Shown here piece by piece: positions 1 through 40,921 of a stretch of 40,921 bases of DNA. This DNA comes from Candidatus Taylorbacteria bacterium RIFCSPLOWO2_01_FULL_48_100 (lineage in GTDB: Bacteria; Patescibacteriota; Minisyncoccia; Phycocordibacterales; UBA10002): the NCBI GenBank assembly GCA_001821135.1, contig MHSA01000013.1, positions 1 through 40,921 on the forward strand, given 5' to 3'. Below the pieces are notes generated by a model. The model made no database searches, was not told the DNA's origin, and worked only from the letters and a program-made list of their open reading frames with translations. The stretch's first letter is position 1; the number at the start of each line of letters is the position of its first letter. The translations under genes and the position numbers were made by a program.

Positions 1-401
1 TACAACTTGATAACGACGGATGCAAAAAGAGATGTGCCGCTCGCGTGCGCCGCGACACGGCTTTTCATAAGCGCGGCGGCATCGGCTTGTTTAAGTAGTT
101 GGTAGAGCGCGTCGTTGTGCCGATAGCGCGCGGTAATGAAAAACCTCTTTCCCACGATAAAGTCAATCTCATCGTCGGTGTCTTCCGTCTTTTCTTTTTT
201 ACGGCGTGGAATTGGGAAGTGTAGAGTTAGGTGTATCACTTCTCCGTGACGGTCGGCGCGCGGCTTCCACGATGGGCGCGTAAGCTCCTCGCCGACAGTG
301 GGAGACAAATTAAATTCGTCAACAAGCGCGCGAATTTCGTGCGCAGTCGGATGTTCCGCGTCTATCCACAATATGCCGCCCCATTCTCGCCTCGTGGTCA
401 T
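1..401 (-). CDS. CorA-like magnesium transporter family protein, N-terminal part (runs off the window edge)
   Basis: Minus-strand reading frame from ATG at 401: MTTRREWGGILWIDAEHPTAHEIRALVDEFNLSPTVGEEL...GEVIHLTLHFPIP...FIVGKRFFITARY..., typical of the CorA N-terminal domain; absent from the ORF track because it is truncated by the edge. Confidence 0.7.
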   Translation of the reverse strand, partial: MTTRREWGGILWIDAEHPTAHEIRALVDEFNLSPTVGEELTRPSWKPRADRHGEVIHLTLHFPIPRRKKEKTEDTDDEIDFIVGKRFFITARYRHNDALYQLLKQADAAALMKSRVAAHASGTSLFASVVIKL

Positions 402-458
402 AGCAATAAACAGTATAGCATATGAAAATACGCCGTCAGTGTGTTATGCTGTGCATCT

Positions 459-1244
459 ATGCACAAGAAATTGTGGCTATTACTAGGAGGGGCGGCGATG
501 TTTGTCGCGCTTCTTTTTGTATTGAAATATTCCTCGTTAGGTGATGGGCTTGTGTCGCTTGCGAGCAATGGCGGCGCGTGGCTCTTGCCGATCGTAGCCA
601 TCGCCGCGCTTTTAGACAGCATCAATCCGTGCGCCTTCTCGGTTCTTCTAATTACAATCGCGTTTCTTTTTAACTTAGGCAAACCGCGCCGCGAAGTGCT
701 TGCGCTCGGAGCGTCATACATCGCAGGTCTCTTTGTTGTGTATCTTTTTATCGGTCTGGGTCTGCTTCAAGCGTTGAACTTATTCGGTGTTCCGAACTTT
801 ATGGGGCGGCTCGGCGCGGCGGCGATTATCGTGTTTGGGATATTAAACCTGCTTGGCTATTTCTTCCCGCACATAAAATGGCTCCCAGGCATTCCGCAAA
901 GCATGCATCAGAAAATGGCTACGCTGATGGAAAAAGTATCGCTTCCGGCGGTGTTTTTGGTGGGCGCGCTTGTCGCGCTTTGCGAGTTTCCCTGCACTGG
1001 CGGGCCGTACCTTCTGGTGCTCGGGCTTTTGCACGACACGGCGACATATTTCAAGGGGTTTTGGTATTTAATTTTTTACAATATACTATTCGTATCGCCG
1101 CTTGTACTTATTCTGCTGGTTGCGTCTCAACGCGAACTGCTTGAAAAGGTAAGTGCGTGGAAGCGCGACAATATTGGTAAGGCGAAGTTGTGGATCGGCG
1201 GGCTTATGGTTGCACTAGGTATAATTATTATGTTTTTTGTATAG
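459..1244 (+). CDS. CcdA/DsbD-family transmembrane thiol-disulfide transport protein
   Basis: Multi-TM protein with LLDSINPCAFSVLLITIAFL and CEFPCTGGPY, paired Cys/Pro motifs typical of CcdA/DsbD; start at 459 is 8 nt after TATGCT. Confidence 0.8.
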   Translation: MHKKLWLLLGGAAMFVALLFVLKYSSLGDGLVSLASNGGAWLLPIVAIAALLDSINPCAFSVLLITIAFLFNLGKPRREVLALGASYIAGLFVVYLFIGLGLLQALNLFGVPNFMGRLGAAAIIVFGILNLLGYFFPHIKWLPGIPQSMHQKMATLMEKVSLPAVFLVGALVALCEFPCTGGPYLLVLGLLHDTATYFKGFWYLIFYNILFVSPLVLILLVASQRELLEKVSAWKRDNIGKAKLWIGGLMVALGIIIMFFV

Positions 1245-1247
1245 CAT

Positions 1248-1769
1248 ATGGGACAAATTGAACAAATTGACAGTGGAAAAATCGCGGAGTTTCTGAAGAA
1301 AGTTGAGACCTTGAAAAAGGCGGGCAGGGTTGATTTGTCTGCTGCGGAGGACGCGAGCGTCGCCGTGATGAACCTAATTTCTCTTGAAGAGCATTTCTTT
1401 TTCACGGCGTCGAAGACGGGGGACGCGTCGTATCATGACATTTCCAAAGACATCCGCGCGATGCGCACGCGCGTTATGGAAGGGCTAGTGGACAAGCATG
1501 AAGGCGAAACATGGTGCGCGACGAAGCACCTCCTCTCTGCGTCAATGCGCCTGATTGAAGTGGGTAACCGTTACAATGCGGCGGGAGAAAAAGAAAAAAT
1601 GAAGCAATCGTTCGCGGACGCCTACCGATTGTATTCAATTTTTTGGGCGTTAAAAGCAAAACTTGTGTCTGTTGCAAAAACGGTTGAAGTGGGGAAGGAG
1701 AGCGTAGAAAAGAAGTGGTCATTGGAGGACTTGGTCGCAAAATTGGCGGATTGTTGTGACGAAAAATAA
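1248..1769 (+). CDS. Hypothetical helical protein
   Basis: Intact 173-aa ORF in a tight gene cluster; no family recognised. Confidence 0.65.
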   Translation: MGQIEQIDSGKIAEFLKKVETLKKAGRVDLSAAEDASVAVMNLISLEEHFFFTASKTGDASYHDISKDIRAMRTRVMEGLVDKHEGETWCATKHLLSASMRLIEVGNRYNAAGEKEKMKQSFADAYRLYSIFWALKAKLVSVAKTVEVGKESVEKKWSLEDLVAKLADCCDEK

Positions 1770-1770
1770 T

Positions 1771-2148
1771 ATGGAAAATGCAAAAAATAATTATGTCGGT
1801 TGGATTGTCCTTGTCGTGCTGGTCGGCGCGGCGCTTCTAACGACGATGTTTCTCGTACGCCCGCGGCCTGTTGCCGCGGAACTGGACGGCTTCGCGCAGT
1901 GCCTCGCGGAAAAGAAAATAACAATGTACGGGGCGTATTGGTGCTCGCACTGCAAAAATGAAAAGGCGGCGTTCGGCGATTCGTTCCGCTTTGTGCCGTA
2001 TGTGGAATGCACGGCTGATGTGAAGAAATGCACGGATGCCGGAATTAACGGATACCCAACCTGGATTTTTCCCGATGGGCGCAAGTTTGAGGGCGAACAG
2101 GGCGTAAAAAGATTGTCGGAATTGTCGGGTTGTGCTCTACCAGAATAA
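1771..2148 (+). CDS. Membrane-anchored thioredoxin-like protein
   Basis: N-terminal TM followed by MYGAYWCSHCKNEKAAFG (WCxxC) and NGYPTWIFPDG (cis-Pro). Confidence 0.8.
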   Translation: MENAKNNYVGWIVLVVLVGAALLTTMFLVRPRPVAAELDGFAQCLAEKKITMYGAYWCSHCKNEKAAFGDSFRFVPYVECTADVKKCTDAGINGYPTWIFPDGRKFEGEQGVKRLSELSGCALPE

Positions 2149-2207
2149 GCGCGATAATAACGATTATTTATTACTTGTGCAAAGAACTTTTTTACACACA
2201 CATAAGT

Positions 2208-2969
2208 ATGTTTGAACTCACAGGAAAGGTTGCGGTCGTAACGGGCGCGAGGCGCGGGATGGGGAGAGCGCACGCGCTTGCGCTCGCGAAGCAGGGCGCA
2301 AAGGTTGCAGTAACCGACATTAACCTCGCGGAATGCGAGGCGGTTGTGGAAGAAATTAAAAAAGCGGGCGGCGCGGGCGCTGCGTGGAAGTTGGATGTGT
2401 CATCCGCAGCGGAGGTGAATGCCGTGTTCGGCGAAATTGTATCAAGGTTCGGACGGTTGGATATTCTTATCAACAACGCAGGTATTTATGAGCCGAAAGC
2501 GGCGATTGATTTATCGGAAGCGGAGTGGGAGCGGATGATTCATATCAATCTCAAAGGACAGTTTTTGTGCGCGCAGCGCGCGGCTAAGGAGATGATGAAA
2601 AACAAGTGGGGACGCATCGTGAATATCGCGTCGGTTGCGTCTGGGCAAGTCGGTGTGGGAATTGCAGGCGGAGTACACTATACGGCGTCAAAGGGCGGAA
2701 TTATAGGAATGACAGAAACGCTCGCGATTGAGTTTGCACCGCTCGGCATTACAGTGAATGTGATTGGTCCGGGCGCGATTGATACGCCAATGGTTTCCGC
2801 GGCGCAGATTCCGAAAGAAGCGTTTGAGGGGATGCTCGCGCGGATTCCATTGAAGCGAATGGGGCGACCGGAAGAGATAGCCGCCGCAGGCGTGTTCCTT
2901 GCGTCTGAAGAGGCGAGCTATGTGACCGGCGCAACCTTGTTTGTAGATGGTGGCTGGCTTGCGGCGTAG
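2208..2969 (+). CDS. SDR-family oxidoreductase (FabG-like)
   Basis: GKVAVVTGARRGMGRAHALALA, NNAG, YTASKGG and C-terminal YVTGATLFVDGGW. Confidence 0.9.
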   Translation: MFELTGKVAVVTGARRGMGRAHALALAKQGAKVAVTDINLAECEAVVEEIKKAGGAGAAWKLDVSSAAEVNAVFGEIVSRFGRLDILINNAGIYEPKAAIDLSEAEWERMIHINLKGQFLCAQRAAKEMMKNKWGRIVNIASVASGQVGVGIAGGVHYTASKGGIIGMTETLAIEFAPLGITVNVIGPGAIDTPMVSAAQIPKEAFEGMLARIPLKRMGRPEEIAAAGVFLASEEASYVTGATLFVDGGWLAA

Positions 2970-2971
2970 AT

Positions 2972-4111
2972 ATGTTAGAAATATTAGCCGAAAAAGCGCG
3001 CGTATATGCAATGCCGGTAGGCGTAATTCTCGCGGCGCTGGTTTTCTTTTGGTGGTATGTATTTGCCGATTCTATTGTAAACGCGCTTTTTCGCGCTGTA
3101 ATTATTTTGATTTTTGCGTATCCGTATTTGTTGCGCTATGCAGTGCCGTCCGCGTTGCACGCGGGGCTCGCGCGTGCAGCGCGCACAGGTATTCAATTGA
3201 GAAACGCCTCTGTTTTCAAGAAATTAGAGCAGGTGAAGATTGTTGTGTTTAATAAAACCGGCGTGTTGACTACGGGTAATCCGGACATAACCGACTTCGT
3301 TGTTTTTGACGACGCGCTCCCGCTTGCGGACGCGCTCTACCTTGCCGCGTCTTTAGAGAGCGCGTGTACTCACCCCATAGGTCGCGCTATTGCGGAAAAA
3401 GGTTTGGCGCTCAAACGCTCACTCGCAACGCCATTTGAGTTTAAGGAAATTTCGGGTATGGGGGTGTCTGGGGTGGTAGAGGGCAAGCATATTGAGATTG
3501 GAAATTTGTCGTATCTGGAAGGGCTAGCGGCAAATGTACAAGGTAAGGATATGGGTTTTGGGCGGTTTCAAACGGAAGGGAAGACCGTCGTGTTTATGTT
3601 TATAGACAAAAAACTCACAGCGCTGATTGCGCTTGCCGATTCTCCGCGGCCATTTGCGAAAGAAATGGTTGCGGCTATCCGCGATGTCGGTAAAGAAATT
3701 GTTTTGTTGACGGGAGATAACAAAAAGACAGCGGAGGCGGCGGCGCACGCGCTCGGAATCACCGAAATGCGCGCGGAAGTGTTTCCGCGCGACCGAGCGC
3801 GCATTATTGAAGAATTACAAAAAGATGTAACTGGTAAAGCGCGCGCGGTCGCGCTCGTAGGCGACGGGAGCGCAGGTGATGCGGGTGCGCGCGCGCAGGC
3901 GGATGTGAATATCTGTTTTTGCGGAAATAGTCGAGGCAGTTATGATGTTGTATGCGCAAATGATGACATCCGAAATATCGCAACTCTTTTTGTGAACACC
4001 AAGAAAACAATGTTGACTGTGAAAATGTACATACTCTTACAATTCGCGTGGTACGCAATCGCGCTCCCCATCGCCTCTGCAATACCGCTTGATTTTATTT
4101 TTAATTGGTAG
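2972..4111 (+). CDS. Truncated, degenerate P1B-type (heavy metal) ATPase-like protein, probable pseudoenzyme
   Basis: Aligns by eye to the CPC-helix/P-domain/N-domain of P1B ATPases, but YPYL replaces CPCAL, NKTGV replaces DKTGT and GDGSAGDA replaces GDGINDA; HP motif and LTGDN retained; metal-binding domain, TM1-4 and actuator domain missing. Confidence 0.8.
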   Translation: MLEILAEKARVYAMPVGVILAALVFFWWYVFADSIVNALFRAVIILIFAYPYLLRYAVPSALHAGLARAARTGIQLRNASVFKKLEQVKIVVFNKTGVLTTGNPDITDFVVFDDALPLADALYLAASLESACTHPIGRAIAEKGLALKRSLATPFEFKEISGMGVSGVVEGKHIEIGNLSYLEGLAANVQGKDMGFGRFQTEGKTVVFMFIDKKLTALIALADSPRPFAKEMVAAIRDVGKEIVLLTGDNKKTAEAAAHALGITEMRAEVFPRDRARIIEELQKDVTGKARAVALVGDGSAGDAGARAQADVNICFCGNSRGSYDVVCANDDIRNIATLFVNTKKTMLTVKMYILLQFAWYAIALPIASAIPLDFIFNW

Positions 4112-4145
4112 ATACTATTCGTAGAAGTATAAAATAGGAATAAAA

Positions 4146-4355
4146 ATGAAAGCAAACGAAGTTGATGTTGCTGACGCCGTCAGAATTATAAGAGGTGATT
4201 GGACAAATCAAGTTGGAACGGTAACGCACAAAAGTGAGTTACTTTCAGTTTCTGGTGAGCAGCAAAAAGCCCTGCTTACAATTCGACTTGAGACATTTCC
4301 TAAATCAATTCAGAAAAACAATTTTGACATTGAAAAAATCGCCTCTGCTCAATAA
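4146..4355 (+). CDS. Hypothetical small protein
   Basis: 69-aa ORF with upstream AGGAA and an immediate strong terminator. Confidence 0.6.
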   Translation: MKANEVDVADAVRIIRGDWTNQVGTVTHKSELLSVSGEQQKALLTIRLETFPKSIQKNNFDIEKIASAQ

Positions 4356-4406
4356 CCCAGCACTTTTGATTTTCTAAGAAAATCAAAAGTGCTGGGTTCT
4401 TTTTTT
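4354..4406 (+). terminator. Rho-independent terminator
   Basis: Perfect 20-bp stem AACCCAGCACTTTTGATTTT/AAAATCAAAAGTGCTGGGTT with 5-nt loop, then a T-run. Confidence 0.9.
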
Positions 4407-4437
4407 AACTAGTCCAACATCATGATAATATCTAACT

Positions 4438-5037
4438 ATGCCCGTCCAAAATAAAACTCTTTATGTAATTGGCGGTGTCGCGCTCCTCGCGCTTGGTATT
4501 TTTATCGGCGCGTCTTTTGGAAATAAAAAGGAAACATCGCCGCCGGCGCAAACAGCGGCGGTTGTTGAAAGCGTAATCTCCCCAACAGAGAATACCACCA
4601 CCCCCGAACCCATCCTTGGAAAAGGAGGGGAGGAAAAAGTGAGGGTCGTGCGTGTGGTAGATGGCGACACGATTAATGTGGAAATAAACAGCAAGGTAGA
4701 ACCCGTGCGGTATATCGGTATTGATACACCGGAAACAGTTGACCCGCGCAAGCCCGTGCAATGCTTCGGCATAGAAGCGTCAAAGAAAAACAAAGAATTG
4801 GTGGAAGGCAAGATGGTACGGCTTGAAAAGGACATTACTGACAGAGATAAATACAATCGCCTGCTTCGGTATGTATGGCTCGGTGACATTCTTATCAACA
4901 AAGCGCTTGTGGAGCAGGGCTTCGCCACATCATATTCCTATCCGCCAGATGTTAAATACCAAGACTTATTCGTTGCAGCCGAAAAGAAAGCTCGCGAGGA
5001 CAAACTTGGTCTTTGGACCGCTTGTGCTTCTGATTAA
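4438..5037 (+). CDS. Thermonuclease (SNase-like) with N-terminal TM/signal anchor
   Basis: VRVVDGDTINVEINSKVEPVRYIGIDTPETVDP...KYNRLLRYVWLGD...ALVEQGFA, the SNase fold signature. Confidence 0.9.
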   Translation: MPVQNKTLYVIGGVALLALGIFIGASFGNKKETSPPAQTAAVVESVISPTENTTTPEPILGKGGEEKVRVVRVVDGDTINVEINSKVEPVRYIGIDTPETVDPRKPVQCFGIEASKKNKELVEGKMVRLEKDITDRDKYNRLLRYVWLGDILINKALVEQGFATSYSYPPDVKYQDLFVAAEKKAREDKLGLWTACASD

Positions 5038-5109
5038 GTTGTAACCGTTGCTGGTTGTGCATAGTTAAGATTATCTGGATGCCTACTGCACGCGCATACC
5101 GCTTTTATG

Positions 5110-5131
5110 CTAGTATTTTGCAAAACACTAG
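5110..5131. promoter_or_regulatory. Candidate operator: 22-bp near-perfect palindrome CTAGTATTTTGCAAAACACTAG
   Basis: One mismatched pair in 11; upstream of the HTH gene; a 21-nt inverted copy occurs at 5425-5445. Confidence 0.65.
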
Positions 5132-5183
5132 TATAGAGATTGGGCAAGGTGATATAATAAAGATAAGATGGTATGATAAAAAT

Positions 5184-5456
5184 ATGGCGCTTGAATACAG
5201 GAAAGTGGAGCGAATGGTGAAAGGTTTTGCGAATCATAACCGATTGAAAATATTAGAACTTTTGGAAGACGAACCGGAACTTTCTGTTGCTGACATTACC
5301 GAACGGCTCAAAATGGGTTATGAAAACGCTTCTGATCACATACGAAAAATTGCCATCGCAGGCCTCGTGATGAAACGCAATTCCGGTCCAAGCGTGCTTC
5401 ATCGGTTGACGCCTCGCGGCAGGTCTATACTAGTGTTTTGCAAAAAACTGCAATAA
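5184..5456 (+). CDS. ArsR-like winged-helix transcriptional regulator
   Basis: ANHNRLKILELLEDEPELSVADITERLKMGYENASDHIRKIAIAGLV, ArsR-type HTH; ATG at 5184 preferred over the 5055 start. Confidence 0.8.
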   Translation: MALEYRKVERMVKGFANHNRLKILELLEDEPELSVADITERLKMGYENASDHIRKIAIAGLVMKRNSGPSVLHRLTPRGRSILVFCKKLQ

Positions 5457-5483
5457 GAAATGCATTAAAAAAACAATATCAAT

Positions 5484-6296
5484 ATGAAGATAGGAATCGT
5501 AGGTTTGCCGAATGTGGGGAAGAGTACGCTGTTTAATGCGCTTACGAAACAGAGCGTGCCGGCTGAGAATTACCCGTTTTGCACTATTAACCCGAGCATT
5601 GGAATTGTGCCTGTGCCGGATGAGCGACTCCAAAAATTATCGGAACTTTCACATTCCAAAAAGACGATTCCTGCAATTGTGGAATTTGTAGACATTGCTG
5701 GGCTTGTAAAAGGTGCGAGTGAGGGCGAAGGACTAGGCAATAAGTTTTTGTCGCACATTCGTGAAGTAGATGCGGTTGCGGAAGTTGTGCGCGTCTTTGA
5801 GGACAAAGACATTATTCATGTGCACGAGAAAGTGGACCCGTTGTTTGATATTGAAATTATAAATTTGGAACTGGAGCGCGCGGGGCTTGTGAAGCCGATT
5901 TTGTATGTGCTGAATTCGTCTGAAGCCGCCGAGAATGTAACGGAAAAGATAAAAGATAAAATCCCGGGGCGGTTTGTCGTTGTGGACCCTGTATTCGGTA
6001 CGGGAATAGCTCAACTGATTGTAGAAGCGTATGCGCTTTTGGATTTAATCTCGTTTTTTACGACGGGCGAGGATGAAACGCGCGCATGGACGACGAGGCG
6101 CGGAAGCACCGCGCCCGAGGCGGGGAAGGCGCTACACACCGACTTCCGCGACAAATTCATTCGCGCCGAAGTTATACATTATAACAAACTTATGGAAGCG
6201 GGGAGCTACATTGCGGCGCGCGAGCGCGGGTGGGTGCGTACGGAAGGAAAAGAGTATATAGTACAAGATGGCGATATTATAGAATTTAAAATATAA
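5484..6296 (+). CDS. ychF: YchF-like GTPase/ATPase lacking the helical (coiled-coil) insertion
   Basis: MKIGIVGLPNVGKSTLFNALTKQSVPAENYPFCTI, VDIAGLVKGASEGEGLGNKFL, NxxE-type NSSE, and C-terminal TGS-like domain. Confidence 0.9.
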   Translation: MKIGIVGLPNVGKSTLFNALTKQSVPAENYPFCTINPSIGIVPVPDERLQKLSELSHSKKTIPAIVEFVDIAGLVKGASEGEGLGNKFLSHIREVDAVAEVVRVFEDKDIIHVHEKVDPLFDIEIINLELERAGLVKPILYVLNSSEAAENVTEKIKDKIPGRFVVVDPVFGTGIAQLIVEAYALLDLISFFTTGEDETRAWTTRRGSTAPEAGKALHTDFRDKFIRAEVIHYNKLMEAGSYIAARERGWVRTEGKEYIVQDGDIIEFKI

Positions 6297-6298
6297 AT

Positions 6299-7228
6299 AT
6301 GGACAAACCAAAATTGACTCCGAAGGATTTCTTTTTGTATGTTGGCGCGCTTTTAACGCTATATGTTTCCGCGGGGAGCTTGATTGGGCTTTTGTTTTCT
6401 ACGATTGACCGCGTGTTTCGCGATGAACTCCAGTATTATTACGACCCGTATTCTGGCGGCATCCGTTTTGCAATAGCGTCGCTTATTGTCGTCTTTCCGC
6501 TTTCGCTCGTTTTGTTTTCGTTTATCAAAAAAGGAATTGCGCGCGAGCCCGCGAAGCTTGGGCTCGCGCTTCGCCGATGGGCACTTTGGGTTACTATTTT
6601 CATTACCGGCGCAATGCTCGCCGGAGACCTTATTGCCGTTCTTTCCGGTTTTCTCGGCGGGGAACTCACGGTGCGATTTGTGCTCAAGGCGCTCGTCGTG
6701 CTCGCGGTTTCCGCAGCAGTGTTTTGGTACGCAGTGCTGGAAATCCGCCTCACGCCGGAACGGCCCGTGTCGTTGCGGAAAGGGTTTATTATCAGTTCTT
6801 TGGTTGGCGTGCTCGCGGCGGTAGTGTGGGGGTTCTTCGTGATGGGCTCGCCGTTTACAGTGCGCAATCTCCGTATGGACGAGCGGCGCGTATCGGATTT
6901 GCAAAGCATTCAATGGCAGGTTGTGAATTATTGGCAACAGAAAGAAAGGTTTCCGAAATCGCTTGCTGAGATTGAAGACCCGCTTTCAGGATACAAAACA
7001 CCTACTGACCCAGTTACGAAAGCGCCGTACGAATTTACGCTTGGAGAAGGGTATGCCTTTTCGCTCTGCGCAACATTTGAATTGCCGAATAATGGACGCA
7101 ATCAAAACATCGCAAAATATCCAATCGCTGATATGTCTGCCGAGAATTGGGAACATACAGCAGGGCGCGTATGTTTTGAGCGCACGCTGGACCCCGAACG
7201 ATACCCGCCGTATGCGAAAACAAGATAA
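6299..7228 (+). CDS. DUF5671-like multi-TM protein with C-terminal extracytoplasmic region
   Basis: N-terminal TM repeats with YVGALLTLYVSAGSLIGLLFSTIDRVF; resembles DUF5671 from memory. Confidence 0.6.
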   Translation: MDKPKLTPKDFFLYVGALLTLYVSAGSLIGLLFSTIDRVFRDELQYYYDPYSGGIRFAIASLIVVFPLSLVLFSFIKKGIAREPAKLGLALRRWALWVTIFITGAMLAGDLIAVLSGFLGGELTVRFVLKALVVLAVSAAVFWYAVLEIRLTPERPVSLRKGFIISSLVGVLAAVVWGFFVMGSPFTVRNLRMDERRVSDLQSIQWQVVNYWQQKERFPKSLAEIEDPLSGYKTPTDPVTKAPYEFTLGEGYAFSLCATFELPNNGRNQNIAKYPIADMSAENWEHTAGRVCFERTLDPERYPPYAKTR

Positions 7229-7289
7229 ATTTGTTTTTTCTTGTATGTAGAGTATTCTAAACGCAGAATAGTCAATCGAAAGGAATAAA

Positions 7290-8216
7290 TTGAAAACAAA
7301 GACCTTGCTCCTTGACACCCTACCGTCGTGGTATCGGCTCTCTTGGAATGCCTCTCAAAATGCTCTGCAAATTCATATTGCTGAAGCGTACATAGCCGCA
7401 CTTCCGCCAATTCCAGACAATTCTCCTCTACGGATTTTCGCTGAGAAAAAAGTATCCGGCGATTTATTTGCTTCTTATAGTTTAGACCTAACTGCAAAAC
7501 AGTTTGGTTTTAACGGAAGTGTCCGCAGATTAGACGCCACGGATCCAAAAACTGGATTCGTATCTTTTTCGGTTGCTTTGCCGAGAGTTCATACTTCCAC
7601 AGGAATGGCTTGTCAGGAATGCGGCGGCACAGGCGAAAGCGACGATCATCGATGTTTCCACTGTAACGGGTTTAAGCTGGAAATGAAATACGACTGGTAC
7701 GGCGCGTATTCAATTACCGAGAGTTTACAGTTGCTATTCTGGCTCTTGGATATAAGGCTGGAAGCAGAAATGCATACTGAAGTTCCGCAACTGTTCACAC
7801 TTCATTTGTGCGCGGAGCGCAGTATGCATGGAAGTTCTATGGGCGGTCATTTAGGTAAGGATGCGCTGAAGATGTTAAGGTGTGTTATTGCTTCCGGCAA
7901 AGAGCGTTGCGTAAATGTAGAACGCCGAATTACAGAGGCACTTACCCAATCGTGGCAACATATGATGGCTAAATGCGACTACGATAACCATAATCTTCGT
8001 GTGGAAATTCGCGAAGATGCGAATCTTTTTATCACATGTCCTGGAGATGCCGCTGGAGTATATACCGTAAACGAAAATTGGAGGGCGAGCTACGATAAAG
8101 GTTGCGACATTAGTTGCCACAATATGGATAATCCGACACAGGCGCTTGCGTGTCTTGCGGGGCTTGCTGTTTTTTCCGAAGAGTTGGAAAAAGAATGGCT
8201 CTTGTGGAATGAATAA
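7290..8216 (+). CDS. Hypothetical protein with DnaJ-like zinc-binding motif
   Basis: TTG start with upstream AAAGGA; CQECGGTGESDDHRCFHCNG (CxxCGGTG...CxxCxG). Confidence 0.65.
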   Translation: MKTKTLLLDTLPSWYRLSWNASQNALQIHIAEAYIAALPPIPDNSPLRIFAEKKVSGDLFASYSLDLTAKQFGFNGSVRRLDATDPKTGFVSFSVALPRVHTSTGMACQECGGTGESDDHRCFHCNGFKLEMKYDWYGAYSITESLQLLFWLLDIRLEAEMHTEVPQLFTLHLCAERSMHGSSMGGHLGKDALKMLRCVIASGKERCVNVERRITEALTQSWQHMMAKCDYDNHNLRVEIREDANLFITCPGDAAGVYTVNENWRASYDKGCDISCHNMDNPTQALACLAGLAVFSEELEKEWLLWNE

Positions 8217-8241
8217 AGACAAAAAGTGGATTTTTGAGCAC

Positions 8242-8280
8242 CCGCCCAGCATTTCGTAGTAAGTGTTGGGCGGTTTTCTT
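8242..8280 (+). terminator. Rho-independent terminator
   Basis: CCGCCCAGCA ... TGTTGGGCGG followed by TTTTCTTTTTG. Confidence 0.8.
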
Positions 8281-8309
8281 TTTGTCTTTTTTGCTGTAAA
8301 ATGAATACT

Positions 8310-10544
8310 ATGAAATCCTACAATCATTCTGCGATTGAAAAGAAATGGAAGAAAAAGTGGGGTAATAACCTATACAAAACGCCAGATAAGAAAAAAGGCG
8401 CAGAGAATTTTTATTTGCTGACCGAGTTTCCATACCCGTCGGGCAACCTTCATGTGGGGCATTGGTACGCGTTTGCCGTGCCCGACATACTCGCGCGGTA
8501 TTTGCGGATGAACGGCAAGAATGTTTTGTACCCAATCGGGTTTGATGCGTTTGGACTTCCTGCGGAAAACGCCGCGCTAAAGCGCGGTCTCAACCCACGA
8601 AAGTGGACAGATGGGAATATCGCCTATATGCGCAAGCAGTTGCGCTCTATGGGTGCGTCTTTTGACTGGTCGCGCGAAGTCGTTACCGCCGACCCAGCAT
8701 ACTACCGCTGGACGCAGTGGCTTTTTTTGCAACTTTTTAAGCGCGGGCTCATGTATCGCAAAAAGACGGAGGTGAATTGGTGTCCGAAAGACAAGACGGT
8801 ACTCGCCAACGAACAGGTGAAAGACGGGAAGTGCGAACGGTGTGATACGGAGGTTGAGAAAAAACAGATGGAGCAATGGAACATTAAAATTACCGATTAT
8901 GCAGAACGACTTCTGAAAGATCTTGACAGCGTTGACTTTCCGGAAGAAATAAAAGCGGCGCAGAGAAATTGGATAGGGAAGTCGGAAGGAGCAACGGTAA
9001 AGTTCCAAATCACAGAACACAAAACACAAACAAATCACGGAACACAAAACAAAAAGGAAGTAGAGGTATTTACTACTCGTCCAGACACTTTGTTTGGGGT
9101 TTCGTTTATTGCGCTCGCGCCGTCTCATTCGCTCGCGAAAGATGTAAAAAATCTGCGCGCTATAAATCCGGCAAACAACGATGAGGTGCCGGTGTTTGTT
9201 GCCGACTATGTGATGGACGATTACGGCACGGGCGCGGTGATGGGCGTACCTGCTCACGATGAACGCGACCGAGAGTTTGCATTAAAAAATAACATTCCAA
9301 TAAAGAATGCGGATTTTGCATCAACGGAAATAGTGGGGAAGTTCTCCACAAAAACAATTCAGTACAAACTTCACGACTGGACCGTTTCGCGCCAACGGTA
9401 CTGGGGCGTGCCCATTCCGCTTATTAAATGTGAGAAATGCAATTGGGTTGCCGTGCCGGAAAATAAACTACCGGTGAAGTTGCCGGAAATAAAGGACTAT
9501 GTACCGACTGGCGACGGCAAATCGCCGCTCGCAAAAGCGGATAAATGGAAAAGAGTGAAGTGCTCGTCGTGCGGAGCGAGCGCGGAGCGCGAAACCGACA
9601 CGCTGGACACCTTCGTGGATTCCTCGTGGTACTTCCTCCGCTACACCGACCCGAAAAACAAAAAAGAATTCGCTGGGCGCGCAAAAATGGACGCGTGGCT
9701 TCCCGTTGATTTTTATTTAGGCGGTGCGGAACACACCACGATGCATCTTTTGTATTCCCGATTTTGGCATAAGGCGCTCTTTGACTTAGGACTCGTTGCA
9801 GATAAAGAACCGTATGCGCGCCGTATGAACCGCGGGCTTATCCTCGGTCCCGACGGGCATAAGATGAGCAAATCGCGCGGCAATGTCGTGGACCCCGACG
9901 AAGAGGTGAAGCGGCTCGGCGCGGACACAGTGCGTATGTACTTAGCATTTATAGGACCGTATGGAGAGACGGGCTCATACCCGTGGGACAAGGGTGGAAT
10001 CGCTGGTATTCGCCGCTTTTTGGAGCGTGTGTGGCGACTGCAATCAAAACTGGAAATGTACGAAGCGAAACACACTGTTGTTTTACAAAGTGTCTTACAC
10101 CAAACCATAAAAAAAGTCGGGGAGGATATTTCCGCGCTTAAGTTTAATACGGCTATCAGCGCGCTTATGGTGCTCGCGAACGCACTGGAAAAAGAAACCT
10201 CTATCTCGCGCGAGGACTTCTCGGTTTTCGTACGCATGCTCGCGCCGTTCGCTCCGCATATGGCGGAAGAATTGTGGGGCACAGCGAAGTGTGGAAATGG
10301 GTCGGTGCATCGCGCGTCGTGGCCTGCGTATGACGCGCAAAAAACAGAGAGCGAATCGGTAACAATTGTCGTACAGGTGAACGGCAAAGTGCGCGGCTCA
10401 TTCTCCGCGGCGCGCGACATAAGCGAAGCGAACGCATTTTCACAAGCAGAAAAATTACCTGCCGTCTCCGTATGGCTTTCCGATAAAATCATTTCTAAAC
10501 GCTTTTTTGTGAAAAACAAATTGGTGAGTTTTGTGACAAGTTAA
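8310..10544 (+). CDS. leuS: Leucyl-tRNA synthetase (condensed)
   Basis: HIGH-like PYPSGNLHVGHW, TTRPDTLFG, GTGAVMGVPAHDERD, HKMSKSRGNVVDPDE; the ATG at 8301 overlaps the TAAAAT -10 element, so 8310 is preferred. Confidence 0.95.
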   Translation: MKSYNHSAIEKKWKKKWGNNLYKTPDKKKGAENFYLLTEFPYPSGNLHVGHWYAFAVPDILARYLRMNGKNVLYPIGFDAFGLPAENAALKRGLNPRKWTDGNIAYMRKQLRSMGASFDWSREVVTADPAYYRWTQWLFLQLFKRGLMYRKKTEVNWCPKDKTVLANEQVKDGKCERCDTEVEKKQMEQWNIKITDYAERLLKDLDSVDFPEEIKAAQRNWIGKSEGATVKFQITEHKTQTNHGTQNKKEVEVFTTRPDTLFGVSFIALAPSHSLAKDVKNLRAINPANNDEVPVFVADYVMDDYGTGAVMGVPAHDERDREFALKNNIPIKNADFASTEIVGKFSTKTIQYKLHDWTVSRQRYWGVPIPLIKCEKCNWVAVPENKLPVKLPEIKDYVPTGDGKSPLAKADKWKRVKCSSCGASAERETDTLDTFVDSSWYFLRYTDPKNKKEFAGRAKMDAWLPVDFYLGGAEHTTMHLLYSRFWHKALFDLGLVADKEPYARRMNRGLILGPDGHKMSKSRGNVVDPDEEVKRLGADTVRMYLAFIGPYGETGSYPWDKGGIAGIRRFLERVWRLQSKLEMYEAKHTVVLQSVLHQTIKKVGEDISALKFNTAISALMVLANALEKETSISREDFSVFVRMLAPFAPHMAEELWGTAKCGNGSVHRASWPAYDAQKTESESVTIVVQVNGKVRGSFSAARDISEANAFSQAEKLPAVSVWLSDKIISKRFFVKNKLVSFVTS

Positions 10545-10602
10545 ATACAAAAAGGGGACTCGTAGAGAGGGTACGCAGGAAAAGATGTGGTATAATTCTT
10601 GC

Positions 10603-11730
10603 ATGAAAATCGTTTTTACTGGAGGTGGAACGGGCGGGCATTTCTACCCGATTATCGCCATTACAGAAGAAATCCGCACCCTCGTGCGCGAACAGCGCCT
10701 CGTCGCGCCACAACTCTTTTTCTTTGCTCCCGCTCCATACGATGCAGGGCTTCTCGCAAAAAACGAAGTACGGTTTGTAAAAATACCAGCAGGAAAACTT
10801 CGGCTCTACGCAGACAAAAGAAATCTCACCGATGCGCTCGCGACTGTGTGGGGCGTTGTTAGAGCACTTTGTATGCTTTTTGTGAATTACCCCGATGTCG
10901 TATTCGGCAAAGGCGGATATGGGAGCTTTCCGACCTTGCTCGCCGCGCGCATCTTGCGCATTCCAGTCGTCATTCACGAATCCGATTCTGTGCCTGGTAG
11001 GGTGAACAAATGGGCGGGAAGGTTTTCGTCGTGTATCGCGGTTTCCTTCGCACAAGCGGCATCTTTTTTCCCCGCGGAAAAAACCGCGTGGACGGGGCAT
11101 CCGATTCGGCGAGCGCTTCGCGGGCTGGAATCTGAAGGCGCCTATGAGTTTTTGAAATTAGAAAGAGATGTGCCCGTGCTTATCGTATTAGGCGGTTCGC
11201 AGGGCGCTCAATCAATAAACGATCTTATTCTCTCATCACTTCCAAAACTCACGGAACAATTTCAGATTATCCACCAGACAGGGAAAGAAAACCTTGTCGA
11301 CGCGGAAGCGCGCGGGCGCGTGATTCTTGAAGGAACAGGTCGTAATACTCGTTATCACCCATTTGCGTTTTTAGATGAACAGGCGCTACAAATGGCAGCA
11401 AGCGTTTCCTCACTCGTTGTCTCACGCGCAGGTTCAACTATTTTTGAAATTGCGGGGTGGGGAATTCCGGCAATCATTATTCCAATCGCCGAATCAAATG
11501 GCGCTCATCAGCGCAAAAACGCGTACGCCTATGCCGAATCCGGTGCGGCGGCAGTGCTTGAGGAAACTAATCTCTCTACTGCACTTTTTCTCGCTGAGAT
11601 TGCAAAGATTATGGGCGACGAAAGCCGCCGCGAACGAATGCTCCAGGCGGCTGGCGCATTCGCGCATCCGCTCGCCGCGCGCGTGATTGCGGAGAAATTA
11701 TTAGAAATAGGATTATCTCATGAACGCTAA
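10603..11730 (+). CDS. murG: UDP-N-acetylglucosamine--N-acetylmuramyl-(pentapeptide) pyrophosphoryl-undecaprenol N-acetylglucosamine transferase
   Basis: MKIVFTGGGTGGHFYPIIAI, GGSQGAQSIN, SRAGSTIFEIAGWGIPAIIIPI. Confidence 0.95.
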   Translation: MKIVFTGGGTGGHFYPIIAITEEIRTLVREQRLVAPQLFFFAPAPYDAGLLAKNEVRFVKIPAGKLRLYADKRNLTDALATVWGVVRALCMLFVNYPDVVFGKGGYGSFPTLLAARILRIPVVIHESDSVPGRVNKWAGRFSSCIAVSFAQAASFFPAEKTAWTGHPIRRALRGLESEGAYEFLKLERDVPVLIVLGGSQGAQSINDLILSSLPKLTEQFQIIHQTGKENLVDAEARGRVILEGTGRNTRYHPFAFLDEQALQMAASVSSLVVSRAGSTIFEIAGWGIPAIIIPIAESNGAHQRKNAYAYAESGAAAVLEETNLSTALFLAEIAKIMGDESRRERMLQAAGAFAHPLAARVIAEKLLEIGLSHER

Positions 11731-12622
11731 CCAAAAAACTGTCGTTCGCTTTGCTCCAAGCCCTACAGGTCCGTTGCATATTGGCGGTGCGCGTACTGCG
11801 CTTTTCAATTATATTTTCGCCAAACAGCGCGGGGGGAAGTTTATTTTACGCATTGAAGACACCGACAAAGAACGGTCGGAGAAAAAATACGAAGAAGATA
11901 TTTTGTCTGGCATCAAGTGGCTCGGCATTATTCCCGACGAAATATATCGCCAATCGGAACGGACGGAGATTTACAAGAGACATCTTGATGCTCTCATAAA
12001 AAACGGCGCGGCGTATGTATCGCGAGAGGCGAAGAGAGATGGAGCGGAAGGGGAAATGGTAGAGGTTGTGCGATTTAAGAATCCGAACAAACGCGTTGCA
12101 TTTAGCGATATGGTTCGCGGCGAGGTGTCTTTTGACACCACCGAACTCAAGGACTTTGTCATCGCTAAATCAGTAACCGAACCATTATTTCATCTTGCCG
12201 TTGTTGTTGACGATTTTGAGATGGGAATCACGCATATCATTCGCGGCGAAGACCATATTTCCAACACGCCGAGGCAGATTTTAATTCAAGAAGTGCTTGG
12301 TTTTTCACGCCCAATATACGCGCACATTCCGCTTATATTAGCAAAAGACCGAAGCAAACTCTCAAAACGAAAACACGGCGAAGCCGTGTCGCTCGCGCAC
12401 TACCGTGCGCTCGGTTACACTCCGGAAGCAATTATAAATTTCCTCGCGTTACTCGGCTGGCACCCTTCTGCAAGCGATGCGAGCGAAGTGCTCTCGTTTG
12501 CAGACCTTGTGGCGCAATTTCAACTAGAACGAGTGCAAAAAGGCGGTGCAGTGCTGGATGCAAACAAGCTCAATTGGCTGAACAAGCATTACACAAAGAA
12601 AAAAGATATGATAGGGGAATGA
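11720..12622 (+). CDS. gltX: Glutamyl-tRNA synthetase catalytic domain, C-terminally truncated
   Basis: RFAPSPTGPLHIGGARTALFNYIFAK, RGEDHISNTPRQI, SKLSKRKHG; stops after KLNWLNKHYTKKKDMIGE with no anticodon-binding domain. Confidence 0.9.
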   Translation: MNANQKTVVRFAPSPTGPLHIGGARTALFNYIFAKQRGGKFILRIEDTDKERSEKKYEEDILSGIKWLGIIPDEIYRQSERTEIYKRHLDALIKNGAAYVSREAKRDGAEGEMVEVVRFKNPNKRVAFSDMVRGEVSFDTTELKDFVIAKSVTEPLFHLAVVVDDFEMGITHIIRGEDHISNTPRQILIQEVLGFSRPIYAHIPLILAKDRSKLSKRKHGEAVSLAHYRALGYTPEAIINFLALLGWHPSASDASEVLSFADLVAQFQLERVQKGGAVLDANKLNWLNKHYTKKKDMIGE

Positions 12623-13875
12623 GACGGGTTTTTTCAATTACGCTTTTTCTCGCGCTCTTTATAGCAGTCGGCGTTGCCTCTGCAGACATTTCCGATTTGC
12701 AGTACAAAATTAGTGAGCGCAATCAGCAGATTGCCGCGCTGGAAAAAGAAATTGCTGCGTATCAGGGCGAGTTGGACAAGCTCGGCGGCGAAGCAAATTC
12801 CCTCAAAAATGCTATTTCCGAGCTGGATATAACGCGGCGAAAACTTCTTGCGGAAATTACAGCAACGGAAAGCAAAATTAGCGCCGCTACGCTGTCTATT
12901 GATTCACTCACCGAAAATATAGCCGTCCAGCAGGTAAGCATTGGGCGCGGAAGTGCGGGAATGGAAAAGACCCTGCGCATTCTTGCCGAAAACGGCCGCT
13001 CTAGTATGGCGGAGATTTTCTTGAACGAAAACGGATTTTCGGGCGCGTGGCGCGAGGCGGACGCGCTCCGCGTTGTGCAAGCGCGCCTCGCAGAGCGCGT
13101 TCGTTCAGTAAAAGAATTAAAAGCGGGGCTTGAGAGCGACCGAGAAAAACTTGACGCGAAGCGAAAAGAACTTACCGCGCTCAAGGGCGAGCTAGCGGAC
13201 CGCAAGCGCATTGCCGACGGCCAGCGCGCGGAACAACAGTCGTTTCTTAATCAAACCAAAAATAAAGAAGTTAATTATCAGAAACTCTTGGACGCGCGCC
13301 TCGCTCTGCGCGAGTCGTTCGCACAGGAGCTTCTGGAATATGAATTGCAGTTGAAATTTGAACTAGACCCGTCGCGGCTCCCGCAGTCCGGCTCAGGCGT
13401 TCTGAAATGGCCGTTGAACAATGTGAAGATTACGCAATATTTTGGCAACACTGCGTTTGCAAAAAGCGGCGCGTACAACGGAAGCGGACACAACGGAATT
13501 GATTTTCGCGCAAGCATAGGCACGCCCGTCAAATCCTCTTTGAGCGGCGTCGTTAAGGGAGTGGGGGACACAGACAAGACCTGCGCGGGCGCGTCGTACG
13601 GCAAATGGATTTTGATTGAACACGGCAACGGTCTCTCAACGCTCTACGCGCATCTATCGCTCATCCGTGTATCGGAAGGGCAGAGTGTTTCCACAGGCGA
13701 AGTTATCGGCTACAGCGGTGTAACTGGCTACGCGACAGGTCCGCATTTGCACCTCACCGTTTTTGCAACACAGGGCGTTTCCATCGCCACGCGCCCAAGC
13801 CGTGTGTGCGGGCGCAATTACATCCTCCCCGCCGCCAACCCAAACGCCTACCTCAACCCGCTTTCGTATTTATGA
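12619..13875 (+). CDS. EnvC-like murein hydrolase activator / M23 (LytM) family protein
   Basis: Signal peptide, long coiled coil, C-terminal GHNGIDFRASIGTPVKSSLSG...GYATGPHLHLTV. Confidence 0.9.
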   Translation: MRRVFSITLFLALFIAVGVASADISDLQYKISERNQQIAALEKEIAAYQGELDKLGGEANSLKNAISELDITRRKLLAEITATESKISAATLSIDSLTENIAVQQVSIGRGSAGMEKTLRILAENGRSSMAEIFLNENGFSGAWREADALRVVQARLAERVRSVKELKAGLESDREKLDAKRKELTALKGELADRKRIADGQRAEQQSFLNQTKNKEVNYQKLLDARLALRESFAQELLEYELQLKFELDPSRLPQSGSGVLKWPLNNVKITQYFGNTAFAKSGAYNGSGHNGIDFRASIGTPVKSSLSGVVKGVGDTDKTCAGASYGKWILIEHGNGLSTLYAHLSLIRVSEGQSVSTGEVIGYSGVTGYATGPHLHLTVFATQGVSIATRPSRVCGRNYILPAANPNAYLNPLSYL

Positions 13876-13898
13876 TGGTGGTTATCCACAGTTTTGAT

Positions 13899-13927
13899 TT
13901 GTCATTGAATATATAGTCGGGTATGCT
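13899..13927 (+). promoter_or_regulatory. Sigma70-type promoter of lexA
   Basis: TTGTCA-17 bp-TATGCT, with -10 ending 7 nt before the lexA ATG. Confidence 0.7.
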
Positions 13928-13934
13928 GTTTTAG

Positions 13935-14582
13935 ATGAAAGATGCAATAACAACAAGGCAAAAAGAGTTGTTGTTTATCATTTATGAGTACATTAAAAAT
14001 GAGGGGTATCCGCCTTCTGTCGCAGAAATGCGCGAGCGGCTCGGCGTGTCGTCTAACCAATCAATTCTTGACTTACTTGATAAATTAAAGAAGGGCGGTT
14101 TTGTGCGGCGCAATGAAGCAGGCGCACGAAATATAGCAATACTCCCGCTTGGCTATAAAGCACTTGGCGCGCCCGCGCTGACCCCTTTTATGGGGGTTAC
14201 TAGCGCTGGCGCACCGATTGAAGCGATTGAAGTTAGCGGCGAGTGGCGCACCGTTTCGCACGGCGATGAGAAAGTTGAGCGGCTACAAGAGGATATTTTT
14301 ATGTTACGCATATCCGGTGATTCTATGATAAACGCAGGCATAGACGACGGCGACACGGTGCTGGTGCAAACAAAAAAAGAGTTCGTGTCAGGTGAAATTG
14401 TATATGCTCAAATTGGCAGCGAAGGCACTATTAAGAGATTCGTTTCAGATGATAAGCCACCTTATGTATTTCTCAAACCGGAAAATCCAAAATACAAGAA
14501 TATTCTATGCACGGACGAAGTTGAGTTAAAAGGGAAAGTTATTTCTGTGTTAAAAAGCGATTATTGGAAAGCGATAAAATAA
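13935..14582 (+). CDS. lexA: LexA-type S24 autoproteolytic repressor
   Basis: N-terminal wHTH, Ala-Gly cleavage site (TSAGAPIEA), Ser in RISGDSMINAGI, Lys in GTIKRF. Confidence 0.92.
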   Translation: MKDAITTRQKELLFIIYEYIKNEGYPPSVAEMRERLGVSSNQSILDLLDKLKKGGFVRRNEAGARNIAILPLGYKALGAPALTPFMGVTSAGAPIEAIEVSGEWRTVSHGDEKVERLQEDIFMLRISGDSMINAGIDDGDTVLVQTKKEFVSGEIVYAQIGSEGTIKRFVSDDKPPYVFLKPENPKYKNILCTDEVELKGKVISVLKSDYWKAIK

Positions 14583-14583
14583 T

Positions 14584-16539
14584 ATGCCGACTAAAAAACA
14601 AAACAAAACAAAAGAAGTGATAGAAAAGATATTCGGAAGCGGCGAAACTGTTTACGGACTCAAGGGGTTTGATGGTATTGATGTTTATACTTCGCTAGAA
14701 ATTACAGAAGACGAGCCAAATCGTTTTTATATTAAGGACTTATCGGGCGGCAAAAATCGCTTTGTATGGGACGACAAAAAACAACACGGCAAACCGGAAG
14801 AAATAGTCCGCCAATTGTGGATATATAAGTTGATAAAGCAATATGGATATCCCATTACGCGCATACATATTGAACACTCGGTGCAATTCGGCCGTGAGAT
14901 ACACGATAAGGCGGTAGATATCGTGGTGAATAAGAAAGATAATGTTACACCCTATATTCTCATAGAAGTAAAAAGCCCAACCGAGAGTAAGGGTATTGAG
15001 CAATTAAAGAGTTATCTCAACGCTGAAGGTTCAGAAATCGGATTATGGTCAAACGGCGCAAAGCGCGTCATTTTGTACCGCCCTTATCCGAAAGAGTTTG
15101 ACGATACCTTGCCGGATTTGCCGCAAGCAAACCAAACCATTGACGACCTTTTTGAAACAAAACGCACCTATTTTGAATATACTTCCACAAAAGAAAATCT
15201 CAAAGATGTTGTTGATTCAATGGAAGAACTGGTGCTTGCAAATGCTGGTGTAGATGTTTTTACGGAAGTGTTCAAGCTTATTTATGCAAAGATGTACGAC
15301 GAACACGAAGCAAAATTAAGCCGTTCCGAACACGAAGTGCATTTTCGTAAATATCGCGACCCGTCCAAAACATACGCGGTCATCAACGATTTATTTAAGA
15401 GCGCGATTAAGAAATGGCCCGGCACTTTTTACGAGCAGGAAAATATAAATCTCTCGCAAGAACATCTCTCAATCGTCGTGGGCGAGCTGGAACGCACTCG
15501 TTTGTTCGGCTCCGACCTTTCTATTATTGACGAAGCGTTTGAGTATCTCATCCCCGAAGTGGCGAAGGGGAAAAAGGGGCAATACTTCACGCCGCGCCAT
15601 GTTATTAATATGGCGGTCAGAATGCTTAACCCGAAGCCGAAGGAATATATCATAGACCCGGCGGCGGGCTCCGGCGGATTTCTTATCAGCGCGATGTATT
15701 CCGTTAAAGACCGACATCTGAACGGTAGCGAGGAATCTATGCGCGAATATGCAAAAGAATATATCTGGGGCATTGACTTTGCGGAAGAAATATCAAAGGT
15801 CTCCCGCGCGCTTATGCTTATTGCAGGAGACGGCCGCTCGCACTTGTTTAAGCTCAACTCGCTTGACCCTAGAGAGTGGCAGGGCGATGAAAGCCAACTT
15901 TCAATTTCGCGAGGTGAGCTCCAAAAACGCCTGCACAATATGGGGAGCACCGCTGACAATACCGAAAATAGAAAAACATTTCACTGTATGGATTTTGATG
16001 TTTTGCTCACGAACCCCCCGTTTGCTGGAGAGATTAAAGACCAAGGGATGTTGCGCCAGTACTTTTTCGGCAAAAAGAAAGGGAAGTTGGTTAATAAAAT
16101 TGAACGGCACATTCTTTTTATAGAACGCACACTGGATATGCTCCGCCCCGGCGGGCGCATGGCGATTGTCTTGCCTCAGGGCGTGCTTAACAATACCAAT
16201 ATGGAGTATGTGCGCGAGTACTTGTTTGATAAAGCGCGGATTCTTGCGGTGGTTGGGCTTCACGGCAACACCTTTAAGCCGCACACAGGTACGAAAACAA
16301 GCGTCATTTTTTTGCAGAAATGGTGGGGAGAGGCGGGGGAGCCGCAAGCCGATTATCCTATTTTCATGGCTGTATCAAAAAAGGCGGGCAAGGACAACTC
16401 CGGCGACTATATGTACAAAAAGGACGCAAGCGGGAAGGCGGTGCACGACGCAAAGTTTCGCAAAGTCCTTGACCACGACCTAGACAACATCGCCGACGGG
16501 TTTATCAAGTTTGCAAAGGAGCAAAAATTAAACTTCTGA
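14584..16539 (+). CDS. BcgI-like restriction-modification fusion: N-terminal HSDR_N-type nuclease domain plus N6-adenine methyltransferase
   Basis: HDKAVDIVVNKKDNVTPYILIEVKS (D..ExK), DPAAGSGGFLISA and NPPF methylase motifs; no helicase/translocase motifs. Confidence 0.88.
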   Translation: MPTKKQNKTKEVIEKIFGSGETVYGLKGFDGIDVYTSLEITEDEPNRFYIKDLSGGKNRFVWDDKKQHGKPEEIVRQLWIYKLIKQYGYPITRIHIEHSVQFGREIHDKAVDIVVNKKDNVTPYILIEVKSPTESKGIEQLKSYLNAEGSEIGLWSNGAKRVILYRPYPKEFDDTLPDLPQANQTIDDLFETKRTYFEYTSTKENLKDVVDSMEELVLANAGVDVFTEVFKLIYAKMYDEHEAKLSRSEHEVHFRKYRDPSKTYAVINDLFKSAIKKWPGTFYEQENINLSQEHLSIVVGELERTRLFGSDLSIIDEAFEYLIPEVAKGKKGQYFTPRHVINMAVRMLNPKPKEYIIDPAAGSGGFLISAMYSVKDRHLNGSEESMREYAKEYIWGIDFAEEISKVSRALMLIAGDGRSHLFKLNSLDPREWQGDESQLSISRGELQKRLHNMGSTADNTENRKTFHCMDFDVLLTNPPFAGEIKDQGMLRQYFFGKKKGKLVNKIERHILFIERTLDMLRPGGRMAIVLPQGVLNNTNMEYVREYLFDKARILAVVGLHGNTFKPHTGTKTSVIFLQKWWGEAGEPQADYPIFMAVSKKAGKDNSGDYMYKKDASGKAVHDAKFRKVLDHDLDNIADGFIKFAKEQKLNF

Positions 16540-16543
16540 TTAT

Positions 16544-17350
16544 ATGATTACACAGCCAATTCTTCCACAAGAATCCATAAAATTATTTATTGACGAATCG
16601 GGTACTGGGAATCCGCTCGACCTAACTTCCGATATTTATATTTTATCAGGTTGCGTGATAAAGAAATCAGATTGTCAGGATGTAAAAATTCGCGCCGACC
16701 AAATTAAATTTAAGTACTGGAATAAGACCAATATCATGTTTCATTCGCGAGAAATAGGAAGGCGGGATGGAGCTTTTTCAATACTGAAAGACGAAACATT
16801 GTCTAAACAGTTTCTTGCCGACCTTGAGAGTTTTCTTGCAGACCAGAAATTTAAAATGTTATTCGTTGTTGTGGATAAAGCAAAAGCAAAAAATGCTGGA
16901 TGGAACGAAGTAAAAGTATATAAAGATACAACCCTGCATCTTGTCCGGAACTTTTTACTTGCCCTTTTAGCCACTAATTCGAAAGGAGAAATTATCATTG
17001 AATCAGCAACCGCTACAAAAGATATTTATCTTTTGCAAGCTGTTGGATATTTTCTCGCATCCGGTATTGAAAGCATAAAAATTGATTATCAAAAGATACA
17101 AACATTGCTCACATCAATTTCATTTGTCACAAAACACAATAATGATATTGAAGAACAAATCGCTGACTTGTTTTGTTATGCTGCACAGCTGAAATATCAA
17201 CAAAAAGCAAAACAAAAGATTTCCGGTGGTATATATGAACAGATGATACTGCGAGCGTTTAATAGGTCGATTTTTAAAGTGCCACAATATGCCGGACCTA
17301 AAAAGGCTCGGTTTTTTGCTGGTCTAGAACCATTTTTGGTGATTCCATAA
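16544..17350 (+). CDS. DUF3800-family protein
   Basis: IKLFIDESGTGNPLDLTSDIYILSGCVI, typical DUF3800 N-terminus; located between R-M and S genes. Confidence 0.75.
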   Translation: MITQPILPQESIKLFIDESGTGNPLDLTSDIYILSGCVIKKSDCQDVKIRADQIKFKYWNKTNIMFHSREIGRRDGAFSILKDETLSKQFLADLESFLADQKFKMLFVVVDKAKAKNAGWNEVKVYKDTTLHLVRNFLLALLATNSKGEIIIESATATKDIYLLQAVGYFLASGIESIKIDYQKIQTLLTSISFVTKHNNDIEEQIADLFCYAAQLKYQQKAKQKISGGIYEQMILRAFNRSIFKVPQYAGPKKARFFAGLEPFLVIP

Positions 17351-17354
17351 AGGA

Positions 17355-17395
17355 GAAAAGCCGGATCGCGGCTTTCGCTCGCTCCCCGGCTTTTC
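17355..17395. terminator. Hairpin between the DUF3800 and S-subunit genes
   Basis: GAAAAGCCGG ... CCGGCTTTTC, perfect 10-bp arms; weak T-tract. Confidence 0.5.
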
Positions 17396-17457
17396 ATGTA
17401 AAAAGTGTAACATACGGACTTATAAAAAAGCAAGGGAGTGTGGATAACAAAAAACAT

Positions 17458-18795
17458 ATGGCTGTTTTCTCAATAATCAAAAAATCGGAACTTGAGGGCG
17501 CGAAGCGACTGGATGCGGAATACTACCAGCCGGAGTATTTGGATATTACATCAAAACTTAAAAATGCACGCGCAATAAAAACCCTTGCGTCAGATATTCG
17601 TTACGGATTGTATGTTGAGCCCGACTATCTAGACGAAGGAATAAACTTTATTCGCGCAATGAATACAACTAATTTTTGGGTTGATGGCGAAGTGCTCAAA
17701 ATATCTAACAAAAAAGTTCCAAGTGATTATTTCTTACACGCTGGAGATTGTCTTATTGTAAGAAGTGGAGCAAACACTGGTTTAGTCAGTGTAATTTATC
17801 CACGACTGGAGGGGTCAACTTTTGGTTCATACACGATACGAATTCGTTTTGACAAAGTAAATCCTTTTTTCGCTTCGGTTTTCTTAAACACAAGATATGG
17901 ATTTTTACAGACATTAAGATCACAGACCGGCGCAGCACAGCCGAATCTGAACATCCCAAACATTAAAGAAATCAAAATACCGGTTATCTCGGAACATCAA
18001 CAAAAAGATATAGAAAAGCGATGCATTGAAATTGAACGAGCAAGAATACAAAGCGAAATCTTATATTCCCAAGCGGAAAATTTGCTTTTGGAAGAATTAG
18101 GATTAAAAGATTTCACAGAGGAGCAGAGTTTATACACTGCCGTGAATTTCTCGGAACTCAAAGAATCATGCCGAATGGATGCGGAATATTTTCAGCTGAA
18201 GTACCGGAAAATCTATTCTCTAATTCGTGAGAATAAAGGAATAACACTTGGCGAAATTGCCACGCTCAAAAAAGGTTTTGAACCTGGGAGCGAAGCGTAC
18301 CAAGAGGATGGTAAACTGTTTATTCGCGTGAGCTCCGTCTCAAAAGATGGTATTACCGAAAAAGACCAGAAATATCTCAAAAATGATCTGTATCAAAAAT
18401 TAAAAAAGAATTATCAACCAAAAGTCGGTGAGATTCTTCTTACAAAAGACGCAAGTCCCGGTATTGCATATGCGGTGAAAGAGTCAATTGAGGGAGTGAT
18501 TTCTGGTGGCGTGTTGCGAGTTAAAATAAACGAGGATGTTGAATCGGAATATCTTACACTATGTATAAACTCTAAAATTGGACAATCGCAAGTTGAACGG
18601 GATGCGGGTGGTTCTATAATTAAGCATTGGAAACCGGAGCAAGTAAAAAGTATGCTTATTCCGATTTTACCCAAACCAACCCAACAAGAAATTGCCAAGT
18701 TGGTGCGAAAATCGCACGAAGCGCGCAAAAAAGCAAAGGAACTCTTGGAAGAAGCAAAACGCGCTGTTGAAACACTTATAGAAAGACAGCAATAG
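17458..18795 (+). CDS. Type I-like restriction specificity (S) subunit with two target recognition domains
   Basis: Two repeated RLDAEYYQPEY/RMDAEYFQLKY...TRD...IPIL-QQEIAKL units. Confidence 0.9.
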   Translation: MAVFSIIKKSELEGAKRLDAEYYQPEYLDITSKLKNARAIKTLASDIRYGLYVEPDYLDEGINFIRAMNTTNFWVDGEVLKISNKKVPSDYFLHAGDCLIVRSGANTGLVSVIYPRLEGSTFGSYTIRIRFDKVNPFFASVFLNTRYGFLQTLRSQTGAAQPNLNIPNIKEIKIPVISEHQQKDIEKRCIEIERARIQSEILYSQAENLLLEELGLKDFTEEQSLYTAVNFSELKESCRMDAEYFQLKYRKIYSLIRENKGITLGEIATLKKGFEPGSEAYQEDGKLFIRVSSVSKDGITEKDQKYLKNDLYQKLKKNYQPKVGEILLTKDASPGIAYAVKESIEGVISGGVLRVKINEDVESEYLTLCINSKIGQSQVERDAGGSIIKHWKPEQVKSMLIPILPKPTQQEIAKLVRKSHEARKKAKELLEEAKRAVETLIERQQ

Positions 18796-18825
18796 CCGTA
18801 TTTATTTTGTGGTATAATCCTTGTT

Positions 18826-19023
18826 ATGAGAAAATTAAGTACCGATAGGGGATTGGTGAAGGCGGTTTTGCTTATTGTGGTGGCGCTAGTAATACTCGGA
18901 TACTTCGGGTACAACCTGCGCGACATTATTGCATCGCCTGCGGTGCGCGACAACCTCGCCTATGTTTGGGACATTGTCGTAAGGGCTTGGAACTGGTTGA
19001 AAGACCTCTTGCCATCAAAGTAG
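18826..19023 (+). CDS. Small single-TM protein, hypothetical
   Basis: 65-aa ORF with TATAAT 7 nt upstream of ATG. Confidence 0.65.
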   Translation: MRKLSTDRGLVKAVLLIVVALVILGYFGYNLRDIIASPAVRDNLAYVWDIVVRAWNWLKDLLPSK

Positions 19024-19114
19024 TTGGAACACGAAGTAGAAAGCAAATTTGCTTTCTGCGAAGTGTTTCTTCATATGCTATACTTCGTATAATGTATGTT
19101 AATCCACATATACT

Positions 19115-20068
19115 ATGCAAAAACCACTTACCCAACATTTGAACGATTTTCTGGAATACTGCGAAGTTGAAAAAGGGCTTTCCATAAACTCTGTGAAGAA
19201 TTATTCGCGGTTTGTACAAAAGTTTTTCGGGTGGCTCGCGGAACACAGATTAGAAAATCTATCGCCTGAAAAGCTCACTGAGGACCATATCTCCAAATAT
19301 CGCATTTGGCTATCGCGGCGCCCCAACAAGGTGCGTCACGCGTCGCCGAACCTCCACCAGTCCACCCAAATACGCTATCTGATAGCCCTGCGCTCGTTAC
19401 TCGCGTATTTCCACGAAAAGAACATCCCTACCCTCCCGACCGAAAAAATTAAGCTTCCGAAAGACCGGAGCGCGGAGCGGCATATAAAATTCTTAGACAT
19501 TGAAAACCTGCGGAAGTTCCTTGCCGCGCCCGATACTAAAATCAATGCGGGGCTCCGCGACCGCGCGCTAATTGAAACGCTTTTCAGCACCGGACTGCGC
19601 GTCGCGGAGCTTGTTGCGCTCAATGTGAAGCAGTTGCAGAGCGCTTTGCACAAGACCGACTTTGAATTGAGCGTCGTCGGTAAGGGCGGGCACCCACGCG
19701 TCGTCTATTTCTCCGACCGCGCGTTGTATTGGCTCAAGAAATATCTCGCAAGTCGCACCGACGATGATGAGGCGCTGTTTATAAACTTCAGGGGGCCAAA
19801 GAAGGACTCGCGGCGCATCTCTGTGCGCGGCGTAGAGCTCGTTGTAGAAAAATGCTCAAAAATTGCCGGCATTGGATTTTTGGCGACTCCGCACACTTTA
19901 CGGCACTCTTTCGCAACCGATTTGCTAAACAAGGGTGTGGATTTGCGTATGGTGCAGGAGTTTCTCGGACATCGTAATATCGCAACGACGCAAGTGTATA
20001 CACATGTGACTTCCAAGCGTCTGCGTGAAATACATAAAAAATTTCACGGAGTAGAGGAACTATCATAA
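19115..20068 (+). CDS. Tyrosine recombinase (XerC/XerD-like)
   Basis: STGLRVAELVAL, HTLRHSFATDLLNKGVDLRMVQEFLGHRNIATTQVYTHV. Confidence 0.95.
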   Translation: MQKPLTQHLNDFLEYCEVEKGLSINSVKNYSRFVQKFFGWLAEHRLENLSPEKLTEDHISKYRIWLSRRPNKVRHASPNLHQSTQIRYLIALRSLLAYFHEKNIPTLPTEKIKLPKDRSAERHIKFLDIENLRKFLAAPDTKINAGLRDRALIETLFSTGLRVAELVALNVKQLQSALHKTDFELSVVGKGGHPRVVYFSDRALYWLKKYLASRTDDDEALFINFRGPKKDSRRISVRGVELVVEKCSKIAGIGFLATPHTLRHSFATDLLNKGVDLRMVQEFLGHRNIATTQVYTHVTSKRLREIHKKFHGVEELS

Positions 20069-20072
20069 AGCA

Positions 20073-20105
20073 AACCCCCTCACTTGTCGGACAAGTGAGG
20101 GGGTT
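20073..20105. terminator. Bidirectional terminator between convergent genes
   Basis: AACCCCCTCACTTGTCGGACAAGTGAGGGGGTT hairpin. Confidence 0.8.
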
Positions 20106-20116
20106 GCTAATAACTT

Positions 20117-20569
20117 TTACTCTTTTACTTTCTGGCTTTGAGCGACTGCGAGCGTGGCGCCTGCTTTCCAGCATTTGCCGGACGAAGCCCACGGCTGAAG
20201 GCCTTCCTTTTCGTAAAGCCATTTGGCGTACGATAAGTTGCCTTCAAGTGTCTTAATGTCCAACCCAAGCTTCTTCGCGCGCTCTGCGTGATACCGTTCG
20301 TTGATTTGCATCACGCCGACATCATTATAGTCGTAGTCGCCGCGAAGCACTCCATTTCTGTCAAAGTGGCGGAAACGCGACTCGCACTTTGCAACCTCCG
20401 CAAGCGCCGGATTGTCCGCGAAATAATCGCGGACATACTCCTCAAGCGTTATCGGATTATTCGCGACCGGAACCATCGGGGCAACTTCAGTTGCGGCGAT
20501 GGCGGGTGCGGTGTTAAAGACAGAAAGAAAAAGTAAAAGTCCGTTCAATGTTTCAATCATAATGTTCAC
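20117..20569 (-). CDS. Lytic transglycosylase-like (SLT/lysozyme-like) secreted protein
   Basis: Signal peptide, AKCESRFRHF, YNDVGVMQINERYH. Confidence 0.8.
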   Translation of the reverse strand: MNIMIETLNGLLLFLSVFNTAPAIAATEVAPMVPVANNPITLEEYVRDYFADNPALAEVAKCESRFRHFDRNGVLRGDYDYNDVGVMQINERYHAERAKKLGLDIKTLEGNLSYAKWLYEKEGLQPWASSGKCWKAGATLAVAQSQKVKE

Positions 20570-20628
20570 TCAAATCAGTTAAATCTAACGACCGTAGGCG
20601 CGGGCGCTTCCCGACCCCGGTACTATAT

Positions 20629-20658
20629 ATTATAGCATTGTCAATATGCACTTGTCAA
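20629..20658 (-). promoter_or_regulatory. Sigma70-type promoter for the lytic transglycosylase gene
   Basis: Minus strand TTGACA-18-TATAAT. Confidence 0.65.
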
Positions 20659-20663
20659 TGGTT

Positions 20664-21353
20664 TTATTTCCACCTCTTTGCTTCCAGCGCATTGGCGGCG
20701 GCGTCTTGCTCCGCTTCTTGTTTTGACTTACCTTCCCCTTCCGCCGCTTTTTCGCGCCCGAGAAATACCGCAACAGTGAAGTGTTTGTCGTGGTCGGGAC
20801 CCGTCTCGCGCACCGTTTCGTACGAAGGCGTGACGCTAGCGATTTCTTGCGCCTTTTCTTGAAACTTGCTTTTTGCATCCATCCACTTCCCTTCCGCCAC
20901 AATGCTGTCGGTCAAAGGGAGTACAAATCGCGACACGAAGTCGCCCACTTTCGCGTATCCGCCATCCAAGTACAGCGCGCCGATGAGTGCTTCAATCGCG
21001 TTTGCGAGGATAACCTCGCGCGCGCGACCCGTATCCTTCGCCTCGCCTTTGGAAAGGAGCATATAATCGTTCATACCAAGCCGTTCCGCAACGCCTGCAA
21101 GTGTTACTGCATTCACAAGCGCCGAGCGGTACAAGGTCATATCGCCCTCGTTTTTGTGCGGATATTTCTTAAACAAAAACTCCGTCGTCAAAAGCTCAAG
21201 CACCGCGTCTCCGAGAAATTCCAACCGCTCGTTGTGTTCGGTCTTGAGTTTCTTGTTTTCGTTTAGATACGAGCGGTGCGTGAAGGCGGTCTTAAGTAAG
21301 CCCTTATCTGCGAAATCTATGCCTATCTTTTTCTCAAAAGAATCAAAATTCAT
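20664..21353 (-). CDS. rnc: Ribonuclease III
   Basis: AFTHRSYLNENK, HNERLEFLGDAVLELLTTEFLF, C-terminal dsRBD. Confidence 0.95.
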   Translation of the reverse strand: MNFDSFEKKIGIDFADKGLLKTAFTHRSYLNENKKLKTEHNERLEFLGDAVLELLTTEFLFKKYPHKNEGDMTLYRSALVNAVTLAGVAERLGMNDYMLLSKGEAKDTGRAREVILANAIEALIGALYLDGGYAKVGDFVSRFVLPLTDSIVAEGKWMDAKSKFQEKAQEIASVTPSYETVRETGPDHDKHFTVAVFLGREKAAEGEGKSKQEAEQDAAANALEAKRWK

Positions 21354-22273
21354 TTCTTTAATAAAATATTTACGGCTTTTGTTACAATCGGCAAAGTGTC
21401 GGGGTAAAAATTAAGATTGACTATATCTTTTAGCTTAAACCACTGTGCATCGTCCAGCCCGCCCGAAGTGCCTAGCGTTAGCGGCGTGAACGCCGACTCG
21501 CCTAGGAAATAATGCACCTGTTTGCGAATCTTGCCCTTTTCGGGGTCGGACGCAATGTATTCGTTAAAACCGATCGGCTCTTTTATTGTAATATCCAAAC
21601 CGAGTTCTTCTTTAATTTCGCGAACAGTTCCCGTTTCAACGCTCTCGCTCGCGATGTCGGGAGTGTCTCCTATTTTGCCTTTGGAAAGCGTCCAGTGCCC
21701 GAAAATGTCGTGCACCAGAGCGATGTAAGTATCGCCTTCGGCTTTTGCGTACACTACCGCGCCACCCAATTTCTGAATAGGCATCTTTTCGTATGGCACA
21801 TCTGCGGGGCGCTTTTTGCGTTTCGGAGCGTCGGCTTTTCCCGGCTCGCCAAGCTCGCGGTACACGGAGCCGAGTACACCATTTACAAACCTGCCGCTAG
21901 CGTCCCCGCCGTATGTTTTCGCAAGTTCTATCGCTTCGTTAATCGCAACTTTTGCCGGCACTTCTTTGCGGTCTGCAAATAAAAGTTCGTAAAGCCCGAG
22001 CCGCAAGACATTGCGGTCTAAATATGATATTCGTTCAATCGGCCATTCAGGCGCCGCCTTGCCGATAATATTGTCAATTTCTTTGCGCTTTTTCAGCGCG
22101 CCGTTTATGAGTGTGTGTACAAAGGAGTTGTCTTCTATGCCCGGCGCAAACTCTGCGATGTTGCGCGCTTCTATCTCCGCAAGCGCCTTTTCTGGAAGCG
22201 TGCGGAAATCCCACTCAAAGAGGGATTGGAGCGCTATTGACCTGCCAAGGTGCCTGTTTGCCATAATTATCAA
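21350..22273 (-). CDS. nusB: NusB-Nudix hydrolase fusion protein
   Basis: N-terminal NusB fold (RSIALQSLFEWDF...ISYLDRNVLRLGLYELLF...AINEAIELAKTYGGDASGRFVNGVLG) continuous with a Nudix domain (GHWTLSKGKIGDTPDIASESVETGTVREIKEELGLDI). Confidence 0.9.
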   Translation of the reverse strand: MIIMANRHLGRSIALQSLFEWDFRTLPEKALAEIEARNIAEFAPGIEDNSFVHTLINGALKKRKEIDNIIGKAAPEWPIERISYLDRNVLRLGLYELLFADRKEVPAKVAINEAIELAKTYGGDASGRFVNGVLGSVYRELGEPGKADAPKRKKRPADVPYEKMPIQKLGGAVVYAKAEGDTYIALVHDIFGHWTLSKGKIGDTPDIASESVETGTVREIKEELGLDITIKEPIGFNEYIASDPEKGKIRKQVHYFLGESAFTPLTLGTSGGLDDAQWFKLKDIVNLNFYPDTLPIVTKAVNILLKK

Positions 22274-22279
22274 GAAACT

Positions 22280-22480
22280 TTACTTTGCTTTTTGTTTTTT
22301 TGATTTTTCAACTACATTAACAACTGTTCTTCCCCTATACTTCCCGCAATTGGCGCATGCCGTATGCATCATTTTCAGTGCCTTGCATTCGGGACAGGGC
22401 GAAAGTGCTTGCGCACAAAGCTTGTGGTGCGCGCGCCTTTGGTCGCGACGGCCTTTTGTTGAACGCATTCGGACTACCAT
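22280..22480 (-). CDS. rpmF: 50S ribosomal protein L32
   Basis: RRDQRRAHHKL...CPECKALKMMHTACANCGKYRGRTV; start 22480 lies 8 nt after TATACT. Confidence 0.9.
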   Translation of the reverse strand: MVVRMRSTKGRRDQRRAHHKLCAQALSPCPECKALKMMHTACANCGKYRGRTVVNVVEKSKKQKAK

Positions 22481-22517
22481 ATGTAAACAGTATAGCAAAT
22501 TATAAAATAAAAGAAAA

Positions 22518-22549
22518 GGCGCGTCCCGACATACTGTCGTGGACGCGCC
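22518..22549 (-). terminator. Terminator of the Nudix gene
   Basis: Minus: GGCGCGTCC...GGACGCGCC followed by TTTTCTTTTATTTT. Confidence 0.85.
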
Positions 22550-22566
22550 GTGACCAAACCAAATCC

Positions 22567-23172
22567 TCAATCTGAAAGGTATTGCTGATACCTGGCATCG
22601 GAAATGATACCCGCATACCGTTTGCACACCGCACTGTCTTTTGCAAGGACAGCAAGCGCCCGCAATAGAGCAATCCTATGGAAAAGCACACCGCGCTCTT
22701 CCATAAGTTCAAACAGTTCTGCGGCTTCGTACCAGCGCGGAGGACTCAGTGTCTCGTCTCCACGCCCGTGTTTACCCTTTTCAATTTTCGCAGTTTTTCG
22801 CAACTCGCCGCGGAGGTCAGAAAGCAGAAACACAATCTTCTCGTGAATTCCACCCCCTTTCTCCGGGTCGCCGTCGCATTTTTGCACATAAATCGGTTTT
22901 TCTTGTGCAAAACAAAAACCGAAATCACTTGGGTTTTCTGGAATTTCCTGATGTGCACCGCTGATGGCGGTTTGCTCTGGGGTCTCCCCCTCAATACCCG
23001 TCTCCGTTGGAAACTTGTAGGTTGTCCAAGGGTTACAGTTTTTTTGTATTGTATACTGAAATGCCAGAAAGCGGATTTCTCCCACCCCCATTGCTTCGTA
23101 GAAAACCAACACCGCGGAATGCGTAATCTTTACGCTATTCGCACTGTTTGGTCGTCCTTGTGTTGTATTCAT
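22567..23172 (-). CDS. Nudix-like protein with degenerate Nudix box
   Basis: KFPTETGIEGETPEQTAISGAHQEIPENPSDFGF in a Nudix-like context. Confidence 0.6.
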   Translation of the reverse strand: MNTTQGRPNSANSVKITHSAVLVFYEAMGVGEIRFLAFQYTIQKNCNPWTTYKFPTETGIEGETPEQTAISGAHQEIPENPSDFGFCFAQEKPIYVQKCDGDPEKGGGIHEKIVFLLSDLRGELRKTAKIEKGKHGRGDETLSPPRWYEAAELFELMEERGVLFHRIALLRALAVLAKDSAVCKRYAGIISDARYQQYLSD

Positions 23173-23190
23173 TTTTCCCTCTCGGGTTGA

Positions 23191-23254
23191 ATCCCGTTAG
23201 AAGCAAGGAATCTTTGATTCCTGCCGCAACGAAGTTGCGGGCTTCTAACGGGAT
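23191..23254 (-). promoter_or_regulatory. Structured 5' leader: perfect three-way junction upstream of the Nudix gene
   Basis: 14-bp closing stem ATCCCGTTAGAAGC/GCTTCTAACGGGAT enclosing two 7-bp hairpins (AGGAATC/GATTCCT and CCGCAAC/GTTGCGG). Confidence 0.75.
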
Positions 23255-23316
23255 GAATGTTTTTGTGCGTCTCAAGGTGCCTCGTCCACACGGACGACCT
23301 TTCAACTCTGTTTTCT

Positions 23317-23346
23317 AGTATAACACAGGGTATACGAAATAGTCAA
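23317..23346 (-). promoter_or_regulatory. Sigma70-type promoter for the Nudix gene
   Basis: Minus strand TTGACT-18-TATACT, giving a leader of about 138 nt. Confidence 0.65.
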
Positions 23347-23357
23347 ATCAACAAAAA

Positions 23358-23385
23358 AGCGGCGGGTGATTTCTCACTCGCCGCT
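23358..23385 (-). terminator. Terminator of the helicase transcript
   Basis: Minus: AGCGGCGAGTG...CACCCGCCGCT then TTTTTT. Confidence 0.85.
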
Positions 23386-23450
23386 CCGTACATTACAACA
23401 CAGCACTTAATAGAACTGCAGATTACTATACAGTGCCCGATAGAATATAA

Positions 23451-25277
23451 CTATCTCACCAACGCGAGCGCCTCCTTCACGCACTGGTCAAGCGTCAAGT
23501 CGCCTTTGTAGGCAACCTGAAGCGTTTTCGGCAGTGCGGAAAAGACAATGCGCCGGAACTGCTGGGAGATGAAGAAGACGACGCCCAAGTCGTCTACGCG
23601 CCGTATATTTCGCCCCCGCACTTGAAGCACGAAGAGCTGAACGCGCCAATTCCATATTGCCCATCGCCGCGAACCGTATCGCTGTTCTTCAAACATACTC
23701 CGCGGCTCGTACATAGGCATATATGGAGGTCGGAGAGCAAAGATTGCGGGTGCAATCTGCTTCGGCAAATCAATACCTTCGCTGAAGTTTGCCGATGTGC
23801 CGACTAGACAATCCCCCTCTCCTTCCCTGAAACGGAGCGCGGCTTCGCGCGCGGTAACGCCGTTGCCGTACGAAACCGCTTTCACTCCCTCTTCTTCCAT
23901 AAGAGCGACGAGTTTCTCCCGCTCTTTGTTTGCAACCACCACATGGAGTGAATGGATTCCCTGTCTCGCTAGTTTTTTCGTTGCCCGCGCCATCCTACGC
24001 ATCACATTCGTAACCGTACCATGCTTCTGTTCTTTGAACGCAAGGTTCGGCGTGTCGGTAGGCATATAGACGGCGGTATTCTCTGGCGGAAACGACGGCG
24101 GGAGCGACAAGAACGGAAATTGAATTCCCGATTCCTGCCCGAAGATTTCGCTGTCCCCTATCGTGGCGGATAGCGCAACCGTCGTCTTCCCAAGCAGGCA
24201 CTTCTTCACGAGCGCCGCGACATAATGCGAGCAGACCACAAGTTTGTTGATTACCCGCTTATCTTTCGTCTCTTCTTTCTCATGGTACGCGTATGTGTAC
24301 GCGAGCGCGCCGCGGTTCGCGAGCGGAAGTGAGAACTCAAGAGAGCGGATGTAGCGGCGCAAGTTAAGCGCCACACCTTCCACCTTCTTGAAAATCTCCA
24401 GATTATCTTCCGCTTCAATCGCATCGCTTTTAATCGCTTTTGCGATGGAGCGCGACAATGCGCCCCCGTCTATCGTTTCCAGTATCTTGATAAGCGCGCT
24501 TATTTCCTCAGCATCCAAAAGGATGCGGTGTTTCTTGCGGACAATCTCAATCATTCTCTTGCGAAAATGCTCAAGCGCCGCGGCAGTTTCATGCTCTTCC
24601 ACTTTTTCTAAAATGGAGATTGCCTGTTCCAAGTGCCAATCGGTAATGTCGTACGACAACGCCGAGCGCACGAGCTCCGGCACGCGATGCCCCTCGTCAA
24701 TGACGAGAAGGTCGGGCTCAGGAAAGTCCTTTGAGAATAGCCGTTTGAAGAGGTAGAACGCAAAGGTCGTCAAGACCGGCTTGCGTGATACCTTCGCTTG
24801 ATGATTTTGCAGATAGTAGGGGCACGCGAGCGCACCTTTCTCCTGCACTTTGCCGGTTTCCTGGTCCACGAAATGCGGACATACTCGGCAGATGGTGTGC
24901 GGAATCTCGTCCGCAGTGAACTTCGTTTTGGACTCGCGCGTCAGGTTTGTCTTATCCCGTTCATAGAGAAAGCACAGGAAGTCGCTTCGCCCAAACGCAA
25001 CTGTAAAGACATCGGGAAACCGTTCGCGGTACTGGTCGGCAATGGTCTTGGTTGGAACCGTTACCACGCACTTCTGAAAGTGCTTCGCCGCCGTCTTTGC
25101 AAGTGTTGTTGCAATTTCTGTCTTGCCGACCCCCGTCCAGAGTTCATGCACGGACGAACCGTGTCCCGCTATGAAGCGGAGTGATGATTCTTGTTCCGAA
25201 CGCATACCGCCACTATATATCCCGTCTTTCGGGAATTGGGACTTTAGCTCGTCCCAGCTGAGCCAATGATGTTGCAT
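23451..25277 (-). CDS. XPD/DinG-family superfamily 2 helicase with probable Fe-S cluster
   Basis: WTGVGKTEIA (Walker A), VIDEGHRV (DEGH), four Cys (FLCF, CRVC, ACPYY), QVRGRNIRR motif VI. Confidence 0.85.
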   Translation of the reverse strand: MQHHWLSWDELKSQFPKDGIYSGGMRSEQESSLRFIAGHGSSVHELWTGVGKTEIATTLAKTAAKHFQKCVVTVPTKTIADQYRERFPDVFTVAFGRSDFLCFLYERDKTNLTRESKTKFTADEIPHTICRVCPHFVDQETGKVQEKGALACPYYLQNHQAKVSRKPVLTTFAFYLFKRLFSKDFPEPDLLVIDEGHRVPELVRSALSYDITDWHLEQAISILEKVEEHETAAALEHFRKRMIEIVRKKHRILLDAEEISALIKILETIDGGALSRSIAKAIKSDAIEAEDNLEIFKKVEGVALNLRRYIRSLEFSLPLANRGALAYTYAYHEKEETKDKRVINKLVVCSHYVAALVKKCLLGKTTVALSATIGDSEIFGQESGIQFPFLSLPPSFPPENTAVYMPTDTPNLAFKEQKHGTVTNVMRRMARATKKLARQGIHSLHVVVANKEREKLVALMEEEGVKAVSYGNGVTAREAALRFREGEGDCLVGTSANFSEGIDLPKQIAPAIFALRPPYMPMYEPRSMFEEQRYGSRRWAIWNWRVQLFVLQVRGRNIRRVDDLGVVFFISQQFRRIVFSALPKTLQVAYKGDLTLDQCVKEALALVR

Positions 25278-25357
25278 ATTAACCTTTCTTTTTGGTTGTC
25301 AAACAACCGATTTCCCAGTTACTATATAAGCATAATAGATAATTTAAGTCAAGAAAA

Positions 25358-25385
25358 AGCGGCTCAAGACGAATCAAGAGCCGCT
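25358..25385 (-). terminator. Terminator downstream of the MazF-like gene
   Basis: Minus: AGCGGCTC...GAGCCGCT followed by TTTTTC. Confidence 0.75.
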
Positions 25386-25544
25386 CCAGACAGGACTGAA
25401 CCGGAACCGAGCGTGGCGACACTGAGCGTAAGCCCGCAGAACTACGGAGTTCATTCAAGCATATATTAAATATGCTGTCAATCTTGCGCAGAAAAATCAG
25501 CCGTATATACTAAACATACACTTTGACTCCGAAAGGAGTTCCGA

Positions 25545-25576
25545 GGCACCCCGATGAAAATCGGGGTGCCGTTTTT
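25545..25576 (+). terminator. Plus-strand terminator-like hairpin
   Basis: GGCACCCCGAT GAAA ATCGGGGTGCC then GTTTTT. Confidence 0.75.
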
Positions 25577-25985
25577 ATGCTATGTCACGATGTATTTCTC
25601 GCAACTGTGCGAAATCTATTGGCGGCATCAATCCAACAAAGCGCAAAAGCCGCTTACTGCTCAGGACGCGCATTTGCGATAGATTTGCGATAAATCGTTC
25701 CCCGTTGTTTTTAAATAAAAGTCGGTATGCTCCTTCTTTTGCTTTCGTTGAAATGGGAATCGCTAAAAATGTTTGCGGGTTAAACTTTTTGAAAATGATG
25801 ACAGGCCGTTCAAAATTACCGTGTTTTCCATTCTCCTCGCTTCCAATGTTGTGCCCGATACTCGCCCACCAAATCTGTCGCTCTCTGAAATATACTTCCG
25901 TCTCTGCAAAATGAATGCGTGGTTTGAGCGTTGCCCACTCCGAGAACCAGCTCAGTATCCTTTCTTTTGGGATGATCTTTTTCAC
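25575..25985 (-). CDS. PemK/MazF-family toxin-like protein
   Basis: RQIWWASIGHNIGSEENGKHGNFERPVIIFKKFNPQTFLAIPISTK. Confidence 0.8.
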   Translation of the reverse strand: MKKIIPKERILSWFSEWATLKPRIHFAETEVYFRERQIWWASIGHNIGSEENGKHGNFERPVIIFKKFNPQTFLAIPISTKAKEGAYRLLFKNNGERFIANLSQMRVLSSKRLLRFVGLMPPIDFAQLREIHRDIA

Positions 25986-26013
25986 AAAACTATTTTAACA
26001 CAGGTATGAAAAA

Positions 26014-26042
26014 AGCCGCCCCAATTTTAAACTGGGACGGCT
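26014..26042 (-). terminator. Terminator downstream of the 245-aa hypothetical gene
   Basis: Minus: AGCCGTCCCAGTTT...AATTGGGGCGGCT then TTTTTT. Confidence 0.8.
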
Positions 26043-26240
26043 CCGGACGCAACAACAGAAGACCAAACCTAACTACGCGCTGCGGAACTGGAGGTAACTG
26101 TGCGAAACCCCGCGAAGCCCGATAAGTTATAGCGGAGGATGAAAGAATCACCAGCCGCTCCGAACTCAACGCGACCGATGCCAACAATATTCTGAACAAG
26201 TCAGGTTTGCTCAACTCCGACGAGCGTGACCTGGAAGGTT

Positions 26241-26978
26241 TTACACCCCCGCGAGTTCGCGGAGGTCCGCGGGCGCGTCAGAGAGGTCGTACTCAACGAC
26301 CGAAATCTCCACCTTGGCGTCCTTCACCGGCAAAATTTCCATCTTGCTGATGACGAATCTGCCGAAGCGGCCGCGGTGAATTGGGTTCCAGTCGCAGAGA
26401 CCGATTTTCCTGCCGGCGGTCTCGACGAGTGCGACCACCGTGTCGCGGCCTATGCCTCGTTTCGTATCAAGCCGGACGGTGAACGAGGTCTCCCAATGTG
26501 GGATGCGCGGGCGCGTAATCGCCACAGCGACTTTCTTTCCGCCGGAGTCCAGATTGCCCTTTGCGAGGAGGCTGTAGAACGGAATGTTGCCGTCCTTGTC
26601 GGTGTCTTTGAAGACGCAGAAATCCTCGGGAAAGTCCAAAAACTCAAAAAGAGTAGTGGACTTCGCCGTAGAAATCTGATTCTTGCCGGATTTTACATAT
26701 CGTCCGGCTCCGACAAGGCACGCAATCATGTTTTGCATCGGGAAGCCCATTTTCGCCGGTGAGCCGTTCGTACCGCTTTCAGAGCGGTAGAGCTTGGTGC
26801 CGGATTCTTCCTGCACGCTCCAATCGGTGCGCTTCTGGCTCTGCTGTCTCTGCCTCAAGACCGTGTCCAAGAAGTCGGGGTCGTTGCCCGGATTCTGCAA
26901 CATTCCCGGAGAGAGATTCTTGAGATGGAATCTCAAAAACTCTGCCGAAACCGCTGTCGTGATAATCGTTTCTTTCAT
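26241..26978 (-). CDS. Hypothetical protein with C-terminal AGRKIGxxDxxPxxRGxFGRF motif
   Basis: Intact 245-aa ORF; VETAGRKIGLCDWNPIHRGRFGRFVISKME. Confidence 0.65.
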   Translation of the reverse strand: MKETIITTAVSAEFLRFHLKNLSPGMLQNPGNDPDFLDTVLRQRQQSQKRTDWSVQEESGTKLYRSESGTNGSPAKMGFPMQNMIACLVGAGRYVKSGKNQISTAKSTTLFEFLDFPEDFCVFKDTDKDGNIPFYSLLAKGNLDSGGKKVAVAITRPRIPHWETSFTVRLDTKRGIGRDTVVALVETAGRKIGLCDWNPIHRGRFGRFVISKMEILPVKDAKVEISVVEYDLSDAPADLRELAGV

Positions 26979-27191
26979 ACCGTATCTTCTTTCTGCACTT
27001 TACCCCTCCATATTTCAGTTGGGATAGGCGTTTTTGCCTCTGTGGTTTAGTTGACGAAGAGCGTTGTTTAGCAATATAAAAATCGCCTCCAAACGCTAAA
27101 CAGCAACTCAAGTTGCCATCTATAAAAAAGGTTAGCATAGTGTTGATTTGGTGTCAAATATGTGTAAGTGAGTCGTTGTGTTATACAAAAA

Positions 27192-27218
27192 AGCCCCGAC
27201 AACTTGGTTGTCGGGGCT
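27192..27218 (-). terminator. Terminator downstream of rnhB
   Basis: Minus: AGCCCCGACAAC CAA GTTGTCGGGGCT then TTTTTT. Confidence 0.85.
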
Positions 27219-27322
27219 CCGCAGGATACCAAACTCGGCGTAAGAAAACTCGACTACACTTAACGGAACCAAAATCCAAGAATCATCTTATCATAAATAC
27301 CTATTTCTGTCTATATTTTGTT

Positions 27323-27346
27323 ATTAAGATACGATCGTATCTTAAT
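27323..27346. repeat. 24-bp perfect palindrome ATTAAGATACGATCGTATCTTAAT
   Basis: Direct reading; 2 nt past the rnhB stop codon. Confidence 0.85.
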
Positions 27347-27348
27347 TG

Positions 27349-27942
27349 CTAAATGTGAATAAACGACTGGCGGTGGATTGGAGAAAGACCGTGCAGGCGG
27401 AGCATTTCATAGTGCAATTTTGTGCCGTACCCTTTGTGAATATCAAAACCGTACTGAGGGAATTGTTTTGCAAGTCGTACCATTCTGCAGTCGCGGCATA
27501 CTTTTGCGGCAATGGAAGCGAGCGCAATCAGCAGTTCCTTTTCGTCTCCGCGAACTATTGTTTTTTGTTTTGTAAAGTGCGCCGGAGCTTTCAACCCGCC
27601 GTCTAGAAGCACGAGGCATGCATTCGGTTCTATGTTTAATTTTTTAAGCACTCTGTATATTCCAACGCGAAGCGCGCGCGCCATCCCTTTCTTGTCTATA
27701 GTCCGATGCCCCACGAACGCTGTCGCATATTGAACCATTCCCCCGCTTTCATTTTCTTGCATCACCGTAAACCATTCGTCGCGCTGTGTTGGTGAGAGTT
27801 GTTTACAGTCCTTCACACCCGCGAACGCGCAGCGACATACTCGCATCTTACCCGCTTCCACCGCACACGCTCCGATACACAAAGGTCCCGCCAACGGTCC
27901 GCGTCCGACTTCATCTATGCCGATGATGTACTCTGTGCGCAT
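27349..27942 (-). CDS. rnhB: Ribonuclease HII
   Basis: YIIGIDEVGRGPLAGPLCIGA, KKGMARALR, ASIAAKVCRDCRM, GYGTKLHYEML. Confidence 0.95.
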   Translation of the reverse strand: MRTEYIIGIDEVGRGPLAGPLCIGACAVEAGKMRVCRCAFAGVKDCKQLSPTQRDEWFTVMQENESGGMVQYATAFVGHRTIDKKGMARALRVGIYRVLKKLNIEPNACLVLLDGGLKAPAHFTKQKTIVRGDEKELLIALASIAAKVCRDCRMVRLAKQFPQYGFDIHKGYGTKLHYEMLRLHGLSPIHRQSFIHI

Positions 27943-27967
27943 TGAGGTATTTTAACATCCATTCAGA

Positions 27968-28015
27968 ACATCCTCCGTCTCCCTACGGGAGACACCTCCC
28001 TCAAGGGAGGATTTT
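27968..28015 (+). repeat. Double-hairpin repeat copy 1a
   Basis: ACATCC + GTCTCCC/GGGAGAC hairpin + CCTCCC-TCAA-GGGAGG hairpin + ATTTT. Confidence 0.8.
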
Positions 28016-28018
28016 CCG

Positions 28019-28052
28019 AAGCTCCACCTTTTAAGGGGGGTTGGGGGGATGT
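28019..28052 (-). repeat. Double-hairpin repeat copy 1b (short, inverted)
   Basis: Ends GGGGGGATGT; CCACC-TTTTAA-GGGGGG hairpin. Confidence 0.6.
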
Positions 28053-28060
28053 AAGAAACA

Positions 28061-28109
28061 ACATCTCTCCCCCTCGCTCCGCTCGGGTACTCCCCTCAAG
28101 GGGAGATTT
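28061..28109 (+). repeat. Double-hairpin repeat copy 2
   Basis: ACATCTCTCCCCCTCGCTCCGCTCGGGTACTCCCCTCAAGGGGAGATTT. Confidence 0.8.
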
Positions 28110-28135
28110 AATGAGGCGGATGTATAATTGTGTAT

Positions 28136-28489
28136 ATGCACTCTCGCCTACCCTACAATAAAAAACTGACACAAAGGGCGCGAGCGATGAGAACGGTAAG
28201 CACGCTGTCCGAAGTATTGCTGTGGAATCAACTTAAAAAGAAAAAATTAAATGGTTTACAATTCTATCGCCAATTTCCCATTCATAATTACATTGTTGAT
28301 TTTTACTGCAAAGAAATTAAGCTTGCAATAGAAATTGACGGCGCGATTCATCAAACAACACGAAAAGAAGACACATTCAGACAGCGCGAAATTGAGTCAT
28401 TGGGCGTTTCTTTTCTGCGTTTCCGAACATCTGAAGTTGAGAAAGATATTGGGAGTGTGCTCATTCGCATCAAAAACTTCTCCTCATAA
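28136..28489 (+). CDS. DUF559-family (Vsr-like PD-(D/E)xK) endonuclease domain protein
   Basis: LRxxSTLSEVLLWNQLKKKKLNGLQFYRQFPIHNYIVDFYCKEIKLAIEIDGAIHQ. Confidence 0.88.
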   Translation: MHSRLPYNKKLTQRARAMRTVSTLSEVLLWNQLKKKKLNGLQFYRQFPIHNYIVDFYCKEIKLAIEIDGAIHQTTRKEDTFRQREIESLGVSFLRFRTSEVEKDIGSVLIRIKNFSS

Positions 28490-28535
28490 TTCCCCCCTTG
28501 AGGGGGGTGCCGAGGTTTGACGAGGCGGGGGATGT
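28488..28535 (-). repeat. Double-hairpin repeat copy 3 (inverted)
   Basis: AATTCCCCCCTTGAGGGGGGTGCCGAGGTTTGACGAGGCGGGGGATGT, starting within the DUF559 stop codon. Confidence 0.8.
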
Positions 28536-28543
28536 AGAGAAAA

Positions 28544-28594
28544 ACATCCCTCCCTCCGCCTGCTGGCGGAGTACTCCCCTCAAGGGGAGATTTT
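28544..28594 (+). repeat. Double-hairpin repeat copy 4
   Basis: ACATCCCTCCCTCCGCCTGCTGGCGGAGTACTCCCCTCAAGGGGAGATTTT. Confidence 0.85.
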
Positions 28595-28635
28595 GTACGG
28601 TAGATGTGTATGTTGGATTTATATTCTGCAAATGC

Positions 28636-28663
28636 TTGACAATATATGTGGATATGCTATACT
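28636..28663 (+). promoter_or_regulatory. Sigma70-type promoter
   Basis: TTGACA-16-TATACT upstream of the 152-aa ORF. Confidence 0.8.
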
Positions 28664-28735
28664 GTACATAGACACTAGCACCTCAAAACGCTAGATGATC
28701 CTAACAAAAAGACAGAACTCTACAGAAAGAAGTGT

Positions 28736-29194
28736 ATGAAAAACACAATAAGCGAGTGGATGAAGAATGTTCAGATTGTTCGGAGTGTGAAAGCGCATCA
28801 AAAACATCTACAGGAGGTCGTGGACCATCTTGAATGGGAAAAGAAATCGGCCGAAAGCATGGTTGAATCCATGCAGAATGATGGTGTTGTAGTTTCCTAC
28901 GCCAAGTTGGTAAAGGATTTGGCTGAAGCCGGACAGATTGACGGCACCGACTACGAGGGATTACACATTCGCCTCCAACGGCAGATTTGCAGTTGCGACA
29001 TGCACAGCAGAGAGCAGTTTCGAGTCCTTACAGAATTTTTTCGGAATCGCGGTTTTGAACCCGAGAAACTGGTGGAGTTGTGGAACCAAGAGCATGCCGC
29101 GGCAAATAATGGACAGATTAGCCTACACACGGACGGGTTTTTGTTGATCGTTAATTGCGTTAAGATCCATGTGTTACTTGAGGCAACTTTGTAA
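28736..29194 (+). CDS. Hypothetical protein (152 aa)
   Basis: ORF bracketed by a clear promoter and terminator; GAAAGAAG upstream of ATG. Confidence 0.65.
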   Translation: MKNTISEWMKNVQIVRSVKAHQKHLQEVVDHLEWEKKSAESMVESMQNDGVVVSYAKLVKDLAEAGQIDGTDYEGLHIRLQRQICSCDMHSREQFRVLTEFFRNRGFEPEKLVELWNQEHAAANNGQISLHTDGFLLIVNCVKIHVLLEATL

Positions 29195-29209
29195 GCTGTA
29201 CGCTTCACC

Positions 29210-29239
29210 AAAACCGCAGACAGCGATGTCTGCGGTTTT
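29210..29239 (+). terminator. Rho-independent terminator
   Basis: AAAACCGCAGACA GCGA TGTCTGCGGTTTT. Confidence 0.85.
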
Positions 29240-29248
29240 ACTTTTCTC

Positions 29249-29295
29249 AATCCCCCTTTTAAGGGGGCACTCGCCGATGAGGCGAGGGGGGATGT
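29249..29295 (-). repeat. Double-hairpin repeat copy 5 (inverted)
   Basis: AATCCCCCTTTTAAGGGGGCACTCGCCGATGAGGCGAGGGGGGATGT. Confidence 0.8.
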
Positions 29296-29316
29296 AAAAA
29301 TGCTACAATCTTATTT

Positions 29317-32300
29317 ATGCCCCCAAACTTTACCCTCCTCAACGCCCACTCGCACTACTCCCTCCTTTCTGCTCTGCCGAAAATACCAGAACTCGTGGCG
29401 AAGGCGAAAAAAGAAGGAATGAGCGCGCTCGCTCTGACCGACAACGGCAATCTCTACGGCGCAATTGAGTTTTACAAAGAATGTAAAAACGAGGGCATTA
29501 AGCCGATTCTCGGCATTGACTGTTATCTTGCAGCGCGGACGCGGCGCGACAAAGTCGGCGGTATAGACAACAAGCGTACGCGGCTTATTCTCCTTGCGAA
29601 AAATGAAAATGGGTACCGAAACCTTATAAAGATTTCTACCGCGTCGCACCTTGACGGGTTTTACTACAAGCCGCGCGTTGATTTAGAATTGCTTGAACAA
29701 TACAAAGGTGGGCTTATTGCAATCGTACCTTTTGGCGCGTCCGAGCTTGCACAGGCATTGCGTATGAAAGATTCAGCGCGCGCAAAAGCATTTTTAGAAA
29801 AACTTATAGGTATTTTCGGAAGCGATTTGCGACTTGGTATCGGAAGCGAAAAGACGACTAAAGACGCGAAAGAACTCTTGTCCGCCATACAAGAACTCTC
29901 GGAGTCGCTACATATTCCGCTCGTTGTAGTAGAGCCAGTGTTTTACCTTGAGCCGGATGAAAAGCCCGCGCGCGATACAATGCTCCTTGTGTCCGCAGGC
30001 GGAGCTCTCGGAGAGCGCGAAGAGCATAACGAGATGGAGTATCACTTCCCTTCTGTCAATGAGGTCGCGGCGCGATTTGCGAGATTTCCGGACGCGCTCG
30101 CGGAAACCTCGCGCGTTGCAGACGAATGTAATCTGGAACTCGCTCTCGGTAAGTGGGTGTTTCCGAAAATTGATACAGACGGCATTCCTCCCGACGAAGC
30201 GTTTCGTACGACCGTAGAAACTGGGTACGCGCGCCGAAATATTCCTAAAACACAGGAAGCGGAACAGCGCGTCGCGTATGAGCTAGATATTATTACAAAA
30301 AAAGGATACGCCCCATACTTTCTTGTGGTTGCGGACTTGCTCAATTTCGCACACGAGCGTGGAATTCTAACGACCATCCGCGGCTCGGTCGCCGGCTCGC
30401 TCGCGACCTTTCTCGCAGGCATTACCAATGTCAACCCGCTTGAATACAAATTACCGTTTGAACGATTCCTGAACCCAGAACGGCCGTCCGCACCCGATAT
30501 TGATATGGACTTTGCAGACAATCGGCGCGACGAAATGATTGAATATGTGAAGCAAAAATACGGCGCCGACAAAGTTGCGCAAATTGGAACTTTCGGAACG
30601 ATGATGGCGCGCGGGAGTGTGCGCGATGTCGCGCGCGCGATGGGGTTTGAATACACAGCCGGCGACCGTATTGCGAAGCTTATCCCTTTCGGCTCGCAGG
30701 GATTCCCGATGTCCATCGCGCGCGCGCTTGAGCTTGTACCTGAACTCGCCAAGTTATATGGGGGCGATGATGAAACAAAACAGATTATAGATATGGCGAA
30801 AAAGATTGAGGGGTGTGCGCGCCATATTTCGGTACATGCCGCAGGAGTTGTGATTTCACCGACTCCACTCACTGACTATGCGCCGCTTCAACTGGACCCA
30901 AAAGGTGGAAAACTTATTACTCAATACGATATGTATGCGGTTGAAGAAGCGGGGCTTCTTAAGTTTGATTTCCTCGGAATCAAAAACCTGTCCATCCTCG
31001 CAGACGCGGTGGCGCGCGCGAAGGAGTTGGAAGGCGTTACTGTTGATATAGAAAATATTCCAGTGGATGATAAGAAAACATTTGAGATGCTCGCGCGCGG
31101 AGAGACCGAAGGGCTTTTCCAACTGAACGGCGCGGGGATGACGCGGTATCTGAAAGAACTCAAACCGAGTAGGATTCAAGACATAAACGCAATGGTTGCG
31201 CTATACCGACCGGGCCCCATGGAAACAATTCCGCAATACATTGAGCGCAAACACAACCCGCGCCTCATTTCCTACCTTGACCCGCGGCTCCAAAGTATTT
31301 TGGCGGATTCGTACGGCGTGATTACCTATCAAGATGATGTGCTTCTTACCGCTATTCACCTCGCGGGCTATTCATGGCTTGAAGTAGACAAACTCCGAAA
31401 GGCGATGGGAAAGAAAATTCCTGCAGAAATGGAAGCGCAAAAAGAAAAGCTTTTGAAAGGTTTCATTACAAATGGCCTTTCCAAGGAGAAAGCCGACAAG
31501 CTCTGGAGCCTTATCGAACCGTTTGCCGCATATGGTTTCGGCAAGGCGCATGCCGCGAGTTACGGCAAAGTCGCCTATCAGACCGCGTATATGAAAGCGA
31601 ACTTCCCTGCAATTTATATGTCCGCAGTGCTCACTGCGGATTCGGGAGATGTGGAAAAAATCGGCGAGACGGTAACGGAATGCAAGCGAATGAATATTTC
31701 CGTACTGCCGCCGTCGGTGAATGAAAGCATGGGCGGGTTTACGGTAATAAAAAAAACAAGTGAACAAGACAAAATCCGTTTCGGACTTACGACCATTAAA
31801 AACTTTGGCGAGGGGGTTGCTCAGTCCATCATTGCAGAGCGCGCGGCGCGCGGTCAGTTCAAAAATCTTTCCGATTTTCTGGAGCGAATTAAAGACCGAA
31901 ATCTAAACAAAAAAGCACTTGAAGCGCTTATTAAAAGCGGAGCGATGGATGAATTCGGAGAGCGCGGGCAGATGTTTGCGAATATGGAACTTCTGTTACA
32001 ATACGGCAAAGAAAGTACGGAACATTCCGGCGCATCGCTTTTTAGCGCACTTCCCGCTTCTGCTGGAGTCCGACTGGCGGACTCGCCGCCGGCAATTCAA
32101 GAAGAAAAGCTCGCGTGGGAAAAAGAATTGCTCGGGCTCTACATCTCTGGGCACCCATTAGATAAGTTTCGCGCTGTATTGGAAAAGCGCGAGGTTAATA
32201 TTCGTCGGGCAAAAGAAGAATACAAAGAGGGAATGACGGTCGTAGTTGCCGGTATTTTACAGGAAGTGAAAACAATTATCACAAAGAAAAATGAAATTAT

Positions 32301-32481
32301 GGCGTTTCTCAAACTAGCCGACTTTTCCGGCTCTATTGAAGTGGTCGTTTTCCCGCGTGTGTGGAATGAACACAAAGCGCTCTTCTCGCCCGACGCGCTC
32401 GTCGCCATAAAAGGCCGCATCTCCAACCGCAACAACACAGTTAGTATGGTGGCGGAGAAAGCGAAAATGATGAGTGTTTAA
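29317..32481 (+). CDS. dnaE: DNA polymerase III subunit alpha
   Basis: PHP-like N-terminus, PDIDMDFADNRRDEMIEYV, LLKFDFLGIKNL, C-terminal OB domain. Confidence 0.95.
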   Translation: MPPNFTLLNAHSHYSLLSALPKIPELVAKAKKEGMSALALTDNGNLYGAIEFYKECKNEGIKPILGIDCYLAARTRRDKVGGIDNKRTRLILLAKNENGYRNLIKISTASHLDGFYYKPRVDLELLEQYKGGLIAIVPFGASELAQALRMKDSARAKAFLEKLIGIFGSDLRLGIGSEKTTKDAKELLSAIQELSESLHIPLVVVEPVFYLEPDEKPARDTMLLVSAGGALGEREEHNEMEYHFPSVNEVAARFARFPDALAETSRVADECNLELALGKWVFPKIDTDGIPPDEAFRTTVETGYARRNIPKTQEAEQRVAYELDIITKKGYAPYFLVVADLLNFAHERGILTTIRGSVAGSLATFLAGITNVNPLEYKLPFERFLNPERPSAPDIDMDFADNRRDEMIEYVKQKYGADKVAQIGTFGTMMARGSVRDVARAMGFEYTAGDRIAKLIPFGSQGFPMSIARALELVPELAKLYGGDDETKQIIDMAKKIEGCARHISVHAAGVVISPTPLTDYAPLQLDPKGGKLITQYDMYAVEEAGLLKFDFLGIKNLSILADAVARAKELEGVTVDIENIPVDDKKTFEMLARGETEGLFQLNGAGMTRYLKELKPSRIQDINAMVALYRPGPMETIPQYIERKHNPRLISYLDPRLQSILADSYGVITYQDDVLLTAIHLAGYSWLEVDKLRKAMGKKIPAEMEAQKEKLLKGFITNGLSKEKADKLWSLIEPFAAYGFGKAHAASYGKVAYQTAYMKANFPAIYMSAVLTADSGDVEKIGETVTECKRMNISVLPPSVNESMGGFTVIKKTSEQDKIRFGLTTIKNFGEGVAQSIIAERAARGQFKNLSDFLERIKDRNLNKKALEALIKSGAMDEFGERGQMFANMELLLQYGKESTEHSGASLFSALPASAGVRLADSPPAIQEEKLAWEKELLGLYISGHPLDKFRAVLEKREVNIRRAKEEYKEGMTVVVAGILQEVKTIITKKNEIMAFLKLADFSGSIEVVVFPRVWNEHKALFSPDALVAIKGRISNRNNTVSMVAEKAKMMSV

Positions 32482-32548
32482 TTTGTGTTATTTCCGGCAC
32501 CAGATGTCTGCAATTTAGACATCTGGTGCCGTATGGTATGATAACAAT

Positions 32549-33805
32549 ATGAAAAAGAACGACAAAAAACCAGATGAAGACCTGTCTGCGCGAGACCATC
32601 GGGTTATTGGAAAAGAACTCGGACTTTTTTCGTTTTCCGACACAGTCGGCAAAGGGCTCCCATTATGGACGCCAAAGGGAACCGTACTGCGCCGCGAGCT
32701 TGAACGGTTTATCACCGACGAAGAAATACGGCGCGGATACAGCCATGTCGCAACGCCTGATATTGCAAAAATAGATTTATATAAAAAGTCGGGGCATTAC
32801 CCGTACTACAAAGAATCAATGTACGCTCCCATAGACATAGACGGCGAAGAGTTTATGCTCCGCCCGATGGCGTGTCCGCATCACTTTGAGTTGTATCTTT
32901 CTGAGCCGCGTTCCTATCGCGACCTACCAATGCGCATCGCAGAGTTTGCAAATATGTACCGTTACGAGCTTTCCGGCGTGTTGTCAGGACTTGTACGCGT
33001 GCGCGGCTTCTGCCTTTCCGATGCGCATATTATATGCGCGAACCGCGAGCAGGCGGAAAGCGAGGTTGCGAGCGTTCTTGACCTCATTGACTATTTTTCC
33101 GGCATATTTGGTCTGCGTAAAAGCGAGGACTATTGGTACCGTCTCTCGCTTGGAGACCGTGCGGACAGCAAAAAATATTACAAAGATGATGCCGCGTGGG
33201 ATGCGGCGGAGGAAGTGTTGCGAAGCGTCTTACAAAAACGCAAGGAAAAGTTTAGCGAAATGAAAAATGAAGCCGCGTTTTACGGACCAAAGATTGATGT
33301 GCAAATGAAAGATATACGCGGTTTGGAAAATACCGCTTTTACTGTTCAATACGACTTCGTGATGCCGAAGCGATTTAAGCTTGTGTATACAGACAAAGAC
33401 GGTATGGAAAAAGAATCTGTGGTGATTCATCGTTCCTCAGTCGGTGCGCTTGAGCGGCTTATTGCGTTTCTTATAGAAAAATACAACGGCGCGTTCCCTC
33501 TCTGGCTCTCGCCGGTACAGATGAAGGTGCTCCCAGTTGGCGAAAAGTTTCTGCAGTATGCAGAGAAAGTGCACAAAGAACTTGTTGTAAACGATATTCG
33601 CTCTGAACTTGACGAGTCAAATGAAACGCTCGGAAAGAAAGTGCGCTCTGTAAAATTGGAAAAAGTCCCCTATTGGATTGTGGTTGGTGAGCAAGAAGAA
33701 AAAGCCGACTCTGTAACTCTTGAATCACGCGAGGGTAACAAACAGTCGCTCTCGGTTGCGGATGCGGTTATGCTACTTAAAAAACAAATTGCAGAGAAGA
33801 AATAA
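32549..33805 (+). CDS. thrS: Threonyl-tRNA synthetase lacking TGS and editing domains
   Basis: Starts at the catalytic core (DHRVIGKELGLFSFSDTVGKGLPLWTPKG); MACPHHFELY, motif 3 HRSSVGALERLIAFLIE, C-terminal anticodon-binding domain. Confidence 0.93.
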   Translation: MKKNDKKPDEDLSARDHRVIGKELGLFSFSDTVGKGLPLWTPKGTVLRRELERFITDEEIRRGYSHVATPDIAKIDLYKKSGHYPYYKESMYAPIDIDGEEFMLRPMACPHHFELYLSEPRSYRDLPMRIAEFANMYRYELSGVLSGLVRVRGFCLSDAHIICANREQAESEVASVLDLIDYFSGIFGLRKSEDYWYRLSLGDRADSKKYYKDDAAWDAAEEVLRSVLQKRKEKFSEMKNEAAFYGPKIDVQMKDIRGLENTAFTVQYDFVMPKRFKLVYTDKDGMEKESVVIHRSSVGALERLIAFLIEKYNGAFPLWLSPVQMKVLPVGEKFLQYAEKVHKELVVNDIRSELDESNETLGKKVRSVKLEKVPYWIVVGEQEEKADSVTLESREGNKQSLSVADAVMLLKKQIAEKK

Positions 33806-33859
33806 ACCACCCCATCGCCTCGCGGACTCGGCACTCCCCCTTAAATAAGGGCGAGATTA
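33806..33859 (+). repeat. Double-hairpin repeat copy 6 (degenerate)
   Basis: ACCACCCCATCGCCTCGCGGACTCGGCACTCCCCCTTAAATAAGGGCGAGATTA, directly after the thrS stop. Confidence 0.6.
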
Positions 33860-33870
33860 AGAAAATGAAA

Positions 33871-33901
33871 ACCCCCACACTTGTCTGACAAGTGTGGGGG
33901 T
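33871..33901. terminator. Terminator hairpin (serves the minus-strand transcript; possibly bidirectional)
   Basis: ACCCCCACACTTGTC T GACAAGTGTGGGGGT; on minus followed by TTTCATTTTC. Confidence 0.85.
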
Positions 33902-33944
33902 GCGGGATGTCTCTTATGGCACATCTCCCGCGAAGCCATTCCGG

Positions 33945-34028
33945 TTACTCGGTAGCCGGAAGATGGGCGGCGATTATCTGGACCCACTCGGACCAAGATA
34001 TTTTCTGCCCATTTGGTAGAGTAATCAT
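33945..34028 (-). CDS. 27-aa small ORF MITLPNGQKISWSEWVQIIAAHLPATE
   Basis: GGAGGAGTT Shine-Dalgarno just upstream of ATG, own promoter and terminator. Confidence 0.6.
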   Translation of the reverse strand: MITLPNGQKISWSEWVQIIAAHLPATE

Positions 34029-34029
34029 A

Positions 34030-34058
34030 ACTCCTCCAAAAATAGGAGTCTGTCCTAT
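34030..34058 (-). promoter_or_regulatory. Candidate riboregulator: mutually exclusive hairpins masking or exposing the SD
   Basis: Minus: ATAGGA-CAGAC-TCCTAT versus ACTCCT-ATTTTTGG-AGGAGT sharing the middle strand. Confidence 0.55.
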
Positions 34059-34187
34059 TTCAGATTGCTGATTGGAACAAGGACAGCAACAAACCTGTAG
34101 TCTCCCGAAGGGAGACAACTGACAGCGCAAATGTTGGCGATGCGTCTCCGACAATGCCTTTTTGCCCACCAGCGTTTTCTACCTTAC

Positions 34188-34216
34188 AGTATAGCACCTC
34201 TCTACTCACCTGTCAA
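34188..34216 (-). promoter_or_regulatory. Consensus sigma70 promoter
   Basis: Minus TTGACA-17-TATACT. Confidence 0.85.
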
Positions 34217-34376
34217 GCACCTTCTCGTTCAACTCCCAGAAAACGGCTCAACAGCAACACAGAGTGGTGCTTGCTTGGACTTAATGGCGTAACGGCTTGA
34301 CGGAGTATCTATCCTATGCTAACCTTAATGGCGACAGTTCTTTGGTAAAACAATCAACAATGAAAGGAATGCGGTT

Positions 34377-34970
34377 ATGACAGAAACGGAATTCGAAGCA
34401 AAAACTTCTGATGTTGAGTTGTCAGAGGTGGAAATATATATCCTACGAAAGGATATTGGTCTGCCTGTCGGCGAATGTCCGTCACGCCTAGCAATATGTG
34501 GCACCGACGAAATGAGTCATGCTCGCCTCCGGTCAATCCAGATGAGAGCATGGGCAAAGTTCGGTAGCAAAGAGAACGAAGCCAAGGAGAAATCTCGGAA
34601 GAAGGAGCTGAACGAGAATCCTTCCGTGCTTAAAGCAGTTGAGCTCGTTCAAGAAGTCGGGCTCAATCATTCAGTGGTCATGGGTGGCAGTTTAATCCTC
34701 GAGGGGGGCATCTCTGACCCAATGAAAGCAATCCGAGTGCCAGCGTTTCGTACTGCAATCAGTGACGAGCATGGATTTACGAGTCGTCCTCTTGCGCAAG
34801 CAAACATGCTTCCTGCTCGCCGAGCGCTTGTTGCTCATGTGATTAACAAACTCAAAGAGTTGGGCGCAACGCTCAAGAAAAGCCACATCTGTCACTCCGA
34901 CACCGTTGATGAAGTGTATGAATTCATCTTTGACGGCCGCGAAGTCGGATTGATCCTCATGCCACATTAG
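34377..34970 (+). CDS. Hypothetical protein (197 aa)
   Basis: ORF preceded by GAAAGGAATG and followed by a terminator. Confidence 0.65.
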   Translation: MTETEFEAKTSDVELSEVEIYILRKDIGLPVGECPSRLAICGTDEMSHARLRSIQMRAWAKFGSKENEAKEKSRKKELNENPSVLKAVELVQEVGLNHSVVMGGSLILEGGISDPMKAIRVPAFRTAISDEHGFTSRPLAQANMLPARRALVAHVINKLKELGATLKKSHICHSDTVDEVYEFIFDGREVGLILMPH

Positions 34971-34993
34971 GTGTAGGTGATTGAGCCACCTAA

Positions 34994-35028
34994 AGCCCGC
35001 GATCTGAAATATGGTCGTGGGTTTTTCT
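34994..35028 (+). terminator. Rho-independent terminator
   Basis: AGCCCGCGA...TCGTGGGTTTTTCTTTTTG. Confidence 0.75.
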
Positions 35029-35092
35029 TTTTGTTACTTTCTAATTCGCGCGAATTAGAAGATAAAAGAACCCTTCCGTGGGGATAAAAAGG

Positions 35093-37138
35093 TTAGATAT
35101 CCAGTGTCGCCTTCTTTGCATTCGCCTGAATGAATGCCTTGCGCGCGGGAACATCCTCACCCATCAGAGTATCAAACACCTTGTCGGCTTCTTGTCCGTC
35201 TTCTACGGAAACCTTTTTGAGCGTGCGGCGATTAGGGTCCATCGTCGTCTCCCACAGTTCTTCCGGGTTCATTTCGCCCAACCCTTTGTAGCGTTGAACT
35301 GATATTTTTTGCGTTTTCTTTTCTTCTGTTATTTCTTCTTCTGTTTCTATATCTTGGATTTTTCCAGCATCTTTGCCTAAGATTCTTGCCTTCTCCTCAT
35401 CAGAGAACGCATAAAAAAACTCTTTGCCTTTTTTGATTTTATACAATGGCGGCTGTGCGATATAAATATACCCGTCGTCTATCAGCGCGCGGAAGTAGCG
35501 AAAAAAGAGCGTCAAAAGCAAAGTGCGGATGTGCGCGCCGTCTACATCCGCATCTGTCGCAATAATAATTTTGTGATAACGGAGCTTGCTCACATCAAAA
35601 CTGTCCGATATGCCAGTGCCGAGCGCGATGACAAGCGCCTTTATTTCCGCAAATCCAAGAATTTTGTCCAACCGAGCGCGTTCTACATTTAAAATCTTTC
35701 CTTTAAGCGGAAGTATGGCTTGTGTGCGCCGGTCACGCCCTTGTTTGCCCGAGCCGCCCGCGCTGTCGCCCTCTACAATAAATATCTCCGCTTCCTCCGC
35801 GCTTTTTGTTTCGCAGTCGGCAAGCTTACCAGGAAGTGTCATACCTTCTAATGCACCCTTACGCAACACCGAATCCTTAGCCGCTTTTGCCGCTTTGCGC
35901 GCGCGGAGCGCGAGGAGTACCTTGCCGATAATCGCGCGCGCGTCTTCTGGGTGTTCTTCTAGAAATGCGCCGAACGCCTCGCCAAACACAGTTGCGACCG
36001 CACTCTGCGCTTCCACGCTACCAAGCTTCGCTTTTGTCTGACCTTCAAATTGAATCTCGCGGAGCTTCACGGACACGACAGCGGTAAGCCCTTCCAGCAC
36101 ATCATCCCCGGTAAAATTGTCGTCGTTTTCCTTTACTATGCCCGCCTTGCGCGCGTACGAGTTGAGCGTGCGCGTGAGCGCTGTCTTAAAGCCGGTAATG
36201 TGGGTGCCGCCTTCCGGGTTTGAGATATTATTTGCAAAGGCAATGATGCGCGAAGAAATGTCGTCTGCATACTGGAGCGCCACGGCAACTTCTTCCACCC
36301 CATCTCCCGCCTTCTCTACTGAAAAGATATTCTTGTGTACGGGTTTTTGGTTTTCGTTGTAAAATCGCACAAGCGATATTAACCCACCCTCAAAGTAGAA
36401 CGACTGGGACGGAACATTCAGCTTAAGTTCGCGTAAGTAAAACACATCCGCGAGGTCAATTGGCTTAGGAAATGCACTGGCATCAATAACGCCAATCTGA
36501 AGACCCTTCACGAGGTACGCTTGTTCGCGCATATGCGCGACAATCTTCTCCCAATTGAACGAAATCTCAGGGAATATCTTTGTGTCTGGTTCAAAAACAA
36601 CAATTGTGCCGTGCCGCTTGCTTGCGTCAATCTTTTTTACGCGCGCCTTTGCATCGCCGCGCTCATATTCCTGCCTGTATACTCCGCCGTCGCGATGCAC
36701 TACGACTTCCATAAACACAGAGAGAGCGTTTACGACTGATGCTCCTACTCCATGCAAGCCGCCGGAGATTTTGTATCCTTCCCCGCCGAACTTTCCGCCA
36801 GAGTGGAGAGTCGTCATAATTGTTTCCAGCGCGGACACTTTTGTTTGCTTGTGCGTATCTACCGGAATACCGCGGCCGTTGTCCACAACGCGCACGCGGT
36901 TGTTCGGTAGAAGCGCGACTTCAATATCATCTGCAAACCCGCCCATCGCCTCATCGCGCGAATTGTCAAAAATTTCGGTAATCAGGTGGTGCAAGCCCTC
37001 CAGGCCTGTCGTACCGATGTACATACCCGGGCGCTTGCGCACGGGCTCCAACCCCTCTAATACGGTAATAGAAGAGGCATCGTACAGATGCCCAGAACCG
37101 TTATTTTTCGCGTCTTTACCCGTCTTGTTTTTAGCCAT
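35093..37138 (-). CDS. gyrB: DNA gyrase subunit B
   Basis: LEPVRKRPGMYIG, EIFDNSRDEAMGG, IVEGDSAGGSGKQGRDR, ATDADVDGAHI; start at 37138 (MAKNKTGKD) preferred. Confidence 0.95.
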   Translation of the reverse strand: MAKNKTGKDAKNNGSGHLYDASSITVLEGLEPVRKRPGMYIGTTGLEGLHHLITEIFDNSRDEAMGGFADDIEVALLPNNRVRVVDNGRGIPVDTHKQTKVSALETIMTTLHSGGKFGGEGYKISGGLHGVGASVVNALSVFMEVVVHRDGGVYRQEYERGDAKARVKKIDASKRHGTIVVFEPDTKIFPEISFNWEKIVAHMREQAYLVKGLQIGVIDASAFPKPIDLADVFYLRELKLNVPSQSFYFEGGLISLVRFYNENQKPVHKNIFSVEKAGDGVEEVAVALQYADDISSRIIAFANNISNPEGGTHITGFKTALTRTLNSYARKAGIVKENDDNFTGDDVLEGLTAVVSVKLREIQFEGQTKAKLGSVEAQSAVATVFGEAFGAFLEEHPEDARAIIGKVLLALRARKAAKAAKDSVLRKGALEGMTLPGKLADCETKSAEEAEIFIVEGDSAGGSGKQGRDRRTQAILPLKGKILNVERARLDKILGFAEIKALVIALGTGISDSFDVSKLRYHKIIIATDADVDGAHIRTLLLTLFFRYFRALIDDGYIYIAQPPLYKIKKGKEFFYAFSDEEKARILGKDAGKIQDIETEEEITEEKKTQKISVQRYKGLGEMNPEELWETTMDPNRRTLKKVSVEDGQEADKVFDTLMGEDVPARKAFIQANAKKATLDI

Positions 37139-37232
37139 TTTAGTACTCTTATTATACCAAAAACCAGAACAAAAAGAAAGCGTTTGTGGATAGGAGATTA
37201 CAAAAAAAGATGCTATCTTAAATACCATCATT

Positions 37233-38252
37233 ATGGATAAAATTCTTAAAAATGTTTTATTGTTCTTATTTTTTGTTTTTATAATAAGCATACCAACCAT
37301 AACTTATGCGTATGCTTTTGAGAAAGTGTTTTATCTTTCTGGTGGTAAAAGCGGAATAGAGAGCTTAAAAAATAATGCCGATAAAATAGACATACTTGCC
37401 CCACAATCTTATTCAATCTCTGCAAAATTGTTGCCATCTGGTTCTGTAAGTGCAGAGATTAAAAACTTTGCTTCAAAAAATCATATAAAAGTTATGCCGC
37501 TTATAGTAAATGCTGGATTTAGCCAGAGCGTCATTCATAATCTGCTCACTTCAACAACCGCACAAGATAACATCATACAGTACATGATAAAAGAAGCCGC
37601 ATCTAATAACTATGTGGGGTGGCAACTTGATCTAGAGCATATTTATTTCAGAGATAAAGATCTATATTCTAATTTTGTTGAAAAAACAGCGAGTGCATTC
37701 AGAGAAAAAAATCTTATCTTAAGCATTGCCGCAGTTGCAAGAAAAAGTGACTACGAGGATTCTGATTTTTATATGAATTGGAGCGGGGCGTTTGATTATA
37801 AGCGACTTGCAGAATCCCTTGATTTCATAAGCATTATGACTTATGACGACCCGAACTCAAAAAGTTCTCCCGCAACAATCCCATTTGTAGAAGAAATCCT
37901 GGCGTATCTAATAGACAAAATTCCGCCACAAAAACTTTCGCTAGGAATCCCACTTTATTACTGGGGATGGAGTATGGAGCCATTTAAACGAGTGCGCACA
38001 GGTGGAACATACGAAAGAATAAAATTCATAAAAACTACATATCCTATTTGGTGGCAAGGTTTTGATAACACTAAGGGTGTCCCGTGGTTGTTTTATGTGG
38101 ATAGTGGAAAGAGATATATTATTTGGTTTGAAAATGAAAAGAGTTTTACAAACAGAATTGAAATAATAAAAAACGATCAATTGCGCGGGTTTTCAGCGTG
38201 GGTTTTAGGTATGGAAGATCCTAAAATCTGGAATGTGCTTGATAACAACTAA
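37233..38252 (+). CDS. Glycoside hydrolase family 18-like secreted protein
   Basis: Signal peptide, GWQLDLEHI (DxxE), MTYDDP, LSLGIPLYYWGW. Confidence 0.8.
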   Translation: MDKILKNVLLFLFFVFIISIPTITYAYAFEKVFYLSGGKSGIESLKNNADKIDILAPQSYSISAKLLPSGSVSAEIKNFASKNHIKVMPLIVNAGFSQSVIHNLLTSTTAQDNIIQYMIKEAASNNYVGWQLDLEHIYFRDKDLYSNFVEKTASAFREKNLILSIAAVARKSDYEDSDFYMNWSGAFDYKRLAESLDFISIMTYDDPNSKSSPATIPFVEEILAYLIDKIPPQKLSLGIPLYYWGWSMEPFKRVRTGGTYERIKFIKTTYPIWWQGFDNTKGVPWLFYVDSGKRYIIWFENEKSFTNRIEIIKNDQLRGFSAWVLGMEDPKIWNVLDNN

Positions 38253-38259
38253 CAGATAT

Positions 38260-39204
38260 TTATTGAAGATATTTTTCCTTGTTAACGACATGTTCGTCGT
38301 GTGTAATTGCATAATGCATGATTCCATTTTTATCAACAAGAAAATACAAGTATTTTGACTTAATGGGCGTAACGGCGGCTAAAATAGTTTCTAAACCAGG
38401 ATTATTGATTGGTGTAGGAGGTAATCCTTTATGAATATAGGTGTTATATGGAGAATCTATTTTTAGGTCGTCAAGACTTAATGCTGTATTCTTATCATTT
38501 TTTATATAATGAATTGTAACATCAACTTGAAGCGGCATACCAATTGATAACCGTTTCCATAAAATCCCAGAAATAATTCGTCTAGTTTCCATAATACGAC
38601 CTTCCGCTTCAAGTATTGATGCCATAATTACGACATCTTTCAGCGGTTTTTTAAACATCTGTACAAGTGATTCAATCTCGGAAATCTTTTTATTAAAATT
38701 CCTTTCCAGCACGGCAATCACGGTTTCTGCCGACACATTCGGCAGAAAATGATAGGTGTCGGGAAACAGATACCCTTCTTTCTGTGCGGCAAGAGTAAGA
38801 AATTCGCGCGCGCTGAACTTCGGCAGCGCGCGCGCAAAGATTGCCGCCATTTCTTTGTTTGTTAATCCTTCTGGAATCGCTACACGTGTCTCTTCCAACC
38901 CATATTCCCCACTCACCAAACGCTCGGCGATGCGCAAAGCCGAGGCGCGTTCTTTGAAGAAATAATCGCCAGCAATAGCGCCTGCAGAGCCGCCGCGAAG
39001 CGTTACGAATGCTTTAAGCCAAAATGCGGAGCGCACGAGGTGTCGCTTTTCAAAGTCGCTTGCAATCGCTTGAAGCGGCGTTCCTTTTTCAATTGTTAAA
39101 AATGTTTCGCGTGGAAAATCCAGCGGCGAGCGATTGTACAGCGCTTGCACAAACGCAAACAAAAAAAGTGCGATACTTATGAATATCAAAAAATATCTCC
39201 TCAT
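38260..39204 (-). CDS. mltG: Endolytic murein transglycosylase MltG
   Basis: VIMASILEAEGR, RLSIGMPLQVDVTIHY, SPYNTYIHKGLPPTPINNPGLETILAAVTP. Confidence 0.93.
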   Translation of the reverse strand: MRRYFLIFISIALFLFAFVQALYNRSPLDFPRETFLTIEKGTPLQAIASDFEKRHLVRSAFWLKAFVTLRGGSAGAIAGDYFFKERASALRIAERLVSGEYGLEETRVAIPEGLTNKEMAAIFARALPKFSAREFLTLAAQKEGYLFPDTYHFLPNVSAETVIAVLERNFNKKISEIESLVQMFKKPLKDVVIMASILEAEGRIMETRRIISGILWKRLSIGMPLQVDVTIHYIKNDKNTALSLDDLKIDSPYNTYIHKGLPPTPINNPGLETILAAVTPIKSKYLYFLVDKNGIMHYAITHDEHVVNKEKYLQ

Positions 39205-40616
39205 ACGGGAAGGTTTGGAGGCGGCTCACCCTTTCGCGACGGCGCACGGCCGATGGTCGGAGTCGCGGCGACCTTGCCCGGGAAGTGGTATATGGTTGCA
39301 AGTTCTTCCGCAGTCAAAATAAACGGTTTATTCATGTGGAAAAAGCGGTATGGGTAGTGGAAAAAGGAGCGCCTGCGATATGCGTCGTACATTTGCTTTC
39401 CGTATATTTTTTGGAAAATTGCCACCATTTTTTCCCGAAACCCCGTAAACCACAATACATCTTTTGTCTCATCTGCAAGATCGCTGTACCAACCTAATTT
39501 AAATCCGTTGAAATTATCTGCGCTGTATTGCCGAAATGCTCCCACAAGCGCTGGAATTGACTTTTGAATTTCCGACTGTGCATCTCCTTCGGCAAAGTAA
39601 AGGGCGCGAATCATACATTCGTATGCGGGCTTATTTAAACTCCGTTCTATTGCGGAAACCTGTTCTTTTTCCCCTTCAGTAAGAGTTGGCATTATAGGAA
39701 AACCTGTTGCGCTCTCTTTTCTTGTGGACTTTGTTTTTGGGTCGCGCATCAAAATATCGTTCACCAAGTCCTTTGCCTCGTCCTTCCAATCAGGTTTTTT
39801 AAACAAGTGTCCGTGAACCCAACTGCGGTCTTGATGTGCCTGCGCGAGAATTTGTATCCAGCACTGCTCGCCTTTTTTAAGCCCGCCTAAAAACTCAAGC
39901 GTAGGTGTAATCGGATCAACTTTTATTTCCTCCTCTTCTTCCTTATCCAATCCATAGTCAATGTAGGTTTTAATTGGGTATGGGTCGGGCTTTGCAAGTT
40001 TAATATGCGTTCCCCACATAAAGCGGCCTTCCGGTCCGTAGGGGTAGCGTGCCGCATAGTCAGGCGCCTCGCTTATTTCCACAGTCGGATATTGCGCGTA
40101 AATTTGCGTTTCTATAATTTTGCGGAGTTTCGGCCATACCCATACAAAAAAATGGACATCCCCTCCGAAAGAAGCGATTTCAAACGAATACCAAGGTCCA
40201 ACTTTTCCGTCCCAAAAAGTATCTACGAAGGTTACCGAACCCCTGCTCCACACGGCAGACGAAAAGAAAAGCTCCATCGCCTTCGGCGACCGTTCAATCT
40301 CGCGCGGTAGTTTTATTTCCAAAAGGACATAGCCGGTCTTTTCAAAAAACCCTGCGCGCACATATCTTAGCCACAGAGGGACAAACACAAAAATCAAAAG
40401 AATAGGAACCCATAGCGGCGCGAGCTCACGCGCCCACGCGCTGGAAATCAAAAAAATCTGCGCGAGCATATCGGGAATCCACAACGCATACACAAAAAGC
40501 CCGACCGCGCTCGCGCGAAAAAAGTACGCACGCCACGGGTTCTCTTTGTCTTTTTTAAAAAGATAGGTTACGAGCGTTCCAAACGCATTGAAAATATCTC
40601 CTAGTATCGCTCCCAT
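39201..40616 (-). CDS. Conserved membrane protein resembling the N-terminal part of CPR VirD4/T4SS-like coupling proteins (no ATPase domain)
   Basis: TM segments, FVWVWPKLRKIIETQIYAQYP, C-terminal LTAEELATIYHFPGKVAATPTIGRAPSRKGEPPPNLP. Confidence 0.55.
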   Translation of the reverse strand: MGAILGDIFNAFGTLVTYLFKKDKENPWRAYFFRASAVGLFVYALWIPDMLAQIFLISSAWARELAPLWVPILLIFVFVPLWLRYVRAGFFEKTGYVLLEIKLPREIERSPKAMELFFSSAVWSRGSVTFVDTFWDGKVGPWYSFEIASFGGDVHFFVWVWPKLRKIIETQIYAQYPTVEISEAPDYAARYPYGPEGRFMWGTHIKLAKPDPYPIKTYIDYGLDKEEEEEIKVDPITPTLEFLGGLKKGEQCWIQILAQAHQDRSWVHGHLFKKPDWKDEAKDLVNDILMRDPKTKSTRKESATGFPIMPTLTEGEKEQVSAIERSLNKPAYECMIRALYFAEGDAQSEIQKSIPALVGAFRQYSADNFNGFKLGWYSDLADETKDVLWFTGFREKMVAIFQKIYGKQMYDAYRRRSFFHYPYRFFHMNKPFILTAEELATIYHFPGKVAATPTIGRAPSRKGEPPPNLPV

Positions 40617-40657
40617 ACAAACAGTATAGCACGCGAATCATATGGTAAAATACTGTT

Positions 40658-40921
40658 ATGCACAAAGATTTTGACGGGTGGAATACAAGCAAAAAGCGTA
40701 TTCACAAGAAAGAGGAAAATAAACTCTATCATGCGCGAGAAATTTGGTGGTGTTATTTGGGTGTTAATATTGGTTTTGAACAAGACGGTTCTGAAATTGA
40801 ACATCGCCGCCCAGTACTCATTCTTGCCGGTTTGAGCGCGCACACTTGCTTTGCACTTCCCCTCACAACGGCACCTACTAATCATCCCATGCGTCCATCA
40901 ATTGGGAACATTAACGGAAAG
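40658..40921 (+). CDS. Second PemK/MazF-like protein (truncated by window end)
   Basis: MHKDFDGWNTSKKRIHKKEENKLYHAREIWWCYLGVNIGFEQDGSEIEHRRPVLILAGLSAHTCFALPLTT; not in the ORF track because it runs off the edge. Confidence 0.8.
   Translation, partial: MHKDFDGWNTSKKRIHKKEENKLYHAREIWWCYLGVNIGFEQDGSEIEHRRPVLILAGLSAHTCFALPLTTAPTNHPMRPSIGNINGK

Follow-up and report, generated by a model that had tools for sequence, protein, structure and literature searches.

In the window, by which we mean the whole 40,921-nt stretch of DNA that was analysed, a DUF559 gene is embedded in tagged double-hairpin repeats, and units of the same grammar frame DUF559 genes in many bacterial phyla. The arrangement is probably a REPtron-like selfish DNA system in which a nuclease of the Vsr/EDxHD fold stands in place of the Y1 transposase and acts on its own flanking units. 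More broadly, the association suggests DUF559 as the enzyme behind widespread dispersed bacterial repeats. A sequence-only reading of the window had proposed a layout of the REPtron type, with a Vsr-like nuclease where a Y1 transposase would be expected, and had marked mobilisation as an inference; the proposal is supported by the conservation of the flanks, by the lower repeat numbers in relatives without DUF559 and by the separate palindromes found at Y1 loci.

The repeat unit is about 48 nt long and consists of an ACATC tag, a C-rich head, a first hairpin, 1–2 nt, a second hairpin (C-rich arm, TCAA-type loop and G-rich arm) and ATTT. The covariance model R1 was trained on five window copies (A, C, D, E, and F), which scored 59–66 bits each. 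The truncated copy B was recovered with 19.9 bits (E 0.002) though it was outside the training set. The sequence-only reading had listed seven copies in both orientations and had proposed a covariance-model search of this and related genomes. Six copies between rnhB and dnaE were confirmed by R1, in both orientations (Table 1), and the one at 33806 was unmatched at E<=1. Further copies in the same genome and in sister genomes matched with E values of 1e-10 to 1e-15; with such independent matches to R1, the family cannot be put down to the choice of the five training copies. Both hairpins covaried among 45 strong matches from three genomes: compensatory changes were present in 9 of 13 pairs (82 cells vs. 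26.8 after shuffling), and the covariation score was 0.416 compared to 0.194 when shuffled and at most 0.18 when slid. The ACATC tag was found at the start of 59 of 61 copies. No Rfam matches were obtained in the window. The 645-kb genome contained about 13 strong R1 copies, about five of them inside 1.3 kb around DUF559, a clustering far from chance.

Table 1. Parts of the composite element (window positions)
Feature	Positions	Strand	Remarks
Whole composite element	27968-29295	+	three units, DUF559, two units, cargo ORF, one terminal unit; flanked by rnhB and dnaE
Unit A, with tag ACATC, C-rich head and both hairpins	27968-28015	+	R1 59.9 bits
Unit B, inverted; AA instead of hairpin 1	28019-28052	-	R1 19.9 bits, E 0.002
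Unit C, left arm of inverted pair, tail facing the gene	28061-28110	+	R1 64.2 bits
DUF559 gene, 117 aa, intact	28136-28489	+	Pfam PF04480, E 3e-31
Unit D, right arm of inverted pair; tail gives the DUF559 stop codon	28487-28535	-	R1 59.9 bits
Unit E, head-to-head with D	28544-28594	+	R1 66.4 bits
Promoter-like segment (TTGACA/TATACT)	28603-28664	+	87% identity to G006 L096 2736-2675
Cargo ORF, 152 aa, without known family	28736-29194	+	
Terminator-like hairpin 3' of the cargo ORF	29212-29241	+	read from sequence
Unit F, right end of the element, GATGT outward	29249-29295	-	R1 59.2 bits

DUF559 is framed by units C and D, which are inverted repeats with outward ACATC tags, and two head-to-head pairs are made by inverted B with C and by inverted D with E. 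The gene length given by the earlier reading is corrected from 118 aa to 117 aa (ATG start) or 119 aa (GTG at 28130). The overlap of a repeat with its stop codon was read correctly, and a stop codon inside a D-type unit occurs again in the homologous element of a sister genome, G006. That element spans 1165 bp from ACATC to GATGT (L124 303-1467), carries its own 156-aa cargo ORF and has the same order of parts. Unit F was 93.6% identical to the matching end unit of the G006 element, and the A+B pair shared 96.6% identity with a pair elsewhere in G006, which holds several copies equivalent to unit B. Unit E is missing in the G006 element, where a single GATGT replaces the two that flank E. The cargo slot (window 28603-29241; G006 L096 2150-2736) is occupied by unrelated ORFs of 152 and 156 aa, both with a common promoter-like segment before and a terminator-like hairpin after; the promoter-like segment is kept despite the different ORF downstream, as if the cargo were exchangeable. 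The window cargo ORF gave zero matches against Pfam, NCBIfam, and PADLOC. Apart from this family-less ORF, the element encodes only DUF559, with no known transposase or recombinase.

DUF559 is a large family with few functions assigned. The window gene is the sole member in its genome, and the invariant residues E28, D57, E68, D70, H74, and D81 (119-aa numbering) are kept in its product. The AF2 model of the protein (pLDDT 86.5) matched 3hrl, I-Bth0305I, and Vsr in the PDB; Foldseek E values were 1.9e-4 for I-Bth0305I and 0.09 (probability 0.90) for the weaker match to Vsr. A DUF559 profile search also retrieved 3hrl and I-Bth0305I by sequence. As modelled, the protein resembles a compact nuclease of the Vsr/EDxHD fold with intact putative active-site residues. 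At least some DUF559 members may have other roles, given the Caulobacter protein VsrA, which is genetically tied to DNA damage upon loss of a cytosine methyltransferase (PMC12907096). Two other assignments of the gene and its locus were rejected: a phage gene family (a single match among phages) and a defence system (weak PADLOC matches).

The G006 element separates def from a small conserved gene; the two genes are directly adjacent in the window genome (G000) and in G010. The empty sites that the sequence-only reading had proposed to look for are therefore found at the def locus, occupied in G006 and element-free in G000 and G010, as is characteristic of a transposon. The element-free locus of G010 (L125) reads AAACATCCGATGTTT, which is two unit tags back to back and a possible excision footprint, judging from the letters. 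The flanks at def have diverged, and neither a target-site duplication nor a clean junction was resolved in this comparison. In other genus members, rnhB and dnaE are neighbours without DUF559, separated by 111–403 nt or by about 1.2 kb with other DNA. Because the G006 copy is at def and the window copy is between rnhB and dnaE, the sites that it occupies in these sister species are not orthologous.

Unit pairs without the gene are scattered through G000, G006, and G010. Of 28 examined sites with a unit or unit pair, 15 are within open frames that extend for 60 or more codons to each side, and the unit-bearing proteins include those that we take, by eye, to be MurB-, UvrD-, ArgRS-, and kinase-like. 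A unit pair is inserted in frame into LeuRS of G006 only and is missing from LeuRS of the window genome and of G010. Between G000 and G006, pairs from different loci reached up to 97% identity, compared to an average of 74% for aligned genes. These observations support the mobility of both the element and the unit pairs.

The distribution of DUF559 is patchy: it was detected in 9 of 13 genus genomes and in 55 of 287 phylum genomes, with 1–7 copies in each of the latter. The relatives searched at the class, order, and phylum levels had genomes of 0.5–2 Mb; the 645-kb genome, of which the window is one contig, is likewise of a small, Patescibacteria-like type, and we read it as that of a candidate-phyla bacterium. 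On inspection, hairpin units bracketed 14 of 14 full-length DUF559 genes of the genus; their sequences are clade-specific, and the grammar is common. The CPR set had the unit grammar on both sides in 35 of 43 loci (control windows 1/70). A second set comprised 80 loci of GTDB species picked by likeness to the window DUF559 protein, including Bacteroidota, Acidobacteria, Proteobacteria, Cyanobacteria, Chloroflexi, Nitrospirae, Firmicutes, Fibrobacteres, Elusimicrobia, and others. Here the grammar was present on both sides in 52 and on at least one side in 76 of 79 scorable loci, compared to 1 of 118 control windows; in both sets, the grammar had been composed after inspecting loci, and the control windows, taken far from the genes, were mostly coding DNA. 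The sequence-only reading had made its proposal depend on conservation of the flanking repeats around DUF559 orthologues, and this was found in the genus, in the phylum, and in many phyla.

A comparison of own-locus with cross-locus flanks is independent of the unit grammar. When the upstream flank was matched to the reverse complement of the downstream flank at 43 phylum loci, the score was 39.5 for the own locus, 20.6 across loci and 18.0 for windows further out, and 0 of 10,000 permutations reached the observed value. For the 80 loci from many phyla, the corresponding values were 42.5 and 21.3 (own locus and cross-locus), again with 0 of 10,000 permutations. Units stood on both sides of the gene in 88 loci and were inverted in 76 of these, 68 being head-in and 8 tail-in. 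The window lineage is of the tail-in type, its gene lying on the tail side of the units, unlike most loci, in which it lies on the head side; a single fixed end-cutting rule therefore does not fit all loci. Across loci, DUF559 identity tracked the similarity of the flanking units (Mantel 0.37, 0/2000), a signal to which shared ancestry and lateral transfer contribute.

Copy numbers were compared with the presence of DUF559, since equal abundance of the repeats in relatives without the gene had been named by the sequence-only reading as an outcome that would speak against it. The repeats proved scarcer in such relatives within the genus, with 0, 6, 12, and 18 unit copies in DUF559-less genomes and 15–126 in the others (p=0.02). 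The 12–18 copies of G009 and G004, in which DUF559 was undetected, are as expected of relics, but also of passengers. Six of seven matched genomes across the phylum were DUF559-positive; R1 was rejected for phylum-wide unit counts as too lineage-specific (8 genomes matched). In E. coli, 3367 of 5403 genomes carry the DUF559 gene ycjD. Among evenly sampled genomes, the median number of other matching places was 17 in ycjD-positive strains (37 genomes, minimum 10) and 4 in ycjD-negative strains (23 genomes, maximum 15), a difference that follows phylogroup and is therefore only suggestive. E. coli O157 has about 12 units without ycjD.

In E. coli, BoxC/PIT/TM repeats were already known in the 1990s. 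In K-12, ycjD (1,351,407-1,351,760) has the unit grammar beside it, and the adjoining unit CCCCTCACCCTAACCCTCTCCC...GGGGCGAGGGG is the published TM-ECO copy 9 (1,351,204-1,351,239). A survey in 2015 reported 3610 TM-ECO copies in 262 proteobacterial genomes and a stable triplex formed by the single strand; its authors called the origin unclear, found no mobility functions near the repeats and mentioned neither DUF559 nor ycjD (PMC4666352). No papers linking DUF559 with BoxC/PIT/TM-type repeats were found in the open-access library searched. Two E. coli loci were rejected as insertion sites: fabI-sapF as an empty site of ycjD, since ycjD-negative strains carry the eef operon there, and tkt-ypfG (L091, L243-L246) as a clean junction, its flanks being replaced. 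Some strains carry a TM-ECO unit at this intergenic spot of tkt-ypfG, and others have a RAYT-type REP there as the alternative allele.

The substrate of the DUF559 nuclease would be its own flanking unit, made of the tag, the C-rich head, a spacer or hairpin 1, and hairpin 2. When single-stranded or extruded, the unit could fold into two hairpins or an intrastrand triplex, and DUF559 would recognise the folded unit and cut at or near the tag. Rejoining by host repair would be needed because a hydrolytic nuclease cannot rejoin strands, and repair would copy or re-insert the segment between two inverted units. If that segment included the DUF559 gene, an autonomous element would move together with its cargo; if it did not, an 85-105-bp unit pair would spread as a non-autonomous, REPIN/MITE-like element, often in frame in proteins. 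We infer DUF559 as the cutting enzyme, the cut position and the repair step. Cut-and-repair or homing-like copying is more likely than classical strand transfer. DUF559 is the most economical candidate for mobilisation because its catalytic domain is related to a mobile-DNA nuclease and because it is almost constantly framed by its own repeats, and we lean towards the view that this nuclease itself moves them.

Alternatively, DUF559 could be a passenger, with the units moved by another enzyme, such as a RAYT-like Y1 transposase, or by recombination and replication slippage. RAYT-like Y1 genes are indeed present in 12 of 13 genus genomes, including the window genome, and Holder et al. attribute TM variability to replication stalling. 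However, the Y1 loci of the genus are framed by palindromes of other kinds and lack strong type I units in their vicinity, so that RAYT was rejected as the mover of the units. Moreover, a passenger would give neither cognate units at 76 of 79 scorable loci nor the tracking between DUF559 and unit sequences, and we regard this explanation as unlikely. The only Y1 gene of the window genome (G000:C5:2181-2402, L156) is accompanied by the palindrome CTGTGAGAAGC...GCTTCTCACAG, and this small genome may house two systems of repeat and nuclease.

Other repeats were noticed in the window. A perfect palindrome, CGGCACCAGATGTCTGCAATTTAGACATCTGGTGCCG, lies between dnaE and thrS (32494-32532), and its identical core was found at two G006 sites (L096, L103); it is another dispersed REP-like family, possibly that of a RAYT-like gene. 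A 33-nt inverted pair (5105-5137 and 5424-5456) is placed around a regulator-like ORF of 133 aa (start 5055), and positions 4351-4401 contain an almost perfect hairpin of 25 bp with T's after it. Positions 14584-18795 read like a type I restriction-modification cluster with a methylase-like ORF (14584-16539), a specificity-like ORF (17440-18795) and an unrelated-looking 268-aa ORF between them.

Slightly less probable still than the passenger reading is one in which DUF559 serves the cell as a housekeeping or guardian nuclease, resolving repeat structures or taking part in Vsr-like mismatch repair, and is sited where the repeats need it. The predicted similarity to the Vsr fold and the work on Caulobacter VsrA (PMC12907096) fit such a role. 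Nevertheless, the patchy occurrence (55 of 287 phylum genomes), multicopy genes, presence or absence at a site and inverted units framing the gene are traits of a mobile element, and a guardian acting in trans has no need of flanking units. It is very improbable that a horizontally transferred gene simply carries these hairpins as its ordinary terminators or regulatory elements: units do lie near gene ends, and the DUF559 stop codon is within unit D, but inverted pairs also occur without the gene, units lie inside ORFs, the tag is conserved, and the E. coli units had neither promoter nor terminator activity in the earlier bench work as cited in PMC4666352.

If mobilisation by the DUF559 nuclease is true, it represents a second, RAYT-independent solution to the spread of short palindromic repeats. 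A further-reaching reading, to which we give slightly less than an even chance, is a new class of bacterial mobile elements with a single-domain Vsr/EDxHD nuclease acting on hairpin or triplex ends as the only mobility protein; such elements would have given rise to BoxC/PIT/TM repeats throughout bacteria, the 23 copies of E. coli K-12 among them, and YcjD would be the enzyme of that strain. The link between DUF559 and the repeats provides a testable role for DUF559 and makes an old repeat question answerable in E. coli K-12 (ycjD).

Among known systems, the homing endonuclease I-Bth0305I (EDxHD) and Vsr share the predicted fold of the catalytic domain with DUF559, which differs from them in being single-domain without added DNA-binding modules, located outside introns, and framed by repeats. 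Rickettsia palindromic elements are palindromic repeats found in frame inside conserved proteins; the in-frame insertions into LeuRS and other proteins are similar, whereas the sequence and the phylum are different, and we know of no nuclease associated with the Rickettsia elements. BoxC/PIT/TM-ECO repeats have in common with our units the C-rich head, the short spacer, the hairpin of C-rich and G-rich arms, the inverted pairs, and the two sub-types (TTA/CCG spacers in E. coli, hairpin/AA spacers here). The window lineage differs from them by the ACATC tag, 6-bp arms, and, mostly, a second hairpin instead of the 3-nt spacer. The ITxF definition (three blocks, loops of 1–6 nt) does not cover units A, C, D, E, and F, whose second spacer is a hairpin of about 18–22 nt; unit B alone has a 2-nt spacer. 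The REP/RAYT system is similar in having one nuclease gene in single copy with cognate, tagged palindromic units on its flanks, in its patchy distribution, and in the genome-wide dispersal of cognate units, often as inverted pairs, which was also found here. The differences are in the enzyme, DUF559 (PF04480) being a predicted metal-dependent nuclease of the Vsr/EDxHD fold and not an HuH Y1 transposase, and in the tag, ACATC (59 of 61 units) instead of a guide tag (GTAG/GT[AG]G) at the foot of the hairpin. Finally, REPtrons reportedly do not transpose as a unit (PMC6006769), whereas the whole DUF559 element is present or absent at a defined site and is located at different places in sister species.
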